Of a stretch of DNA of 64,000 bases, positions 1 through 64,000 are shown in pieces; within the stretch, counting starts at the first letter, position 1, and each line of letters starts with the position of its first letter. Under the pieces are notes generated by a model. It did no database searches, was not told where the DNA came from, and was given only the letters and a program-made list of their open reading frames with translations. Source of the stretch: Myxococcales bacterium. GTDB taxonomy: Bacteria > Myxococcota > UBA727 > GCA-2721815. The stretch lies in the NCBI GenBank assembly GCA_002721815.1, contig PBLQ01000011.1:124001-188000 (forward strand), read 5' to 3'. The position numbers were made by a program, and so were the translations under genes.

Positions 1-129
1 TACACAGAACGGCGTGCAAGAGTCCCATTTTTTGAAACCTGCATCACGCACTTTTTCGCAAGCCGTATAGATCGCCGAAGCGGAATCGTACTCAGCTAAC
101 AAACCGTATAACTTTTTATTATCACTCAT
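1..129 (-). CDS. actD: Alternative complex III subunit ActD, N-terminus only (DUF3341)
   Basis: The last 129 bases, read on the minus strand, encode 43 residues beginning MSDNKKLYGLLAEYDSASAI, after which the gene runs off the window. The opening, with its 'KLYGLLAEYDSASAIYTA' stretch, is characteristic of DUF3341 proteins, the ActD subunit of alternative complex III. The family has two membrane helices after this soluble N-terminus; they would lie outside the window. Its start codon lies 10 bases after the actC stop, so it is the fourth gene of an actA-B-C-D operon. The identification rests on this short segment plus gene order, which together are strong. Confidence 0.85.
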   Translation of the reverse strand, partial: MSDNKKLYGLLAEYDSASAIYTACEKVRDAGFKKWDSCTPFCV

Positions 130-139
130 CGTCATCACC

Positions 140-1573
140 TCAGTGCGCGTGGGGATCCGCTTGGGGCATCACAGACTTGACTTCAGCCATGGCGATTGCC
201 GGTAAAAAGCGAATAAAGAGTAAGAACAGCGTAAAGAATAGTCCGAATGAACCAATAAACATGAAAATGTCATGGCCGGTGGGAACGAAGTAGTCCCAGC
301 TTGAGGGCAAGAAATCACGATGCAAAGAAGTCACTGCAATCACAAAGCGCTCAAACCACATTCCGATATTTACGAAAATCGAGATAATGAAAGTCACCGT
401 AATGTTGGTCCGCATTTTTCGAATCCAGAAAATCTGCGGAATAATCACGTTACAACTAATCATGGACCAATACGCCCACCAATACGGGCCAAAAGCGCGA
501 TTAATAAACGCGAACCCTTCGTATTCGTTCCCACTGTACCAAGCGATAAAGAATTCCATCCCATAAGCGTAACCCACCAAGGAGCCCGTTAAGAGAATGA
601 TTTTATTCATATTCTCGATGTGCTTCATGGTTACGATGTCTTTGAGGCCTAAAATTTTCCGAGCAGGTAAAATCAGAGTCTGCACCATGGCAAAGCCCGA
701 GAAGATGGCCCCCGCGACAAAGTAAGGTGGAAAAATCGTGGTGTGCCAACCAGGTAACTGTGCCACTGCGAAGTCAAAACTCACCACACTGTGTACGGAA
801 AGCACCAGAGGTGCGGAGAAGCATGCCAATATCTGGTAAGCTTTTTCATAATGTACCCAGTGACGGGTGGAGCCGCGCCAACCCAAAGACAAAATACCGT
901 AAATGATTTTGGCAGTTTTGCTCTTCACACGATCGCGCAGGGTTGCGATGTCGGGCACGAGACCCGTGAACCAAAAGATGGAAGACACTGTAAAATAGGT
1001 GCCCACCGCGAAAACGTCCCACAACAAAGGAGACCGAAAGTTGGGCCACATGCCCATCTGATTTGGCAAGGGAAACAACCAGTAAACCGCCCAGATACGA
1101 CCAACGTGAATACCGGGAAAGACCAACGCGCAGATAACCGCAAAAATGGTCATCGCTTCGGCGTATCGGTTGATGGAGGTTCTCCACTTTTGTCTGAACA
1201 AGTAAAGAATCGCGGAAATCAAAGTCCCTGCGTGCCCAATACCTACCCAGAAAACGAAGTTAACAATGGGCCAACCCCAGCCTGCTGGGTTGTTGTTCCC
1301 CCAAATCCCAACCCCTTCCCAAAAGAGGTAAAAGATGTCGGCAACAAAGCAGCCCAACAACGTGGCCGAGACAGCCCAAGCAGCCAGGAGCATCTTGTTC
1401 GTCTCTTTAAGAGGTGATTCAGGAACTTTACAGACGACCTCAGTAATAAATGCGAAATCGTGCGAACCCCGAACCAGGGGTTCACGGCCTTCCAAGGGGT
1501 CGGCCAAAACCGCATCACCACGAATGACACCGTCAATATAATCTTCCATATGTTCTTGTGTTACCGTGCTCAT
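140..1573 (-). CDS. actC: Alternative complex III membrane subunit ActC (NrfD/PsrC family)
   Basis: A 477-residue polytopic membrane protein of the NrfD/PsrC family. In alternative complex III this subunit binds quinol in the inner membrane and passes electrons to the iron-sulfur subunit ActB. About ten hydrophobic helices are visible, starting near residue 62, and the segment with '[19 protein letters not shown]' is the typical quinone-pocket helix of ActC. Length fits the family. The ATG overlaps the actB stop by four bases (ATGA), which implies translational coupling. ActF, a near-duplicate of ActC in many operons, would lie beyond the left edge. Identification is secure from sequence plus context. 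Confidence 0.95.
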
Positions 1574-4500
1574 GAGGCCAGCTCCGGGTTCAGGTTACGT
1601 ACCTTGGCCAAATAACTGGTCCGAGGTCGAATGTTGAGTTCTTTTAAGAGCTCGTAGTTTCGATCAACTTTTTTCATCTTGGCTACTTGGCTCTTTTTGT
1701 TGTTAATGTTTCCGAAAGACACCGCACCGGTCGCACAGGTTTGTGCGCACGCAGGCGTCACAGCACCATCGGGAAGATTACGTGGGTCTTCTCCCTTGCG
1801 CTTGGCCACCATTTTGGCTTCCTGAATCCGTTGCGTACAATAGGTACACTTTTCCATCACACCACGGTAGCGCACTGTAACGTCAGGATTGTGCTGCATG
1901 CTCTTTATGATGAGTCGGTTCGACTTGTCTTCAGGGACATAAACGTTGCCAGTGTCACTGTAGTCAAAATAGTTGAATCGACGGGTTTTAACCGGGCAGT
2001 TGTTGGCGCAGTAGCGCGTTCCAATGCAACGGTTGTAAACCATGGTGTTCAAGCCCTCGGTGCCGTGAACCGTCGCAGCGACGGGACATACCGGTTCGCA
2101 AGGCGCATTTTCGCAATGCAAGCAGGACACCGGCATCGTACCTGTGGTCGGGTCATTGACATCGCCGGAGAAGTAACGATCACTTCGATTCCAATGCAGC
2201 TCGCGCCCCATAAGAACCTGCTCACGACCAACCACCGGGATGTTATTCTCAGCTTGGCAGGCCACGATGCAAGCACCGCACCCCAAGCAAGAATTCAAAT
2301 CAATGGTCATACCCCACTGCTGGCCTTGGTTGTAATCAAACGGGTCATCCACCATTTGAATGGGCTTTTCTGACAACTTGTTGTTGATGACCTGCAGCAG
2401 ACTGACACCCAAATCGTGCTTTCCGGATTTTTTTGGGTTTGCCTTGTAGTCCGAAGCGGTTTGGGAACGCATTTGATTGCGATCTTTCTTCGGGTTGATG
2501 GCATTGTCGGAGTTGAAATGGGTAATTTCCTGATAAGGATTATTATCCATGGAGAAGTGGTCTTGAGTAGACGCCAAAATTAAGGTTTTGCCGGTGCGAC
2601 TCAGTTTCGCTCCCGTAAGTACTTCATAGGCCTTCCCTGACAGAAGGGGCGCCACCGAAACACCAACACCGTCTCCAATGTCTCCTGCCCGCTGACGACC
2701 ATACCCCGTGTGGACGACCACGGTGTTCTCGGCCAAGCCTGGCAGCACAAAACTTGGAATGCTGATAGAATTTCCGTTCACTTCTATTTTCAGCTCTTCG
2801 GCGTTGTATGCATTTTTTGCGACCTTATTCGTCAGGCCCATCTGTTTCGCCAAAGCGGGGCTAACCAAAACAGCATTGTCCCAAGTTAACTTGGTAATTG
2901 GATCGGGAAGCTCCTGAAGCCAACCCAAGTTCGAATGACGACCATCCAGAACTTTGAGATCAGGAGTAATGACGAGTTCAATGGCGGTGCTACTTACCTC
3001 GGGGGCAGACAATTTCGCTGCGACCCCTTGAACAGCACTCAAATTAGCACGGGCCGTTTTGAGTTCCTCACGGTTCGTGTTGGATAAGAGTCCGTCATGC
3101 AGGGCTGCGCGCCAGTCTTTAGAGCCCAAAGACCAAGTGGCTTTCACCAGCTCGTGTCCTTTGGTCAGTTTGCCCCCGACCCATTGGCTTAAAAGCTCGA
3201 TGTCCGAACGGGCACCGTGCAGAGGTTCGATCAAAGGCTGAATCACGGAAGCTTGACCATCATACGCACGAGCATCACCCCAAGCTTCTAAGAAGTGGGT
3301 TAATGGCGCGTGCCAGGATGAAAGGGCAGCGGTTTCGTCTGCGTAAAGCCCGTAATGGATGACGGAAGACGCCTTGGCCATTGCTTCAGCGAATCCGGCA
3401 CCAGCCGTGACGGCTGGATTCCCACCGAGCACCACCAGTGTTTTCACACTGCCCTTGCCCAATGCATCTTTCAGATTGTTAAGTTGCTGAGATGCGCTGA
3501 CCGCGGCCGCAGCAAATGCTGGTTGCGCAGGAGCATCTTCTCCTTCAGCCGCTTCCACCGCCGGCTTTGCGGACTTTGGAACGCTAACGCTAAAAGTTTC
3601 ACCAAAGCCTTCAAGAGCGATGTTGAGAACGGCAGCCAATGCATGAACCCCCGCGGGCTGATGCTCACCGACAGCGATGACGCTGGCTCCCCCGTGGGAT
3701 GCAAGGTCTTTGGCTAAGGCTGTCAAAAACTTATTAGCTTTGTCATCCAACTTGCCAGCTTTGAACGACCCTAGGAAAGCGGCTTTTGCCGACTCGTCAC
3801 CCAGTGATGCGGGCCAAGCCAATTTTTGATTGTTGAACAGGTCAAGAGCCAATGCCTGTAGAAAGCCCCCAATGTGTGAGGAGGGAAGTCTCAGGCGATG
3901 GTCTGCGTTGGTACCGGTCAGAGAGTAGAGTCCCTCAACGCTGTACAGGCGGTTCATCTCACCGACATCTTCACCGCTATCGAGGCGACGTCCGGACGCA
4001 TAATCAGCTGCGTTTTTCAATGACTCAGGGCTCAGCGCAAACAGATCTGCTTCCAGGGTTAAAATGCGCTTTGCGTTTGCGAGGTCATAGTGAACACGCG
4101 CCCCGCCACCGAAAACGGTTTCGGCGCCAGCTTGGGTGTTATTTAGAGAGAGCGAATCCCATCTGTACATCTTCGCTTGAGGCAGTTTTGCTTGAACCTC
4201 TTTGAGCAGTCGGTCACGAGTTGGCTGTTCTGAGCCATCAACCAGAAAGGCCAGTCCCTTCCCTTGGTTTTTGCTGGATGCAGAAACGAGTTCTGCGATG
4301 GCTTTGTCATATGACGCCCAATCAGACGCTTTCAGAGCACCACCTTCGCGCTTTTGCGGGCCGGTAGAACGATTGGGGTCGTAGAGTTCAAGTACGGAAG
4401 CTTGAGCGTGGGTGGAAGAGGCGCCACCACTCGCATAATGACTGGGGTTACCCTCGATCTTCGTTGGGCGGCCCTCGTGGCTTTCTACCAAGAGGCCTTC

Positions 4501-4827
4501 TGCGCCCATCGCCCCTGGGATTACCGTCGCATAATAGTCAGGAACGCCGGGTACCAATTCAGGCTGCTTTGCATAGGGCAGAATGTGCTCTTCAGGACGA
4601 CGCACACACGCTGTACTAACGCCAGCGAGCGCGAATGAAGCGCCCATGAGTTTCAGCATGTCTCTTCGCTGCACACCTGTGGACTCTTTAAGCTCGGTTA
4701 GGAATTCTCGATGAGCGCTGTCTTGGTAATCAGACCCAAAGCTCAAGTGATCGAGCGACTTCCAGTATTTTGGCGCTTTGTTCGCTGTTGATTCAGGAAC
4801 AACTTCGATTAGTTCTCTTTTGGTCAT
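1570..4827 (-). CDS. actB: Alternative complex III iron-sulfur subunit ActB
   Basis: A large periplasmic subunit of about 1085 residues that fuses a molybdopterin-oxidoreductase-like domain (first ~750 residues) to a ferredoxin-like domain. A Tat-type motif ([11 protein letters not shown]) lies near residue 55, so export is probably as a folded protein. The C-terminal third carries four cysteine clusters ([41 protein letters not shown]...CAQTC), matching the four Fe-S centres known in ActB. In characterised complexes the molybdopterin-like domain holds no cofactor. The ATG at 4827 was preferred over an upstream GTG at 4836 because it follows a GGGG motif and overlaps the actA stop as ATGA. 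Downstream it overlaps actC by four bases. Confidence 0.95.
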
Positions 4828-5468
4828 CGGTGACACCCCGCACAGTTAACGACTGGTGGCTGCAATTTCGAAGCTTTCTCTTGGGCTTCTTTGGTCCACT
4901 CAGGAGAAGCGACCCAGTCCATGTCTGTGATTTTATCCAAAGGTCTTAATGCGGGTGCTGGGTTGCGGTGACAATCCAAGCACCATTCCATATTCAGAGG
5001 CTCTTGCTGTCTCACCACAACCATCTGATCGATCCGGCCGTGGCAGCTGACGCAACCGACCCCGCGCGTGAGATGAGCACTGTGGTCAAAGTAAGCATAG
5101 TCTGCGATCTTATGAATACGAACCCATGGCACTGGGTCACCCGAGGCCCAACTGTCCCGAACAGGCTTGAGCAGCTTCGAATCTTTTTTCACATTCGCGT
5201 GGCAGTTCATACACGTCTGTGTCGGAGGAACGCCTGCATATGCCGAAATTTCTACGTTGTTGTGGCAGTACCGACAATCCATTCCCAGCTGACCAGCGTG
5301 GAGCTTATGGCTGTAGGGAACCGGTTGATGAGGTGCATAGCCGACATCGGTGTGTCGTGGAGAAAACCAATACCAAACAGAAAAAACCACACAAACAAGC
5401 ACGAGTCCCACAATAGGGGGTGCCAGCATTGGGATCTGATTGGTCCAACGGGGAAAAATCTGAGCCAT
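4824..5468 (-). CDS. actA: Alternative complex III pentahaem cytochrome ActA
   Basis: A 214-residue membrane-anchored multihaem cytochrome c. One hydrophobic helix near residues 14-34 is followed by five haem motifs: CRYCH, CMNCH, CVSCH, CLDCH and CAGCH, the last five residues from the C-terminus. ActA takes electrons from the complex and hands them to a mono-haem cytochrome or directly to the oxidase. A strong ribosome site (GGAGGG) precedes the ATG. It is the first gene of the act operon. The count of five haems and the position before ActB make this secure. Confidence 0.95.
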   Translation of the reverse strand: MAQIFPRWTNQIPMLAPPIVGLVLVCVVFSVWYWFSPRHTDVGYAPHQPVPYSHKLHAGQLGMDCRYCHNNVEISAYAGVPPTQTCMNCHANVKKDSKLLKPVRDSWASGDPVPWVRIHKIADYAYFDHSAHLTRGVGCVSCHGRIDQMVVVRQQEPLNMEWCLDCHRNPAPALRPLDKITDMDWVASPEWTKEAQEKASKLQPPVVNCAGCHR

Positions 5469-5703
5469 AGGCTCTACCCTCCAAACGGCGTTAAATAGCC
5501 GTTAAACGCGTTTTCGCTCCCTTTCCCACCCAAAAAAGGTGGAATAAAAGCGGAATTTCCTAATTTGCCGCACTTTTCATAACTGGCCCACCGATTCATT
5601 CAAGTACTAATTATCAAAAAGTCCATGATTTAGGAGATAATGTGGCATTATTGTATTTACGCATCTTCAGTACTACCATTTTTGCCGCACCAGAACCTGA
5701 GAA
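5469..5703. other. Intergenic region upstream of the act operon
   Basis: A 235-base A+T-rich gap between actA and the SCO gene, both on the minus strand. It must hold the promoter of actABCD if that operon is transcribed separately. No convincing -35/-10 pair could be chosen by eye. A small inverted repeat (AACGGC, 8-base loop, GCCGTT) lies just upstream of the actA ribosome site, near 5488-5508. No terminator with a T-run was seen after the SCO gene, so read-through from ctaB-SCO is possible. Confidence 0.4.
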
Positions 5704-6354
5704 CTAGCCCTCAGGTCCCTTTTCCAGCAAGAAAAGTCCCGCTCGAACGAGACCGGCCAGGTGAGCGGACGCTCCATCCACGTGGATTCTCAGATCCCCA
5801 TTTTGGTCTAGTAAGAAGATTTTTCCAGCTTTCGCCATCCGATGAAGACGACTTTGGTCATCAAGTTTTTGAGTGGTTGGCTGACCCACGAGCCTGGGCT
5901 CAAGCTGGAACGCATCTATGAGGGTTTTGGTTTGCTCAGGCAAGGTGCCATGTAGTTGTAGCCACGTGATACCTTCCTTCTCGGCAAATATTTCTACTGG
6001 TTTGGCCGTTTCTGGATCGAACTGCTCTCCAACTGCAAAACTTATGAAGACAACTTCTTTCCGTTCCTTTTTGAAACGGGTCATGACCTCAATAAAATCC
6101 TGAGCATTCTTTTCGCACGTAACGCCGCAGCCCTTGAAATGTAGATGAGAGATGACCAATTTACCTTCAAGAGACTGTCCGCTTGTGACCTGCCCTCTCG
6201 AATCAGGGAGCTGCCAATCCGCAACTTTCACCAATGGAGGCGGCGCATCTCGACGAGCCATAGCGGCCATTCTTAGAACAGGCAAAATAATTATGCCCGC
6301 CACTGCGCCCCAGAAATAGGGGTTTCGAAATAAGGATTTTTTTTCCTTACCCAC
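5704..6354 (-). CDS. SCO1/SenC-type copper chaperone
   Basis: A 216-residue protein with one N-terminal membrane anchor (about residues 12-30) and a thioredoxin-like domain facing the periplasm. SCO proteins deliver copper to the CuA centre of cytochrome c oxidase. The copper-binding CxxxC motif is present as GCGVTC near residue 85. The matching histidine expected late in the domain could be the one in 'IHVDGASAH'. The start is a GTG preceded by AAGG six bases upstream. It follows ctaB by 25 bases, so the pair probably forms an oxidase-assembly operon next to the complex III genes. Confidence 0.85.
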   Translation of the reverse strand: MGKEKKSLFRNPYFWGAVAGIIILPVLRMAAMARRDAPPPLVKVADWQLPDSRGQVTSGQSLEGKLVISHLHFKGCGVTCEKNAQDFIEVMTRFKKERKEVVFISFAVGEQFDPETAKPVEIFAEKEGITWLQLHGTLPEQTKTLIDAFQLEPRLVGQPTTQKLDDQSRLHRMAKAGKIFLLDQNGDLRIHVDGASAHLAGLVRAGLFLLEKGPEG

Positions 6355-6379
6355 GGCAACCTTTTTTTCTTAATGAGAG

Positions 6380-7306
6380 TTAACCTGGCAGCATGGCATG
6401 CAGACCCACGTCCAAAGCCAAGACCAAAAAGATCACAGTCTGGTGAACCAAAGTGCCTAGGAAAACCCTGCGCGCCCATTGGTTCAATGTTTTGTGCTCC
6501 TTCACACCAGTCACCACTGCCATGTACCAAATCCCACATAACAGATTTACCAATGCGAAAATAACGCCACCAAAACCAACCCCCCAAATGAGACCGGTGC
6601 CCAGGATGTATGCAAATGACGTCCCGGTGATAGCCCAAACCATCGTCTCGCTACTCGCCTGAGATGATAAAATCGCATAGCCGGCATTCTCGTATTCTTT
6701 TTGACGGTAAACCCAAATGGCCAAGGTGTGGGGGATCTGCCAGGACCATAAAACAAAAAACAAAACCCATGCGGGACCATCCAATGTCCCAGTCACCGCG
6801 CTGTAGCCAAGCAAACCAGGCATTGCGCCGGGAATGGCACCCACAGGGAGTGACCACCAGGAAGCGGTCTTCATGGGCGTGTAGACCAGCACATAAAAGA
6901 AAGCCGCCAAGACTCCCAAAAAGAGGGTGATAGGATTCCCGAAGGTAAACAGGAGCTGCAAGCCCGTCAGCAGGCAGGCCATACCCACCAAAAGCGCCCA
7001 GGTTGGGTGCACCCGGCCAGATGGGAGCGGCCGGTCTTGTGTACGAGCCATCAGCCCGTCGATATCGCGCTCAAGGTACATATTTAAAGAGCTGGCCCCG
7101 CTGACCAGAAGAATGATGCCGGTCAGAGTTGCCGCAGCGTACATGAAAGAGATTGAACCGGGCGCCAGTGCGAGCGACCCCAAGCTGACCACCAGTGTCA
7201 TCACACCAATTTTGGGCTTGGTGAGCGCGACCAGGTCTTTAAATGCTGGCAGCCCTTTCGCCAAAAGGTCGTTTTGATCAGAGGTATGAGAAATGAGGTG
7301 CTTCAT
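6380..7306 (-). CDS. ctaB: Protohaem IX farnesyltransferase (haem O synthase)
   Basis: Integral membrane prenyltransferase of the UbiA superfamily; it adds a farnesyl group to haem B to form haem O for haem-copper oxidases. Nine or so membrane helices are visible. The first Asp-rich prenyl-diphosphate motif appears as 'NMYLERDIDGLMARTQDRP' near residue 85 of this reading, as in CtaB/CyoE. The ATG at 7306 is used; an in-frame TTG at 7342 would add 12 residues and neither start has a clear ribosome site. Lies between the glycosyltransferase (upstream) and the SCO chaperone (downstream). Confidence 0.92.
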   Translation of the reverse strand: MKHLISHTSDQNDLLAKGLPAFKDLVALTKPKIGVMTLVVSLGSLALAPGSISFMYAAATLTGIILLVSGASSLNMYLERDIDGLMARTQDRPLPSGRVHPTWALLVGMACLLTGLQLLFTFGNPITLFLGVLAAFFYVLVYTPMKTASWWSLPVGAIPGAMPGLLGYSAVTGTLDGPAWVLFFVLWSWQIPHTLAIWVYRQKEYENAGYAILSSQASSETMVWAITGTSFAYILGTGLIWGVGFGGVIFALVNLLCGIWYMAVVTGVKEHKTLNQWARRVFLGTLVHQTVIFLVLALDVGLHAMLPG

Positions 7307-7357
7307 GATAAGGGGCGTAACAATTGGAATGAGCCTGGTCAACGGCTTCCGGCAAGC

Positions 7358-8539
7358 TCATGAACGAACGAGATCTTCGGCGCGATATTCATGGCCGTGC
7401 CAAGATACCTTTTTGAAAACAAAGGCAATAAACGCCACTCTCAAAACTGCCATTCCAAACACGCACGCTGCCACGGGCATGAGGATCAAGGTCCAGAAAG
7501 GATATCTGACCAGCCCACGCACCCGTATCAAGCCCAATGCCGCGATCAGGCCCCAAAATATCAATACCAATAAGTTTAGGGAGATCCACAACTGACTGGC
7601 CATCCCGGAGATGAGCAATCCCAGCGCCAAGGCGCATGTCAGTGGTACCGAAAAGAGGGCCAGACCGATAAGAAAGGTGAGGAATGCGTTTTGCCCGCAA
7701 CCCGCCCAGACCTCACTGCCTGAAAAGTTCACGAGATCGGATTTAGAGCCAACAAAATGCCTTTTCACTTGCCCGACCGCGCGTAAAATCATTCCACGGC
7801 CGCTTTCCTGACGCATCAAGCGTCCCAAGGCCATTTCATCGTTTAAAGAGCCGCGAATCTGAGCATGGGTGCCTCTTAAACGGTAAGCCTCAGCACCCAC
7901 CAGGTTGAATGCCCCCACGCCCACGCCACTGGTGCTGTCGGTATCCAAAGCATTGGGTGAAATAAATCGAAAATGGGTCAGCAAAACAAGAATGGGCAAA
8001 AGCATCGCCTCTAATAATCGTTTCGCAGCGATTCGAGGACACAGCGTCAAATGAACCAAGCGCTCTCGTTCCATGGTGGCCACAGCATTAAACACAGCCC
8101 GCGGCCCCACGCTTAATGCGCCATCTGTAAAAAGAAGCCAATCACCGGTGGCCAACCCCTGCCCCATTTCAAACGCATAACAACGAGAGGCCCAACCTGG
8201 CGGGATTCGTTTTTGCTGTATCACACTCAACCTTGAATCGGTCTTCGCCAGTTCTTCTAAATGTTCAAAAGTGCCATCCGTAGAATCATCATCGACAGCG
8301 ATGACCTGCATATCTGCGCCATTCTGATTAAGCAGTGCTGAAATGATGCCTTCGACTGTCTCTTTTTCGTTTCTGACCTGAAGTATTGCGGAAACTTTAT
8401 ATTTCATTTGTAGGTCGGATGCCGGTGCCGCAAAAGACAGGCGCTTAAGGTCGCGCATTAATGCGTGGGTTCTGTAAACCACTGCAGACCACACCAGCGC
8501 TAATAATGTATTCGTTACCCATAAAAAAATGGCCAGCAC
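7358..8539 (-). CDS. Membrane-anchored family 2 glycosyltransferase (HpnB/CrtQ-like)
   Basis: A 393-residue GT-A fold glycosyltransferase of family 2. An N-terminal helix (residues 2-22) precedes the sugar-nucleotide-binding domain, with 'VDDDSTDGT' near residue 100 and 'FTDGALSVG' near 157 in place of the usual DxD region; hydrophobic helices at about 290-375 close the protein. The overall plan (helix, GT2 domain, three or four C-terminal helices) is that of hopanoid- or carotenoid-associated enzymes (HpnB, CrtQ), but no hopanoid or carotenoid gene lies nearby, so the acceptor is unknown. The start is GTG with GAGG eight bases upstream. Confidence 0.75.
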   Translation of the reverse strand: MLAIFLWVTNTLLALVWSAVVYRTHALMRDLKRLSFAAPASDLQMKYKVSAILQVRNEKETVEGIISALLNQNGADMQVIAVDDDSTDGTFEHLEELAKTDSRLSVIQQKRIPPGWASRCYAFEMGQGLATGDWLLFTDGALSVGPRAVFNAVATMERERLVHLTLCPRIAAKRLLEAMLLPILVLLTHFRFISPNALDTDSTSGVGVGAFNLVGAEAYRLRGTHAQIRGSLNDEMALGRLMRQESGRGMILRAVGQVKRHFVGSKSDLVNFSGSEVWAGCGQNAFLTFLIGLALFSVPLTCALALGLLISGMASQLWISLNLLVLIFWGLIAALGLIRVRGLVRYPFWTLILMPVAACVFGMAVLRVAFIAFVFKKVSWHGHEYRAEDLVRS

Positions 8540-8564
8540 TCAAGGACCTCTACTTTCTCGACGC

Positions 8565-9874
8565 TTATGTCTCGTCGAGATAATTCAAAATAAACGCCCC
8601 CACTCTTTCCACACCATCAGAACCTTCCGCGTAAATAATCCCCAACAGCGGTTCAGAGTCTCCGTACACATAAACCTCACCACCAGAGTCCTCATCTATC
8701 CGCAGCGCACCAACTCCGAAAGCACCCTCCACCTCTGCCTTTGAGGAACCCAAACGCAAACCCGTATTCGCATCTGTTCCCATAAATGGCGAGGAGATCA
8801 CGATAGCGGTCACCTTCTCTGAACAGATAAATGGATCGCCAAATAACGGATAAGCTGGGTTTTCCCCGCATCCCTCCACAAACCGAAGGCCCAATGATGC
8901 ATAGGTGACAATGTTGAGCATGAAATCATCACCCTCAATGCTTCCTTTGACGTCATAGGCATCTCCCAATATTTGGGTAACTAAGGTGAAATCGCTGCCC
9001 CCCGTTAAACCCGAACTTGTGGTGATCGTCTGGCCATTGAGCGTCATGGACGGGGCCGTCAAGTTCATGGAAGCCCCCCAGTTATCGTTCTCCTGGGGCT
9101 TAAAAAACGTCAAGCTGATCAATGTCCCGTCCATCACAATATCTGCTGTATCCGTGGTCGTGTCGGTGAGGGAAATAAGGTAAGAAAAACCATGGCTCGG
9201 ATAGACCACCATTTGAATGGTGTCAGGAATCGTGTGCAGGACGTAAGAAGTGGGGTCCAATGAATTGGTCAAGCCCGCGATGCCATCTTGTAATGCTTGA
9301 GGGGTCAGCGCATGAATCTCGCTCCCCAAAAAGGTTAGTGAGCTGCTCGCATCCACGACGATTCTTGAAAGTATATCTGAATTATCGGGTTCGCCATCTA
9401 GTTCACCCGATGCATTGGGGACGTCAACAAAATCAAAAGACAACCCATGGTCATCGCAAATCCAGCGATAAGTTAAAGTATCGCCAGCTCGAGGGACAGT
9501 CTCAAAAAACGCACCCACCTCCTGGCGCGTGGCGGTACCGATTCGTTGAACAGACATCCCGCCAACATTGCTCGGCTCGAAGCCGGGTAATTGCGCACCA
9601 TCCGCAGACACCAGGTTGAAGCTGTTGCCGTTCACTGCCCCACAGTTGGCTTCTTCAAGCGGGACCTCTGACACCCCTGCGTCTGGGCTTGAAGCGGGGG
9701 GGTTGGCAGGCCTGCGTCGGGTTCTATGACCGTTTGAGACGTGTGGCCTGCATCACTCATCGAGACGTTTTGGTCCAAAGATGCCCCAGCATCATTGCCC
9801 GCCAAAGGCACTGGCGTTTGAGAGCCTGGGCAGCCCCAAAGCAATAATAAGCTTAAGTAAAAAGTTCTATGCAT
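8565..9874 (-). CDS. Lipoprotein of unknown function, reading frame broken in a C7 tract
   Basis: Two overlapping frames together make one gene. The ATG at 9874 has a strong ribosome site (AAGGAG) and begins MHRTFYLSLLLLWGC, a lipoprotein signal. This is followed by a low-complexity linker with DAG motifs. At a run of seven C on the coding strand (9696-9702) the frame closes soon after, while the long body (about 369 residues to the stop at 8565) continues in another frame that has no convincing start of its own. Adding one C would join them into a protein of about 436 residues. The body is rich in short beta-like segments and has no recognised domain. Either a sequencing error or a phase-variable switch explains this. 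Confidence 0.7.
9696..9702 (-). repeat. Seven-base C homopolymer at frame break
   Basis: A run of seven G on the plus strand (seven C on the coding strand) inside the low-complexity linker of the lipoprotein gene. With seven bases the signal-peptide frame does not reach the body; with eight it does. Runs like this are error-prone in sequencing and also slip during replication. Confidence 0.85.
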
Positions 9875-10002
9875 TTTTGCTCCTTGAGCGCTTACATTCA
9901 GAGTTTTGCCGTTTCTGCGCCACCTGTCTATCATTTCGTATAATATTTCGGCACCAGTACCTTGACCGACGAAATGGCCATACCACCGGTGGTTTTCGCA
10001 AT

Positions 10003-10031
10003 AAAAAAAGGAGCCCATGGGCTCCTTTTTT
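10003..10031. terminator. Bidirectional intrinsic terminator after the gliding-type operon
   Basis: Perfect stem GGAGCCC / GGGCTCC (10010-10025) flanked by seven A on one side and six T on the other, so it can end transcription in either direction. On the minus strand it sits 24-52 bases after the stop of the TonB-like gene and before the start of the lipoprotein gene, so it most likely marks the 3' end of the 14-kb operon. Confidence 0.85.
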
Positions 10032-10054
10032 GCTCTTCCTAGGTTCTCGCCCCA

Positions 10055-11422
10055 TCAACCGGGCTGGAAAACAAAGGAGTTCTGAATGGTCACTTCGCCA
10101 TCATCAGGTTTCGGGAAGCGAATCCGCTTCATGGCTGAAACAACGCATTTACCGACGCCGCCTCCGACTGAGTCTTTGACTGCGGATGCGTCGCTAACTT
10201 TGCCTCGGCTATTAATGGTAAACTCAATGACGATTTTACCCTTCAGCTTGGAGTTGGATTTCAAAGCCGTCTCGTAGCATTGTTGGAACATTTTTCCACG
10301 ACGTTGCAGGATACGCTTCACTGCCTTGGAATCAATTTCGCCGTCCAGCGGCTCAACATCAGCGGCACTCACACGACCGCTCACCTTGGTTCGCTTCTTA
10401 GCTTTGGTTTTGACTTTACCACCGCCACTGGTCCCCAAAGAGCCAATGTCTGCAGCACTACCGCCGCCGCTACCGCCGCCTTTTCGAGCGATCCCGCTAC
10501 CGGAAGCCGCGATGCCCACACCAGCGGTACCCGCTAAGGCGTCGCTTAGATCGCCACCGATGGCAGCACCATCGCTGAACACATTGGCCAAAGCGCCGTC
10601 GCCTTCACCAACAGCACCAATCATGGCCAGCAGGCCCTTGCTGGCGATTTGGTTTCGAACGTCTTGCCGCTTTGCTTCCGCTGCCTTGGCTTGCTTGGCC
10701 GCATCTTTCAAATTTTTGGGAGGCTCTTTCTCTGCAGGCTTTTCCGCAGGCTTTTCCTCAGGGGCAGGTTTGTCTGCTGGCTTGTCAGAGTCTTTGTCCT
10801 CGTCTTTTTTCTCTTCTTCAGGCTCGGGCTCATCCTCCTCTTCCACAGGAGGTGGCGCGGCCACCTTTGCGATCCACTGCTTCAGCTCCTCTTGAGAGGG
10901 CGGCGGCGGTGGGTCGACGCTGACTACCGTGATACCTGCACCGGTATGAAAAATGAACGAACCTATAAAACTCAGCATCAATATTGGTTCAAATCGTTTC
11001 ATCCAACCATCCTTTATGTCGTCGGGCAGCTCTTTTTGAGCCACCTTCGACGGCTTATCCACAAAGTGGAACAAAATCGTCGTATCTTTCGAAAGCTGCA
11101 CTTGGCCTTTAGATGAATCGTCTAAAGGGTAGTGAGAGCGGTCGTTCTCTGCTTTCGATAGATTTTGAGCTTTTAACGCTGCAAAATCTAAGTTCTGATT
11201 TTTTACGGATACGTGACCGTTCATATCCGCATTGTAAATTAAGTTGTACTGGGAGCCAGCCAACTCAAAAACAGTCCAGGTTGCGGGTGCGCCATGGTCA
11301 CGAACTTGAAAAGTATTCTTTTCATCAGTCCCCACAGTGATCGTTTCGCGCGCCATCATGACACGTTCTTCAACGATCTTGCTCTGGTGGGTTACCGTTA
11401 TTCGTAGGACCTTCTTCATCAT
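10055..11422 (-). CDS. TonB-like envelope-spanning protein, GltG/PglI type
   Basis: About 455 residues. The N-terminal ~115 residues look like a divergent forkhead-associated (FHA) type beta domain in the cytoplasm. One membrane helix follows near residues 130-155, then a periplasmic Pro/Glu/Lys-rich rod (PAPEEKPAEKPAEK), a Gly-rich linker, and a C-terminal domain of about 100 residues with the AgmX/PglI pattern (KFQQCYE-like 'MFQQCYETALK', 'GKIVIEFTINSRGKV', 'SAMKRIRFP'). Such proteins link the inner-membrane motor to the outer membrane in Myxococcus gliding. The ATG at 11422 is preferred (AAGG eight bases upstream) over a GTG at 11437. It is the last gene of the operon, just after the TolQ/TolR-like genes. 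The gltG assignment is inference from architecture and order. Confidence 0.8.
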   Translation of the reverse strand: MMKKVLRITVTHQSKIVEERVMMARETITVGTDEKNTFQVRDHGAPATWTVFELAGSQYNLIYNADMNGHVSVKNQNLDFAALKAQNLSKAENDRSHYPLDDSSKGQVQLSKDTTILFHFVDKPSKVAQKELPDDIKDGWMKRFEPILMLSFIGSFIFHTGAGITVVSVDPPPPPSQEELKQWIAKVAAPPPVEEEDEPEPEEEKKDEDKDSDKPADKPAPEEKPAEKPAEKEPPKNLKDAAKQAKAAEAKRQDVRNQIASKGLLAMIGAVGEGDGALANVFSDGAAIGGDLSDALAGTAGVGIAASGSGIARKGGGSGGGSAADIGSLGTSGGGKVKTKAKKRTKVSGRVSAADVEPLDGEIDSKAVKRILQRRGKMFQQCYETALKSNSKLKGKIVIEFTINSRGKVSDASAVKDSVGGGVGKCVVSAMKRIRFPKPDDGEVTIQNSFVFQPG

Positions 11423-11450
11423 TCCCTCAACCTTCACGCCATCGCGTGAA

Positions 11451-12107
11451 TCAGCTGTCCATCCTTACGATTGCAAACTTGTATTCACCAAACCCAGCCT
11501 CACCACAGGTGATGAGAAGTTGGGTTAACAAACTGTAGGGCGTGGCCTTATCGGCGATAATCACCACCTTACCGTTAAAGCCGCCTTCTTCCGTAATTGA
11601 TGCCGTTAGCTCTTGCGCTTCCTTTACTTCCTTGAGCTTGGTACGCAGCTTTTTGATCACAAACTTTCGTTCCAGCTCAGCCTCAGGAATCGCGAAGGCG
11701 CTGGGGTTTTTGGTCGTTGGCCCCATACTCAGAACTGGCATATCATCCACAACAATCTGTGGGGTATTTGCCGACTGCGTTTTTTGTCCATTTACGAACC
11801 CTTTGCGAATGGGACCCGTCACCAAGACGACCGCTGCCTCTTCTGTTTTCTCTTTAGAAGTGGACATGGGCAAATCTGTCGCAGGGTCGGACACATCAAT
11901 GGGGCTCGTCGCGAAACTTTTGATGAGATACACCAAAATAATGGTCACAATGTCCATGAGCGAGTTCAGCGCTGGTGGTTCATTCTTTTCCCCGTCGCCC
12001 TTTTTCGCACGTCGTTTTCGACCTTGATCTGGCTGGCGAAGAAGCTCTTCGGGCCAACCCTCGTAGGGGCTGCTGCCGTCTCCAATGCTTACGTTTTCTG
12101 ATGCCAT
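11451..12107 (-). CDS. TolR/ExbD-like motor subunit with conserved Asp (AglS/AglQ type)
   Basis: 218 residues: a charged cytoplasmic N-terminus of about 44 residues, one membrane helix (about 46-66) and a periplasmic domain. The helix contains 'LNSLMDIVTIILVYLIKSFA'; Asp52 (codon 11952-11954) sits where TolR, ExbD and MotB carry the proton-accepting aspartate. With a TolQ-like partner it would form a proton-driven motor. The periplasmic part ends with the usual alpha/beta ExbD fold ('GKVVIIADKATPYSLL'). It is the second of two TolR-like genes in tandem, 31 bases apart, and lies 28 bases before the TonB-like gene. Confidence 0.85.
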   Translation of the reverse strand: MASENVSIGDGSSPYEGWPEELLRQPDQGRKRRAKKGDGEKNEPPALNSLMDIVTIILVYLIKSFATSPIDVSDPATDLPMSTSKEKTEEAAVVLVTGPIRKGFVNGQKTQSANTPQIVVDDMPVLSMGPTTKNPSAFAIPEAELERKFVIKKLRTKLKEVKEAQELTASITEEGGFNGKVVIIADKATPYSLLTQLLITCGEAGFGEYKFAIVRMDS

Positions 12108-12138
12108 AATAGACTATCCAATGTTTGATGGGTTAACT

Positions 12139-12684
12139 TTAACCGACAATCCCGGCCGAGAAGGCCACCGCGGGAAACAACTCTTTTCCATCTGCCGATT
12201 CGCGAGCCGAGTCCATGGTGTGCACCACGCGCTCATAAATGACTTCAGGGTCAGCAGTCATGATGACGTTGTCTTCCAATGGGAAATTTTTCTTAATCTC
12301 AAGCAACTTTTTGTTCAGTGCTTCGTAATCGTAATCCATTTCCCCTTTGTCATTTGGTTTCATGGGGATGAGGGCTTGCCCTGGGCGGGGTGGATTTGCA
12401 TTGTCCCCAGTGAGCGTGGCTCCGGAAGCTGCGAGATTGTAACCTTTACGGGTAATAAAAATCGTCAGGTTCAGCTTGGGCTTCTTCTCCTCTTCTGGTT
12501 TTGACGCAGAAGAACCACCGCCTCCGCCCAATTGCGGTGCTTGAACAGAAATCAAGCCCAGTGGGACGTTTACGGTCATTGAGAGCAAGCAAGCGATAAG
12601 AGCAAAGTTCAGGTTCATCATCGGAACCAAATCCGGTTCTTCGACGCCTGCATCCTCTCCTCTTGGTTTTCTTCGGTTTGCCAT
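12139..12684 (-). CDS. TolR/ExbD-like motor subunit lacking the conserved Asp
   Basis: 181 residues with a short cytoplasmic N-terminus, one membrane helix (about 20-45) and a periplasmic ExbD-like domain with a Gly/Ser-rich linker near 54-59. The helix reads 'PDLVPMMNLNFALIACLL'. Aligned by the Pro that precedes the helix, the position of the proton-carrying Asp of ExbD ('PFID') is Asn24 here (codon 12613-12615, AAC). The neighbouring TolR-like gene keeps the Asp, so the pair may form an asymmetric heterodimer. Good ribosome site (TTGGAGAT). Lies between the TolQ-like gene and the second TolR-like gene, the order of aglR-aglQ-aglS in Myxococcus as I recall it. Confidence 0.85.
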   Translation of the reverse strand: MANRRKPRGEDAGVEEPDLVPMMNLNFALIACLLSMTVNVPLGLISVQAPQLGGGGGSSASKPEEEKKPKLNLTIFITRKGYNLAASGATLTGDNANPPRPGQALIPMKPNDKGEMDYDYEALNKKLLEIKKNFPLEDNVIMTADPEVIYERVVHTMDSARESADGKELFPAVAFSAGIVG

Positions 12685-12733
12685 GTTTTATCTCCAAAAA
12701 GTGTTAGAAAATCTCGTTTTCCTTAAAGCAGGC

Positions 12734-12760
12734 TGCGCTCCGCCACTACGGCGAAGCGCA
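12734..12760 (-). other. Hairpin between TolQ-like and TolR-like genes
   Basis: TGCGCT-C-CGCC, five-base loop, GGCG-A-AGCGCA: an eleven-position stem with one mismatch in the 104-base gap after the TolQ-like gene. There is no T-run, so it is not a typical terminator. It could protect the upstream part of the message or set different levels of TolQ and TolR subunits. Confidence 0.55.
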
Positions 12761-12788
12761 TCCAGAAGGAATACGGATGAGATCAGCT

Positions 12789-13421
12789 TTACTCGCCTTT
12801 ACCGCGGGCATACAGCAAGTTTTCTAAACGCACGCTGTAGTAGTCGATCTCGTTGGTGATCTTCTTGGTGATCCCAGTCAAGGTCATGAAAATTAGAATC
12901 GTTGGAATCGCAACCATCAGACCGAAAGCAGTGGTGTTCATGGCGACACCAATAGCAGCAGACAGCAGCGCTGATTTTTGATCGGCAGGTGCTTTCGCCA
13001 CAACGGTAAACGCTTCGATGAGGCCCATAACCGTACCGAGCAAACCCAGCAACGTTGCCAAAGAACCCATGCCACCCAAAGCGCCGGTACGCTTTTGCAA
13101 CAAAGGCATCACTTGAAGATTGGCTTCTTCGATGGCGCTTTGAATCTCGGCCTCGCCTTTGTTGGCGCGAGTTAGACCGGCTTTAACGACGACGGCCAAC
13201 GCAGCATTTGGCGCAGCGTTACAGAGCTTTACCGCACGATCGATGTTATTGGCATTCACCAATTTTTCGACCTGCGCCATAAAGTTGTTACCGTCAATAT
13301 TGTATTTAAAGAAAAGAAAGATAACGCGCTCGATCGCGATGGCAGCCACCATAAAGGAGACGCATCCCACCGGGATCATCCACACACCACCTTCAACAAA
13401 AAACTGTGCAATTTTGGCCAT
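12789..13421 (-). CDS. TolQ/ExbB/MotA-family proton channel protein (AglR type)
   Basis: 210 residues with three membrane helices (about 14-33, 118-140 and 160-182) and the family core 'LATLLGLLGTVMGLIEAF', followed by 'AIGVAMNTTAFGLMVAIPTI'. Five copies of such a subunit surround two TolR-like subunits and form a proton channel. Ribosome site AAGGAG lies eight bases before the ATG. Followed by two TolR-like genes and the TonB-like gene, all on the same strand. Context makes a gliding-type motor more likely than a TonB/ExbBD uptake motor or a Tol-Pal system: no tolB, pal or tolA is near. Confidence 0.88.
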   Translation of the reverse strand: MAKIAQFFVEGGVWMIPVGCVSFMVAAIAIERVIFLFFKYNIDGNNFMAQVEKLVNANNIDRAVKLCNAAPNAALAVVVKAGLTRANKGEAEIQSAIEEANLQVMPLLQKRTGALGGMGSLATLLGLLGTVMGLIEAFTVVAKAPADQKSALLSAAIGVAMNTTAFGLMVAIPTILIFMTLTGITKKITNEIDYYSVRLENLLYARGKGE

Positions 13422-13596
13422 TAGCCTGCTCCTTAATTTCGGCGAGAATTCGCCAGTCAGTTAGGGTGTAGGGCCCATTCCTGGCCCCCACAACAAATAT
13501 GACATTTGTGTCGAACCAACCGAAATCAAGATCGATCTCAGGCCAATCCGTATTTCCCAGGTTCTTTTTGCACTAAAACCGATGTAAAAGAAAAGA
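13422..13596. other. Gap splitting the operon before the TolQ-like gene
   Basis: 175 bases without a gene. It holds an imperfect inverted repeat (GGGCCCATTCCTGGCCCC, near 13471-13488) but no T-run terminator and no convincing promoter by eye. It is the widest gap in the mglB-to-TonB-like run and the likeliest place for an internal promoter for the motor genes. Confidence 0.4.
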
Positions 13597-13857
13597 TTAA
13601 AACGGTTTTTTTTTCACAGATTCAATAATCCGCTCTTTTAGGTTTTCCCGCCGCTGCAATTCATCGAAATTCAATGCAGCCCTGGGTAGAATGAAGAAGG
13701 CTTCGGGCTTTTGGATATTCCCCTCAATCACCAACTCCTCAAGCGTGATTCGCTTGCCTTTGGCCTGGGCAGGCCCAGCAACGCCCAGCAGGCCGAAGAA
13801 CGATAAGGTACTGAATATTAGAAATATTTTCTTGAATCTTTGATTTGCTAGAGTCAT
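13597..13857 (-). CDS. Small secreted protein in the gltF position
   Basis: 86 residues. A signal peptide is clear (hydrophobic residues 10-28, cleavage after 'GPAQA'), leaving about 54 residues with 'ELVIEGNIQKPEAFFILPRA' and a basic C-terminus. I do not recognise a domain. The ATG directly follows the stop of the TPR lipoprotein gene (TAAATG), so the two are almost certainly co-translated. In Myxococcus a small protein, GltF, lies between GltE and GltG; the position here is the same, but homology cannot be shown by eye. Confidence 0.75.
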   Translation of the reverse strand: MTLANQRFKKIFLIFSTLSFFGLLGVAGPAQAKGKRITLEELVIEGNIQKPEAFFILPRAALNFDELQRRENLKERIIESVKKKPF

Positions 13858-15543
13858 TTACTTGTCCTCATCTTCATCTTCATCTTCGAAACTTTCGTCT
13901 TCCGATCCGGGCCCCGCCTCTTCTTCTTGCGGCTCTTCCGTCCCCGGTTCTACCCCGGGCTCACCTTCTTCATCGGCTCCGGGCTCGCCTTCTTCATCGG
14001 CTCCGGGCTCGCCTTCTTCATCGGTTCCGGGCTCGCCTTCTTCATCGGCTCCGGGCTCGCCTTCTTCATCGGCTCCGGGCTCGCCTTCTTCATCGGTTGC
14101 GGGCTCGCCTTCGCCCTCAGAGGCCTCAGCAGCCTCTTCTGCGGCTTTTCGCTCTTCTTCTTCAAGACGCTCGGCCTCTTCAATTAAACGCCGTCTTTCG
14201 GCCCTCTCACGCTTTTTTGTCTCCTTACGGATCCGTTTTTTGACGGTTTTCTGAAACTCGGGGAGCCTCTCATTATATTTGTTCACGGGTCGTTCAGCAT
14301 CTGCATACAGATCGAAGCGTTCTTGGGCTTTGGTGAGCCTCTCTAAATAATCCATTCCAGGAATTTCATTGTCCATGTACATCAAGCCGAGGTTGTAGTG
14401 CACATCCAGGAGCCCGGTATCGAGCTCCAAGGCTTTCATGTAGTAGTCTTCGGCTTCTTCGTACCGTTTACTTGCGCGATACGCATTGGCCAAATGTAGC
14501 GCAGTCTCGGCTTTTTGAGGTGTGAGTGCCACCGCAGCCTCCAAATGCCGAACGGCCGCCTGGAAACGGTCTGCACGTAGTAATAACAAACCGTAGTTTT
14601 CCTGAGCTTCGTCCAAGTCAGGTCGCAGTCTCGACGCCTTTTCGTAGGCGAGCTCTGCCTGGGTGTAATCATCGAACTGCAAAAAGGTGTGGCCCAGCCA
14701 AAGTTGCAGCAAAGCGTTTCCCGGCTCCAACACCAGCGCATTCTCCAATGCGAATTTGGCAGTTTCGTATTTCTCCTGGGCGAAGAACATTCGTGCCATC
14801 AGGTACATGGCCGGAATATTTCTCTCATCATACGCGATCGCTTGTTTGCATTCGCGTTCTAATCTTTTGAAATCTTGGTCAATGAACGCTTTGGTTGCTG
14901 CTGCTACGTGAGGACCTGCTCGATCGCCTTGCTTGTCCAGCGCCTCTTCCAGGATGAGCGCCGATTGGTCGGGACGCCCTTGTCTGTGATACATGTACAC
15001 CAAGTTGATCAAACAAGGGCCGTAATCGGGTCGTTCTCCCAGGCATTGTAAGTAGATTTGCTCGGCACGTTCATCATTTTTTGCGCGCTCAGCGGACACT
15101 GCGGCGTTGTAATAGGCGGCGTAGAAGTAGGTGGTCTCACCAGCCGCAGCCAAGAAAGCCTCGATGGCCTGCTCAGGGTTTTCCACCGCGATTTTGACTG
15201 CTTCATCAAATTTGTCACGCGCGGGTCCAGGCTGTGGAAGCGGATTTTCATCATCGATACCATCCGCTGAGCGTTTGGCGACCTCTCCCTCGGGACCAGG
15301 AGGCGCTTCGGGCGCCGCAGCTGCTTCTTCCTCGACTGTTTTCTCTTCCTCGGCCTTCGCCTCTTCCTCTACAGTCTCCTCCTCGGGCTTTTCTTCTTCG
15401 ACGACTGGCTCATCGGCCACATTCGGGGTCTCTATTGGCGCGGATTCGGTCTTCTGTTGATGCGCACAACCCGACGCCAACCCTAAGACCAGGGTCTGTG
15501 CCACGATAAAATATAAAATCTGAGTATCGCGTGCGCGCAACAT
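13858..15543 (-). CDS. TPR lipoprotein with acidic repeat tail (GltE/AglT-like)
   Basis: 561 residues. A lipoprotein signal ends in 'LASGC' near residue 26, then an acidic Glu-rich spacer (to ~95), then TPR repeats over about 100-400 with typical motifs ('YYNAAVSAERAKNDERAEQI', 'LHLANAYRASKRYEEAEDYY'). A charged helix (about 400-470) follows, and the tail has seven units of the type EGEPGADE and ends DEDEDEDK. Myxococcus GltE (AglT) is also a TPR outer-membrane lipoprotein of the gliding complex. The start overlaps the preceding gene's stop by one base (TAATG), and the next gene starts right after its own stop. Assignment to GltE is inferred from architecture and order. Confidence 0.78.
   Translation of the reverse strand: MLRARDTQILYFIVAQTLVLGLASGCAHQQKTESAPIETPNVADEPVVEEEKPEEETVEEEAKAEEEKTVEEEAAAAPEAPPGPEGEVAKRSADGIDDENPLPQPGPARDKFDEAVKIAVENPEQAIEAFLAAAGETTYFYAAYYNAAVSAERAKNDERAEQIYLQCLGERPDYGPCLINLVYMYHRQGRPDQSALILEEALDKQGDRAGPHVAAATKAFIDQDFKRLERECKQAIAYDERNIPAMYLMARMFFAQEKYETAKFALENALVLEPGNALLQLWLGHTFLQFDDYTQAELAYEKASRLRPDLDEAQENYGLLLLRADRFQAAVRHLEAAVALTPQKAETALHLANAYRASKRYEEAEDYYMKALELDTGLLDVHYNLGLMYMDNEIPGMDYLERLTKAQERFDLYADAERPVNKYNERLPEFQKTVKKRIRKETKKRERAERRRLIEEAERLEEEERKAAEEAAEASEGEGEPATDEEGEPGADEEGEPGADEEGEPGTDEEGEPGADEEGEPGADEEGEPGVEPGTEEPQEEEAGPGSEDESFEDEDEDEDK
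13957..14100 (-). repeat. Six tandem 24-bp units encoding EGEPGADE-type repeats
   Basis: Six head-to-tail 24-base units, nearly identical (single-base differences such as A/G and C/T), followed by a degenerate seventh. They lie in frame at the C-terminal tail of the TPR lipoprotein, and each unit adds eight residues. Because 24 is a multiple of three, loss or gain of units would change tail length but not the frame. Confidence 0.9.
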
Positions 15544-18500
15544 TACTTATCCTCGTCCTCATCGTCAAAAGGGTCTTCCAGCTCACCTGGCGCCGATTCA
15601 TCCACGGGTTCTGGTTCGCTGTCCACAGGCGTTTCTGGCTCAGCTGCGACTTCTGCTTCTTCTCCGGCCTCTTCAGTAGGCGCTTCGGTTTCAGAGGTTT
15701 CTTCATTGCCATCGCCTAGCCCTTCTTCGCCAGGACCGTCCTCTTCACCATCGCCTGGCCCCTCCGCACCTTCGCTGGCCTCCTCTTCCATGTCCTCTTC
15801 TTCGGTTTCAGCCACGCTCATCACTTCGCGCAAGTATGGTGCCCCACCATCCATGCGAATGAAATCTTGTGCGTACACATTGCCTGAGGTGGGTCGAGAC
15901 AGCGGGGTATTATCGATTGGAAAGTCGTCTGGGCGCAGGCGGTTGAGCGCCTCCAGCGTTTTCTGTTGCCATTCGTTTTTCAAGCTCAACTCTTGGGCTT
16001 TGTCATTGGCCGTTCGGTAGGCTTCCACGGCTTTGTCTTCAATCGTATACGCCCGGTCTTCCAACATCAGCGCATATTCTTCACAAGCAATCTCATCAAT
16101 TCTGGCGATGTCTTTCGGACAGGGCGCATCAAAAATCGAATTTTGCAAATTGTCGTAAAGAGAGCCAATTCTGAATAACGACGCCAAAGACCAATCCGCC
16201 TGCCGATAGGTAGAAATGATGTTTTCGTACACCTTTTGGACTTCGAGTAACTTTTCGGTCTTCTCTTTAAGTTGGCCACCTTGTTTTTTAGCGGAGGTAC
16301 CCGTCATTCCCGTTTTGGCATACTCGGCATAAATAAATTCAGAGAGATAGAAATCCGCTTTGGCAGCGTAATAAGTTGCCGCTGGCGAGTTCGGTGCCTG
16401 TTCGTGAAACTCTTTGGCCTTATTGAGTGCCGCCTCGACGTCCTTGCGCGCCGCTTTTAATTTTTTGGCCCGTTTTTTCACCTTTTTAGCGGTCTTGATT
16501 TTATCGTATCGCTCCAAATGAATATCAGCAATACGCACGTACGCCTCAACAACCTTTGGAATCTGCTCTTCTTTGCTTTTGTAGCGTTTAATGAATTCCT
16601 GCAGGGTTTTGATTTGAGCACGCGTATCTTTTCGCTTGGCATGGATGAGCGCCGAACGGAAGAACACATCTGGCGCCTCTTGCTTATCGGGGAACATATC
16701 TGCATACCGCTCGAACTCTTTCGCCGCTTTTTTGTATTTCTGTTGGCCTTCTAAAGCTAAAGCGGCATTGAGCTGTGCATCTGCTCTTTTGTCTGATTCG
16801 GGATATTTGCCCACCAGCGCCAAGTAGGTGCGAACGGCCTTTTCAAAGTTAAAGGCTTGCTCAGACTTACTCGCCACCCGGAACATAGATTCTGGTGCAA
16901 ACGTAGATTTCGGATATTCCTTATAGAGTCTCTCATACAGGTCGGCTGCGCGAAGCGGTCTTCTTGCCTTTTCTAAGGACAAAGCCGCATTGTACATCAT
17001 GGCATCTGCGAACTCGCGATCGGGGTCTTCTGCTAGCAGTTCGAGGTACCGGTTCGCGCCTTCTTCAAGAAGATTGATACCTTCGGTAATCCGCCCATCC
17101 GCCAAAGCGATGTCGCCTTTTTCGAGAATTCCTTTGGCAATTTGGAACTTAGCCCCACCTTCGATCTTTGCGAATTCTTCCATCTCGCCACCGACCATTT
17201 GCTCTTTAAACCGCGATGCATAAGCCGCTGCTTTGGTCCAGTCTTGTTTGGCCAACAAATAATCAAGGATGAGATTCGCCGCGAATTTTGCCGCTTCATG
17301 CTGCTGGTAAAGGTCGATGATACGTTCGAACCGTTTTACAGCGTCATCGAAATACCCATAGGCAAATTTCATCGAAGCCGCTTTGTAGGAGAACGCAGGC
17401 GCCATTTCGTGCTCTTCAGCCTTGAGTAGAAACTTATCCACCGAATCGATGAAAATGGTTTGTGCCTTTGGAATCGTTTCAGGTTCAGCATTCACATCAG
17501 GTCGCTCGGTGCTAAACACATCTTTAATGACGAGTTCACCCGCTTCGACCATCCGTTCCATAATTTTCTCTTGCGCGTAAATGGCATTGAGTGCGGCCTC
17601 ACCCCTGTACTTGGTTCCTTGGGTGGAATCTCGGGTTTTCATATAGGCGACGACGGCTTTGTCAAAGTTCATCGAATAATAATAGGCCTCTGCCAAATAG
17701 AACGTTAGTTCATAGGCATCTTTGTCGTGAGGATACCGGTCGAGATAAGCCTCGTAGGCCTGGGCCGCCAAGGTGTAGGACTGGACTCCCCGTTCCATAT
17801 CACCCCCATCAACAAATTTGATGGCCTGCTGGTGGTAGAAGATCGCAGCCTTGTACAAAGACGCTCTTGCCAATTTACCAGCTTCCCGCAACGCCTTGAT
17901 GTTCATGCGATTGGCTTCTGCCCACGGGGTTCTTTCGGAATACAAGGCCACCAGTTTATCACGCTCTCTTGAAGCATCGTCGAACATGCGCTCTCGTTCA
18001 TAGGCGCTGATGATTAAATCTTGTAACTTCGGCGCGTCTTTGTGCATGGGCTCCATGTCGATCGCATAACGGAGGGCTTCGATGGCCCCTTTGCTTTTTG
18101 AGCCTTTGAACAAAATATCACCGAGTCGTGCAAACACTTCACGCTCGTAAGGTTTCTCGCCAAGTTTCGACATGTACTCCTTGGCAAATCTAACGTACCC
18201 CAGACCCGTTCCGATATCCTCGTCGTCCATTTCCTCCTCTTCGGTGGGCATGTCATTGTAGCCAGGACGGTTCCAGTTGTCATCTTGGAAGGAAATCGCA
18301 ATGTACTGTAGAGCTTCTTCTTCCATCACAGAGCCACCACCGCCGCCGGCCTTGGCTTTTTGTGCGTAAGAATAATCTAATAACTCAACGAAGTTTTCGA
18401 CGGCTTCGTCGAACCGGTTCACGAGGTAATAGGTCCAAGCCAAGTTATAGAGGGCCTTGTCATAGAAACGACTTTCTTTTTTCGGAGCCACCAAAAGAAA

Positions 18501-19550
18501 TGCAGCGATGGCTTTATCCCATATTTCCTCTTGGAAGTAATTATCGCCGACCCGGAATGCCACCTCATCGAAGAACCGTGAATCCGGATAACGCTCGGTG
18601 ATCACCTCCCAAGACTTTATCCCTTCTTGACCTTCACCTTGTGCTTGCAGAGCGTAGCCTAACAGGTAGTAAGCACCGTCGATAAAACGGTATTCGGGAA
18701 AATCTTTCACCAACCAGCGGTACAGTTCGATGGTTCTGTCAAACCGTTGCTCAGGCTCTTCAGGCTCTTCGGGCAACCGACCTTCGGAGAACTCGTTATA
18801 GGCAATGCGATAATCCTTAAGCTTTTCCTGATAAACTTCGTCAGCGCGCTCAAATTGCAGCTCAGCGAGACGGAAAATAGCGTCAGGGGTAAAATCTTTG
18901 CTATCTGGGTGGCGTTGCAGAAAGCGCTCAAACGCAGTGATAGCGTCCATACGCGCTTGTCGCTCTTGCACCAGCAATGGGTTGATGGACCCATCGTATT
19001 TTCCTTCAATCTTCTTTTTGCGTTCTTTATAGCGACGCTCGGCTAACTGCCGAATTTCCTCGCGCACTGAGCCCGCCTCAGCCTCAAAATGTTTTACGGT
19101 TTTTTCTAAGGTTTCGTAGACCGCTTGTGCGGCCCCCACCTGGACCCCGCTTAGCCGGTTTTTAATCACTTGTTTCGGCTTGTTGGCGGCAGGCTTTTCT
19201 TCTTCGGAGACGTCCGAAGTGTTATCTACTTCTTCGGAAGACTCGGGCTCGGCTCCCGGCTCGGCAACCTCTTCATCGCCATCTTCACCATCGTCAGCGA
19301 CTTCGCCGTCTTCGGCGACTTCTTCTTCAACATCTTCGACCGTTTCTTCCTCTAGAGATTCCTCGTCGTCCATGTCGTCCATGTCGTCTTCGAAATAATC
19401 TTCGTCGAAATCGTCCCCAAAGGCCTCTTCCTCTTCCGAGTTGGTGTCGACTTCAGGCTCTATGTCTTGGGCGTGAACGGACGATCCCGCCACCAAAAAG
19501 GCGAATGCCAAGGCGCGCAACAAACAGATTGAAGACAGGAGGCGTATCAT
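15543..19550 (-). CDS. Very large periplasmic TPR protein with acidic ends (GltD/AgmU-like)
   Basis: 1335 residues. A signal peptide ends near 'SSVHA' (residue 27). An acidic stretch rich in Glu/Asp occupies about 30-120. TPR-like repeats then run almost continuously to about residue 1230 ('YLLGYALQAQGEGQEGIKSW', 'FRVASKSEQAFNFEKAVRTY', 'NAALALEGQQKYKKAAKEFE'). A second acidic tail ends DDEDEDK. The ATG overlaps the previous stop by four bases. Myxococcus GltD (AgmU) is a similarly large TPR protein that spans the periplasm and precedes gltE, as here. It may act as a load-bearing rod or scaffold in the envelope machine. Confidence 0.78.
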   Translation of the reverse strand: MIRLLSSICLLRALAFAFLVAGSSVHAQDIEPEVDTNSEEEEAFGDDFDEDYFEDDMDDMDDEESLEEETVEDVEEEVAEDGEVADDGEDGDEEVAEPGAEPESSEEVDNTSDVSEEEKPAANKPKQVIKNRLSGVQVGAAQAVYETLEKTVKHFEAEAGSVREEIRQLAERRYKERKKKIEGKYDGSINPLLVQERQARMDAITAFERFLQRHPDSKDFTPDAIFRLAELQFERADEVYQEKLKDYRIAYNEFSEGRLPEEPEEPEQRFDRTIELYRWLVKDFPEYRFIDGAYYLLGYALQAQGEGQEGIKSWEVITERYPDSRFFDEVAFRVGDNYFQEEIWDKAIAAFLLVAPKKESRFYDKALYNLAWTYYLVNRFDEAVENFVELLDYSYAQKAKAGGGGGSVMEEEALQYIAISFQDDNWNRPGYNDMPTEEEEMDDEDIGTGLGYVRFAKEYMSKLGEKPYEREVFARLGDILFKGSKSKGAIEALRYAIDMEPMHKDAPKLQDLIISAYERERMFDDASRERDKLVALYSERTPWAEANRMNIKALREAGKLARASLYKAAIFYHQQAIKFVDGGDMERGVQSYTLAAQAYEAYLDRYPHDKDAYELTFYLAEAYYYSMNFDKAVVAYMKTRDSTQGTKYRGEAALNAIYAQEKIMERMVEAGELVIKDVFSTERPDVNAEPETIPKAQTIFIDSVDKFLLKAEEHEMAPAFSYKAASMKFAYGYFDDAVKRFERIIDLYQQHEAAKFAANLILDYLLAKQDWTKAAAYASRFKEQMVGGEMEEFAKIEGGAKFQIAKGILEKGDIALADGRITEGINLLEEGANRYLELLAEDPDREFADAMMYNAALSLEKARRPLRAADLYERLYKEYPKSTFAPESMFRVASKSEQAFNFEKAVRTYLALVGKYPESDKRADAQLNAALALEGQQKYKKAAKEFERYADMFPDKQEAPDVFFRSALIHAKRKDTRAQIKTLQEFIKRYKSKEEQIPKVVEAYVRIADIHLERYDKIKTAKKVKKRAKKLKAARKDVEAALNKAKEFHEQAPNSPAATYYAAKADFYLSEFIYAEYAKTGMTGTSAKKQGGQLKEKTEKLLEVQKVYENIISTYRQADWSLASLFRIGSLYDNLQNSIFDAPCPKDIARIDEIACEEYALMLEDRAYTIEDKAVEAYRTANDKAQELSLKNEWQQKTLEALNRLRPDDFPIDNTPLSRPTSGNVYAQDFIRMDGGAPYLREVMSVAETEEEDMEEEASEGAEGPGDGEEDGPGEEGLGDGNEETSETEAPTEEAGEEAEVAAEPETPVDSEPEPVDESAPGELEDPFDDEDEDK

Positions 19551-22372
19551 TGTACTTCGTCCCCCTGCAGATCCATGTATATCTGATTTAGATTCGACAA
19601 CTCTTCGGATTTTGCTTGTTGCAGTTTGCCAATCTCGCGGGTGTGCACCTGCTTTTTCTGAAAAGAGGTGTCGGCCAAACCAATATCGGCTCTGACGATA
19701 ACATCATCAAAATCATCAATCACGTGCCCCAAGGCCATCTGCACGGCCGCTTGCGCGGTATCACTGGCTTGATCACTGATGGTGGCCACTTCCTTGCGAT
19801 ATTTGGCCATTTTGCGTTTCTCTTTGTTGACGATAGACCGCATGGTTTTTATCTGCTTGGAAACAGCGGAACTCAGGCGTTTTTGAAGTTTCCGATTTCG
19901 CTTCTTCAGCTTGCGGACTTTTTCTCGCATGCGCCTTACCGCCCGGTAACCCGTTGTTTCACTACCCGATTTCTCGAGTTTCGCCAGCAGTTTGGTTTCT
20001 TTCGCCACAGCCCGCTCGTATGCTTTTTTGATCGTTTCTTTGCTGGCGCTGCCAACTGAGGACATGACGAGTTCTTCTCTGGCTTCATCGAGCTGGTCAC
20101 GATAGGCAATGATTTGACCATCGTATTGCTCCACCATTTGACGAAGGGAAGACAACCGCTTTCTTAGAATCTTCAGATCCTCCTGCGTTCTCTTGCGGAT
20201 AAAGCTCGAATCCGTGAGCAGTTGGTCAAGTGCCCTCAACTGGGCTTTGGCATCCTTGATGGCCAAGGAGACCTCATGCAGCGAGTTATCAAGACGAGAA
20301 ATATATTTTTCGGTCTGCGCTTTATTCTTTTTGATGCCCGAGCCGAGGTTATCTATGAGCGCAAGCTTGTTTTCCAACGCCTCGCGTTCTTGACGCAGTT
20401 TTTCCAGCTTTTTTAGGTCTTTGTTGGAGATGTTAAGCGCCACACCCTGCGAGTAGTTCCCGTCAAAGCGAATCCCCGGTCTTTTCTCAAATGAAGTGGT
20501 GAAATCTCCACGTTTGAAAGCCTCGATCACCACTTTTGACTCCTGTCCCCCATTGGAAACAAAGGCCAGTTGGTCTTTCATGGAAAAGCGATAACTGTTG
20601 ACGTAATCGAAGAGGCCACCTGAACCCTCAAAATGGAGCGCAACGCTGAGACGATGGGAGCCCACCGAAAGTGGTCCGGATATGAGCAAAGTCCCTTCCT
20701 CACCCTTACCCAAGTCTTCGAGAGGCGTCTCGATCTCGATGGCTTTACCATCCAATAAGAACTCCGCTTTGGTGAGATGATAGGCTTCACCCAAGCCGTT
20801 CTTATACGAAAGCACCACTTTGCCGCCTGTCCCCATCCCGCCGGTGAAGGTTTCGGTCATCAGGGATAACTTGGCTTTTTCGAGCGCTAAGAGTCTTTGC
20901 TCTATTTCTCGAGCGCGCAAAACGCCATCGCGAAGCGTGACAAAAAACTCTTCAGGGTTGTCTCGGGTTAAAATACGCTCTAACTTCTCGACCAACTCCG
21001 CGCTGGACTTCATTTGTTCCTGGCTGATTTTGATATCCCGAAAAGTAGACAAAACGTGCGACACCTCGTCTTGCTCTGAGGTCCAGTTCGCCGCCAATGG
21101 GGGCAGCATGCTTCCTGTGGCCAATCCCCCCTGCTGCACCGCGATAATATCGTCGAGTAACCGTTTTGGATCTACGGCCTCTTTTGAAAGCTTTTGCAAC
21201 GCTTCGTAGGTTGGCTCGTAGATCTCAATGACCTTACGAAACATTTCTTCCGCTTGGTCGAATTCGCCTGTCTGCATTCTGAGATTACCCATCAGCACAT
21301 ACGCATCGGGCGTGCGTCGGCTGTCCGACTCCAAATCCACCAGCATGCGCAGATTTTCTAACGCCTTTTTGTACTGGGCATTGATGAGTCGTTCTCGTTC
21401 TTTCATGGGCATTTCAGCTACTTTTTCATCAATTTCCATGAGCTGACCGCGACGAACGTAGACCCAGGTCACCTCGTAGAGCATCTCTGTAAAGAAATCG
21501 GAATCGAAACTGATGAACTGGTACGCGTTGATGGCTTCATCCAAATCATCTTGGTCGAAATACAAACGTCCGAGCGCCAGATGGGCCAACTCGATCACTT
21601 GTTGGTCAGTTTTGTTCACGGCCTTTGCGTCGGCGATTTCTCTAAAAAGATTCAAAGAACGATCCGCATTCTCGGCACGAACCGCGGCCGCACCTCTGAT
21701 GTATTTGCTACGCAGATAAAAATCCGATGACCGAGGGATTTTATTGAGTTCCTCAACCCCTTCGTCATCTCTTTGGGCCACAAACAGCGTACGACCACGC
21801 TCATATCTCACTTGATCAGGTATTCGACCGCCAATCTTCTTTTCGTAAATGCGATAGAATTTGTTGATGGTTTTGGGTTTATTGACCTTGACCCCAATGG
21901 CGATCGCCCGTGATGCAGCGTGGTGAAGATAGGTGGTATCATCTTCCTTGAGCATCTTTTTGAAGTAATGAAGTGCCGTCGTGTAGTTATTCAGCTGGTA
22001 AAGAGACTCAGCCAACAGATAGAGCGCGAATGCACGCTTGCCACTCTTCCGCAGCTTCTTAGAGCCAATGATGCTGTAAATGGCCAAACTGCATTTTTCA
22101 AAGTCTTTGATCTGAAAAGCTTCTTTTGCCAGGCGAAGGTATTGACGTACTTTGGCAGGCCGGGTTGCATCGGGGATTTCTTGATATTCCTCTTCAAGCC
22201 GGTGCATCGCCCCTTCCAGAAAAGTCACTTCTTCCGTTAGGTTATTAAGGATTTCGGCGGATCGCGCGTGTGCAGAGGTAGGAACGCCCATCAACAAGGC
22301 GCAAGTCACCACCAATGTCGTGCCCAACACAGATAAAAAGGATGGCCTTTTTATGTCGTGCGTTGTCCGCAT
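19547..22372 (-). CDS. Large periplasmic protein: TPR region, beta module and coiled coil
   Basis: About 941 residues. Signal peptide (about 15-38, 'PTSAHA'). TPR-like helices run over ~70-400. A beta-rich module follows at ~505-640 ('SVGSHRLSVALHFEGSGGLF', 'GDFTTSFEKRPGIRFDG'). A long coiled coil lies at ~650-880, rich in Lys/Arg/Leu heptads. The beta module is clearly shared with the 308-residue protein encoded by the next gene upstream. The ATG at 22372 (AAGGAG eight bases upstream) is preferred over the adjacent TTG at 22375. GltC of Myxococcus is a periplasmic TPR protein and could be the counterpart, but the coiled coil makes that uncertain. It most likely links envelope layers. Confidence 0.72.
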   Translation of the reverse strand: MRTTHDIKRPSFLSVLGTTLVVTCALLMGVPTSAHARSAEILNNLTEEVTFLEGAMHRLEEEYQEIPDATRPAKVRQYLRLAKEAFQIKDFEKCSLAIYSIIGSKKLRKSGKRAFALYLLAESLYQLNNYTTALHYFKKMLKEDDTTYLHHAASRAIAIGVKVNKPKTINKFYRIYEKKIGGRIPDQVRYERGRTLFVAQRDDEGVEELNKIPRSSDFYLRSKYIRGAAAVRAENADRSLNLFREIADAKAVNKTDQQVIELAHLALGRLYFDQDDLDEAINAYQFISFDSDFFTEMLYEVTWVYVRRGQLMEIDEKVAEMPMKERERLINAQYKKALENLRMLVDLESDSRRTPDAYVLMGNLRMQTGEFDQAEEMFRKVIEIYEPTYEALQKLSKEAVDPKRLLDDIIAVQQGGLATGSMLPPLAANWTSEQDEVSHVLSTFRDIKISQEQMKSSAELVEKLERILTRDNPEEFFVTLRDGVLRAREIEQRLLALEKAKLSLMTETFTGGMGTGGKVVLSYKNGLGEAYHLTKAEFLLDGKAIEIETPLEDLGKGEEGTLLISGPLSVGSHRLSVALHFEGSGGLFDYVNSYRFSMKDQLAFVSNGGQESKVVIEAFKRGDFTTSFEKRPGIRFDGNYSQGVALNISNKDLKKLEKLRQEREALENKLALIDNLGSGIKKNKAQTEKYISRLDNSLHEVSLAIKDAKAQLRALDQLLTDSSFIRKRTQEDLKILRKRLSSLRQMVEQYDGQIIAYRDQLDEAREELVMSSVGSASKETIKKAYERAVAKETKLLAKLEKSGSETTGYRAVRRMREKVRKLKKRNRKLQKRLSSAVSKQIKTMRSIVNKEKRKMAKYRKEVATISDQASDTAQAAVQMALGHVIDDFDDVIVRADIGLADTSFQKKQVHTREIGKLQQAKSEELSNLNQIYMDLQGDEVQ

Positions 22373-22384
22373 CAATGAAACTCC

Positions 22385-23311
22385 TTAGGGGACCACAATG
22401 CCCTGGTCGAGGTCATCTTCAACCCGGTCATCAAGCACTTCAGTGTCCATGCGTATGGCGGGTCTTTCCAGGAAGTTGGTGGTGAAATCACCTTGCTCAA
22501 AACCAACCACTTTGTTGGTGGTGATTTTGCCTTGCTCTGTGGTGAAAGTGAATGAATCCTTGAGCTGGAAGTTGTAGCCCTCCAGATATGAGAAGAGGCC
22601 AGAACCCGAACCGCGGTATACCAAACTGACGGTTAAAGTGTGGGTGCCCTCTACGATGGGGCCGTCGAAAATGATGATTTCGCCTTCGTTTTGGAATCGT
22701 TCCCCAGACTCGTCGGTATCTTGATGTAAGGGCATGCCATCCAAAAAGAAGTGGCGTTGTACCAACCTGAAACCAGAGCCCATCTGATTCTCATGCACCA
22801 AAAGTAGTTTGGCACTGGTGCTTAAGCCGCCCGTCACTTGTTCGGTGAGCATCATCAACTTGGCTTTGGAGCGAAAGATACTTTCTTTCAGTTCGTTCAC
22901 TTTTTCTTCGAGACCACGAATTTTTGCCCGGTAACTGGCGTCTGCTTCTTTCATCTCGCGCATGGCTTTTTCGGCATCTTCCGGAGACTGCTCTTGGGGC
23001 GCTGCCCCTTCTTGTGTCGCTGCGGGCGCCGTGTCGGGCGTGGCCGCTGCCTCCCCTTCCGCAGGCGCTGCCTCCGTGGATTCTGCAGGTGCACCTTCTT
23101 GGGCCGCAGGGGCCTCATCCGTTGCCTTGGCAGGCTCTTGCCCTTCGGCTGCAGGCACTTCTTCAGCTGGCTTTTCTGCTTCGACCGCCGGTGTTTCGGT
23201 TTCAGCCGCGGTGTCTTGAGCGTAACTCCAAGAACCGGCTGTCAAACAGGCGCCAAGCACCAAGCAGCACAGTACCGGGTTTGGGTATCGGTTTTTCTTT
23301 GGCATCGTCAT
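22385..23311 (-). CDS. Secreted Ala/Pro/Glu-rich protein with gliding-operon beta module
   Basis: 308 residues. Signal peptide (about 10-31, 'SWSYAQD'), then an 80-residue Ala-Glu-Pro-rich spacer, a short coiled coil (about 112-155) and a beta-rich module at ~152-289 ('EGTHTLTVSLVYRGSGSGLF', 'GDFTTNFLERPAIRMD') homologous to the one in the next gene. The Ala/Pro-rich spacer can draw false matches to dihydrolipoamide acetyltransferase; no lipoyl or catalytic domain is present. It starts one base after the mglA stop, which ties it tightly to the polarity genes. Function unknown; probably a periplasmic partner of the larger module protein. Confidence 0.75.
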   Translation of the reverse strand: MTMPKKNRYPNPVLCCLVLGACLTAGSWSYAQDTAAETETPAVEAEKPAEEVPAAEGQEPAKATDEAPAAQEGAPAESTEAAPAEGEAAATPDTAPAATQEGAAPQEQSPEDAEKAMREMKEADASYRAKIRGLEEKVNELKESIFRSKAKLMMLTEQVTGGLSTSAKLLLVHENQMGSGFRLVQRHFFLDGMPLHQDTDESGERFQNEGEIIIFDGPIVEGTHTLTVSLVYRGSGSGLFSYLEGYNFQLKDSFTFTTEQGKITTNKVVGFEQGDFTTNFLERPAIRMDTEVLDDRVEDDLDQGIVVP

Positions 23312-23312
23312 A

Positions 23313-23903
23313 TTACTTCGCCCCTTTTCGCAGTTCCTGTAGAATCTGTTTCGCTACGCATTTGAGCGTGGGAAAAACCCCTTCTCCATTGGTAGCCGTG
23401 GCAGAAAACTCAGGTGCGCCTGAAGTATTGAGCATTTTGCTCAGTTGCTCAACAGGTAAAACATCGGGCAGGTCCCTTTTGTTGTACTGGAGAACGAAGG
23501 GCAAACGCCCCAAGCTGTACCCCTGCTCTTCTAAGTTTTCTACAAGATTTTTCATGGATTCCTGATTTGCTTCTGCTCGATCTTTTTGAGAATCGGCCAC
23601 AAAAATTACACCGTCAACGCCCTTCAATATCAGTTTTCGTGACGCATCGTAAAAAACCTGCCCAGGAACGGTGTAAAGGTGAAATCTCGCCTTGAAGCCA
23701 CGAATTTCGCCCAGCGACAAAGGCAAGAAATCAAAGAACAACGTCCGGTCAGTTTCGGTGGCCAATGAAATCATTTTGCCTTTGATACCCGGACTGGTCT
23801 TCTGATAAATATGGTTTAAATTCGAGGTCTTACCGCACAGGCCCGGCCCGTAGTACACGATTTTGCAGTTAATCTCTTTGGATGAATAGTTAATGAAAGA
23901 CAT
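23313..23903 (-). CDS. mglA: Ras-like polarity GTPase MglA
   Basis: 196 residues and near-identical in plan to Myxococcus MglA: opening '[20 protein letters not shown]', P-loop GPGLCGKT (residues 19-26), switch region '[13 protein letters not shown]', G3 motif TVPGQVFY (Thr in place of the Ras Asp, as in MglA), and G4 motif NKRDL. GTP-bound MglA marks the leading pole and docks on the motility machines; MglB stimulates its GTPase. It lies 18 bases after mglB and 1 base before the first structural gene of the operon, so switch and machine would be expressed together. Among proteins in this window this is one of the surest identifications. Confidence 0.96.
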
Positions 23904-23921
23904 GGGAAAGTTCAGACTTTC

Positions 23922-24407
23922 TTAGGAGTGCGAGAACAACGATTCAATATCGTCATCGGTGATTTCAGCGAATGGCATGGCGTTTTCTTGGTTTTCATGC
24001 GCTTTATCTTTCGCCGTTTGGAGCAAATTGACGATTTCCTGAGCAGATTTGCGAACCCGCAATCGAACCAAACCAAGGGAGGAACGCTCGTCGAAAATCA
24101 CCAACAGAATGGCTTCGGCCGGTAACACCGAGATGTGCAGGTTGGCCTTTTCACCCTCGTGAAAAATCTGAGTAAACTCCTTTTCATTCATTAACTTCGC
24201 CATGCCGCTGGTGGCCGCAATATTCCCCGCCGTCAAAGACGCCAAACTGGTGGTGTCCAGGTCGGATGCGTCACCTGCAGTGGCTAAAACTTGTCCATTG
24301 GTATCCACTAGGAACACCACCATGGCGTTGGCATCTTCTACCAATCGCTCGCAGGCGTCTTTAATCATTTTGCTTTCTGCTTGGTACAGAATGAAATGCG
24401 AATGCAT
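23922..24407 (-). CDS. mglB: Roadblock/LC7 GTPase-activating protein MglB
   Basis: 161 residues of the roadblock/LC7 family. The stretches 'DANAMVVFLVDTNGQVLATA', 'DTTSLASLTAGNIAA' and 'SSLGLVRLRVRKS', and the acidic tail 'PFAEITDDDIESLF', match MglB of Myxococcus point by point. MglB dimers bind MglA and accelerate GTP hydrolysis at the lagging pole. It is the first gene of the run, 145 bases after recR. A GGGAAG ribosome site precedes the ATG, and a short inverted repeat (CCCAT...ATGGG) lies upstream. A promoter is expected in the recR-mglB gap but could not be fixed by eye. Confidence 0.95.
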   Translation of the reverse strand: MHSHFILYQAESKMIKDACERLVEDANAMVVFLVDTNGQVLATAGDASDLDTTSLASLTAGNIAATSGMAKLMNEKEFTQIFHEGEKANLHISVLPAEAILLVIFDERSSLGLVRLRVRKSAQEIVNLLQTAKDKAHENQENAMPFAEITDDDIESLFSHS

Positions 24408-24552
24408 GGTCTTCCCAAAAGCGCTCGACCCATAATTACAATGGGTGAGGGACTAGGGATCATCGATACCACAAGTTGGACCGAAGTCAAAGATCGCGAG
24501 ACCCAATAAAGACCTTTATTTTTAGCGGTTTAATGTGCTTCAAGGCCGCGGT

Positions 24553-25176
24553 TTATACAGGACGAAAACCACCGATTTCGCGCCGCTCAGCCAAAGCGCG
24601 AGCCAGGGTGACCTTATCGGTGTACTGAAGCTGACCACCCACTGGAATTCCCGAAGCAATTCTGGATAAACGCACCCCCGATTGGTCCAAATTGCGCGCC
24701 AAAAACAGGGCCGTGGCCTCACCATCGACCGTGGGGGGCGTGGCCAAAACCACCTCACTCACACCCGCATCTTCGCCCATGAGTCGAGACATCAAAGCCT
24801 TCACCCGAAGCTGTTCAGGGCCCACGCCCGACAAGGGTGCTAAGGTGCCGTGGAGGACATGATACAAACCACTGTATTCATTGCTTTTTTCTATCGCATT
24901 CACATCTTCAGGGCGCGCGACCACACACAAAAGCTCGGTATTGCGCTTGGGATTAGCGCAAATTCGACAGACCCCTTCTTGAGCGGTCAAATTACAGCAC
25001 CTGGGGCATTCGTGCGCTTTCTCGGCCGTCGATTCCAAAGCCTTGGCCAACGACTTCATTAAGTCTCTGTTTTCATTAAGAAGATAATGAGCCAAGCGTT
25101 GGGCTGTACGCTCTCCAATACCCGGTAAACGACTCAACTGTTTGACCAAAACGGCAATGGGGTCGGTTCCCGCCAT
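24553..25176 (-). CDS. recR: Recombination mediator protein RecR
   Basis: 207 residues, the usual RecR length. N-terminal helix-hairpin-helix ('LSRLPGIGERTAQRLA'), a zinc finger with cysteines in 'CPRCCNLTAQEGVCRIC' (about 57-73), a Toprim domain with 'VVARPEDVNAIE' and the conserved C-terminal 'GIPVGGQLQYTDKVTLARAL'. It works with RecO to load RecA on gapped DNA. Its ATG overlaps the ebfC stop by one base (TAATG); ebfC-recR is a classic pair. dnaX, often the gene before them, is absent: uvrC lies there, divergent. Confidence 0.97.
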   Translation of the reverse strand: MAGTDPIAVLVKQLSRLPGIGERTAQRLAHYLLNENRDLMKSLAKALESTAEKAHECPRCCNLTAQEGVCRICANPKRNTELLCVVARPEDVNAIEKSNEYSGLYHVLHGTLAPLSGVGPEQLRVKALMSRLMGEDAGVSEVVLATPPTVDGEATALFLARNLDQSGVRLSRIASGIPVGGQLQYTDKVTLARALAERREIGGFRPV

Positions 25177-25490
25177 TAAGACTGCCCGCCGAAGATGTTC
25201 AACTTGTTCATCATACCTTGGGCTTGGGCCACCACATCCTGCTGCAGCTGTTTCGTGGCAGCGTTCACGGCCGCTTTAACCAGGTTCTCCGTGAAGCTTT
25301 TGTCTTGTTTTTCAATAAGTTCCTGAGCGATTTCCACGGATGTGGCCTCAAACTTCCCGTTGAGAGTCACTTTGACCATGCCGGCCCCCGCTTCACCCAC
25401 CGCGGTTTTGTTTCGCAGTGTTTCATCAAACTGCCCTTGCATTTCTTGGGCTTGCTTTAAAGCTTCAGCAATTTTGGTTGGGTCGAACAT
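25176..25490 (-). CDS. ebfC: Nucleoid-associated protein EbfC/YbaB
   Basis: 104 residues of the YbaB/EbfC family of small DNA-binding dimers. The N-terminal helix 'ALKQAQEMQGQFDETL', the central beta strands 'GMVKVTLNGKFEATSVEI' and the C-terminal helix fit the 'tweezer' fold. A strong ribosome site (GAAGGAG) precedes the ATG. Directly coupled to recR. It probably shapes local nucleoid structure; no specific role can be read from the sequence. Confidence 0.93.
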   Translation of the reverse strand: MFDPTKIAEALKQAQEMQGQFDETLRNKTAVGEAGAGMVKVTLNGKFEATSVEIAQELIEKQDKSFTENLVKAAVNAATKQLQQDVVAQAQGMMNKLNIFGGQS

Positions 25491-25573
25491 GGTGTCTCCT
25501 TCAAAGCCACGTGGGCCTCATGCGAGATATGTTATAATCATCCCAAACCGAATGCCACAACCCTAAGCGCACC

Positions 25574-27517
25574 ATGAAATACGATCCCGAAGAATTCAGA
25601 AACCATTGGCTGAAGGAAAAGCTTCCTGGCTACCCATCCAGCCCCGGCTGTTATCTCATGCGCGACGCCCATCAAAAGGTGTTTTACGTTGGAAAGGCCA
25701 AAGACCTAAGGAATCGGTTGCGCTCTTATTTCACCGGGGGTGACCCACGATTCTTTGTGGGTTGTTTGGTTGCCCTTCTGGATAATATCGAAGTCATTCA
25801 AGTTCGAAGCGAAAAAGAAGCTTTGTTGTTGGAGAAAAAACTGGTGCGTGATTTGCAGCCCCAGTTCAATATTCTTTTAAAAGACGACAAAGACTTTATC
25901 CGGCTGCGAATCAAGAAGCCTAAAGCGTCTGACCGTTTGCGGCAACAATACCCACGATTAGAAGTTGTTCGCAAAGTTGAAAAAGACGACAGCTTGTATT
26001 TTGGCCCGTTTGTGTCAGCGGGTGCCGCTCGAAGCACATTAAGGACCATTAACAAATATTTCCAGCTCCGCACCTGCAAGGATCAAGTTTTAGAAAACCG
26101 AAGCCGCCCATGCTTGCAATACCAAATTGGAAGATGCCCTGCCCCTTGCGTACAACCCATCAAGGATTACCCAAAGTATATTAAACAGGTTGAATTGTTC
26201 CTCAAAGGGAGGCTCCCCGAACTACTCGAAGAGCTGAATCAAAACATGTGGAATGCATCTCAGCGAGAAGATTATGAAGCCGCAGCCAGAATTCGTGATC
26301 AAATCAAAGCCATCGAAACCAACCTAGAGGAACAACTTGTTGCCGACGAAAACAATCAAGAAGATATGGATGTCATTGGCACGGCCCGTGGCGGCGCTCA
26401 ACTTGAAATCGTACGCATGGCCTACAGAAAAGGCTGGCTCTCCGGACAATCCCACTATTCTTTCTCTCGCCAGGCGTTCCCAACCGAGGAATTATTGGCC
26501 AGCGTTTTAGCACAAGTTTACGAAGCCACAGACCACCAAGAACGGGCTTTGACGGTCATCACAGATTGCAACCTGGGTGATGACCAATGGATTTTAGAAA
26601 ACGCGCTTGCAGCAAATACTGACGCAAAAAAAACAAAGATACTTCACGTCCACAGAGGAAACAAAAAGAAACTCGTGGAAATTGCAAACCAAAATGCCAA
26701 AACACGATTAGAACGTCACTTGCGTTCAAAAGAAACGCACGAACAAGCCTTGGTGCGACTTCAAAAACGGCTACACCTCAAGCAACTTCCTGTGCACATC
26801 GAATGCTTTGATGTGTCACTTTTTCAGGGTAGCACCCCGGTGGTATCGCAAGTTGTTTTTAAGAACGGCAAGCCGGACAAATCATGCTACCGGCAATACA
26901 ACATTAAAAGCGTCGAAGGAACTGATGACTACGCCATGCTCGCAGAAGCCATTGGCCGCCGGCTTAAACGTGGCGTTGCCAATGATAATCTACCAGATTT
27001 AATCTTGGTCGACGGCGGCAAAGGCCAACTTCACGCAGCCATTAAAGAGCTCAAAAAAACTGAAGCACTCAACCATGTCCCGCACCCCCCAATGATGGCC
27101 GCCATTGCCAAAGCACGAGATCTTGGCGAGGAGCGACGTGGCTACGCGGGCCAAAAAAACAAACACAGTGAGAGCAGAAGTCCCGAACGTATTTTCTTAC
27201 CCAATGCCAAAGACCCCATCGCACTCCGCCCTCACACCTCTGAACGTTTTTTGGTTGAGCGCATCCGTGACGAAGCCCACCGCTTTGCCATTCAGGCACA
27301 CCGTAGGCGAAGGAAGAAAAAAACACTCGCCTCGGCGTTGGACGGCATTCCCGGTGTGGGGCCCAAAACGAAACAAAACATGTTGTTACATTTTGGCAGC
27401 GCCAAAAACATCAAAAAGGCGTCTGCTGCAGAGCTTCAACAGGTGAAGGGCGTTGGGAAAGAGCTGGCCTCGACGATCTACGCGCACTTTCACGCGTCAA
27501 CAAATGCGACGGCATGA
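25574..27517 (+). CDS. uvrC: Excinuclease ABC subunit C
   Basis: 647 residues. UvrC makes both incisions in nucleotide excision repair. Domains in order: GIY-YIG nuclease (about 18-100; 'GCYLMRDAHQKVFYVGKAKD'), a Cys-containing region (CLQYQIGRCPAPC, near 180), UVR motif for UvrB contact (about 210-245), the RNase H-like second nuclease domain (from ~390; 'IECFDVS', 'LILVDGGKGQL'), and tandem helix-hairpin-helix at the end ('IPGVGPKTKQNMLLHFG', 'VKGVGKELAS'). The start has little ribosome-site signal. Divergent from ebfC with an 83-base gap. No SOS operator was noticed in that gap. Confidence 0.97.
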   Translation: MKYDPEEFRNHWLKEKLPGYPSSPGCYLMRDAHQKVFYVGKAKDLRNRLRSYFTGGDPRFFVGCLVALLDNIEVIQVRSEKEALLLEKKLVRDLQPQFNILLKDDKDFIRLRIKKPKASDRLRQQYPRLEVVRKVEKDDSLYFGPFVSAGAARSTLRTINKYFQLRTCKDQVLENRSRPCLQYQIGRCPAPCVQPIKDYPKYIKQVELFLKGRLPELLEELNQNMWNASQREDYEAAARIRDQIKAIETNLEEQLVADENNQEDMDVIGTARGGAQLEIVRMAYRKGWLSGQSHYSFSRQAFPTEELLASVLAQVYEATDHQERALTVITDCNLGDDQWILENALAANTDAKKTKILHVHRGNKKKLVEIANQNAKTRLERHLRSKETHEQALVRLQKRLHLKQLPVHIECFDVSLFQGSTPVVSQVVFKNGKPDKSCYRQYNIKSVEGTDDYAMLAEAIGRRLKRGVANDNLPDLILVDGGKGQLHAAIKELKKTEALNHVPHPPMMAAIAKARDLGEERRGYAGQKNKHSESRSPERIFLPNAKDPIALRPHTSERFLVERIRDEAHRFAIQAHRRRRKKKTLASALDGIPGVGPKTKQNMLLHFGSAKNIKKASAAELQQVKGVGKELASTIYAHFHASTNATA

Positions 27518-27531
27518 CTTGGTGAAATAAA

Positions 27532-28248
27532 CTATTCTAATAAGTTCCGAATGGCAGCCTCACCTTGCTGCGAAACGGCCAACCGGTCTTTGTTATCTTG
27601 GTAGTTGGTAGCAGCTGTGGAGATGGGTTCTCCAAAAGATAAGGTCACTGGCCCTGGAACGATATTTAAAACGCTGGGTCCCATGACATCGAACGCGCCT
27701 TGCACCGCCATAGGCACGCAGTCCACTTGGGCCTGCATGGCAGTGACAAAAGCACCTTTTTTGAAAGGTCGAAGTTTGCCATCTTTTGAACGGGTACCCT
27801 CTGGATACACAATGATGTTTTTACCATTGCGCACCTGCTCAGCGGCTTGACTCATGCTTTCTACCGCCTTGGTAGGCGAGGAGCGGTCGACAAAAATCAT
27901 CCCTCCAACCTGCATGGCCCACCCAACAAAGGGTAACCATTTAAGTTCTTTTTTGGCGACGAAGTAGATATCCGATGGGACGACAGTAAAGGCCACCAAA
28001 ATATCGATGGTACTTTGGTGGTTCATAAAAAAGACGTTGGGTTTGTCAAAATTAACCTTGTCATTGTGTTTCACCGTCAACCGAACACCGAGGATTCGCA
28101 ATAGAACCGGCCCCCAGATGTGCCGGCCCACCCACGATACAAATCGGGGGCGAAACAACAGCGCCGCGCCCGCCACTGATAAGACGCCACAAAAGATGGT
28201 CATCAACCAACATGCTATTAACCGAATCAGTGAAATGAATGTTCGCAT
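27532..28248 (-). CDS. plsC: 1-acyl-sn-glycerol-3-phosphate acyltransferase
   Basis: 238 residues of the PlsC/LPLAT family, which acylates lysophosphatidic acid in phospholipid synthesis. Two N-terminal hydrophobic helices (about 5-32 and 45-55) are followed by the catalytic HX4D motif (NHQSTID, ~77-83), the FVDRS block near 121, and the substrate motif 'YPEGTRSKDG' near 150. It starts 10 bases after hslU, on the same strand, and converges on uvrC. The pairing with hslUV has no evident functional meaning. Confidence 0.92.
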   Translation of the reverse strand: MRTFISLIRLIACWLMTIFCGVLSVAGAALLFRPRFVSWVGRHIWGPVLLRILGVRLTVKHNDKVNFDKPNVFFMNHQSTIDILVAFTVVPSDIYFVAKKELKWLPFVGWAMQVGGMIFVDRSSPTKAVESMSQAAEQVRNGKNIIVYPEGTRSKDGKLRPFKKGAFVTAMQAQVDCVPMAVQGAFDVMGPSVLNIVPGPVTLSFGEPISTAATNYQDNKDRLAVSQQGEAAIRNLLE

Positions 28249-28258
28249 GGAGGGAAAC

Positions 28259-29665
28259 CTAAAGAATATACTTCGAAAGGTCTTCTTGCTCTAAGACCGA
28301 CTGTAAACGTTCCTCTACCAAGTCACGGTTGATATCGATAGCGCTCCCACTTTGATCCGGCGCGGTAAAGGATATTTCTTCGAGTAAATGCTCCATCACT
28401 GTGTAGAGCCTGCGCGCACCAATGTTTTCCTGCATTTCGTTGGCTTGGGCTGCCATTTCGGCGATGGCCGTGATTCCTTCTGAAAGGAATTTGAGTTCCA
28501 CGTTCTCGGTGCCCAACAACGCGTGGTATTGTTTAGTAAGTGCATTTTCGGGTTCGGTTAGAATCCTTTCAAAATCTTCTTGGTTTAAAGAATCCAGCTC
28601 GACACGAATCGGAAAGCGCCCTTGAAGCTCTGGGATTAAGTCTGAAGGCTTGCTCATGTGAAAAGCGCCCGCGGCAATAAACAGAATGTGGTCTGTCTTT
28701 ACATGACCATGTTTCGTAGCCACCGTGGAACCTTCGACGATGGGAAGGATATCTCTCTGTACGCCTTCGCGACTCACGTCGGGGCCTTTACCACCGTCCC
28801 TGGCGGCAATTTTATCAATTTCATCGATAAAAACGATGCCCGCTTGCTCCGCGCGCTCGATGGCGTCTTGATGCACCACGTCCATGTCGATTAATTTTTG
28901 GGCTTCTTCTTGGGCTAGGATTTCTAATGCTTCTGGTACCTTGAGTTTTCGGCGTTTGCTTTTATTGCCACCCATGGCTGCGGACAAGGCGTCTTGAATA
29001 GAGGAGGCCATGTCTTCCATACCAGTTTGACCGAACATTTGTACCATGGGCATACCGGGATTCGCAGTCACATTGACCTCGACCTCCCGATTGTCGAGTA
29101 AGCCTTCGTCCAGCATTTCTTTCAGCTTGGTAATGGTCTCTTCACGTTCTGGGTCCCCCTCAGCGTTTTTGGTGGCCGTATCTTGTTCGAAGTGAATGTT
29201 GAAAGGCATGGCGCCCATTTGTGGCGCTTCTCTTTGGGGTTGGGGTAAGAGCAACTGTAAAAGTCGTTCCCTGGCAGCCTCTTCAGCTTTGCCTTTCACC
29301 ATTTCCATTGCTTCTTCGGTGACCATTTTAACTGACATGGACACCAGATCTCGAATCATGGACTCGACATCTCGGCCCACATAACCCACCTCGGTGAACT
29401 TGGTGGCTTCCACTTTTACAAACGGGGCCTGCGCCAAACGGGCCAAACGTCGGGCAATCTCTGTTTTGCCACACCCGGTGGGTCCCATGAGGATGATGTT
29501 TTTGGGTGCAATCTCGTCTCGTAACTCAGGCGCCACCTGCTGGCGTCGCCACCGATTGCGAAGCGCAATAGACACAGCTCGCTTGGCTTTATTTTGCCCA
29601 ATGATGTATCGGTCTAGCTCAGATACAGTTTCACGAGGTGTAAACGAACGAATACTTTTCGACAT
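28259..29665 (-). CDS. hslU: ATP-dependent protease ATPase subunit HslU
   Basis: 468 residues. AAA+ unfoldase that feeds substrates to HslV. Walker A '[14 protein letters not shown]' (about 56-70), the inserted I-domain (~110-250), Walker B '[15 protein letters not shown]', sensor segments and the short hydrophobic C-terminus 'DLSKYIL' that docks into HslV pockets are all visible. Lies 17 bases after hslV. The I-domain contains a Met/Gln-rich insertion ('[14 protein letters not shown]') of ordinary size. Confidence 0.97.
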
Positions 29666-29682
29666 GATGGATTCACCCTTTA

Positions 29683-30207
29683 TTAAAGCGTTTCAAAAAC
29701 CAGTTGGTGGTTGGTGTAAATACAAATATCTGCTGCGATGTTCAGACTTTTTTCTGCAATCTCTTTTGCGCTGAGTTCAGAGGTATCGAGCAAGGCCCGC
29801 GCCGCAGCCAAAGCATAAGAGCCACCAGAACCAATGGCGTGAACATCAAAATCCGGTTCGAGGACATCTCCACTGCCTGAAATGAGCAGAATGCGTTCTT
29901 TATCTGCCGTAAGGAGTTGCGCTTCTAAGCGACGCAAAATTTTGTCGGAGCGCCAATCTTTAGCCAGCTCAACCGCAGCTCGAACCAGTTGACCACCATG
30001 TGCCTTGAGCTTCTTTTCAAACAAGTCGAAAAGCAAAAACGCGTCAGCCGTGCTGCCCGCAAAGCCTGCCAATACTTTGCCATCATTCAATCTTCTGAGT
30101 TTATTGGTGTTCGCTTTTACGATGGTGTGTTGAATGGAAACCTGCCCGTCCGCAGCAATAACGGTTTCCCCGCCCTGCCTGACTGCCAAAATGGTTGTTG
30201 CATGCAT
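29683..30207 (-). CDS. hslV: ATP-dependent protease proteolytic subunit HslV
   Basis: 174 residues with the start at 30207. HslV is a threonine peptidase related to the proteasome beta subunit. The ATG at 30207 gives [13 protein letters not shown], with the catalytic threonine right after a three-residue leader that would be removed, as in other deltaproteobacterial and Gram-positive HslV. An in-frame ATG at 30246 would add 13 hydrophobic residues that would block processing and is rejected. Other motifs: 'IAADGQVSI', '[13 protein letters not shown]', '[16 protein letters not shown]'. First gene of hslV-hslU-plsC. Confidence 0.96.
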
Positions 30208-30541
30208 GAATATCGTCCCAATCACATATATAAGGTGTGCGACCACAAACTAACCGCCAACCCAGTACCGTCAACCACACCAACGCCTTTTAAATAATTG
30301 AGTGGATTTTGTGAGCTGCAACACAGTCTGGGCGCTATGTGGCGCAAACGATTCTTCGCCCTTGCCGTAAGGATCTGTTTTTATTGGGCTTTTAAGGATT
30401 CGAAGCTCGCGAGACAAATTTTTGGGATTTCTCCTACCTTGTCGTACATTTGGTGACACGAAGCGCCGTTCGGGCCGAAAAGGGCCCGAAAGGTACAGCA
30501 ACGCAACACACCGGGTAACCGGTCACCAAGGAGAGAAAACC
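30208..30541. other. Divergent intergenic region between hslV and a small plus-strand gene
   Basis: 334 bases without a credible gene. It must hold the hslV promoter (a TATATATG stretch at about 30223-30232 is a candidate -10 on the minus strand) and the promoter of the 55-residue gene. A perfect 8-bp hairpin (TTCGGGCC, loop GAAAAG, GGCCCGAA; 30469-30490) lies in the probable leader of the latter, and a near-palindrome GGTAACCGGTCACC sits at 30514-30527 next to its ribosome site. ORFs on either strand here have no coding character. Confidence 0.5.
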
Positions 30542-30709
30542 GTGAAAGGTGAAAAAAGAAAACAAAGTCTCTATTTTCCAGTGAGCATGCTTGAAGAAAT
30601 GCAAAATGAAGCCCATCGCCAAGAGCGACCACTTTCATGGATCATGCAGCAAGCTTGGAAATTAAGTCGTATGAAAATTTCTTCGTTCCCTGGAGTCGAA
30701 GATCTTTAA
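30542..30709 (+). CDS. Small TIGR04563-type protein, first copy
   Basis: 55 residues from a GTG start with a strong AAGGAG site seven bases upstream. The sequence opens 'KGEKRKQSLYFPVSMLEEM' and continues 'NEAHRQERPLSWIMQQAWKL', the pattern of TIGR04563 proteins, which are largely confined to myxobacteria. The short beta strand plus two helices resembles a ribbon-helix-helix DNA-binding fold, so a regulator is likely but unproven. A longer in-frame ATG (30422) would run through the leader hairpin and is rejected. A paralogue lies at 32657-32854. Confidence 0.78.
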   Translation: MKGEKRKQSLYFPVSMLEEMQNEAHRQERPLSWIMQQAWKLSRMKISSFPGVEDL

Positions 30710-30727
30710 AGTGTGCCCCTCATAGGG

Positions 30728-30755
30728 CCTCTGTAACAGTTATTGGTTACAGAGG
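30728..30755. other. Perfect stem-loop between convergent genes
   Basis: CCTCTGTAAC, eight-base loop, GTTACAGAGG. The stop codon of the minus-strand gene (30740-30742) lies in its loop. There is no T-run on either side, so it is not a standard intrinsic terminator, but it could end or protect both convergent messages. Confidence 0.6.
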
Positions 30756-32536
30756 TCGCTGGGTACATTGGACAGGTAGGTATTTGGTGCTTCTGTAAAG
30801 GCCCAAGTCCCCTCTTCCGGCGTTCCCACACGCACCAAATAGGCCGACGCCCACGCCGCGCCCTGGCTATCGAGCAGGATGGGACCGGCCTCGTATTGCA
30901 GGTCACCCTTCACATAGACCTTGATTTGGGCCCAAGTGGGCTCCCCAATTCGGTCTGTGCAATAATGGGTGATGACTTGATAGGTTCCTGGTTGAGGGTT
31001 GTTAAGGGTAACCACTTCGGGCCCCTCTCCCCTGATGTCATCCACGTCGAGCCGGGGGTCGTCCACACGTCCTGCGACGCCCCATTCAGGGTAACGGTTG
31101 GCGTAAGAACAATCCGAACCTTCTTGCCGGCAACTGTCTGCATTTGCATCGGTGGTTTCCGCACATAGATCGACCAAAACCGGATTGCCATCCTCGTTGG
31201 TTTCTTGTCGAATACAGCCCGATGGGCACTGTCCGTAATCCCCTAAGGTTCCCGAAGGCCTCACCAAGTGCAAATCCAAGTCACTTTGGCCACAGCAAGT
31301 GGTCCGTCGGTCTTGTGAAGACATGGCGGCGCATTCCTGCTCTGAATAACTTTGACATGGGGCATTGGGATCGGTGTACCACGTCAACACAATCACCAGA
31401 TCGTGGGTGTAAATTTCCATGTCGGCCTCTGTCCATGCCCCACTGGCGTCTGTGGCCCGAAGCGTGACCACATAGTTCCCACCCAAATCGGGGATTAACG
31501 AGGTCTGCGATTGTGCCAAGCTTGCCTCCGGCAGATCCACCTCGGACTCTTCGGGCTTGCGACTCAAGCTCCAAGCAAAGGTAAACGGGTCACCTTCTGG
31601 CTCCCATGTGTCCGAACCATCCACTTCGACTTCGCGGCCCAAATCAATTTTGACCCATGCGTTCCGCGAGAGCATTTCCACGGCCACCGCTTGAGGCGCC
31701 AAATTCACCTGCCCCACGATGGGGACCTCCAGTCTTGGGGAATTATCCGCATCGCTGTCGACCACCAAAGTCTCAGTCAATGCCGAGCCCAGCCCGCCTG
31801 CAGCCAACACTGCCTCATAGGTGGGGTCCAGACGAACGCTAACCACTTTGGATTCCTGCGCAGGTAACTGCGTTTGCGACAGGTCTTCTGAAACGATGGA
31901 GAATGGGTTGCTGGTGTTATCAATGCTGCCTGCGTCAGCCCCCAAAGCACCAAAGCCGGCCAAATAAATGGCCTCAATATTTAAAACATCATAACCGGTG
32001 TTCGTGATCTTGATGGTGCGCTCCATCCCGGGGCCTTCATTCACCAAACCAAATTCGAGTGATGCTGGGTCGGCTTCAATCATGGGCGGCCCCCCAGACC
32101 CAACCAGAGGGACTTCCACCACTCGCCGCTCGGGGTCGTTACTGGTGATTTTGAGAACCACCCCATAATCGGATCGGTCCGGTGGCGTGAATTGGACAGT
32201 CACCGGCTCTGAGTCACTGGCCCCCACCCGGTCGGGTGGTTCAATCAGCTGAAAGGGTGTGTCGGCCGGTACCAGCTCCCAGGACTCAATCAACAAGGGT
32301 GCCGACCCCAGGTTTCCAACAAAAAAGGCTTTTTCAATGACATTATCTCGAGCCACAATCTGTGGTCCAAGATCCACCGACGCGGGTGAAATAACAATTT
32401 CAGCCACCAGCTGACTCAAGTCTTCATCGCAGTCACATCTCACTGAAATTAAGGCGAAAAATATCACCGTCCACAACAACGGTGAGCGGGTGGCACCCTT
32501 TTGGTGTCTGTGTTTTTCAGTTTCGCCATGCCTCAT
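30740..32536 (-). CDS. Secreted choice-of-anchor-D type surface protein with Cys-rich C-terminal domain
   Basis: 598 residues. An N-terminal hydrophobic segment (about 19-33) followed by 'VRCDCDED' suggests export, though the lipobox is poor. Two immunoglobulin-like domains of the choice-of-anchor-D type occupy about 40-275 ('PASVDLGPQIVARDNVIEKA', 'ITNTGYDVLNIEAIYLAGF'). A PKD-like segment (~290-375, 'AVEMLSRNAWVKIDLGREVE') follows, then a Cys-rich domain with 'SDLDLHLVRPSG' and 'NNPQPGTYQVITHYC', typical of DUF2135-like surface domains in this group. The spacing of cysteines suggests four or more disulfides. Function unknown; possibly adhesion or matrix. It lies between two TIGR04563 genes that read in the opposite direction. 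Confidence 0.75.
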   Translation of the reverse strand: MRHGETEKHRHQKGATRSPLLWTVIFFALISVRCDCDEDLSQLVAEIVISPASVDLGPQIVARDNVIEKAFFVGNLGSAPLLIESWELVPADTPFQLIEPPDRVGASDSEPVTVQFTPPDRSDYGVVLKITSNDPERRVVEVPLVGSGGPPMIEADPASLEFGLVNEGPGMERTIKITNTGYDVLNIEAIYLAGFGALGADAGSIDNTSNPFSIVSEDLSQTQLPAQESKVVSVRLDPTYEAVLAAGGLGSALTETLVVDSDADNSPRLEVPIVGQVNLAPQAVAVEMLSRNAWVKIDLGREVEVDGSDTWEPEGDPFTFAWSLSRKPEESEVDLPEASLAQSQTSLIPDLGGNYVVTLRATDASGAWTEADMEIYTHDLVIVLTWYTDPNAPCQSYSEQECAAMSSQDRRTTCCGQSDLDLHLVRPSGTLGDYGQCPSGCIRQETNEDGNPVLVDLCAETTDANADSCRQEGSDCSYANRYPEWGVAGRVDDPRLDVDDIRGEGPEVVTLNNPQPGTYQVITHYCTDRIGEPTWAQIKVYVKGDLQYEAGPILLDSQGAAWASAYLVRVGTPEEGTWAFTEAPNTYLSNVPSDLCNQ

Positions 32537-32656
32537 GTTTTGACGCCTTTCTTGAGGGGGAAGCTTTGACTTTATGTGCTACTCTAACTTAGTCTATCCT
32601 ACATTCGGCCACATTGGTACGAGATCACTGTAGCGAACAGAAAAGAGGAATCCAAG

Positions 32657-32854
32657 ATGCCAGGTCCAGACAAGCGCAAACAGTCGCTTTATTTTCCAGA
32701 AGACATGCTCAAAGAAATCCAAAATGAAGCCAATCGTCAAGATCGAAGCCTTTCCTGGGTGGTTCAACAGGCTTGGCGCATCGCCAGCAAAGAAATCCGC
32801 AAATTCCCTTCTGTTAATGATGTCTTAGAACCGCACGAAACCGGCGAAGCCTAA
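32657..32854 (+). CDS. Small TIGR04563-type protein, second copy
   Basis: 65 residues: 'PDKRKQSLYFPEDMLKEIQ', then 'NEANRQDRSLSWVVQQAWRI'. Clearly a paralogue of the 55-residue protein at 30542 (about two thirds of the shared residues agree), with a ten-residue longer C-terminus. Ribosome site GAGGA precedes the ATG. Same likely fold and the same uncertainty over function: a DNA-binding regulator is a reasonable guess. It ends eight bases before the stop of the convergent TonB-dependent receptor. Confidence 0.82.
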   Translation: MPGPDKRKQSLYFPEDMLKEIQNEANRQDRSLSWVVQQAWRIASKEIRKFPSVNDVLEPHETGEA

Positions 32855-32861
32855 ACACGGC

Positions 32862-35672
32862 TCAATTACGCCAAATTAAGTACGCATAAGCCTCTAGTCC
32901 CGGTCGCGGCAACAACCCCGGCATGCGATCGGTATCTGGTCTCGGTACTGGATCCTGAATTTCCTCTTGGAGCAGGTTCCGAGCTAACAGTCGAATATTT
33001 ACCCCCTCAAAGATTTCGGGGCTGTGATAGGCCCAGTTCACCAGGGTGTAGGAAGCAATTTCGTAGTTTCGCAATTGCTCCAACTGAGACCGCCAGTTAT
33101 TTTTTCTGGGTGACCCGCTGTGTCCCGAAAACGCCACTGCGCCCCATGCCTCTAAGTTGAAATACGCCCCCCAGTTGGCGCGAAGTTGCGGTACATCCGT
33201 GATGAGTGTGCAGTCCTCAACCAGCGTATCCTCCCAGGGGTAAAGCCGACAGCTCAGTTGGTCGTCTACCTCTTGATGCCCCCAAAAAGCACGATGCCAG
33301 GAACCATTGAGAAAGAGCACGTGGCCGGCAGGAAAAGTCAAACGCGCCTCACCCTCAAGTCCAACAATGTCATACCCTTTTTGATTCGTGAGTTCTGTGA
33401 GGCCCCCGGTTACATCAATGTGCTCAATAACCTGATCAACATTGGATGCGAATGCATTGGCGAAAAAAGCGTAACGTGTATTTCGAATGTCCATGGAATA
33501 ACCAGTCCCCAGCTCTAAAGTGGTGACTTCCTCCGGGCTGAGCGTTTGATTGCCCACAAAAACACCCGCGCTCTGATCTGAAAACGCCAAAGGTGTTTGA
33601 TCGTATTTCTCCTCGAAGGTGGGCGCTCTGAACGACGACGCCGCCATGGTTTTGATGATCCAGTTGGGCAACGGTTCCCACACCAAAGCCATCCGAGGGG
33701 TAATCCCCAATGCAGATTGCAGATCGGAACCTTCTTCAAAATCCAGATCTGAAAAAGAGGTAAATCGAAAACCCAATGTGCCGGAAAAATCATTCGTGGG
33801 TCGCCATTCCTCTTGAACAAAAGCGGCCAAAGTCATTCGACAAGCCCCCAACCCCGCAGGCCCCTCAGCGCCATAAACGTCACAGATGTTATTTTGAGGC
33901 ATTTCCAACCCATCCACCGCACCCAAGGGTTGCACCGCGCCTTGTAAGTCACGGTTAAACAACAATTGAAAATTGTCTTCAGGTAATGCTGCCAAATCCC
34001 ATTCCGCACCGGCCACTATGGTATGTTGTTCGTTGGGCTTCAAAGTAAAGTGACCTTCTGTACCCCAATTGAAGGTTTGATACGACAACTGAGCAAGGAC
34101 ACCTTCGTCGAACAATTCGTCGTCGCCATCCCCGTCGCGATCAGGGGTTGAAAATCCTGGAGGCGCCAACTGTAACAAACGGTTCACACTGTGTTGCCCC
34201 CCATAAACCCGCCAGTTAAAAAAAGTATTCTCAGCCAGTTTTTGCTCAAGACCCAGCCGGGCGGACCACAGCATCCAATTCAACTGAGATCCTGGGCCTA
34301 CTGTGTCGAAGTATCCGATGTATGGACCGCGACTTTCGCCAAAAATCTGCAAGTTACCACTGATCCGAGTTTGCTCTGCTTCGCCCAGCTTCGCCTGGTA
34401 AGATGCCGTCAAGCCCCCGTGGTACCCCGTTGCATGGGTCATCATGTCATCGATGGGCCTTTCAACATTGGCCTCACTCAATGCATCTTTTTCAATGGGC
34501 AGCTTTGGCCCCGTGCTGTATTGAAAGTGGGTATTCACCGCGCCTTGCTGACTTTCGTTTGCAAATCCAGTTGATATATTGGCATTTACCGTTTCAAATG
34601 AACCCCCTTGCAGTTGTACTTCGAGGCCCTTGGTCTTTCGGGTGGTCACCTGCACCACCGCAGAAAAGGCCCCTGCACCGTGCAATGCAGACCCGGGCCC
34701 GCGAATCACCTCAACCCGCTCGATGTGACTGGCCGGAATGTTCCAATAGTTACGTCCATCGTACGGATTGGCCAAAGGCTGTCCGTCGACCAAGAGCAAA
34801 ATACGTGCATCATTTTGTAAGCCGCGTACGCTAACGAGATCGAAGCCGGTGATATGTAAAGACGTTTCTAAACCTTGGATGCTCTTAAGAATATCAATGA
34901 GGGACCGCGCCCCCATCCCCTCAATTCGGTCTCGACCCACGACGGAAACCATTGAAGGCGCTTTGTATACGTCTTGTTCATAACGGGAGGCTAAAAAGGA
35001 AACTTGTTCTGAGGCAAAAAGTGAACTTTCTGCTCTAAGTTGTTGCGACAAACCCGTTCGCCCCTCAACGATGGCCCCCGTTTGAGACATGACCTTTCGC
35101 TGACCACCGCCCCGATGATAAATGGCCTGAGCCTTCGACGGTGATGTGGGTGACAACTTTTGCGGTGTATCAGGCGCTGATGCCTCGGGAAACGCATTGG
35201 CAGGCACTGCGGGCTTAACGTTGCTGGGGGTTGGCGTCTTCGTACTTGGCAAGGGAGAACGGGAAGCTTGCGTCACTCGTAAACGGTGAGGGCTCTGGGG
35301 AGAGGCAAAAATAAGATGGGATTTTCCTTTTTTGTCCTCGAGCACAATAAAGTATTCTAAAAAGGGAGGCTTGACCGCACCGGCGGGCAATAAAATCTCC
35401 CAGAGGACCTTGTCTTTTCTTTGAGCGTGCACTTTCTCGTAGCGTTGCTCTCCCGGCCTGCGAAAACGCAGACGCATAGAGGCCGTGGCTCTCGGCTTCC
35501 GCGATTTGACCAACAACCTCACGGGCGTTTCTGACTGTGCTTGCTCGGGGGCGTCATGGCTTGCCCAACCGTCATCCGCTAATGCTGGTTCGGCCAACAA
35601 AAAAACGCCGACCGCCCCCAAGATGAGCGCATAAGGAATAAATCGCGTACTGGTGGTTTGCCTACCGAGCAA
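32862..35672 (-). CDS. TonB-dependent outer-membrane receptor
   Basis: About 936 residues from a TTG at 35672; a GTG at 35711 is an alternative. Order: signal peptide ('LLAEPALADD'), a beta-rich domain of about 90 residues ('FLEYFIVLEDKKGKSHLIF'), a Pro/Thr/Ser-rich spacer, a plug domain (about 220-345; 'LLVDGQPLANPYDG', 'IERVEVIRGPGSALHGAGAF') and a 22-strand barrel ending in Trp-Arg-Asn. The extra N-terminal domain before the plug is not the usual signalling domain and may bind a periplasmic partner. Substrate cannot be read from sequence; the local cluster holds no siderophore or B12 genes. It follows the LEA14-like gene with a short overlap. Confidence 0.9.
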   Translation of the reverse strand: MLGRQTTSTRFIPYALILGAVGVFLLAEPALADDGWASHDAPEQAQSETPVRLLVKSRKPRATASMRLRFRRPGEQRYEKVHAQRKDKVLWEILLPAGAVKPPFLEYFIVLEDKKGKSHLIFASPQSPHRLRVTQASRSPLPSTKTPTPSNVKPAVPANAFPEASAPDTPQKLSPTSPSKAQAIYHRGGGQRKVMSQTGAIVEGRTGLSQQLRAESSLFASEQVSFLASRYEQDVYKAPSMVSVVGRDRIEGMGARSLIDILKSIQGLETSLHITGFDLVSVRGLQNDARILLLVDGQPLANPYDGRNYWNIPASHIERVEVIRGPGSALHGAGAFSAVVQVTTRKTKGLEVQLQGGSFETVNANISTGFANESQQGAVNTHFQYSTGPKLPIEKDALSEANVERPIDDMMTHATGYHGGLTASYQAKLGEAEQTRISGNLQIFGESRGPYIGYFDTVGPGSQLNWMLWSARLGLEQKLAENTFFNWRVYGGQHSVNRLLQLAPPGFSTPDRDGDGDDELFDEGVLAQLSYQTFNWGTEGHFTLKPNEQHTIVAGAEWDLAALPEDNFQLLFNRDLQGAVQPLGAVDGLEMPQNNICDVYGAEGPAGLGACRMTLAAFVQEEWRPTNDFSGTLGFRFTSFSDLDFEEGSDLQSALGITPRMALVWEPLPNWIIKTMAASSFRAPTFEEKYDQTPLAFSDQSAGVFVGNQTLSPEEVTTLELGTGYSMDIRNTRYAFFANAFASNVDQVIEHIDVTGGLTELTNQKGYDIVGLEGEARLTFPAGHVLFLNGSWHRAFWGHQEVDDQLSCRLYPWEDTLVEDCTLITDVPQLRANWGAYFNLEAWGAVAFSGHSGSPRKNNWRSQLEQLRNYEIASYTLVNWAYHSPEIFEGVNIRLLARNLLQEEIQDPVPRPDTDRMPGLLPRPGLEAYAYLIWRN

Positions 35673-36546
35673 ACTCAATCGCTCCGTCGAAATTAAATTC
35701 TCGTTGCACACCCTTGATGTTCCAAAAACCCTTCACCGAATATTCCAAATGATGTCGTTTCAAAATAGAGCGGACATTCGGACCCAGGTTTTCTCTGGTC
35801 AAGGGTACTTCATCATCGAGTTGTAAATCTGAATTCGGTGGCACCTGCTCTGGGCCGCCCTGCCCCAACGCGCGCAACTCTTTACCGACCAGCGTTAAGC
35901 CCCAGTCAAAGTTATCAACCGTCATCTCAAAATTATTCTGGTTCTTCACCAGAACTTGAAAGAATGCCACACCAGACTTGCCCCCGTCCACTGTTGCGAC
36001 CTGGGGGTTCAGCAGCGTGATCTCTGGAAAAACAGGCAAACCCAATTCTCGCTCTCCACCGAAAGTAAATGTCTTACCACTGATTTTCACGTCACCTTTT
36101 ACCGATAATAAAACACGCTCCCAACCGATGACGTGCTCCAACGCCTTCGGGTCATCGGGCAACTTCAATGTGACCGGAAACCGTAACAACGTTTTTTCTT
36201 GGGGAGGAATCGCTGTGGCGCTGGCCAAATCGCCCTGAAATTTGGAACCGGAAAACTGTGCATCCAAATCCGCTTCATCTAAATGGGTACCCTCATCATC
36301 CACCACAGCGCGTCCCTCTGCGACCACCTCGATGACACCGTTGGCAGCCTGAAATGCAGCCGTGGAGGTATTGAGAACCTCTACCACCACTTCGGTTTCA
36401 AGGTTATCAAAAGAGGCTTGAATCACTTCAAAGCGACGGAGTTTCACCTCGAGGTTGTCCTGATTGGGCATGACCATGCCACCCGCGCATCCCAACGAAG
36501 TCATCAATAAAGTCATCATCCCGATCTGTCGCACATTTTTTTTCAT
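35662..36546 (-). CDS. LEA14-like (WHy domain) lipoprotein
   Basis: 294 residues from the ATG at 36546, chosen because AAGGGG lies six bases upstream; in-frame alternatives at 36552 and 36573 are weaker. A lipoprotein signal ends 'LLMTSLGC'. The rest is two related beta-sandwich repeats ('FEVIQASFDNLETEVVVEVL'; 'AFFQVLVKNQNNFEMTVDNF'), the pattern of LEA type 2 / WHy domains, which occur in many myxobacterial lipoproteins. Probably anchored in the outer membrane. Its end overlaps the TonB-dependent receptor gene by about 11 bases, so the two are co-translated; a role as receptor partner is possible. Confidence 0.82.
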   Translation of the reverse strand: MKKNVRQIGMMTLLMTSLGCAGGMVMPNQDNLEVKLRRFEVIQASFDNLETEVVVEVLNTSTAAFQAANGVIEVVAEGRAVVDDEGTHLDEADLDAQFSGSKFQGDLASATAIPPQEKTLLRFPVTLKLPDDPKALEHVIGWERVLLSVKGDVKISGKTFTFGGERELGLPVFPEITLLNPQVATVDGGKSGVAFFQVLVKNQNNFEMTVDNFDWGLTLVGKELRALGQGGPEQVPPNSDLQLDDEVPLTRENLGPNVRSILKRHHLEYSVKGFWNIKGVQREFNFDGAIEFAR

Positions 36547-36560
36547 ATCCATCCCCTTCG

Positions 36561-37187
36561 TCACTCTGAACATTCCACTTGGGCTAACTTAATGCCATTG
36601 GAATCGGTCCATCCGATGAAACCTTCATCCCCAACAAAAACCAATGTGTGACTCCACACGTCATCTCCCTGTGTCCGAGTCCACTGAATATCGTGGCCGT
36701 CTTTGAGACCTTCTAAAGTATTAATCGGTTTTTCCTCGCTGGCAAAAAACACGTGGGTTTCGGTCACTTCTTCTGTCAAGACACCAGACAGTTGCTCGAT
36801 GGTGGCCTCCACCTCAAATCGGTCCCGGTCATAAACCGGATTGCTCAACATTTTCAGAGGCGAATTCGGCGTCATGCATGCATTTTTGCAATCCATCCAA
36901 GAGGACAAAAACAGGCCCTCCTCGGTAACGTCTAAGCTTAATGTCCTGTCTTGAACCACGAAGCCATTGTTTTCGGCCTGAACCTGGTACTGCCAGACGG
37001 TGTCAGTCTCGGTGTATTTGGTGACCGTCCATGCCTCATCGGCACCATCGCTGCGAGAAAAGCACTTTCTGTCGCCGTCGGCCAATCCAAAATAGTCCGC
37101 CGCAAGTTGTAATGGTGGAACCTCTTCCTCTTGCCCGCAGGCAAAGAGAAGGCTCAAACAACAAAAACTGAGGATTGTTTTGACCAA
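36561..37187 (-). CDS. Lipoprotein of unknown function
   Basis: 208 residues from a TTG start with AGGG seven bases upstream. The lipoprotein signal is clear ('LSFCCLSLLFACGQEEE'). The mature protein is beta-rich with three or four cysteines ('CKNACMTPNSP') and no domain I recognise. It is 14 bases before the LEA14-like gene on the same strand, so it probably heads a three-gene operon with that gene and the TonB-dependent receptor. Confidence 0.7.
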   Translation of the reverse strand: MVKTILSFCCLSLLFACGQEEEVPPLQLAADYFGLADGDRKCFSRSDGADEAWTVTKYTETDTVWQYQVQAENNGFVVQDRTLSLDVTEEGLFLSSWMDCKNACMTPNSPLKMLSNPVYDRDRFEVEATIEQLSGVLTEEVTETHVFFASEEKPINTLEGLKDGHDIQWTRTQGDDVWSHTLVFVGDEGFIGWTDSNGIKLAQVECSE

Positions 37188-37208
37188 CGCAAACCCTAAA
37201 AACCAAAG

Positions 37209-37244
37209 ACGCTCCGCAATCTCTTTTTAAAGACCTCGGAGCGT
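37209..37244 (-). terminator. Probable terminator after fdxA
   Basis: ACGCTCCG (37209-37216) pairs with CGGAGCGT (37237-37244), and a small inner stem (TCTTT/AAAGA) fills much of the loop. On the minus strand it is followed by TTTGGTTTTT. It lies 26 bases after the fdxA stop. Confidence 0.6.
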
Positions 37245-37270
37245 GCTTGCGAATTTTTCACCGCGGAAGT

Positions 37271-37576
37271 TTAGAAGCCTAGTTCGGTCTTGCGATCCTC
37301 GGCGGTGGGCAATGGATCGATTTTCTGTGTGAGCAGTGGCAATTCTGCACACTTGTCTTCATTAATTTGAATCCATTTTTCCATTTCATCTGGCACTTCG
37401 GTGTCTTCATAAATGGCACTCACGGGGCATTCTGGCTCACAAGCCCCACAATCGATGCATTCGTCCGGATTGATGTAGAGCATGTCATCATCCTGGTGAA
37501 AGCAATCAACCGGACAAACCGCTACGCAATCGCTGAAACGACACCCCTGACAATTTTCGGTAACGACATAAGGCAT
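37271..37576 (-). CDS. fdxA: Seven-iron ferredoxin FdxA
   Basis: 101 residues. Cys9, Cys12, Cys17, Cys21-Pro and Cys25, followed by 'CIDCGACEPECP', give the pattern of 7Fe ferredoxins ([3Fe-4S] plus [4Fe-4S]) such as Azotobacter FdI, and the C-terminal extension after residue 65 is typical of the FdxA group. It is a low-potential electron carrier in the cytoplasm; the partner is unknown. A strong ribosome site (GAGGAG) precedes the ATG. It stands alone between terminators. Confidence 0.93.
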   Translation of the reverse strand: MPYVVTENCQGCRFSDCVAVCPVDCFHQDDDMLYINPDECIDCGACEPECPVSAIYEDTEVPDEMEKWIQINEDKCAELPLLTQKIDPLPTAEDRKTELGF

Positions 37577-37647
37577 TTACGTACTCCTCACTGACTCATA
37601 AAAACGACAGTTCAAACCTATATCAACTGTAATGAACATGCCAATAA

Positions 37648-37674
37648 AAAGGGGCATCATCAAGATACCCCTTT
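37648..37674 (-). terminator. Terminator after the beta-propeller gene
   Basis: AAAGGGG-C-ATC, five-base loop, GAT-A-CCCCTTT: a stem of about ten pairs with one internal mismatch, followed on the minus strand by TTTTTATT. Lies 44 bases beyond the stop of the beta-propeller gene and 72 bases before the fdxA start. Confidence 0.75.
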
Positions 37675-37717
37675 GAAAATTTTAGTAATTTGGGTTTTTG
37701 GGTCCCCAAACGGAGAT

Positions 37718-40072
37718 TTAATGCGTACTACCAGCCAGCTGAATCTCCGCGGAGAGGGTCAAATCCTCCAATTTATGGGCTGTAACCCCCCGGTCGCTAA
37801 TGGCATAGATGTAGTCCCCCATGAAAATGGATCGTCTCACATCCCGGTAGCGCCACCAACTTTGGTTGTCATTATTGAAGAAATCGGAATGGTCAATGCT
37901 GCCATATTTGGTGAGTTCTTGACCCGATTCAGCATTGATGAGGGCAAGCTGGCTCACATACTCGTAATAGTAGCTGCTCCAGGAATCCTCCGCCGTATCA
38001 GATTCGTCAGAAGATGTGGTTTCCCCTTCTTCAGAACCGGCAGCGTCTTCACCTTCTTCGGGCTCCGCGCCATCATCACCCACCGGCTCTTCCGTTTCAC
38101 CCTCAGATTCGCCGTCAGATCCACCATCAGAAGAGCCATCAGCGCCTCCATTCTCAGCGGCTTCTTCCCAGACATATCGGTAGGTACTCAAAGGAACCGC
38201 CAACATGCTCATGGGTCCCCAGTATTGAAACGCTTTGTGTTCATAGGTGGCTTCACTCCAAGCCCAATTCCACTCATTTTCGTTTTCCACTTCGGGCGCC
38301 AAAGAAAGGGATGACGCCAAAGAAGGGTTAGACATGTCAGAGACATCAAAAATATTGACTTGGGTGCGCCAATCCAACCCGTTTTCATCGCCACCAAAAC
38401 CAATGGTCAACAAGTTCTTGTCATCCATGGGATGAATGTAAGTGGAAACACCTTCGATTTTGAGTTCACCGATAATTTCTGGGTTGAAGGGGTCGGACAA
38501 ATCAACCGTGTAAAGCGGATCGATTTGGCGAAAGGTAACCACATAAGCCTTATCGCCTACGAAACGTGAAGACCAAATGCGTTCACCGATGCCCATGCCA
38601 GAAACGTGTCCTTTTTCGTACAAAGCATCTTTTCCGCCAAGTACATAAACGTGATTTTCCATTTCTGGTGGGTTTTCTTGCCACCAACGCAACCATGAAT
38701 TGGTGGTAGTGGCGACACGTACATCACCGTTGTATTCCGACAGCGCGAACTGACCATAGACATAGCCTGGCACTGCCCCCGAACCGGTGTATTCCGTCTG
38801 CCCTGGGGTGGAGATATCGAACCGGTGAATGTTTGTTTGTTCTTCAAAAGTATCTTGAGACCAATACCACCACCAATCGTACTCTGGCTCAGCGATGAGC
38901 ATGGTATCCTGTGACGCATACACCACTGGCCAGTTGGCCATCACGTGATCAGCATCAAAACCGAAATCTTCATCAAGTAAATCTAGGGATAAAATCGATG
39001 TCACACCACGGGTGGCCATATTGGCGCTGGCAGCAAAGTTTTGGCAGGCCTCATCGGAGAACATGTGCGTGGTGTACGAATCGCCGTTTTGCTCGTAAAT
39101 ACGTGGCAGCAATTCGTCCAATTCGATACCGTTAATAATTTCGATATTCGATGCAATGGTGTCTTGAACTGCGGCATCGAAGAGTTCATCTCGTCGTGGG
39201 TCATCATAATCCAGTTCCCAATACTCTTGGGGTAAGACGGGCCAGTAACGGATATCGTAATTAAAGTTACGCCATGCATAGCCTACCATCCAAATACTTT
39301 GGTCCACACGGCGGGCCGTTTTATAAGAACTCTCCATGAACAGCTCTTGAGCAACAGAAGGCGCGGTGCGATCAGAGATATCGATAACAGTGGCTTTGGT
39401 GAGTTGGTAATAACGATAATAGTAATACCCTTCATTCGTTTCGATGGCTTCGTCTACCACCAAATCTCGCAGTTCATCGTCAACATCCTCGCCATATACA
39501 TTCACCCTAGAAAAGACCACGATGCGATCGTCGCCCAATAGCATTTGGATGGGTTGTCCTTCAATTTCAGTGGTGGAGGCGTGGTTCAATTCACCGAATT
39601 CTGGAACACCCAAAATTTCTAAACGGTTCCCGTTAAGGACGTAGATGTGATAGCCATCTGTCTTAACAAAGTCGGCTTCGTCCACACCCTCTTCTTGGTT
39701 GTTGGTGCCAGAAAAGTCTTCTCCTTCTGTTCGAGGTTCCCCGGCAGAGCCGGTCCCGCCAGCATCGGCTTCCGCCGCTGGTGCGTCGTCTCCACCGTCC
39801 ATGCCACCGCTGCCTTCTTCTAATCCCACGTCATCATAGTAATAGTTGTCGGCATTAAGCAGACGCGCAGTCATTTCGGCTTCGATGGACGCTCGCATAT
39901 CGGTGAGCAAATCATCGCAAGTTTCGTAGTAGACCAGGGCCGAACTGGCAGAGTTGGGGGGCTGAATGTCAATATCGGTGGTGCCGTTATTGGGGTCTGA
40001 CTTGCCGTTCAACAAATCGCACCCAGCCGTTAAGACGAGGCAAAGGGGTAAAATACTTCTAAAATGATTCAC
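37718..40072 (-). CDS. Secreted beta-propeller lipoprotein
   Basis: About 784 residues from a GTG at 40072, with AAGGAG six bases upstream (an ATG at 40099 lies before that site and is rejected). Lipoprotein signal 'LCLVLTAGC'. An acidic low-complexity spacer (to ~130), then a domain with repeated blades ('EGVDEADFVKTDGYHIYVLN', 'VFSRVNVYG', 'SRFVGDKAYVVTFRQIDPLY', 'TIGFGGDENG') that fits the beta-propeller family PF09826. A second acidic insert near the end ('GSDGESEGETEEPVGDDGAE') separates the last blade. The opening VDEADFVKTDG is the family hallmark. Role unknown; calcium or polysaccharide binding would fit the acidic inserts. Confidence 0.85.
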   Translation of the reverse strand: MNHFRSILPLCLVLTAGCDLLNGKSDPNNGTTDIDIQPPNSASSALVYYETCDDLLTDMRASIEAEMTARLLNADNYYYDDVGLEEGSGGMDGGDDAPAAEADAGGTGSAGEPRTEGEDFSGTNNQEEGVDEADFVKTDGYHIYVLNGNRLEILGVPEFGELNHASTTEIEGQPIQMLLGDDRIVVFSRVNVYGEDVDDELRDLVVDEAIETNEGYYYYRYYQLTKATVIDISDRTAPSVAQELFMESSYKTARRVDQSIWMVGYAWRNFNYDIRYWPVLPQEYWELDYDDPRRDELFDAAVQDTIASNIEIINGIELDELLPRIYEQNGDSYTTHMFSDEACQNFAASANMATRGVTSILSLDLLDEDFGFDADHVMANWPVVYASQDTMLIAEPEYDWWWYWSQDTFEEQTNIHRFDISTPGQTEYTGSGAVPGYVYGQFALSEYNGDVRVATTTNSWLRWWQENPPEMENHVYVLGGKDALYEKGHVSGMGIGERIWSSRFVGDKAYVVTFRQIDPLYTVDLSDPFNPEIIGELKIEGVSTYIHPMDDKNLLTIGFGGDENGLDWRTQVNIFDVSDMSNPSLASSLSLAPEVENENEWNWAWSEATYEHKAFQYWGPMSMLAVPLSTYRYVWEEAAENGGADGSSDGGSDGESEGETEEPVGDDGAEPEEGEDAAGSEEGETTSSDESDTAEDSWSSYYYEYVSQLALINAESGQELTKYGSIDHSDFFNNDNQSWWRYRDVRRSIFMGDYIYAISDRGVTAHKLEDLTLSAEIQLAGSTH

Positions 40073-40288
40073 AGGACGCTCCTTTTTTTGGATTCGCATC
40101 AGATGAGCAAGTCACGTGCCAACCGTACCAAAGTTCGAAGACAATCCCCAGCCAGTTAATTTTTCTTTTATTTTTAATGGCATACATGCATTTCACTTCC
40201 ACCGAGCCGGCCTCAAGGGCCCTTGACCTTTGTGGGCTGAGACTCCAATTTGCGAACGAAAAGCCGCAATTGCGAGCTAGAGACAGCA

Positions 40289-40606
40289 ATGACCCGAGGT
40301 ATCTCCGTGACACTAACCAACAAACAAAAGTCTTTTTTGAGCGGCAAAGCACACCATCTCAAACCGGTGGTAATGGTGGGCCATAAAGGCCTGACCGAAT
40401 CCCTCACCAAAGAAATTGATGCCAACCTCACCGCTCACGAATTGATAAAAATCAAATTCAATGAATCCGTGGCCGATGATCGCCACTCCATCAGTGAGAC
40501 CATTGCCGCTGAAGCTGGTGCCGAAATTATCGCACTGCGCGGCCACATTCTTTCCCTGTTTCGCGCCCATCCCGAAAAACCGAAATACCAACTCCCCAAA
40601 TCATGA
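40289..40606 (+). CDS. yhbY: YhbY-type RNA-binding protein (CRM domain)
   Basis: About 105 residues with the start at 40289 (an ATG at 40250 is also open). The CRM fold is recognised from 'LTNKQKSFLSGKAHHLKPVV', then 'MVGHKGLTESLTKEIDANL' with the GxxG loop, and 'HELIKIKF'. YhbY binds pre-50S ribosomal RNA and helps assembly. The stop overlaps the next ATG by four bases (ATGA). It heads a three-gene operon with a membrane protein and prolyl iminopeptidase. Confidence 0.9.
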   Translation: MTRGISVTLTNKQKSFLSGKAHHLKPVVMVGHKGLTESLTKEIDANLTAHELIKIKFNESVADDRHSISETIAAEAGAEIIALRGHILSLFRAHPEKPKYQLPKS

Positions 40607-41469
40607 GCTCCGCCCCATCTTGGACAACCGTGAATCGAATTTGCGCGGTACTGGCTTTAATCTTCACCGCGTTGGCCGTGGTTTATCCGAAGGCATCTGT
40701 CTTTACCTTTGTTTTCTTGCTCATCACATCATTCGCCCTGCCACGCTTGTTCTCCGTCGAAAAAAAGATGTGGGCGATTTTATTTACCTGTGCATTTGTC
40801 AGTCACGTTTTTAGTTTTATTCAGTTTGTCCGTACCGAAGCTATTTTCGGCATGATCGAGCAGCACAATAAAAATGCATCCCGTTCAGCCCGATCCACTT
40901 TGCGCCATATTATTTTCGCGCAAGACATCATGCGTGAGCAAGGTTTTATTGACCCTGATAATGATGGTATTGGCTCCGCAGGGTTACTTCCAGAACTCGT
41001 CGGCATCTCTCCGCTGCCGAATGGTCAAACCATCAGCGCCCCTTTGCTACACAATAAATACAAAAACGCCCAGCCTTCCAATGAGGGGCTTGTCATCGAA
41101 GCCGAAGGCTATCTTTTTAAAGTCTGCCTGCCCACCCAACAAAACAAGTTCGTCAGTCAAAGAACCCAAGATATCGATTACGAAAAATCAGAACGTCGCT
41201 TCGTCGCCTACGCATGGCCCTCAGAAGACCGTCCCGGGGTACACAAAGCTTTTTACCTTGATGAAAGAGAACGTATCTATATCTTTGAAAATGAGTCACC
41301 CCGAGCTTATGTGGGCACGCAAAAGCAACCATCATGCGACGCCACATTAACCGGCGAAGGCGTTGATGCAATCCCACCCACAGACGGCAGTGCCTCCAAC
41401 GATGGACTCGTTTGGGAGTGGTGGCGCAACAAACAGCCTCGAACCACCCTCGTTGGAGATAAATCATGA
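40603..41469 (+). CDS. Membrane-anchored protein of unknown function, weakly DUF2950-like
   Basis: 288 residues. Two hydrophobic helices (about 10-30, 33-48) and a third (53-75) are followed by a soluble region. 'ARSTLRHIIFAQDIMREQGF' recalls the helix after the anchor of prepilin-like proteins, and 'RRFVAYAWPSEDRPGVHKAF' plus the 'IYIFENES' segment faintly resemble DUF2950. An 'IDPDNDGIGS' segment looks like a calcium loop. Coupled to yhbY and pip by four-base overlaps on both sides. Function not recognised. Confidence 0.65.
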   Translation: MSSAPSWTTVNRICAVLALIFTALAVVYPKASVFTFVFLLITSFALPRLFSVEKKMWAILFTCAFVSHVFSFIQFVRTEAIFGMIEQHNKNASRSARSTLRHIIFAQDIMREQGFIDPDNDGIGSAGLLPELVGISPLPNGQTISAPLLHNKYKNAQPSNEGLVIEAEGYLFKVCLPTQQNKFVSQRTQDIDYEKSERRFVAYAWPSEDRPGVHKAFYLDERERIYIFENESPRAYVGTQKQPSCDATLTGEGVDAIPPTDGSASNDGLVWEWWRNKQPRTTLVGDKS

Positions 41470-42443
41470 CCGCCCATTCCAGAATTTTATCAGACAACCT
41501 GCGAACCCTGTACCCGTCCGTTGAACCATTCAACACCTTTCGTTTTAAAGTGGATGACCTTCATGAGTTGTCCGTTCAACAAGTCGGCAACCCCAATGGG
41601 GAGCCCGTTATTTTTCTGCACGGCGGACCTGGGGGCGGTATCGATCCTGAATACAGTCGGTTCTTTCATCCAGAAAAATGGCACATTATTCTTTTCGACC
41701 AACGTGGCGCTGGTGAAAGCACCCCCCACGCTTGCCTTGAAAATAACACCACCTGGGATTTGGTCAGCGATATTGAAAAAATTCGTGAGCACTTGGGCAT
41801 TCAAAAATGGCATGTGTTCGGCGGTTCGTGGGGCAGCACCCTCGCCTTGGCTTACGCCTCTAAACATCCCGAATCCATTTCCAGTTTGATTTTGCGGGGC
41901 ATCTTTTTATTGCGTGAGCGCGAAATTAAATGGTTCTACCAGTTTGGTTGCAGTGAGATGTATCCCGATGCCTGGGAAAAATATTTGGCACCAATCCCTG
42001 TCGAGGAACGTGACGACCTAATGGCCGCCTACCACAAACGACTCACCTGTGGGGATGAGGCCACCGAACTCGAAGCCGCTAAAGCCTGGAGCATTTGGGA
42101 AGGCAGCAGTTCCAAACTTTTGGTGGATCAAGACTTGGTGGAGAAAACCGCTGACCCCCACTTTGCCCGCGCCTTTTCTCGCATCGAAAATCATTACTTT
42201 ATGAACAAAGGCTTTTTAGATTACGACGGCTGGCTGCTGGACCAAGTGGATGTTTTTAGAAACATCCCGGGCTTTATCGTACAAGGCCGTTACGATGTGG
42301 TTTGTCCACCACGCTCAGCCTGGGATTTACATCGGGCTTGGCCTGAAGCGAAACTCATCATATGTCCCGACAGCGGACACTCGGTGACCGAGCCGGGCAT
42401 TACTGATGCCTTGATACGCATCACCGATTCCTTGGTGGACTAA
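41466..42443 (+). CDS. pip: Prolyl iminopeptidase
   Basis: 325 residues of the alpha/beta-hydrolase fold, peptidase family S33. 'FLHGGPGGG' (oxyanion loop, ~50), 'FDQRGAGES' (~78), the nucleophile elbow 'GGSWGSTLALAYA' (~119), the acid in 'GRYDVVCP' (~277) and the His in 'DSGHSVTEPG' (~305) are all present. It releases N-terminal proline from peptides in the cytoplasm. Converges on xth with a single base between the stops. Confidence 0.93.
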   Translation: MTAHSRILSDNLRTLYPSVEPFNTFRFKVDDLHELSVQQVGNPNGEPVIFLHGGPGGGIDPEYSRFFHPEKWHIILFDQRGAGESTPHACLENNTTWDLVSDIEKIREHLGIQKWHVFGGSWGSTLALAYASKHPESISSLILRGIFLLREREIKWFYQFGCSEMYPDAWEKYLAPIPVEERDDLMAAYHKRLTCGDEATELEAAKAWSIWEGSSSKLLVDQDLVEKTADPHFARAFSRIENHYFMNKGFLDYDGWLLDQVDVFRNIPGFIVQGRYDVVCPPRSAWDLHRAWPEAKLIICPDSGHSVTEPGITDALIRITDSLVD

Positions 42444-42444
42444 A

Positions 42445-43245
42445 TTACGCCGAGAATATTTTGTTGTCGACGGTCACACCGATGGGGCAATGATCAGAGC
42501 CCATCACGTCGGGCAGAATGGTAGCATCTTTCACATAGGGCATCGCCCCCGGGGACGCCATGACATAGTCGATGCGCCACCCCACATTGCGTTCACGCAC
42601 TCCCGGACGATTGCTCCACCACGTATAATGGCCCGTTTCATCGGGATGAAAATGGCGAAAAGTGTCCACCCAACCCGCCTTCAACCAACGGGTCACCTCC
42701 GCGCGTTCTTCGGGGCAGAAACCGCTGGTGCCGTGATTGCCTTTGGGACGTGCTAAATCGATTTCTTCATGAGCGGTATTGAAATCACCCAACACCAAAA
42801 TGGGTTTTCCCGCTTTGAAATCTTTATTCAACATGCGGAACACCTTCTTATAAAAATCTAACTTGTATGGAATGCGGCTGTTATCCCTATTTTTGCCACT
42901 GCCATTGGGAAAGTAACCGTTCACGATCAACAGCTCACCAAAATGCATGAACTGAAGCCGGCCCTCACAATCGAATTCTTTCTTCCCGGTGGCCGTTTCA
43001 ATGATGTCCCACTTTTTGCGGCTGTACAGGCCGACCCCGCTGTATCCGGGCCGCTCCGCCGCTACAAAATGGGTGTTCCAACGTTTGGGGTTTTTAACCT
43101 TTTCCTCTAGCTGCTCTTCTCTTGCCCGAACCTCCTGCAGGCAAACGATCTCTGCAGGCTTGTTTTCTAGCCAATCCATAAAGCCCTTACGGACACATGC
43201 TCTTAAGCCGTTGATATTCCAGGATATTATTCTCGTTTTGGCCAT
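42445..43245 (-). CDS. xth: Exodeoxyribonuclease III
   Basis: 266 residues of the EEP/AP-endonuclease superfamily. Motifs: 'SWNINGLRACV' (start), 'CLQEVRAREEQ' (metal-binding Glu), 'NGYFPNGS', 'LGDFNTAHEEIDLARPK' and 'GSDHCPIGV' (catalytic Asp-His). It repairs abasic sites and trims 3' ends. The 'RPKGN' segment places it with the XthA/ExoA group. It converges on pip. No terminator is visible between them. Confidence 0.95.
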   Translation of the reverse strand: MAKTRIISWNINGLRACVRKGFMDWLENKPAEIVCLQEVRAREEQLEEKVKNPKRWNTHFVAAERPGYSGVGLYSRKKWDIIETATGKKEFDCEGRLQFMHFGELLIVNGYFPNGSGKNRDNSRIPYKLDFYKKVFRMLNKDFKAGKPILVLGDFNTAHEEIDLARPKGNHGTSGFCPEERAEVTRWLKAGWVDTFRHFHPDETGHYTWWSNRPGVRERNVGWRIDYVMASPGAMPYVKDATILPDVMGSDHCPIGVTVDNKIFSA

Positions 43246-43265
43246 CTTTTTTTCTCCGGAGCTGC

Positions 43266-43295
43266 TTGGGTTTGGGGCCCAGAGCTTGCTATATT
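43266..43295 (+). promoter_or_regulatory. Possible promoter of the 472-residue gene
   Basis: TTGGGT and TATATT separated by 18 bases. The -10 matches five of six consensus bases and the -35 only its TTG. It would give a leader of about 68 bases. Read by eye only. Confidence 0.3.
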
Positions 43296-43369
43296 AGGAA
43301 GCCGGGCCAAAGACGCAACCCGTTTGGACAAAAACCGATACTTGGTGTGGTTAAGAGAGAGGTTCCCCT

Positions 43370-44788
43370 ATGACAATCAATAATGTTACCAATCGCGCCA
43401 GTATTAATTCGGCCAATCCCCCAAGCACCGAAAATACAACGGAAAATACCACCACCAGCCCCGAAACAAATACCGCGGCTGGCCTGCTCAATGCCGACGG
43501 CATCGAAAACAAGCCCAGCCACCTCAAACTGGACGCCCAAAAGCCTGAGGTGAAGCTGTCCCCCGCTGGACAGAAAAAGGCCGAGGCGGCCATCAATAAA
43601 TTCAACAATACATTAGAGTCGGTGATGAACCGGGGGCACAAAAACCGGGCCATGGCTCTGGCTGATGCCGCTCGTGGTGGCAAACAGCCCTATGGCCCAG
43701 GTGACAAATTGGACCCAGCCGATGTTGAAACCCTCAAAACGGCGGCCAAAGACCTGGCCATGGACATGCCCATCGGCGCTTTAAGCCCCGGCGCACAAAA
43801 GAAAATCGAAGGCGCTTTGCAAGGGACATCATTCGAACTGAAAGACGTTCAAAACAAAAGTCTGAACGAACTCAAAAGCGAGTTAGGCGATCGCGCCGAA
43901 AAGGTGGGTAAAGAAATCGCCGACGGTTTAAAGGCCAACAAACCAGGTTTGTATTACGGCTTGGGTGCAGCCGGTGCGGCGGCAGCCGGTGTTTACGCCT
44001 ATAAAGAGGGCAGCGGTGCCCTCGAAAAACTGGGCATCACGCCCGAATTCAAGAGCAGTTTTTTCGGCGACAAAGTGAATGCCAAAGCCAAGGGCAGCTG
44101 GGAAGCAGAAATGAAAAACCCCAATCTCGCCTTGGACCTGAACACCAAACTCAAAACCAGCGAACACGGACGTTTGGCCTTTGGCGCCAAAGCCAATATC
44201 GGTGGCAGTGACCTAGCAAACATTGGGTTTAAGGGCGGATCGGGTAATCTGGGCTACACCCATACCCTCGGCCAAGGAAATAGCCTTGCAGCTAATGTTA
44301 GCGCGAACTTCAACGCATCAGGTGAAGTCACGTCTGGTCGTTCCGAGTTGAAATACAACAGTGATGCCTTCAAGTTAGGGCTCGGTGCCAAACACGGTGA
44401 AAAAATGGACGTGTTAGGCTACGACCTCAAAGGCAACTTCAAGCTGAGTGACAATACCTCGGCCAGTACCAACCTCAATTTCGACCGCAAATTTAAGTTC
44501 GAGAAAGGCACTGCCAATCTGTCGCACAACTTCGAAGCGAACCATTCCTTAAACATCAACAGCAACTTTGACAGCAAGGGCTTCAACGATATCAGTGCTA
44601 AATATATCTACCGTAAAAACAATTGGGATGTGGGCGCTGGGGTCAAACATAACTTTCTTACCGATCGCACCTCTGCCAACATTAGTGCAGGATACAACGT
44701 GCGAGACAACTTTTCGGTAGGCATCCTCGGTTCTACTGATGGCGGCTCTAATCACAGTCTCGGATTGGGGCTGAGCTACAGCTTCTAA
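43370..44788 (+). CDS. Unrecognised protein with helical head and barrel-like tail, no signal peptide
   Basis: 472 residues. Asn/Thr/Ser-rich opening (1-40), a helical region (about 60-190; 'SPAGQKKAEAAINKFNNTLE'), one Gly/Ala hydrophobic segment (about 198-215; 'YYGLGAAGAAAAGVYAYKEG'), then ~240 residues of alternating beta strands with frequent Asn-Gly-Leu-Lys patterns ending 'LGLGLSYSF'. The end resembles an outer-membrane barrel with its terminal aromatic residue, but there is no Sec or Tat signal. Ribosome site GAGAGG is good and codon use looks normal. It is alone, with its own terminator. I do not recognise the family. Confidence 0.7.
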   Translation: MTINNVTNRASINSANPPSTENTTENTTTSPETNTAAGLLNADGIENKPSHLKLDAQKPEVKLSPAGQKKAEAAINKFNNTLESVMNRGHKNRAMALADAARGGKQPYGPGDKLDPADVETLKTAAKDLAMDMPIGALSPGAQKKIEGALQGTSFELKDVQNKSLNELKSELGDRAEKVGKEIADGLKANKPGLYYGLGAAGAAAAGVYAYKEGSGALEKLGITPEFKSSFFGDKVNAKAKGSWEAEMKNPNLALDLNTKLKTSEHGRLAFGAKANIGGSDLANIGFKGGSGNLGYTHTLGQGNSLAANVSANFNASGEVTSGRSELKYNSDAFKLGLGAKHGEKMDVLGYDLKGNFKLSDNTSASTNLNFDRKFKFEKGTANLSHNFEANHSLNINSNFDSKGFNDISAKYIYRKNNWDVGAGVKHNFLTDRTSANISAGYNVRDNFSVGILGSTDGGSNHSLGLGLSYSF

Positions 44789-44811
44789 TGATAAATCCTT
44801 ACAGATCCGAC

Positions 44812-44841
44812 AAAAAAGGGGCCCTTCGGGCTCTTTTTTTT
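44812..44841 (+). terminator. Intrinsic terminator
   Basis: A-run, GGGGCCC, TTC loop, GGGCTCT, then eight T. It lies 24 bases after the stop of the 472-residue gene and is a clean rho-independent terminator. Confidence 0.88.
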
Positions 44842-44975
44842 GTTTTTTGTGACATGGCGCATGGTTTTTACCCGCATTTGTGACGCAGCTCATGTTTGCG
44901 CAAGCCATGAAAAAACTGCAGCCGGCGCGAAGGCGATAATCCCTCTGAAACATTTTTTTAGAAAGGATTATTCAA

Positions 44976-45914
44976 ATGACTACCCCCGTTTCAACCTCGA
45001 GCACCCCAACCACACAATCTAACCCAACCCCAACCCCAACCAATCCCACCCAACAGACACAATCGACTTCGGCGGCGAAGCCAGTCAAACCCATTGATAC
45101 CGATTCTTTGGATTTGGATGGCCCATCCAAAGAAAATGCTTGTGCCAAAGCGACTGGTAATGACTGCAAGGCGCCCCAAGAAAAAGTAACTGTAAAGCCA
45201 ATCTTGGAAGCCGAAGTCAAGGAGAAGCAGCTCCAGGCCAATATTGGAGCACGCGCCAGCAAAGGAAACACCTATGTTGAAGGCAAGCAAGGTGTCTCTG
45301 TTGACGAAAAGTTAAACGTCGAAAAAGGCAAAACCAGTGTCACCATTGGTAACGATGACCGCGAAAACGGTGGTCACGATGTTGCCGTCACCGCCGAAAA
45401 AGGTAAAGGCCAAGACAAAGCCGTTCGCGCCAAGTTTGGACATGGAACCGAAGACAGCCCCGTCCAAGTTGATGCTGAAGTCATGGCCGGTAAAACTGAA
45501 AAAGGCAATGACAAAGCTGGTGGTGAGATTACCATGCAAGCCAACGGTGAAAATGGCTACGTCAAAGGCAAAGTCAAAATTGAGGCCGGCGATAACAAAG
45601 CTGAAATCGAAGCCAGTGGCGAAGCCGGTAACGACGAACAAGCCGTGAAGGTCTCCTACAACAAAGAAGACACTGCAGAAGGTGAAGATGTCAAAGTAAA
45701 GGTGGAATACCTGCGCAAAGCCAAAAAAGGCAAACCAGAATCCTCCATCTACTTGCAAACATCTAATGACGGCACCGAAGTGGGTGGCAAGTTCAAGATT
45801 CCCGTCGCTAAAATCCCCCAAAGCCAAAGCAATATTAACTTGGTTTTAGAGGGTGGCGTGAATCTGAATACCGGAAACACCCAAGGTAATGTTGGCGTAG
45901 AAGTGAAGTTCTAA
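44976..45914 (+). CDS. Unrecognised Lys/Glu/Gly-rich beta-repeat protein, no signal peptide
   Basis: 312 residues. A Thr/Pro/Asn/Ser-rich opening of about 35 residues, a short segment with two cysteines ('CAKATGNDC'), then ~230 residues of repeating short strands rich in Lys, Glu, Val and Gly ('GGHDVAVTAEKGKGQDKAV', 'GYVKGKVKIEAGDNKAEIE') and the end 'GNTQGNVGVEVKF'. No signal peptide or membrane helix. It resembles the preceding gene in build (disordered Thr/Asn head, beta-rich tail ending in Phe) although not closely in sequence. Ribosome site AAAGGA is good. Flanked by terminators on both sides. Function unknown. Confidence 0.7.
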   Translation: MTTPVSTSSTPTTQSNPTPTPTNPTQQTQSTSAAKPVKPIDTDSLDLDGPSKENACAKATGNDCKAPQEKVTVKPILEAEVKEKQLQANIGARASKGNTYVEGKQGVSVDEKLNVEKGKTSVTIGNDDRENGGHDVAVTAEKGKGQDKAVRAKFGHGTEDSPVQVDAEVMAGKTEKGNDKAGGEITMQANGENGYVKGKVKIEAGDNKAEIEASGEAGNDEQAVKVSYNKEDTAEGEDVKVKVEYLRKAKKGKPESSIYLQTSNDGTEVGGKFKIPVAKIPQSQSNINLVLEGGVNLNTGNTQGNVGVEVKF

Positions 45915-45928
45915 AGTCATCCAACCCT

Positions 45929-45962
45929 GAAGGGCCCTGTCGAGGGGCCCTTCTCTTTTTCT
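45929..45962 (+). terminator. Intrinsic terminator
   Basis: GAAGGGCCC, seven-base loop, GGGCCCTTC, then TCTTTTTC. A perfect nine-pair stem, 15 bases after the stop of the 312-residue gene. Confidence 0.9.
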
Positions 45963-45988
45963 TTCGCAACAAAAAACCGGAAAAAAAC

Positions 45989-47281
45989 ATGAAACCTATA
46001 CTTTTTTTTCTTACTCTATTTTTGAGCCAAAACACGTTGGCCGCCAGGGCTCCCGCATTGGACAACAGTCTTGAATGGGTCACCCAAAGCGCTTCAAAAA
46101 AGAAAAGCAAACGCAGCCGTAAAGCGCGTGCCCGCTTAACCAAACGCTTTCGCGTGAACAGCAGTTCACTGAAATCATCACTGCGAATTAATGTTAACCG
46201 AAACAATCGACTGGCGCCCGTGGTTCGAGACCAACTGATCACCAAGCCAAACTCTGAATCTTACACTTGGCTGGGACACTTTGAAGATGAACCAGACACT
46301 TTGGTGGGGATGGTGGTGAATGGTCCCGTCGTTGTTGGCCAAATTACATCGCCGGCTGGCAATTTTAGATTCAAGCCCCATCAAGATGGTTCCTATTCCT
46401 TGGTGGACAGTGAAACGCCGAACATGGGCTCTGATTGTGCGGCGGAAAGCCATGCAGATTCTCATGACATCGGCCCGTCCTTAGGTACTGCTTCGCCCAG
46501 CCTGATCAGAGACAATGTGATCAGCGTTATGGTGCTTTATACGGAAGAAGCCAAACGAGGTGCTGCCCCCTGGTGGAATAACAACAATCCAGCGTACATT
46601 GAAGGTGAAATCGATTTACAAATGAACCTGCTGCAACAAGCGCTCACCTATTCTTGGACCTCAGCACAAACCCAACTGGTCCATACGCAAGAAATCCCCT
46701 TAGCAGAAGATGAAGACGCTTTTGAAGACATCTACGCTTATCGGAGTTGGGTCCAAAATCAAATGACCAGTTCGGGCACCCCAATTAACCAATTACGAGA
46801 AGCGCACGAAGCAGACTTGGTCAGTCTGTGGGTCCAAGATGGCCTTAACGCATGTGGCGTGGGATACATTGGCAGTCGCTCTGCGCATGACCACGCCGAT
46901 TACGGGGTCACGGTTGTTGACCGCCGTTGCCATTATAAATTTACCTTTACCCACGAGCTCGGCCACAACCTCGGGCTGCGACACGACTGGTACATGGATG
47001 ACACCACCGTCCCCTACACCTACGGTCATGGTTGGGTCAGTTATTACGCTGAGCAACGCAGTATGATGGCCTATGATGATGCCTGTGAGTCTGCAGGGTT
47101 CCCTTGCCCCCGAATCAACCGGTTCTCCAATCCTGATTTGACCTATGGCGGTTACCCATTCGGTCACCATTATATTGCCGATAATGCCAGGGTGCTGGAT
47201 GAACGTTGGCAAAGAGTCGCCAATTATCGAAATTCCAGATTGCGAGCGCTATTGCTCACGAGTGCTAGCTTGAGTGAATAA
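45989..47281 (+). CDS. Secreted zinc metalloprotease (metzincin, reprolysin-like)
   Basis: 430 residues. Signal peptide ('LFFLTLFLSQNTLAA', 1-18), a basic propeptide (about 30-160, with a possible cysteine switch at Cys150) and a catalytic domain. The zinc motif HELGHNLGLRHD lies at 322-333 and the metzincin Met-turn 'RSMMAYDD' at about 357-363, so the third His and the fold are as in M12-type peptidases. No C-terminal sorting domain. Likely a predation or matrix-processing enzyme outside the cell. Lone gene between two terminators. Confidence 0.9.
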   Translation: MKPILFFLTLFLSQNTLAARAPALDNSLEWVTQSASKKKSKRSRKARARLTKRFRVNSSSLKSSLRINVNRNNRLAPVVRDQLITKPNSESYTWLGHFEDEPDTLVGMVVNGPVVVGQITSPAGNFRFKPHQDGSYSLVDSETPNMGSDCAAESHADSHDIGPSLGTASPSLIRDNVISVMVLYTEEAKRGAAPWWNNNNPAYIEGEIDLQMNLLQQALTYSWTSAQTQLVHTQEIPLAEDEDAFEDIYAYRSWVQNQMTSSGTPINQLREAHEADLVSLWVQDGLNACGVGYIGSRSAHDHADYGVTVVDRRCHYKFTFTHELGHNLGLRHDWYMDDTTVPYTYGHGWVSYYAEQRSMMAYDDACESAGFPCPRINRFSNPDLTYGGYPFGHHYIADNARVLDERWQRVANYRNSRLRALLLTSASLSE

Positions 47282-47290
47282 AAAGCATAA

Positions 47291-47316
47291 AAAAAGGGCC
47301 CAATCGAGGGCCCTTT
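47291..47316. terminator. Bidirectional terminator between protease and recA
   Basis: AAAGGGCCC, loop AATCGA, GGGCCCTTT. The A-run to the left serves recA (minus strand); the T-run to the right is short. It lies between the two convergent stops. Confidence 0.85.
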
Positions 47317-47338
47317 GCATTGTGGAAATCAGTATGGA

Positions 47339-48421
47339 TTAAGCCATGGCAGGCTCACCACCTACATTTGTTTTTGGGGTGTCATCTTCTTCCATCTCAC
47401 CGCCAATGCCATAAAAGGCGCGAATTTTATTTTCGATGGCATTCGCAGTCTCGGCATGCTCCAAGAAGTATTGACGTACGTTTTCACGTCCCTGGCCCAG
47501 ACGTTCGCCATTATAAGAAAACCAAGCCCCACTCTTATCGATGAGCCCGGCCTGAACACCCAAATCAATCAGCTCTCCTTGTTTGTTCACCCCTTCACCG
47601 TAGAGAATATCGAACTCCACTTCGCGAAAAGGCGCAGCCAGCTTGTTTTTCACCATTTTAATGCGAGTGCGGTTGCCCACCACTTGATCACCCTTTTTAA
47701 TGGCACCGATGCGGCGAATATCCATACGTACCGAAGAGTAAAACTTCAGCGCATTACCACCCGTGGTGGTTTCAGGGTTACCGAACATTACACCAATCTT
47801 TAATCGAATTTGGTTAATGAAAATCACGCAAGTGCCGCTGCGAGAAATGGAGCCCGTCAGCTTACGCAACGCTTGGCTCATCAAGCGGGCCTGTAGACCC
47901 ATATGAGAATCGCCCATCTCACCTTCGATTTCATTTTTGGGAACCAATGCGGCCACAGAGTCCACCACCACAATATCAATGGCGCCAGAGCGAACCAGCA
48001 TATCCGCAATTTCGAGGGCTTGTTCACCGGTATCGGGCTGGGAAATCAGCAAATCATCGGTACGAACCCCTAGCTTACGAGCATAGTTCACATCCAAAGC
48101 GTGTTCGGCATCGATAAAAGCTGCCACGCCACCACTTTTCTGGGCTTCGGCAATGGCATGCAAGGTCATGGTAGTTTTGCCACTGGATTCTGGACCGTAA
48201 ATCTCAACCACGCGACCTCTGGGAATCCCACCGATGCCCGAAGCGATATCGAGTCCTAAAGATCCGGACGGAATGGCTTCTACATCCGAAATCATTTTCT
48301 CGTCATTGCCCAGGCGCATAATGGAACCTTTGCCAAATTGCTTTTCAATCGTGGCAACTGCGAGCTCCAATGAACGCTCTTTATCTGACTGTAAACCTTT
48401 ATTTTTGTTGGACTTTGACAT
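47339..48421 (-). CDS. recA: Recombinase RecA
   Basis: 360 residues. Walker A '[14 protein letters not shown]' (~73), '[20 protein letters not shown]', Walker B '[14 protein letters not shown]', L1/L2 DNA loops ('[20 protein letters not shown]', '[13 protein letters not shown]') and the acidic C-terminus are all standard. It drives homologous recombination and activates LexA self-cleavage. The ATG has AAAGGGG upstream. An SOS-type operator overlaps the predicted -35 (see the separate entry). Single-gene unit with a terminator at its end; recX does not follow. Confidence 0.98.
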
Positions 48422-48478
48422 TTAAGACACCCCTTTAGTTCTGGAGAGAGACCCACACGATCCCTTCGATTCAAAGGA

Positions 48479-48507
48479 TATATGACACACACTGAACAAG
48501 TGTTCAA
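48479..48507 (-). promoter_or_regulatory. recA promoter with overlapping LexA-type operator
   Basis: On the minus strand TTGAAC (48502-48507) and CATATA (48479-48484) are 17 bases apart, giving a leader of roughly 50 bases. The palindrome GAACACTTGTTC (48494-48505) overlaps the -35. Its wider form fits the myxobacterial LexA consensus at all but two of 17 positions as I recall that motif, and also the Gram-positive GAAC-N4-GTTC core. LexA bound there would block the polymerase. Confidence 0.6.
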
Positions 48508-48522
48508 GCTTTTTTCTTCGAT

Positions 48523-51486
48523 TTATTGCGGCAGTGGGGCCACAGGATCGCCGTGTTTGGAAAAAACAGTGAGAGATCGCCTTTGCGCGTACTCATCGTC
48601 TTCTCGAGCCACCACCGTTATCCGGTTCACACCGGGCTGTAAATTGATACGGGTCTGAATATCCAAATCCACAGCTTTTTTTCCTGCCAGCGTTTCGTAG
48701 TGCACCTTTTGCTCATTCACGTAGACGAAGACATCTTGCACTGGACCATCGTCGGAAATTTTAGCCACCAAATTGTAGGTTTTATCGGCTTCCTGCGGTT
48801 TGGTTTCATGGCCCGCGAACTGAATCATGGGCGGCACCCGGGTTCGTTCCCACTCGATTCCAGAGCGTAAAGCACTTACAGAGGCCGACGTTTTGGCCCC
48901 CACTGCCCGGCGCATGGCTTCTTTGGGTGCAAAAGCTTTGAGCCCTCCGCCTAAATCTAAACGGTATTGCCCTGCCAACTCATAATCCACAGGCACCGCA
49001 GCGTCCGAGAGAATGGTGGCCACAGGTGAGGTGGTCGTATCGGTTGACGCATAAGCTGGAAAAGAGCCGTTGGCTGGCATGAAAGTCCCCGTCATTTTTC
49101 GGCCGCGTACGCCTGACTTGGCCTGAATGGGTAAGGTCACCTGATCGGTCCAGTAATCCCCCATCACTGCATCAAAAACCTGAATTTTCATTTTGGTTTG
49201 ATCGGCACCCCCGCGTATTTTGAATGACAAACGCGCCGTCCCCATTTGATTGCGTTCGATCTTTTCGAGCTGCACGCGACCTTTCTCGATAAAGAGTTCT
49301 GCCCCGCCCTCATTGCGAACCAAGATGGTCGGCTCAGGTGCTAGGCCCATACCTGTGTTTTCAAGGACGACCACCAAATCCACAGCTTCGCCCACTTGGA
49401 GCAGACCGTCTCCATTGCCGGACTCCCAGTCGTCAATGAAGTAGGAAAAACTCAATCGAGGATGGGCAAGACCATGGATAACGATGGGAACGTCCAATGC
49501 ACCTGCCGCTTTGTCCTGCCCGTGAAAAAACTGAACCCGCATTAGGTCTCGCCGAGAATCGACGTCTTTTGATAAAGGAATCTTTACCGACCAAGTTTTG
49601 GCTTCACCAGGAGCGAGATACCCAAACAAGAATTCGCGGTCGGCGAAAAGTGGCGTTCGGCTCTCACTGTTGCCATACACTCTAAAAATGGGCTCGCTGC
49701 CCACATTTTTTACTTCCAAATTGAAAACTAACTCTTTGCCGGCTTCTCCAAAAACCTTTTCAACAACCTTGGTTTCCAGCTTGGCTTCGCCCATGGATTT
49801 GCCATCTCGCCAATCGACGCCGAAGTCTTTCAATGCCTCTTTGGTTCGGGTCATTTGCTTGCGTTTTTGGGCTGCCAGGATTTGATTGGCTGCCCTCAGC
49901 AGCGCGTCTCGATCGCGCCCTTGCACGATAGCCAAAAGCTGTTGGGCCAAGTCTGTTTCAAATCCCGCGACAAAAGAAGAACTCACACGCTGAGCTTCCA
50001 TTTCATCTTCGGTAATTTTCTTTTGCACGAAAGACAGCGTCATTTCTGGTTTTTGTGACCGGGTGCGATGGTCATCAAGATGGGATTGTAGATCTTTTTC
50101 GCGGGTGTGCGTATCTGGAAATAGATTTAGCGCATCCCGAGATTCTACCGTCATGGGCAACAGCGCAATGTCGGGGGTAATGCCCACAGACTGGATACTA
50201 ATGTCACCGGGCGTCAGATAATGCGCGATGGTGAGCTTTAAAGAGGAAGTGTCTGGGAAATCGTATAGCATTTGGACTGAGCCCTTCCCGAAGGTCTGCT
50301 CACCGACGACCAACGCACGATCTTGGTTCTTCAGTGCCCCCGCCACAATTTCTGAGGCAGAGGCCGATCCGCCATTCACCAAAACCACCACTGGGTATTT
50401 GAGTTTATCTTTACCTGGGCGGGCGTGCTCCTCTTTTCGATCGTGAGCCCTGGCGCCTTGGGTCGCGACCACCACACCACCGTCTAAGAAAACATTTGAA
50501 ACAGCGACAGCCTGGTCTAAGAGCCCACCGGGGTTATTGCGCAAATCCAAGATAACCCCCTTGAACTTGCCTTTGGCTTCCTTTTCCATGGTTCGAAGCG
50601 CATTTTTAACGTCCTGTGCCGTCTTTCCTTGAAAGGCTTTTATCTTTATGTATCCAGTGTTGTCGTTAAGGAGCTGGTGGGAGACGGAGTCTACCTTAAT
50701 AATGGCCCGAATAATGTCTATCTCCCGTTGCTTTTTTTCACCCTTTCGCTGGATGGTAATGGTGACCTTGGTACCTGGTTTGCCACGCAAACGGTCCACC
50801 GCTTCATCCAAGGCCATGTTGATGGTGGATTCCTCGCCGATTTTTACAATCCGATCCTGAGCACGAACCCCCGCCGCTGCAGCAGGCGTCCCGTCAATGG
50901 GTGAGATCACGGTGAGAAAACCGTCGCGGATGGAAATGACAATCCCCAAACCTCCAAATTCACCGCGCGTGGACAACTTCATTTCACGTGAGACTCTGGG
51001 CTCGAGAAGTACCGAGTGAGGGTCGAGTTTTGACAGCATGCCGTTGACGGCAGCATATTCTATTTGGCGTTTATCGAAGTCTGGAGACACCTTGTTTTCA
51101 AGGAAACGAAAAACTTCACGCAGCCGAAAGGACAGTTCCCACAAAGATGACATGTCTTCAATCAGGAAGACCCGCAGTTCTTTACCCACTTGGATACGTA
51201 ACCGATCGCCCGTGGGCTCATCCACCAACACCTCAGGGACTCGTTTTTCCACGGCCTCTAATGCCGAGAGCAACATGTCTCGTGGTCGAATCCGCTCAGG
51301 TTCGACATAATGCTCTTTAACCAATAGAACCACGCGGTTAAGCACCCTGAGAGACGACAGGGAGTAATCTTTAGGCGTTTTAGAGGGCTTCGCTTCAACC
51401 AGAAAGCTGAACAGCAAGGCAGTGATGAGGCCACCAATCAATGGCAAGCCTAGAAATGTTTTCGAACGATTATAGGTTTTCTTCAA
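48523..51486 (-). CDS. S41-family C-terminal processing protease with long beta-rich extension
   Basis: About 987 residues from a TTG at 51486, chosen because GGGAG lies six bases upstream and it yields a proper signal anchor (MKKTYNRSKTFLGLP...); a TTG at 51510 also opens the frame. PDZ domain near 165-255 ('GGLGIVISIRDGFLTVISPI'), then the S41 catalytic core with 'DLRNNPGGLLDQAV', the nucleophile in 'NGGSASASEIVAGAL' and the base Lys in 'TFGKGSVQ'. Usual CtpA length is 400-480; here ~500 further residues of beta-sandwich type follow ('PEPTILVRNEGGAELFIEKG', 'PGVNRITVVAREDD'). Likely periplasmic, trimming or degrading envelope proteins. Upstream of recA on the same strand but separated by the recA promoter. 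Confidence 0.9.
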   Translation of the reverse strand: MKKTYNRSKTFLGLPLIGGLITALLFSFLVEAKPSKTPKDYSLSSLRVLNRVVLLVKEHYVEPERIRPRDMLLSALEAVEKRVPEVLVDEPTGDRLRIQVGKELRVFLIEDMSSLWELSFRLREVFRFLENKVSPDFDKRQIEYAAVNGMLSKLDPHSVLLEPRVSREMKLSTRGEFGGLGIVISIRDGFLTVISPIDGTPAAAAGVRAQDRIVKIGEESTINMALDEAVDRLRGKPGTKVTITIQRKGEKKQREIDIIRAIIKVDSVSHQLLNDNTGYIKIKAFQGKTAQDVKNALRTMEKEAKGKFKGVILDLRNNPGGLLDQAVAVSNVFLDGGVVVATQGARAHDRKEEHARPGKDKLKYPVVVLVNGGSASASEIVAGALKNQDRALVVGEQTFGKGSVQMLYDFPDTSSLKLTIAHYLTPGDISIQSVGITPDIALLPMTVESRDALNLFPDTHTREKDLQSHLDDHRTRSQKPEMTLSFVQKKITEDEMEAQRVSSSFVAGFETDLAQQLLAIVQGRDRDALLRAANQILAAQKRKQMTRTKEALKDFGVDWRDGKSMGEAKLETKVVEKVFGEAGKELVFNLEVKNVGSEPIFRVYGNSESRTPLFADREFLFGYLAPGEAKTWSVKIPLSKDVDSRRDLMRVQFFHGQDKAAGALDVPIVIHGLAHPRLSFSYFIDDWESGNGDGLLQVGEAVDLVVVLENTGMGLAPEPTILVRNEGGAELFIEKGRVQLEKIERNQMGTARLSFKIRGGADQTKMKIQVFDAVMGDYWTDQVTLPIQAKSGVRGRKMTGTFMPANGSFPAYASTDTTTSPVATILSDAAVPVDYELAGQYRLDLGGGLKAFAPKEAMRRAVGAKTSASVSALRSGIEWERTRVPPMIQFAGHETKPQEADKTYNLVAKISDDGPVQDVFVYVNEQKVHYETLAGKKAVDLDIQTRINLQPGVNRITVVAREDDEYAQRRSLTVFSKHGDPVAPLPQ

Positions 51487-51598
51487 AGAATGCTCCCTTG
51501 TCGGTTCCAAAGGGCCGACAAATTGCCATCATAGACCCAAACTACGGTTCACGCTCATTTTTTCCCCTAAAGAGCGTGCTGTCATTTGTTTAACCATT

Positions 51599-52858
51599 TC
51601 ACGGCGATTTTTCTTCCCCACCTTTTGGGTCTCCGGGGTCGATAGAGGATTCTGAGGGGGGCGTCGCATGATCAGCACTCACCTCATCAGCTGAGCTGGT
51701 CTGGGCGGCCTGATCTTCTTCTGTTTTTCCTCCAGGCTGGGAAGCATCGACATAAAGAGGGGTGCCTTCTTCAGTGGTTTGACTGCCCCCCGCCTCGGTG
51801 GGCTCATCAGTGTTCACATCACCGGATGGGTCCCCTAAGGCTGGCTGCTCGTCTAACGGAGGCAAGTCCCCGGGTTCAAAGTCAGCGGTGGCACTGGTGC
51901 TGGTGGAATCGTCGAAGGGCGGTTCGGTTTCACCAGGATAAGTTGGCGGATTTTGGTAGAAGGCAGGCTGCGGATTTCGTCCCCGAACCCCCGCTTTTTC
52001 TCTTTTCGCTTCGATGACCGATTCCCAATCCCCAAAGTCAACGGGCTGAAGGTCACCATCCTCAATAATTTTTCGAAACAGCTCAAACCGTTGTTCACTG
52101 GTTAGATTTTCGTCCCAGTAATGGTGCGCCAAGGCATTGAGCAGACCCACGTATTTGTCACCGACGGCATCCAAAGAAGCCAAAGCGGAATCAGGCAGTT
52201 CAGAGATTTCAGAGTTTAGGTTTTTGGCCTCACGCATTTTTTCGCACAAACGCATGTGGAGGAGCTTACTCCATCGGGACAGCGCCTCCCCACTCATTCT
52301 CGTCGTGAAAACATTTTGGCAGCTTTTGGTGGTGTGCTCGATCACCCGCGGAAAACGCAATAGATCTTGCATGACCCAGCTCGGTTGCCAAAAGGCCTCC
52401 CAATCCATGCCACTGGGTGCAGTTCCATTCGGTGAACTTTGTTCAGGCTGTTGGAACAACAGATGCTTCATGGTTTTTAGATGAATGTCGTTGTCTTCGT
52501 CGATACCTTCGCGCCAAACGGACCGCGCCAAAACCCCAGCCCCCAATGCAAAGGCGGCCATTTCCCCTAAGCCACCCTTGGAGTCTTCATTCTTCATGAG
52601 CTGAATGGCCAGCGTTTTTAATTCTGTGTTTCTATCTGAGAGATGCTTTTGCCAAGCGCGTTCCTGATCTCGAAAACGAACCACCCACCGGTTGATAAAA
52701 AAGGTCTTTTCTTCTTCTTCGTTGGGGATGTCAGGAAGGAACGTTCCCATCAGATACCAAGAGATCCCGCGCACCAAGGCTTCACGCCCAACAGGGTGCA
52801 TCTTTGGCGAGCGCATTTGCAAAATGCTGAAAAGCGCTGGGACAAATCGGGTTTCCAT
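51599..52858 (-). CDS. Protein of unknown function, helical domain plus disordered tail
   Basis: 419 residues without a signal peptide. The first ~290 residues are mostly helical with many Trp and His ('HPVGREALVRGISWYLMGTF', 'ALAHHYWDENLTSEQR'). The His spacing recalls zinc-dependent phospholipase-like folds, but no complete motif can be shown. The last ~125 residues are Pro/Glu/Thr/Gly-rich and probably disordered. Not in an operon: the S41 gene is 112 bases downstream. Function not recognised. Confidence 0.6.
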   Translation of the reverse strand: METRFVPALFSILQMRSPKMHPVGREALVRGISWYLMGTFLPDIPNEEEEKTFFINRWVVRFRDQERAWQKHLSDRNTELKTLAIQLMKNEDSKGGLGEMAAFALGAGVLARSVWREGIDEDNDIHLKTMKHLLFQQPEQSSPNGTAPSGMDWEAFWQPSWVMQDLLRFPRVIEHTTKSCQNVFTTRMSGEALSRWSKLLHMRLCEKMREAKNLNSEISELPDSALASLDAVGDKYVGLLNALAHHYWDENLTSEQRFELFRKIIEDGDLQPVDFGDWESVIEAKREKAGVRGRNPQPAFYQNPPTYPGETEPPFDDSTSTSATADFEPGDLPPLDEQPALGDPSGDVNTDEPTEAGGSQTTEEGTPLYVDASQPGGKTEEDQAAQTSSADEVSADHATPPSESSIDPGDPKGGEEKSP

Positions 52859-53054
52859 GAAAGGGATCGTTCCTCTTGGGTAAGGGTCTAATCACCCAGT
52901 TTCATTGGGCGATCATTCAATGGCACCCCCTGAGCACATCACGCATGTGCTTGTTACGTCAACTTGAAAAACCGTTTGCCAGCCGAATCTTTGCATTATA
53001 TGAGAGCCACATAGAAACACCTTTGTTTAATAACTAGATATTTAAGGAAATCCA
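52859..53054. other. Divergent promoter region upstream of pepA
   Basis: 196 bases between divergent genes. Contains a 7-bp inverted repeat AGCACAT-CACGC-ATGTGCT (52933-52951), which could be an operator, and weak promoter-like boxes (TTGCCA near 52977, TATATG near 52998). Nothing else seen. Confidence 0.35.
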
Positions 53055-54608
53055 ATGATCATAAAAGCAGGTGGCCAAGAAGCATTACAGCTCAAAACCG
53101 ATGTCCTGGCCGTAGGCGTATTCGCCAATAAGGCTACGAAACCCCAAAAGAAAACCACCAAAAAGTCCGCGTCTAAACCTGCGCTCAGCCTAGCTGCATG
53201 GGCCAAGCCTTTGGATAAAGCGCTCGGAGGGCTTCTTTTAAAAGAGGTTGAAATTCAAGGTTTTAAGGGAAACTCTGGTCAATCGCTCTCCTTACATACG
53301 CACGGAAAAATCGGCGCCCAGAAGATCATCTTGGTGGGATTAGGAAGTTCTGAAGGCCAAGACGCCCAGCCCTACCGATTGGGGGCAGCCCAAGCGGTTC
53401 ATTTGGCCAGCCAGCAAGGCGCGAAAAACGTCACCATTTACCTACCCAACGAAGGTCAAATTGAAGCGGCGAACCAGGTAGAAGCAATGGCTGAAGGGTG
53501 CCAGCTGAGTACCTACAAGTTTAACAAATACCTCTCGGATAAAACGCCCAGAGTGCAAGTCAAAAAAGCGCATTTGATCCAAACTGGCGTCTCAGCGTCT
53601 AAAGCTTCGGCCGCCATCCGTCGCGGTCAACAAATTGCTGAGGGCGTCGCACTGGCAAGAGATTTGGTCAATGAAACGCCAGAGGGCCTCAGCCCGATTG
53701 AGTTTGCCAAGCGAGCCAGGGCTGTGGGTCGTAAATGCGGTTTGGCCGTAACGGTGATGGACGAGAAAAAGCTCGCAGCCGAGCGCATGCAAATGCTTTT
53801 AGCAGTCTCTCGTGCCTCATCACCGTACCGACCCGCCCGCGTCGTGCAATTGCGTTATCGACCTACTGGCAAGATCAAAAAACATATTGTTTTTGTTGGC
53901 AAGGGCTTGGTCTTTGATTCGGGCGGCCTCGATATCAAACCGGCAGCAGGAATGCTCAATATGAAACTCGACATGGCCGGCGCTGGTTGCGTCCTCGGTG
54001 CCATGTCTGCCATTGGTCAAGTAAAACCAAAAAATGTTGCTGTGACCGCCTACCTGGGTTGTGTAGAAAATGGAATCGGCGGCAACGCTTATCACCCTGG
54101 GGACATCCTCAAGTCACGAAAAGGCATCACCGTAGAAGTGAACAACACCGATGCGGAAGGTCGCTTGGTGATGGCCGATTGCATCGATTACGCACTGACC
54201 AAAGACAAACCGGATGTGCTCATCGATGTGGCCACCCTGACCGGTGCATGCATGGTGGCTCTGGGTGATACCACGGCGGGCGTCTTCAGTCGGCAACAAG
54301 ACTTGGCCGAAGCCATCAAAGGTGCAGGTCAGGAAGCAGGCGAAGACTTTTGGCAACTGCCATTAAACGACCGGTTATTCGGTCAACTCAAGAGCGATAT
54401 TGCAGATATGAAAAATACAGGCGAACGCTTTGGTGGCTCTATCACCGCAGCCCTCTTTTTAGAGCAATTCGTAGATAAGCGGGCCGATTGGGCACATTTG
54501 GACATTGCAGGTCCGGCCATGGCCTCCAAGAGCAATGCCTACACCCCCAAAGGTGGCGCAGGCTTCGGCGCCGCCACTTTGACCCGGTACGTGATGGGGC
54601 AAAGCTAG
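53055..54608 (+). CDS. pepA: Cytosol (leucyl) aminopeptidase PepA
   Basis: 517 residues of peptidase family M17. The C-terminal catalytic domain shows 'VGKGLVFDSGGLDIKPAAGM' (metal-binding Asp), 'MKLDMAGAG' and the hallmark NTDAEGRL near 360, with 'GGSITAALFLEQFV' and 'WAHLDIAGPA' completing the site. The N-terminal domain has a Lys-rich insert ('KPQKKTTKKSASK'). Ribosome site AAGGA is seven bases before the ATG. It releases N-terminal residues from peptides; in some bacteria it also binds DNA. A strong terminator follows. Confidence 0.95.
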   Translation: MIIKAGGQEALQLKTDVLAVGVFANKATKPQKKTTKKSASKPALSLAAWAKPLDKALGGLLLKEVEIQGFKGNSGQSLSLHTHGKIGAQKIILVGLGSSEGQDAQPYRLGAAQAVHLASQQGAKNVTIYLPNEGQIEAANQVEAMAEGCQLSTYKFNKYLSDKTPRVQVKKAHLIQTGVSASKASAAIRRGQQIAEGVALARDLVNETPEGLSPIEFAKRARAVGRKCGLAVTVMDEKKLAAERMQMLLAVSRASSPYRPARVVQLRYRPTGKIKKHIVFVGKGLVFDSGGLDIKPAAGMLNMKLDMAGAGCVLGAMSAIGQVKPKNVAVTAYLGCVENGIGGNAYHPGDILKSRKGITVEVNNTDAEGRLVMADCIDYALTKDKPDVLIDVATLTGACMVALGDTTAGVFSRQQDLAEAIKGAGQEAGEDFWQLPLNDRLFGQLKSDIADMKNTGERFGGSITAALFLEQFVDKRADWAHLDIAGPAMASKSNAYTPKGGAGFGAATLTRYVMGQS

Positions 54609-54655
54609 GGGCCATTTGCCCCCTTGACAATTGACGCTGATCTAAGCACTTTTAC

Positions 54656-54691
54656 AAGCGGAATCGGGCCAAAACCCGATCCGCTTTTTTT
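54656..54691 (+). terminator. Intrinsic terminator after pepA
   Basis: AAGCGG-A-ATCGGG, loop, CCCGAT-CCGCTT followed by a T-run. Twelve pairs with one mismatch, 48 bases past the pepA stop, so rho has its own promoter downstream. Confidence 0.9.
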
Positions 54692-54779
54692 GTGGCAGAT
54701 TCCAGTCAAGCGGCAACGGGCAATCCGTTGCTAAGGAACCGCGCCAACCTTCCCCCAAAAATGACAAAGGCACCAGACA

Positions 54780-56147
54780 ATGGCTGAAGAACAGGTAATG
54801 GCGACCAAAGGTCCCGCAACGAGCAACAAGAATTCTGCGAACAATGGCAAGACCAAAGTAGACCCGCGAAAACCCATCGTCGACCCCAGTATTCCGGCTG
54901 TGAACCTCACCGACCTTAAAAACCTGCCCATCACCGAACTGCACCCACGGGCCGAAGAACTGGACGTGGAGCTGGACGGTGCCCTTCGCAAGCAAGACAT
55001 GGTCTTCGAAATCTTGCGAGCCCAAACCGAGCGAAAAGGTTCCATCACGGGACACGGTATTTTGGAATTGTTTCCCGAGGGCTACGGTTTCCTGCGCGAG
55101 CCGACCTACAATTACGAGCCTTCTGCAGATGATATTTACGTGGCCCCTTCCCAGGTCCGTAACTTTGGCCTCAGAACCGGCGACGCCGTATTTGGCACTG
55201 TACGCGCTCCTACAGAAAAAGAACGCTACTACGCCCTGTATGAAGTGCAAAAAGTCAACGGTTTAGACATCAAGGATCACAAGCACAAAATCTCGTTTGA
55301 TAACCTCACGCCCCTTTACCCACAGGAGCGTTTTCAACTGGAAAGCAATCCAACCAACTTTTCAACCCGCATTATCGATTTGGTATCCCCCATCGGTAAA
55401 GGGCAACGTGCGCTCATCGTTTCACCTCCTCGTGCAGGTAAAACGGTGATTCTCCAAGACATCGCCAACGCGATCACCGCCAATCACCCTGAAGTGACTT
55501 TGTTGGTTTTGCTCATCGATGAGCGTCCCGAAGAAGTCACGGACATGCAGCGCAACATCAAGGGCGAAGTGGTGTCATCCACTTTCGACGAACCCCCTAC
55601 CCGCCACGTACAAGTGGCCGAAATGGTCATCGAAAAAGCCAAGCGTCTGGTCGAGTTGAAGAAAGACGTGGTGATTTTACTCGATTCCATTACCCGGCTT
55701 GGTCGCGCTTACAATACAGTGGTTCCCCCCAGTGGCAAAATCCTGTCCGGCGGTGTGGATTCTAACGCCCTCCACAAGCCCAAACGATTTTTTGGCGCCG
55801 CCCGTAATGTGGAACAAGGTGGTTCACTCACCATCGTAGGTACCGCATTGATCGATACCGGCAGTCGAATGGACGAAGTGATTTTCGAAGAGTTCAAAGG
55901 AACGGGTAACTCTGAAATCGTACTCGATCGAAAGCTCATGGAAAAACGTATTTTCCCATGTCTCGACATCAACAAATCAGGGACACGTAAAGAAGACCTG
56001 CTGCTCGAGCCCGATACGCTGAACCGAGTCTGGATTTTGCGTCAGCTCTTGCACCCGCTCAATGTCATCGACTCCATGGAGTTTTTGCTCAGCCGAATGA
56101 AAGGCACCACGAGTAACGATGAATTTTTAGCGAGTATGAGTGGTTAA
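54780..56147 (+). CDS. rho: Transcription termination factor Rho
   Basis: 455 residues. N-terminal helix bundle after a Lys/Asn-rich lead-in of about 45 residues, the RNA-binding cold-shock fold ('[18 protein letters not shown]', ~95-170), Walker A '[12 protein letters not shown]' (~217), Walker B '[16 protein letters not shown]' and the R-loop 'RPEEVTDM'. It is a hexameric RNA helicase that ends transcription. Length and motifs are standard. The gap to the next gene (minus strand) is five bases, and no hairpin terminator is seen at its own end. Confidence 0.97.
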
Positions 56148-56152
56148 AGCGT

Positions 56153-57898
56153 CTAACCTTTAAGATGGCGTAATAAGAACCGCCCCCACCACCAAGACAA
56201 CGCACCGTTGGCAAACAGCCATGCGGCATCGGTGAAACCATGTCCGCTGATCCAAGGCACGTCGACGTGTCCCAAAAAGCTTTGGCTTAAAAAGTAGGCC
56301 GCGGCGCCAATGGAAAAGGCAGCCAGGTAGGTTCGGGCTGACTTCACGCCCCACAACATCAGCGAGGGCAACAGAACCCACAAAAAGTTCGAGCTGACAG
56401 GGTGGAAATGGGCCTGCGGTCCGATCGCGAGATGTGCCCAACCCAAAGGGCTGGTGAATGCTTCGGGCAACATGAAGGTAAAGGTCCCACCCACGTAAAG
56501 TAAGAGCAAAGCGGGCCCGGTAGAAAAAAGCATTCTGCCGTTTCGCAATCGCGCCATCCCCAATAACCCCAGCATCAGGGCAAAACCGAATCCGTATGTG
56601 GCCTTTTGTGCATTGGACACTTGAAAAGCATTGCCTCCATCCAAGAGGCCAGCCCCGTATTTGAGGGTCTCGTCACGTTTGTCAGCGGAGTTCGCCAGGG
56701 TTTGGGTAATGGCGTCCGGGTCGGTGATGCCCGCGGCGTACAGGAGGGCCGCAATCCCCGCCACATGAGGCGCCGCCATGGATGTTCCTTGAAATGGAAA
56801 GTACCCGTGTTGGGTAGGATCGCCAATGGCGATGGTATTTTGGAGCACACCATCGGGGATGCCGTCGTTGTTAAGATCAACTCGAGTATCTCCACCAGGT
56901 GCTGCGATTTCTAGTTCTTTGCCGTGGGATGAATAGAACGCGAGTTTCCCGTCAGGTCCCACCGAAGACACAGCCACACACTCGGGATAACGGGCTGGAT
57001 ACTCAACACGAGCGCGCCCTGTGTTGCCCGCGGCGCACACCAAAGTGACGCCTTTGTTGTAGGCGTACTTGATGGCTTTGTGCATGGTGGGCGAATAAAA
57101 CCCGCCTCCTAAAGAGAGGTTGATCACATTCGCCCCGTGATCCGCTGCCCATCGGATCCCCTTAGAGATACCACCCAAGGATCCCCCACCACTCTTGGCG
57201 AGTACCTTGATCGGCATGATGGCCGCCCTTGGCGCAATTCCCGCCACGCCTAAGTCATTGTTGGTACTCTGGGCGATGGTCCCCGCCACATGGGTGCCGT
57301 GGCCATGATCATCAGAGGGGTCATCGTTGTTGTCCACAAAGTTGTAACCGGCCACAAATTGGGTTTGTCGTAAATCGGGTACCCGCGCGAACTGGCTTTT
57401 CTTGCCATCGAGTTTACCAAAACTCACCCCGGTATCGACCACGGCCACCACCACTTCATCGCCGGCTGAATGTTCCCAAGCGGATTCGAGATGGATCATG
57501 TCAAAATGCCATTGGCTCTTGTACATGGGATCATTGGGGTTTTTGATTTTACCCGACGTCGGAGGATCCGCAGGTGCTTCTTGAAACAACCCTAAAATCT
57601 GATTGGGTTCCACACTTTCCACTTCAGGATGCTTTTTCAGCCAAGAAACCATTGCGCGGGACAAGTGACCTATCTCCAATCGCTTGCCGGGAGAAAGCGC
57701 TGCGGGACTCCCCAACTTGACGGCCAATTTTTGGGCGATGGCAGCAATGGTACCCGCGTCCGCATCATCCGCCAAGTCCACCAACCAACCGTCTGGGGCC
57801 TGCTCGGTGGCTTTAAGAAAAGCCGATGGATCGTTTTGTACCGCGGCCGCATGTGGCGCCCAAGCTACCGTAAGAAAGAAAAGCAATGCTTTAGTCAT
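56153..57898 (-). CDS. Secreted subtilisin-like serine protease with C-terminal membrane helices
   Basis: 581 residues. Signal peptide (1-19, 'PHAAA'), an inhibitor-like propeptide to ~100, then an S8 catalytic domain: Asp155 in 'VAVVDTGVS', His200 in 'DDHGHGTHVAG', Asn in 'VCAAGNTG' and Ser373 in 'QGTSMAAPHVAG'. After a domain end near 435, four or five hydrophobic segments follow (about 437-575), with a final Arg-rich end. The protease would be tethered in a membrane facing outward. The extra helices are unusual for the family. Converges on rho. Confidence 0.9.
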   Translation of the reverse strand: MTKALLFFLTVAWAPHAAAVQNDPSAFLKATEQAPDGWLVDLADDADAGTIAAIAQKLAVKLGSPAALSPGKRLEIGHLSRAMVSWLKKHPEVESVEPNQILGLFQEAPADPPTSGKIKNPNDPMYKSQWHFDMIHLESAWEHSAGDEVVVAVVDTGVSFGKLDGKKSQFARVPDLRQTQFVAGYNFVDNNDDPSDDHGHGTHVAGTIAQSTNNDLGVAGIAPRAAIMPIKVLAKSGGGSLGGISKGIRWAADHGANVINLSLGGGFYSPTMHKAIKYAYNKGVTLVCAAGNTGRARVEYPARYPECVAVSSVGPDGKLAFYSSHGKELEIAAPGGDTRVDLNNDGIPDGVLQNTIAIGDPTQHGYFPFQGTSMAAPHVAGIAALLYAAGITDPDAITQTLANSADKRDETLKYGAGLLDGGNAFQVSNAQKATYGFGFALMLGLLGMARLRNGRMLFSTGPALLLLYVGGTFTFMLPEAFTSPLGWAHLAIGPQAHFHPVSSNFLWVLLPSLMLWGVKSARTYLAAFSIGAAAYFLSQSFLGHVDVPWISGHGFTDAAWLFANGALSWWWGRFLLRHLKG

Positions 57899-58079
57899 CC
57901 GTGAACCTCATCCGTAACGTTACCCTTAATATAATAACAAACTCTGCCCGTGCTTGCTCACCATTTCAATTTGAAAAACCAAGTTTCATTCTGGAACATG
58001 AGCCCGGCCAGCGCAATTGAAACTCGTTTAAATATTGGAGAGTTACGGTCTGGAACGCTTATTGCTCAACCCCCTGTAG

Positions 58080-58196
58080 CATTCGGGCTTTCACAATCGT
58101 CCAAAGGGAAGAAGCCCTTTCGGTTGTAGCTTTAAGCTCTCAGTCATTTACTGCCGTGCATCCAACCAAAAATTAACACTGTGGAAAGCCCGAATG
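58080..58196. repeat. 117-bp inverted-repeat element with inner hairpin
   Basis: CATTCGGGCTTTCACA (58080-58095) and TGTGGAAAGCCCGAATG (58180-58196) are inverted repeats that pair over 16 positions with one bulged base. Inside lies a second hairpin, AAAGGG-AAGAAG-CCCTTT (58103-58120). The element fills much of the 298-base gap between the subtilisin and the di-haem gene and ends directly at the latter's stop codon. No T-run or open frame is present. It could be a folded RNA, a transposon-like repeat or an RNA-stabilising 3' end. The rest of the gap (57899-58079) is A+T-rich with nothing recognised. Confidence 0.6.
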
Positions 58197-59843
58197 TCAT
58201 CTTATTCGAATGGAAGGCGCGCGTTTCAAACTCAGTAAATAGATACGAATAGAGCCTTTGTCATGTTCCGTCAGCGCTTCAAATGCATCGGCTGCGCCTC
58301 GCGCCTCACTGCCGGTCCCCCCATGCATCCAAATGGCCTCGTCCAATCGCGTGGCGCTGCCATCGTGGAGGTAAGGCCCCGTGTTGGCCAACCCAACCAA
58401 GCGACGGGTGAGAAACTGGTCCTTGGCTACGCCACGGTCTTCGTACAAACTTTCTAGCCGATCGCCCATGTGATGACGTTTGAAATCACTAAAAACTGGG
58501 ACCCAGGTCACCTGTTCAGCATCTACATTGGGCCTTGGGGTTGCCGCGTCGTGCCGTAAATCAATGGCCAAAGCAGACTCAGACAGTTCGGCTTTGCTGA
58601 CGAAAACGGTGTTCGTCAGAGGGAGGTAAGGCACGTGACAGCTGGCGCATCCGATGGTTTCAAAAGCTTCTGCCCCCTCAAGCCACCGGAACACATATTC
58701 TTGGGTTTCCTCAAAAGTGATCTCTGAACCCAAGGGGTCACCGCCCGTCACCATGCCCTCAGCAGGTACGGCCACCACCGGCGTGTCTAAAGTGGCCAAA
58801 AACAATTCCATCGCAGTCAACTGCCCCTCAGTAATCTCACGTTCGATCCCGTCATGATCAGGGTCACCCACGGGGCCCTCACCTAAGTCCAACTGTTCCA
58901 ACGCACCCGCTTCGTGATCCGCCACAGCCTCCTCGGTTTGCAGACCAAAATGCAGCTGGAACGAATGAGACAAGAAGTCTCGCATCTTTTCGAAGTTCCC
59001 CTTCCACCCAAAAGGCTTCACCACCAAGTCAGTATCCACACCCAACAGGCCGGTGCTGTCCGTCACCACCTCACCATCTTCTAAAGACAGCACCAAAGTC
59101 CCAAAATTAATTTCTTTAGAAGTCAGTCCTATCTCTTGCCGTTCGCCCGTCTCCCTTAATTCAGACAAAGCCGTTTCTTTTTGCATCAACAAATCTGCAT
59201 TGATTTCTTGCGCCAGCAATTGCACCCAACCCAACCCCCACAATGACAGAGGGTTTCGGGCATCGGCCTGTGTTGCCGTTTCGCCATTACCAAACATAAA
59301 AGCGTTGTCTGCACGATCACCGCCGCCCGCAAAGCCACCTTTCCAATGACAGTCAACACATGCCCTGGCATCGGGGCCACCCACATGTCCCGTTTGAAAT
59401 CTAGAAGCTGGGTTCTCGCCGTTAGCAAGCGACCCACCAAACCCCTCTTCGGCCGTGAAGTTTTTCAGAAAAAGAGCGCGACCCACATCAACGGCCTGCG
59501 CGGTGGTTAAACATCCCTGCGCCACCCAAGATTGCTCAACACGATAACGTGCATGATTTTGATCCGGCCACATGGCTTCGAAAAAACGTTCTTCCTCCCG
59601 TGCCTGTCGGTAAGCCCGCCACTGCTCCGCGGTGTTTTTGTCCACCGCGGAATGGACAGGCCCGCCCAGTCCTGGTGGCAATTCAATCGGCGGACAATCT
59701 GCTGCGGGAGGGACACCCTGAGGCGCATCTTCAACGGCACCTTGGGGCTTTTGTTCCATCTTTTGAGCGTCTTTGTCCCCTGCACTTTGGGGACAACCCA
59801 GAAGCATCGAAAGCAAAACCAAATAAAACAGAAAACGTTTCAT
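58197..59843 (-). CDS. Di-haem oxidoreductase-like cytochrome c lipoprotein (DUF1111), copy 2
   Basis: 548 residues. Lipoprotein signal 'LSMLLGC'; two haem motifs, CVDCH near 162 and CASCH near 404. Between them lies a region with 'NPLSLWGLGWVQLLAQEINA', and the end reads 'LANTGPYLHDGSATRLDEAI' and 'HGGTGSEARGAADAFEALTE'. This is the pattern of DUF1111 / DHOR proteins, distant relatives of MauG and cytochrome c peroxidases. Probably acts in the outer membrane or periplasm; substrate unknown. The ATG directly follows the stop of its paralogue (TAAATG). The first CxxCH sits further from the N-terminus than in peroxidases. Confidence 0.8.
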   Translation of the reverse strand: MKRFLFYLVLLSMLLGCPQSAGDKDAQKMEQKPQGAVEDAPQGVPPAADCPPIELPPGLGGPVHSAVDKNTAEQWRAYRQAREEERFFEAMWPDQNHARYRVEQSWVAQGCLTTAQAVDVGRALFLKNFTAEEGFGGSLANGENPASRFQTGHVGGPDARACVDCHWKGGFAGGGDRADNAFMFGNGETATQADARNPLSLWGLGWVQLLAQEINADLLMQKETALSELRETGERQEIGLTSKEINFGTLVLSLEDGEVVTDSTGLLGVDTDLVVKPFGWKGNFEKMRDFLSHSFQLHFGLQTEEAVADHEAGALEQLDLGEGPVGDPDHDGIEREITEGQLTAMELFLATLDTPVVAVPAEGMVTGGDPLGSEITFEETQEYVFRWLEGAEAFETIGCASCHVPYLPLTNTVFVSKAELSESALAIDLRHDAATPRPNVDAEQVTWVPVFSDFKRHHMGDRLESLYEDRGVAKDQFLTRRLVGLANTGPYLHDGSATRLDEAIWMHGGTGSEARGAADAFEALTEHDKGSIRIYLLSLKRAPSIRIR

Positions 59844-61391
59844 TTATTCCACCAAGACCACGGGTTCTCGGGTGAGGGACATTAAGAACAAACGCACTTT
59901 ACCCCTCTCCTCTTCATTTAAATTCTCATAGGCTTCTTTTGCAGCTTGGGCTTCACCACCATGGGCAAGGATGGCCTCCTCCACCGTGGTGGCCCGACCA
60001 TCATGCAGGTAAGGTGCGGTGTCGGCCAGCCCCCATAAGGAACGCGTGAGCCAAAAAGACGCCGGCACATCGTTGGCACCGTCGGGTAATGCTTCGTCTT
60101 TGGGGTCAGCCAAAGCGTCTCCCATGTCATGTCTTCGTAGATCTGTGAAAGGATAAATGGGCGTCCCACCCAACGTTTCACCTTGGTCATCCGCTCCAAA
60201 ATCCACCTGTGTCGGTTGTGGCGCTTGCCCGTGTTCTTGTAAATTCACGGACACCTCCCAAGCCTCCTCAAGTTCGGCACGAAGATTCACTTCAGTATGA
60301 CCGAGCCGGTGTTCAGGGACGTGACAGTCTGCACACCCAATGGTTTTAAAATTTTCAAAGCCCTCCTGCCAATACCCCACAAAAGGGGTGCTCAAAGGTG
60401 GTTTCACCACGGGCGTCCCCAGCATGCTCAAGTATCCCGCCAAAAGAACAGAAACGGCACTTTGGGCCTCATCAGAGACCCCATCCCCATCTGGATCATC
60501 TTCGGGCCCGCCACCCAAATAGGTTTCAGCGTCGGCTCGCTGTCGGTAGAGACGAGATGCCGTTTGCAGCCCCAAATGAATTTGGAGCGCCTCATCCACC
60601 AAAGATGTCAAATCAGTGTGACGGCCTTTGTGCCCAAAGGGTCGTACTTTGAGGTCTTCGGAGATAGCGGTGAGTTCCGAAGTGTCCAAGGCGCCATCCG
60701 GCTTTGCGGTAATAAAACCGAAATCGATATCCTTGTATTTCAACTGTCGCCGAACGGCCTCCCCGGTAAGTTGCGCTTCTTCCAGGGCCAAATCTCGTGC
60801 GATCTGAAAAGAGGTATCCATTTCGCGAGCCAGCAACTGAATGTAACCCAAACCCATCACGTGTGGTGCGTCGCGTGCGATGGCACTGTCGATCATTTGA
60901 TCATGGCCGCGAAAAAATGCTTTCTGCGTCGATGTCCCTGCACCGTCTGGACCACCACTGAAATGACAGGCGCGACAGGAAGAAGCATCGGGGCCTCCCA
61001 ATTCTCCCTCGTGAATGCGACGGTTCATGGCTGGAGCTCCCGCTAAATTGACCCGCTGACCCAAACCAAAACCGCCTAAATAATCGTGCTCGGCTTCGAA
61101 GCCCTCATCACCCAGGTCGAAGATAAAGGCCATGTGACCTTCAGCAAACAAAAGCTGTAGATAGGCATCACCCAACAAGGTTTCGAATCGCTCATTGGCG
61201 TCTGTCGCTGCGCGAAGTTTCTCGCTGTAGGACCGTTTGTACAGAAAAATGGCATCGGCTAGATCTTCGTCATCGCCCGCATCAAGACCTTGCTGCAATA
61301 CGGATTGATGGAGATAGTACCCCACAGAAGAAGAGCAGCCAATGAACATCAGCCCAAGCAGAAGTCCAATGATGTGTTTCTTCTTCGGCAT
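59844..61391 (-). CDS. Di-haem oxidoreductase-like cytochrome c lipoprotein (DUF1111), copy 1
   Basis: 515 residues from the ATG at 61391 (GGAGG ten bases upstream); an ATG at 61451 would prepend 20 residues before the signal and is rejected. Lipoprotein signal 'LLGLMFIGC'. Haem motifs CRACH near 138 and CADCH near 357, 'APHVMGLGYIQLLAREMDTS' between them, and 'WGLADTAPYLHDGRATTVEE' near the end. A paralogue of the next gene over its whole length, but far diverged. Together they form a two-gene operon. Confidence 0.82.
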   Translation of the reverse strand: MPKKKHIIGLLLGLMFIGCSSSVGYYLHQSVLQQGLDAGDDEDLADAIFLYKRSYSEKLRAATDANERFETLLGDAYLQLLFAEGHMAFIFDLGDEGFEAEHDYLGGFGLGQRVNLAGAPAMNRRIHEGELGGPDASSCRACHFSGGPDGAGTSTQKAFFRGHDQMIDSAIARDAPHVMGLGYIQLLAREMDTSFQIARDLALEEAQLTGEAVRRQLKYKDIDFGFITAKPDGALDTSELTAISEDLKVRPFGHKGRHTDLTSLVDEALQIHLGLQTASRLYRQRADAETYLGGGPEDDPDGDGVSDEAQSAVSVLLAGYLSMLGTPVVKPPLSTPFVGYWQEGFENFKTIGCADCHVPEHRLGHTEVNLRAELEEAWEVSVNLQEHGQAPQPTQVDFGADDQGETLGGTPIYPFTDLRRHDMGDALADPKDEALPDGANDVPASFWLTRSLWGLADTAPYLHDGRATTVEEAILAHGGEAQAAKEAYENLNEEERGKVRLFLMSLTREPVVLVE

Positions 61392-61469
61392 TATGAAAAC
61401 GCCTCCGTTCCTCCACCTAGGCAATGTGCAGGCGTGACGCGATCGGTTCAATCACGTCAACCTTGTGAT

Positions 61470-63347
61470 TTATTGGCAGCAAAGTACCCGAAGCGACGAA
61501 CCGCAAGAAACTTGGTGACGCACTTGAACCACGTCGCCCGTTGCGCTCCCGCCGCCACCATTGCTGGTGTAATCTAGAATCACTTTCATGGTGGTTCCCA
61601 CTGCTACATCACCACTGTCATAGAGTAGGTTTTGGCAGGTGGTACCCAGAGAATTGTTATGATAGTTGTTGTTGTTGATGCCTAACACCGACGGCCGTTG
61701 CGTGGCGCCCACTGCCCATACCTCAACGTTGTTGATGGCGTTCCCATTATCATAGGCACCGTTGGAAATGGCGGCATGGACTTCTTCAAGCGTACACATA
61801 TGAACGTTGTCATCATTCGAAAAGGTGTCTTGGCAAGAGGCCGTGGCCGCACGAACACCAGCCTGCCCGTCGTATTGCCATTTACCGTTATCAGTGTTGT
61901 TGCTCACCCCGAGAATCCGTGGTCCAGTCCCACCGCCGGACAAGCCCGCCAAATGAAAATTGAGACTGCTGTTGGCATTATCGATGGCAGCTTGCAGAAC
62001 ACTTTCAGCAATGGCCGTGGCCCACTGATTCATGTTGGTGTAGCCATTGGCAGCCACCGTATCGAGAACGCCGTTGGCCGCATTGATAGACTGCGCAACC
62101 ACCCAAGCGTTGGCGGTGGTATCCAATCCGTTCACAATATTTTCAATCCATAGCTCATTCACCGCAATGTCGCTGCCATTTAAGTCAACGTCATCTTGAA
62201 TGGCGGCGTTCCATGCGTAGAGAGACTCCAAAGCGGATTGCACACTGTCGTAACCGGCATTGTCGAGGTTGGTGGCATCGACGGTGACACCCGAAGCGCT
62301 AAAGTCAATTTCATTGAGATCGCCCCCCAGCGCACCGATTTGACTGACCAATGTGTTGTAGTTGTCGTTGATGTTTTGGTAAAGGCCGTCGATCGCCTCT
62401 TGGGTATCGGTGTAACCATGATCACCGGTCACGCTTACAGAGGAGCCCGGGATGGCATCAACGCCTTCGTAGATGTTATCGATGGCCGTGTAGATTGATT
62501 CCAATGCCTCTTGAACCGTTTCAAAGCCCTCCCCGGGAAGTACCGCTTCGGAATCGATGATTCCCCCATCGCTCTCATAACTGTCATCAGCGGCATTGGC
62601 CACTGTGACAGTGGTCGCACTGATCGTTGCTTCCCCGCCGGTAACCACTCCGGTGGCAATGGCATCCGCCAAATAGTCGGCAAAGCTGTCGTTGCCATAT
62701 CGAGACTTGGCGAGGTCGAGATATTTGCTGTTTTCGTATTCCAATAAAAGTTCGTTATAGGTGGCAACCGTTGCCAAAGCCTGATCAAGGTCTTGGGCCA
62801 AACCCGGAATGGTCTGGTTGATGGTATTCGCAGTGTTCAAAGCGGCCAGTGAGTTATTGTAAGCCGTCTCCAAAGAAGATGTATTGGCGGCAATATCGTC
62901 ACTTTGAGAATTCAATCGGTTGTTCACATTGGCCAAGCCCTCTTCGACGTTATCCACATTGGCCGCAATGGTGAAACCCGCGGCTTCGGGATCGTCCACC
63001 ACCACATCATCATCATTGACCACCGCACTTTGTAGTGCTTCGATATCATCCTCCACGGTATCTAACCGCGTTCCGTGATCGGTGAGTGTATCTTCGGCGG
63101 CGCTCATTCGTGTTTTCAGATCGGAAACGTCGGTCTCCAACGTGGAAACGCGCTCTGCCAAGTCCGCTAGGTCTGCCGCGTTGGTCGCAGCTTGGTTCAA
63201 GGCATCGGTGGCATCCGCAGCCGCTTTTTCCAGGGCCGCTTGCTCCTCCGTTTCCACGGGTGGTCGGTTAATTTCAGATTCACCGCTCACCCCACATGAT
63301 GTCCCCAAGAAAACAGCCAAGCCACCGAAAAGAATGTAATTTCTCAT
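61470..63347 (-). CDS. Surface lipoprotein with coiled coil, VQ-A-IDEL type repeats and Cys-rich end
   Basis: 625 residues. Lipoprotein signal 'VFLGTSCGVSG'. A coiled coil at about 35-110 ('LAERVSTLETDVSDLKTRMS'), then a long region with recurring segments of the type G-Y/F-x-x-V-Q-x-A-L/I-x-x-L/I-Y (near 273, 311, 365, 435), a repeat known from tail-fibre and adhesin-like proteins. The last 150 residues hold six cysteines ('NVHMCTLEEVHAAISNGAYD', 'VLCCQ'), possibly a lectin-like domain. Strong AAGGAG ribosome site. It is plausible as an adhesin or stalk-like fibre. Followed on the same strand by the di-haem genes. Confidence 0.75.
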   Translation of the reverse strand: MRNYILFGGLAVFLGTSCGVSGESEINRPPVETEEQAALEKAAADATDALNQAATNAADLADLAERVSTLETDVSDLKTRMSAAEDTLTDHGTRLDTVEDDIEALQSAVVNDDDVVVDDPEAAGFTIAANVDNVEEGLANVNNRLNSQSDDIAANTSSLETAYNNSLAALNTANTINQTIPGLAQDLDQALATVATYNELLLEYENSKYLDLAKSRYGNDSFADYLADAIATGVVTGGEATISATTVTVANAADDSYESDGGIIDSEAVLPGEGFETVQEALESIYTAIDNIYEGVDAIPGSSVSVTGDHGYTDTQEAIDGLYQNINDNYNTLVSQIGALGGDLNEIDFSASGVTVDATNLDNAGYDSVQSALESLYAWNAAIQDDVDLNGSDIAVNELWIENIVNGLDTTANAWVVAQSINAANGVLDTVAANGYTNMNQWATAIAESVLQAAIDNANSSLNFHLAGLSGGGTGPRILGVSNNTDNGKWQYDGQAGVRAATASCQDTFSNDDNVHMCTLEEVHAAISNGAYDNGNAINNVEVWAVGATQRPSVLGINNNNYHNNSLGTTCQNLLYDSGDVAVGTTMKVILDYTSNGGGGSATGDVVQVRHQVSCGSSLRVLCCQ

Positions 63348-63444
63348 ACCCCTACTCCTTATCTGGAATGTAGGGAGATCTTAGCCCAAAGCCCCCCCCA
63401 AGTTCCAATGGAATCTCTTTTAACCCTATATGTCTTTTCGTTCT

Positions 63445-64000
63445 TTATTTCAGAGAGTTGCGTCTAAAACCGAGACGACGCAGGTAGGATAAAAACCCAC
63501 CCACAAAAAGAATAAGCCAGTTGAAGGACTGAGGTGAGCTTCGCTTTGATTGGTGGCAACCACAGCCTTGTGGTTCCTCGATGGGTTCTTGGAGTTTGTC
63601 TTCGGAACCTGTTTTCGCCATTTGGCCACCATCCATCGACGTGGCGAAACCCGCATCATTGGGCTGGGCCATCACGCCCGAATCTATGTCAATGAACCCT
63701 GCGTCGCGCTCACCCTGCCCAGCATCAACCTGAGCGGTCCCCATGGCCACACCCGCATCGACCCAATCCGTCAAATTGGCGTCTGGAATCGTTGCTTCAC
63801 CCGCGTCGAAATGGGATGGCCAAAACCACCCACCATCGGGCATGATGGCCGCCATCCATCCGCCATCCGCGGCAGGAACAAAATAGCCCCCATCGATTTG
63901 CACCCAGGGCGGCCCGCCTGTTCCTGGCTCACTGTGACCAGCATCGTCAGGGTCGCTACCCGCATCTATCACGGGAATGTCCCCACAAATCATTCCCGTC
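63445..64000 (-). CDS. C-terminal part of a MYXO-CTERM-like surface protein
   Basis: The readable part is at least 182 residues, and the frame is open to the window edge, so the start is probably outside. Most of it is Asp/Ala/Gly-rich with repeated DAG and DGG motifs ('FDAGEATIPDANL', 'VDAGQGERDAG'). The end, 'CGCHQSKRSSPQSFNWLILF' followed by a hydrophobic helix and 'LRRLGFRRNS', has the Cys-Gly-Cys, helix and Arg layout of the MYXO-CTERM sorting signal. This implies anchoring in the outer membrane after processing. Rest of the function unknown. Confidence 0.7.
   Translation of the reverse strand, partial: TGMICGDIPVIDAGSDPDDAGHSEPGTGGPPWVQIDGGYFVPAADGGWMAAIMPDGGWFWPSHFDAGEATIPDANLTDWVDAGVAMGTAQVDAGQGERDAGFIDIDSGVMAQPNDAGFATSMDGGQMAKTGSEDKLQEPIEEPQGCGCHQSKRSSPQSFNWLILFVGGFLSYLRRLGFRRNSLK

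Follow-up and report, generated by a model that had tools for sequence, protein, structure and literature searches.

A single channel aspartate in a tandem TolR-like pair of an AglRQS/Glt-type operon, and its co-variation with a TolQ pore residue

In the window, the whole stretch of 64,000 nucleotides of Myxococcales DNA analysed here, a TolQ-like channel protein is followed by two TolR/ExbD-like subunits, of which one carries the channel aspartate and the other has asparagine in its place. The one-Asp state is widespread across many lineages and is no quirk of a single genome, and the identity of one TolQ residue follows the number of aspartates in the pair. We consider it probable that these genes encode an obligate AglQ-AglS heterodimer held in one TolQ pentamer, with a single carboxylate and a compensating TolQ. 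Such a motor appears to be a naturally occurring single-charge counterpart of one commonly depicted with two charges.

Results

Organization of the locus

The genes of the cluster lie head to tail on the minus strand, in the order MglB, MglA, a protein without family, GltC-like, two further TPR proteins, TolQ, TolR, TolR and GltG:

23922..24407, minus strand: MglB-like Roadblock/LC7 protein (PF03259, E 7.5e-14; NF052242 MglB, E 3.6e-21, under its cut-off)
23313..23903, minus strand: MglA-like small GTPase (PF00025 Arf, 25.7 bits against a cut-off of 22.3)
22385..23311, minus strand: secreted-looking protein without a family match (open reading frame)
19547..22375, minus strand: TPR protein with a GltC-like N-terminal part (NF033756, E 5.5e-18, under its cut-off)
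15543..19550, minus strand: long TPR protein (TPR_6 and TIGR02795 matches)
13858..15543, minus strand: GltE-like TPR protein (NF033758, E 3.3e-10, under its cut-off)
12789..13421, minus strand: TolQ/ExbB/AglR-like channel protein of 210 aa (PF01618, E 1.3e-22)
13032-13034, 12930-12932 and 12933-12935, minus strand: codons of the TolQ-like pore residues Thr130, Thr164 and Thr163, respectively (codons read and aligned with E. coli TolQ)
12139..12684, minus strand: AglQ-position TolR/ExbD-like subunit of 181 aa, with Asn24 (PF02472, 33.8 bits against a cut-off of 25.4)
11451..12107, minus strand: AglS-position TolR/ExbD-like subunit of 218 aa, with Asp52 (PF02472, 36.0 bits against a cut-off of 25.4)
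10055..11437, minus strand: GltG-like protein with an AgmX/PglI (TonB-like) C-terminus (NF033768, 78.6 bits against 40, passing; NF033760 GltG, E 2.7e-33, under its cut-off)

A MotA/TolQ/ExbB protein followed by two ExbD/TolR proteins (PF01618 and twice PF02472) reproduces the AglRQS order, the Asn-carrying gene being the first after TolQ and the Asp-carrying gene the second. Orthology with AglQ and AglS is assigned from gene order, profile scores and the tree, and it puts the two TolR/ExbD-like genes at the positions of these subunits in an operon of AglRQS/Glt type. The NCBIfam equivalog cut-off for TolR is reached by neither, the Asp subunit scoring 19.8 bits against 127.3 and the Asn subunit having no match. 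The GltG-, GltC- and GltE-like matches are significant, with all three of these models under their curated cut-offs; the Glt and MglB names are given by resemblance, because the NCBIfam matches mostly lie under such cut-offs. In the account that Luciano et al. (PMC3169522) give of the Glt core complex and its AglRQS motor, AglR, AglQ and AglS are MXAN_6862-6860.

As a separate observation, the C-terminal part of the GltC-like protein (19547-22375) and the neighbouring product (22385-23311) share, by eye, a similar stretch (TGG..T..K.LL ... FFLDG ... GDFTT.F..RP.IR.D), perhaps a repeated beta domain.

Channel residues of the two TolR-like subunits

The sequence-only reading of this DNA had placed Asp in one TolR-like protein and Asn at the channel position of the other, and this is borne out: codon 11952-11954 reads GAC (Asp52 of the 218-aa second TolR) and codon 12613-12615 reads AAC (Asn24 of the 181-aa first TolR), both on the minus strand and both in proteins that pass the Pfam ExbD/TolR cut-off. 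The channel register is anchored by a proline three residues earlier, giving PMM[N] here and PYL[D] in Myxococcus-type AglQ. Asn24 falls within helix 20-37 of an AlphaFold model of the Asn subunit (mean pLDDT 81.7) and Asp52 within a predicted helix 47-66 of the Asp subunit; the helix of E. coli TolR spans residues 19-40 and contains Asp23 (PMC12215075). On comparison of the first subunit by VIA-align, in which the transmembrane helix takes no part, the periplasmic domains of TolR (5by4, Z 9.8, 89 residues, rmsd 4.6) and ExbD (8vgc, Z 8.4) rank first, and the best Foldseek E-value is only 7.7e-3. A sequence search of the PDB returned no AglQ or AglS structure.

Asparagine is found in all 12 genomes of the same order that have the gene, the present one included, and owing to this uniformity Asn24 is taken to be more than chance. 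Nine of the ten ExbD/TolR proteins of the genome carry the channel Asp, the sole exception being the Asn24 protein, and Asp is likewise present in 29 of 29 other ExbD/TolR loci of the phylum that served as a control (highest-scoring matches only). In ten Myxococcus-type loci of genus g64 the first-subunit Asp is residue 28 counted from the sole upstream Met, matching AglQ D28 of the literature, with protein lengths of 172-176 residues against the 162 listed for M. xanthus AglQ (PMC3169522).

Census of tandem TolQ-TolR-TolR loci

Of 195 genomes of the same phylum, 166 have an AglQ-type match, as have 190 of 235 genomes sampled from the phylum of Lujinxingia vulgaris and 3 of 199 sampled from the phylum of locus L209. 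Of the 322 tandem pairs read, 262 were distinct, and in 255 of these a proper pair comes immediately after TolQ; a later round added 25 distinct loci and brought the total to 280, mostly from MAG contigs and with some clades over-represented. The rows dropped between 262 and 255 were four with no TolQ found beside the pair (L239, L305, L090, L109), two in which the second TolR had been paired with a third (L057, L279) and one in which an unrelated frame had been paired (L247); each of the seven keeps some Asp. Loci that yielded no pair (11 in one round, 19 in another) are explained by contig ends, by TolR or TolQ standing alone, or by unread bases over the first TolR (L137).

The 280 distinct loci comprise 150 with two Asp and 130 with exactly one. 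By AglQ/AglS state, 150 are Asp/Asp, 112 Asn/Asp, nine Ser/Asp, three Ala/Asp and three Gly/Asp; loss on the AglS side with the AglQ Asp kept is confined to three loci (two Asp/Gly, one Asp/Ala). The single Asp is thus in the second subunit in 127 of the 130 one-Asp loci and in the first in three. No pair among the 280 lacks Asp altogether, and a partner rule of at least one Asp per pair holds in this set without exception, with the caveat that zero-Asp pairs would also be rare by chance, since the rate of AglS loss is so low. Three apparent gaps in the second column proved to be alignment slips, the second TolR of those loci having Asp. That most relatives might keep Asp at the AglQ site, an outcome that the earlier reading had counted against itself, is true of the Myxococcus-type clade only; it fails overall, with 130 of 280 loci in the one-Asp state and the order of the present genome uniformly Asn.

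The one-Asp state occurs in two large phyla, and the cultured Lujinxingia vulgaris (L168) has an Asn/Asp pair. Where at least 700 bases of room follow the TolR pair, GltG comes directly after it in 113 of 123 one-Asp loci against 6 of 108 two-Asp loci.

Several loci (L280, L286, L287, L289, L292, L293, L298, L300, L302, L303, L304, L313, L314, L317-L319) contain two complete TolQ-TolR-TolR sets close together, one AglRQS-like and the other IPFI[D]-like, all with two Asp. Three consecutive TolR-like genes are present in L279, with Asn, Asp and Asn at the channel position, and in L057, with Asp in all. The present genome itself has a second TolQ-TolR-TolR set (L129, G000:C61:193000-205000), whose TolRs both carry Asp and whose TolQ has Cys at position 163.

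State changes on the tree

On a tree of 168 representatives, from which the focal columns were left out, the first subunit has changed between Asp and not-Asp at least four times (nine changes when all states are counted) and the second subunit once. A careful tree of 78 rows is concordant, with four changes, and five between the one-Asp and two-Asp states. The large Asp/Asp clade has a support of 100/99. The Asp/Asp loci L189, L190 and L195 group with Asn/Asp rows (100/100), and the rows with Asp/Gly or Asp/Ala come together in a single group (100/99) within the Asp/Asp clade. When rooted on the IPFI[D] pairs, an outgroup with a long branch, the tree has one-Asp lineages on all sides of the large two-Asp clade. 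By our own count, one early loss with several regains costs the same as several losses with one regain.

TolQ residue 163 tracks the number of aspartates

TolQ Thr164 aligns with T178 of E. coli TolQ, Thr130 with T145 and residue 163 with A177. The pore residues Thr130 and Thr164 are invariant in all 280 loci, so that the channel is conserved. Residue 163 separates the classes: it is Thr in 123, Cys in six and Ala in one of the 130 one-Asp loci, and Asn in 124, Cys in 23, Ala in two, Ser in one and Thr in none of the 150 two-Asp loci. Amongst 531 columns its mutual information with the Asp count is the highest, equalled by that of the focal column, and it is the sole column in which five of five independent contrasts go in one direction; a sign test on these gives p 0.0625, the lowest value reachable, as no more independent contrasts exist. 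Dependent evolution of the two characters is preferred under a four-state Markov model on a 193-row tree (LR 38.7, 4 df, p 8e-8), with few transitions behind this value.

The exceptional clades follow the same pattern. The Asp/Gly-Asp/Ala clade has Thr at 163 while the surrounding two-Asp clade has Asn, and the two-Asp loci L189, L190 and L195 have Ala, Ala and Ser, where the neighbouring Asn/Asp rows have Thr. The rule was derived from the first 255 loci, and all 25 later loci, most of them from clades already seen, fit it (19 two-Asp with Asn or Cys, six one-Asp with Thr). The ten g64 Myxococcus-type loci have Asn.

TolQ 159 and 173 and positions +4 and +7 of AglQ also split the classes, with fewer independent contrasts. 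TolQ 159, the counterpart of E. coli TolQ E173, which is described as an essential residue at the channel mouth (PMC12583513), is Glu in 116 of 150 two-Asp loci against 7 of 130 one-Asp loci; with Glu absent from 123 of these 130, the ion path may differ more than we assume. As a side observation, Pro at TolQ 173 (codon 12903-12905 here), aligned with Pro187 of E. coli TolQ, is present in 127 of 130 one-Asp against 4 of 150 two-Asp loci.

Discussion

Comparison with known systems

The operon resembles AglRQS/Glt of Myxococcus xanthus and its relatives in having TolQ, tandem TolRs, GltG-, GltC- and GltE-like partners and MglA/MglB nearby, and it falls into one clade with Myxococcus AglRQS in TolQ+TolR+TolR trees. 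Myxococcus-type motors combine two Asp with Asn at TolQ 163; here a single Asp goes with Thr163. The change is the one carried by the aglQ D28N mutant of M. xanthus, in subunit, position and residue alike, except that what is non-functional there is wild type here. That mutant was reportedly first described by Sun et al. in 2011, as later papers cite it. A review gives a conserved aspartate for each of AglQ and AglS and treats the choice between hetero- and homodimer as not known (PMC9389320). As Asn24 departs from this description in the AglQ position, the locus is filed as a variant rather than as standard AglRQS.

With E. coli TolQR/ExbBD it shares the channel Thr pair (TolQ T145/T178), the TolR-type helix and the periplasmic domain, but those systems have a single kind of TolR/ExbD, hence two Asp per pore, and Ala before T178. 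With PomAB it shares by position the Thr triad (T130/T163/T164), with Gly126 and Ala160 at the carbonyl positions; it differs in belonging to the TolQ/TolR side of the family, in having one Asp per pair and in having Leu168 at the PomA Ala190 position.

In the literature searched, with subscription papers mostly outside it, neither a natural Asn at the AglQ site nor co-variation of TolQ 163 was recognised. Natural one-Asp motors, together with the partner rule and TolQ 163, make the AglQ/AglS dimer question and the two-Asp rotary models directly testable. The co-variation predicts a specific suppressor of the known dead aglQ D28N mutant, and Lujinxingia vulgaris offers a cultured source for the structure of an asymmetric stator.

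Proposed mechanism and alternative explanations

In the heterodimer that we favour, one AglQ-type and one AglS-type helix would together occupy the pore of a TolQ (AglR) pentamer, with 5:1:1 as the probable arrangement. Asp52 of the AglS-type helix alone would bind and release the driving ion, and Asn24 of the partner helix would stay neutral, resembling a protonated Asp. All rotary models are described as having two alternating essential Asp and 36 degrees per ion (PMC12215075), and two-Asp models make ten such steps in a turn; with a single Asp instead, one turn would take five ions in 72-degree steps, or the motion may be a rocking one. The loss of Asp may be tolerated because TolQ has Thr163 beside Thr164 and Thr130, a hydroxyl ring without counterpart in two-Asp AglR. 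In favour of this reading, aglQ D28N is reportedly non-conducting and paralysed in Myxococcus (PMC3858216), and the ten Myxococcus-type loci read have Asn at TolQ 163. Output would probably pass through the GltG-like protein and may serve gliding or a related surface role.

The Asp subunit might instead form an ordinary two-Asp homodimer in TolQ, leaving the Asn subunit to act from outside the pore, as an accessory that anchors or regulates. The review cited above describes AglRQS as lacking an established stoichiometry (PMC9389320), and the free variation of the partner subunit at the site (Asn, Ser, Ala, Gly) would suit an accessory role. However, with two Asp in every pore it would be unexplained why a TolQ residue tracks the Asp count in both directions; the subunit roles are moreover swapped in three loci, and the Asn subunit retains Pro21, the helix and the ExbD fold. 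We therefore regard the homodimer as unlikely. Residue 163 follows the count whichever helix brings the Asp, as expected if one TolQ pentamer holds both subunits, which supports an AglQ-AglS heterodimer. The proposal from the sequence-only reading of a heterodimer with one ion-carrying helix accordingly survives in a qualified form, as the best-supported reading.

Less likely still is functional decay, in which an Asn-Asp motor neither pumps nor rotates and persists as a gated or signalling relic. This would agree with the D28N mutant of M. xanthus, in which conductance is reported to be abolished and the motor paralysed (PMC3858216), but it is difficult to reconcile with a state that is old, uniform in its own order (12 of 12 genomes) and present in two large phyla, with pore threonines that are invariant and with a second Asp that is never lost together with the first. 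Cultured Bradymonadales are, in addition, described as gliding (Bradymonas sediminis weakly, Persicimonas by flagella and gliding; PMC7188933), and the Asn/Asp motor of L. vulgaris may have a part in such movement. We find it hardly credible that Asp18 of the first subunit, the acid nearest to Asn24 and six residues before it, takes over ion carriage. An Asp or Glu at that place is seen in 44 of 130 one-Asp loci and in none of the 150 two-Asp loci, yet it is absent in the other 86 one-Asp loci, and Asp18 lies N-terminal of the modelled helix, where it would face the cytoplasmic cavity. On these grounds and on the Pro-anchored alignment, another acidic residue at the channel position of the Asn subunit, which the earlier reading had allowed for, is not found.

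A possible link to sodium

One sodium site of PomAB is built from T158, T185 and T186 together with the G154 and A182 carbonyls (PMC10374538). By spacing and from the papers, these PomA residues would correspond to Thr130, Thr163, Thr164, Gly126 and Ala160 here, and Thr163 is the only one of the five counterparts that sets one-Asp loci apart from two-Asp loci. Since Thr163 completes the Thr triad of sodium stators by position, sodium coupling of one-Asp motors is possible. Each of the PomA substitutions T158A, T185A and T186A abolishes motility, and with T185A the complex of PomA and PomB is also weakened (PMC6677748); given these effects the extra Thr may help to bind sodium, to pack helices or to build a hydrogen-bond network. 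The PomA Ala190 position is, by spacing, Leu168 here (Leu in 128 and Ile in two of 130 one-Asp loci), which speaks against a full PomAB-type site, and the protein is not classed as a PomAB-type member.

A wider view can be put forward, though it is improbable: a large natural class of 5:1:1 single-carboxylate motors, in which the D28N-type state is wild type, the change from Asn to Thr in TolQ builds a PomA-like site, sodium drives the motor at one ion per 72 degrees, and lineages have repeatedly crossed between the modes, with at least one apparent gain of the second Asp.

The sodium-pump marker PF03116 did not track the one-Asp state: 3 of 11 one-Asp genomes match it strongly, and among 7 genomes from Myxococcus- and related families 4 match it weakly. 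The present genome has a strong NQR2/RnfD-type match (G000:C45:36309-37409, E 4.7e-95), as do genomes G182 and G180 of the same order.

Follow-up and report, generated by a model that had tools for sequence, protein, structure and literature searches.

A beta module shared by P308 and a GltC-like protein in an mglBA-linked Glt operon of a Myxococcales bacterium

The window, that is, the whole stretch of 64,000 nucleotides analysed here, carries on its minus strand an operon with the gene order mglB-mglA-P308-gltC-gltD-gltE-aglR-aglQ-aglS-gltG. From mglA to gltE, neighbouring genes either overlap or are separated by no more than about 10 bases, and 9 bases lie between those for P308 and the GltC-like protein. 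Among bacterial polarity switches, that of MglA and MglB has been studied best. The genes of the operon, together with the evidence used to name them, are as follows:

23922..24407, minus strand: mglB, Roadblock GAP (Robl_LC7, E=7.5e-14; NCBIfam MglB family match below cut-off)
23313..23903, minus strand: mglA, Ras-like GTPase (Arf/Gtr1 Pfam and small_GTP matches; adjoins mglB; conserved synteny)
22385..23311, minus strand: P308, exported protein of 308 aa (open reading frame; layout of orthologues; AlphaFold2; signal peptide by inspection)
19547..22375, minus strand: GltC-like protein, 942 aa (NCBIfam GltC at 65 bits and E=5.5e-18, short of the curated cut-off; TPR Pfam matches; AlphaFold2)
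15543..19550, minus strand: gltD-like TPR protein, 1335 aa (TPR/YbgF matches; conserved order; named by gene order, PMC3169522)
13858..15543, minus strand: gltE-like TPR lipoprotein, 561 aa (NCBIfam GltE 39.5 bits, below cut-off; TPR)
12789..13421, minus strand: aglR-like MotA/ExbB channel (PF01618, E=1.3e-22)
12139..12684, minus strand: aglQ-like ExbD/TolR protein (PF02472, E=4.2e-8)
11451..12107, minus strand: aglS-like ExbD/TolR protein (PF02472, E=8.6e-9)
10055..11437, minus strand: gltG-like protein, AgmX/PglI domain at the C-terminus (NCBIfam GltG below cut-off at 115 bits; NF033768 78.6 bits, cut-off 40)

The motor set consists of one TolQ-like and two TolR-like genes, with PF01618 and both PF02472 matches above their cut-offs. 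The NCBIfam matches of GltC, GltE and GltG all fall below the equivalog cut-offs, which for GltC and GltE indicates paralogues rather than the gliding equivalogs. The GltG-like protein (10055-11437) has an AgmX/PglI tail but gave no Pfam match to FHA, a domain that the GltG of the second Glt cluster in this genome does carry. In the tail of GltE, a 24-bp tandem repeat of 6.6 copies (13955-14112) encodes GEPGADEE repeats.

P308 consists of a signal peptide, a linker rich in Ala, Pro and Glu (residues ~32-108), a helix (110-160), a beta module and a short tail. Its orthologues share a layout of signal peptide, variable Ala/Pro-rich linker, short helix and module. LGAC near residue 22 had suggested that P308 is a lipoprotein, a reading given up since the signal peptides of the orthologues are of the ordinary A-x-A type and lack this cysteine. 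The GltC-like protein, which measures 942 aa from a TTG start or 941 aa from the following ATG, consists of a signal peptide, a TPR region, an inserted beta module and a long coiled coil.

The first-pass annotation had placed a shared module of ~140 residues in these two proteins, at 20456-22858 (the union of the two segments, minus strand), and the comparison confirms both segments at those positions. BLASTP aligns P308 with the GltC-like protein over ~140 residues (93.6 bits, E=3e-25), and the module scores 269 by Smith-Waterman, whereas 1000 shuffles average 32.5 and never exceed 60. Identity is 36% overall at the protein level. Both motif patterns described earlier were found, as HTLTVSLVYRGSGSGLFSYLEGYNFQLKDSFTF and GDFTTNFLERPAIRMD in P308 and as HRLSVALHFEGSGGLFDYVNSYRFSMKDQLAF and GDFTTSFEKRPGIRFD in GltC. 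The homologous extent runs over P308 ~149-289 and GltC ~500-638, and KAKL..LTE..TGG, which opens the shared part at residue 149 of P308 and 500 of GltC, lies slightly before the start first proposed. The two segments do not match different families; a single profile recovers both. Built with both window copies among its rows, this profile found P308 at 1.9e-72 and GltC at 8.3e-45 in a genome-wide search and no third copy in the genome, while a profile made only from the P308-type modules of relatives recovered the GltC copy at 7e-31. The features that define the module are listed below:

22445..22867, minus strand: native module of P308, residues 149-289 (BLASTP, Smith-Waterman, profile, AlphaFold2)
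20462..20878, minus strand: GltC copy of the module, homologous over residues 500-638 (BLASTP, Smith-Waterman, profiles)
20441..20845, minus strand: net insertion in GltC, residues 511-645, missing from 87 of 87 other GltCs (alignments)

The earlier description of the segment as a beta module is borne out by the AlphaFold2 model of P308, in which the helix at 110-160 is followed by an eight-strand, possibly transthyretin-like beta-sandwich, with strands at 167-294 and pLDDT mostly above 90. In the model of GltC the strands of the insert follow in an order matching P308, between helices 479-512 and 651-721, at a pLDDT of only 34-65. The structures that Foldseek places closest to the P308 model are exclusively transthyretin-like or prealbumin-like beta-sandwiches (e.g., 4gpv and 1ttc), with a best E of 1.2e-3 and none below 0.001, TM-scores of at most ~0.47 (normalised to the target) or ~0.2 (to the query) and rmsd values mostly of 5-8 Å. 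As judged from the model, this likeness would indicate at most a fold class, not a family. Searches of Pfam (loose thresholds, 49 members), NCBIfam and PDB sequences gave only coiled-coil or chance matches, in keeping with the initial impression that the module resembles no known domain, and the public family libraries that were searched do not contain the beta-sandwich. Kinship with PEGA/carboxypeptidase-regulatory domains was suspected from one OmpA fusion protein (locus L052, PEGA E=0.0015). This match lay in a different stretch of L052, none of the modules matched PEGA, and the identity was abandoned.

P308 is the native carrier of the module and is spread across Myxococcota. It was matched in 79 of 97 relatives and at 311 loci in named genomes. 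Among the best 80 of these 311, on which the locus counts rest, GltC is the next gene after P308 in 76 of the 78 that extend far enough to show it, and MglA immediately precedes P308 in 36 of 63. No family model exists for P308, a conserved gene that often comes right after mglA. Across genomes without P308, the presence of GltC paralogues confounds a comparison of how the two genes co-occur. Plasmid searches gave no matches. At four loci of one family (L059-L062) a second P308-like paralogue occurs, with an AglR/TolQ-like motor gene within a few kb in L059 and L062. Four loci of another family of the same order (L050, L051, L064 and L065; genomes of 1.3-1.8 Mb, with other members of the family at 0.3-1.6 Mb) have a shortened operon with a short GltC and a P308 that often carries two modules; mglBA gave no match in these four loci. 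Two records, labelled Comamonas sp. KCTC 72670 and Candidatus Hydrogenedens and probably misnamed or contaminated, also contain Myxococcota-like operons.

The module of GltC has a different distribution. Aligned with 87 other GltCs, the window protein shows a sharp-edged insertion at residues 511-645: the columns are occupied in 87 of 87 sequences up to residue 509, in none at 513-526, in at most one up to 645 and in at least 86 from 652 onwards. The single other GltC that fills part of the gap does so with unrelated residues, and the module profile matches the window GltC alone. The same insertion had been seen in an earlier alignment with 21 orthologues. In the AlphaFold2 model it sits between the helix at 479-512 and the coiled coil that begins at 651. 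No GltC with the module other than that of the window was found in the named loci (best 80 of 311), among the matches listed from 195 genomes of the phylum, or in a profile search of 58 relatives. The module had also been sought in the GltC of Myxococcus, where it was not found, and the mglBA-linked GltC paralogue of Myxococcaceae is without it. Since, among the GltCs compared, only that of the window has the module, the sharing belongs to this lineage and not to the machine in general. A lineage-specific insertion is therefore a well-supported reading of the alignments; the insertion itself rests on a single genome, compared with a set that covers other families of the same order and none of the same family.

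A draft genome of 74 contigs, with no same-family genome in the comparison set, raises the question of an assembly or binning artefact. The insert is in frame, shares 52% nucleotide identity with the module of P308, has a GC content of 0.51 against 0.48-0.49 and has no other source in the genome. A misjoin would not produce an insert that is in frame, diverged, host-like in GC and without another genomic source, and misassembly is considered extremely improbable. The DNA-level divergence of the two copies and the host-like GC content point instead to an old insertion event.

The module tree bears on where the copy came from. With long-branch rows omitted, the GltC module clusters with those of P308s from its own order (support 100/99) and, more weakly, beside its own P308 (97/68); support is lower when these rows are kept. 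Features shared at the level of the order, such as KD and G[DN]FTT, agree with this grouping. Together with the homology and the insertion alignment, the tree supports the proposal of a duplicated domain within one operon, and duplication with insertion is well supported. The branch of the GltC copy is long (3.06), and this length, together with the restriction of the insert to one lineage, would suit a tolerated passenger, inserted by chance at a permissive helix junction and without new function. A passenger would, however, be expected to lose its conserved residues and reading frame, whereas the insert keeps an intact frame and 31 of the 46 positions at which the family shows 90% conservation or more, despite ~36% identity. 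A passenger is accordingly regarded as improbable; the retention makes the insert look like a maintained domain and is what selection on a folded domain would be expected to leave.

The preferred reading, to which roughly even chances are given, is that P308 is a periplasmic Glt component whose sandwich was copied into GltC as a structural or docking module. P308 would belong to the mglBA-linked Glt core machine as a conserved component in the periplasm, made up of a signal peptide, a flexible linker, a coiled-coil helix and the sandwich. In the lineage of the window, a copy of the P308 sandwich would have entered the neighbouring GltC-like scaffold where two helices meet, and would have stayed folded there. 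The module may act as a docking or oligomerisation unit that joins P308 to the periplasmic scaffold (GltC/GltD/GltE), and the copy in GltC would supply the scaffold with a P308-type contact in cis. P308 itself is retained, so the event is a duplication and not a classical fusion of the kind that argues strongly for interaction; the domain transplant hints that P308 and GltC work together. Taken with the near-invariant adjacency of the two genes, it makes plausible the first-pass suggestion that the two proteins bind each other or a common partner, and it points to GltC as a likely partner of P308.

The module also occurs in other architectures. Three Myxococcaceae loci (L052, L054 and L055) encode proteins of 350-460 aa with an N-terminal module followed by an OmpA domain (PF00691). 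Between the P308 gene and gltC at another locus (L043:6391-8979, minus strand) lies a gene for an 862-aa exported protein with five tandem modules, and a two-module protein occurs at a further locus (L044). On the evidence of the OmpA fusions and tandem arrays, the module acts as a mobile structural element in exported proteins. These arrays, together with the position of both window copies after a helix, also suit a homotypic oligomerisation domain, with P308 and the GltC insert pairing like-to-like beside coiled coils. Transthyretin-like folds often pair edge to edge, which counts for this reading; it is nevertheless rated quite unlikely. The OmpA fusions, in turn, suggest that the module could be a cell-wall or outer-membrane contact domain, anchoring P308, and here also GltC, to the envelope and not to a Glt protein. 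However, in OmpA proteins peptidoglycan is already bound by PF00691, so that this task need not fall to the module, and P308 has no barrel and no lipobox common to its orthologues. An envelope contact is possible but on the unlikely side, and docking to the periplasmic scaffold is kept as the preferred function.

The same genome holds a separate gliding-type cluster (L188, G000:C37:50000-69900), with CglE above its cut-off, two OMP_myx_plus barrels, a GltG with FHA, GltE, GltD and a GltC of 529 aa. This shorter GltC is closer to the gliding GltC than that of the window and is without the module. No beta-barrel gene was seen in the window operon, in contrast to the CglE and two barrels of the gliding-type cluster, although this absence is judged only from the operon neighbourhood. 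Under the envelope reading, the module would replace, in a barrel-less operon, the role that GltA and GltB have toward GltC in the gliding machine, where GltC is soluble and periplasmic and contacts both directly (PMC4488436). The window protein resembles the gliding GltC/AgnA (NF033756) in being a TPR protein with a signal peptide and distant sequence similarity, but at 65 bits against a curated cut-off of 450 it is a GltC-like paralogue only.

The window operon is an mglBA-linked Glt core machine that corresponds to the G4 cluster of M. xanthus (MXAN_1922 region, locus L104), in which mglB-mglA-P308-gltC-gltD-gltE are collinear with the window. The genes of this locus were equated with MXAN_1924/1923/1922 by gene order and the published locus tags, and the mglBA pair beside them is presumably MXAN_1925/1926. 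No mention of the expected tags MXAN_1923 and MXAN_1924 was found in the literature searched. Unlike the window, the G4 clusters of Myxococcaceae were not found to contain aglRQS, and the G4 GltC of M. xanthus (809 aa) is without the module. A polar mutation of G4 gltD (MXAN_1922) had no effect on motility in M. xanthus, and the function of the cluster was called unknown (PMC3169522). A widespread, unannotated component, P308, is here assigned to this mglBA-linked Glt cluster, whose function was so reported in 2011.

The Agl-Glt core complex (AglRQS with GltC, D, E and G; Luciano et al. 2011, PMC3169522) has the same gene set as the window operon, here in one operon, with a TolQ/R-like motor, GltC/D/E TPR proteins and a GltG with an AgmX/PglI tail. 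Its gammaproteobacterial form has an 'additional gene' (PMC3169522). The window operon differs in that it is preceded by mglBA and P308, in that barrel genes were not seen, and in that its GltC carries the inserted module and ends in a long coiled coil. A bolder and rather unlikely reading of this comparison is that the mglBA-linked Glt system would be a third Agl-Glt envelope machine, besides those of gliding and of Nfs sporulation, in which P308 and not the GltA/GltB barrels links GltC to the envelope; the lineage of the window would then have hard-wired this contact by placing a P308 domain in GltC.
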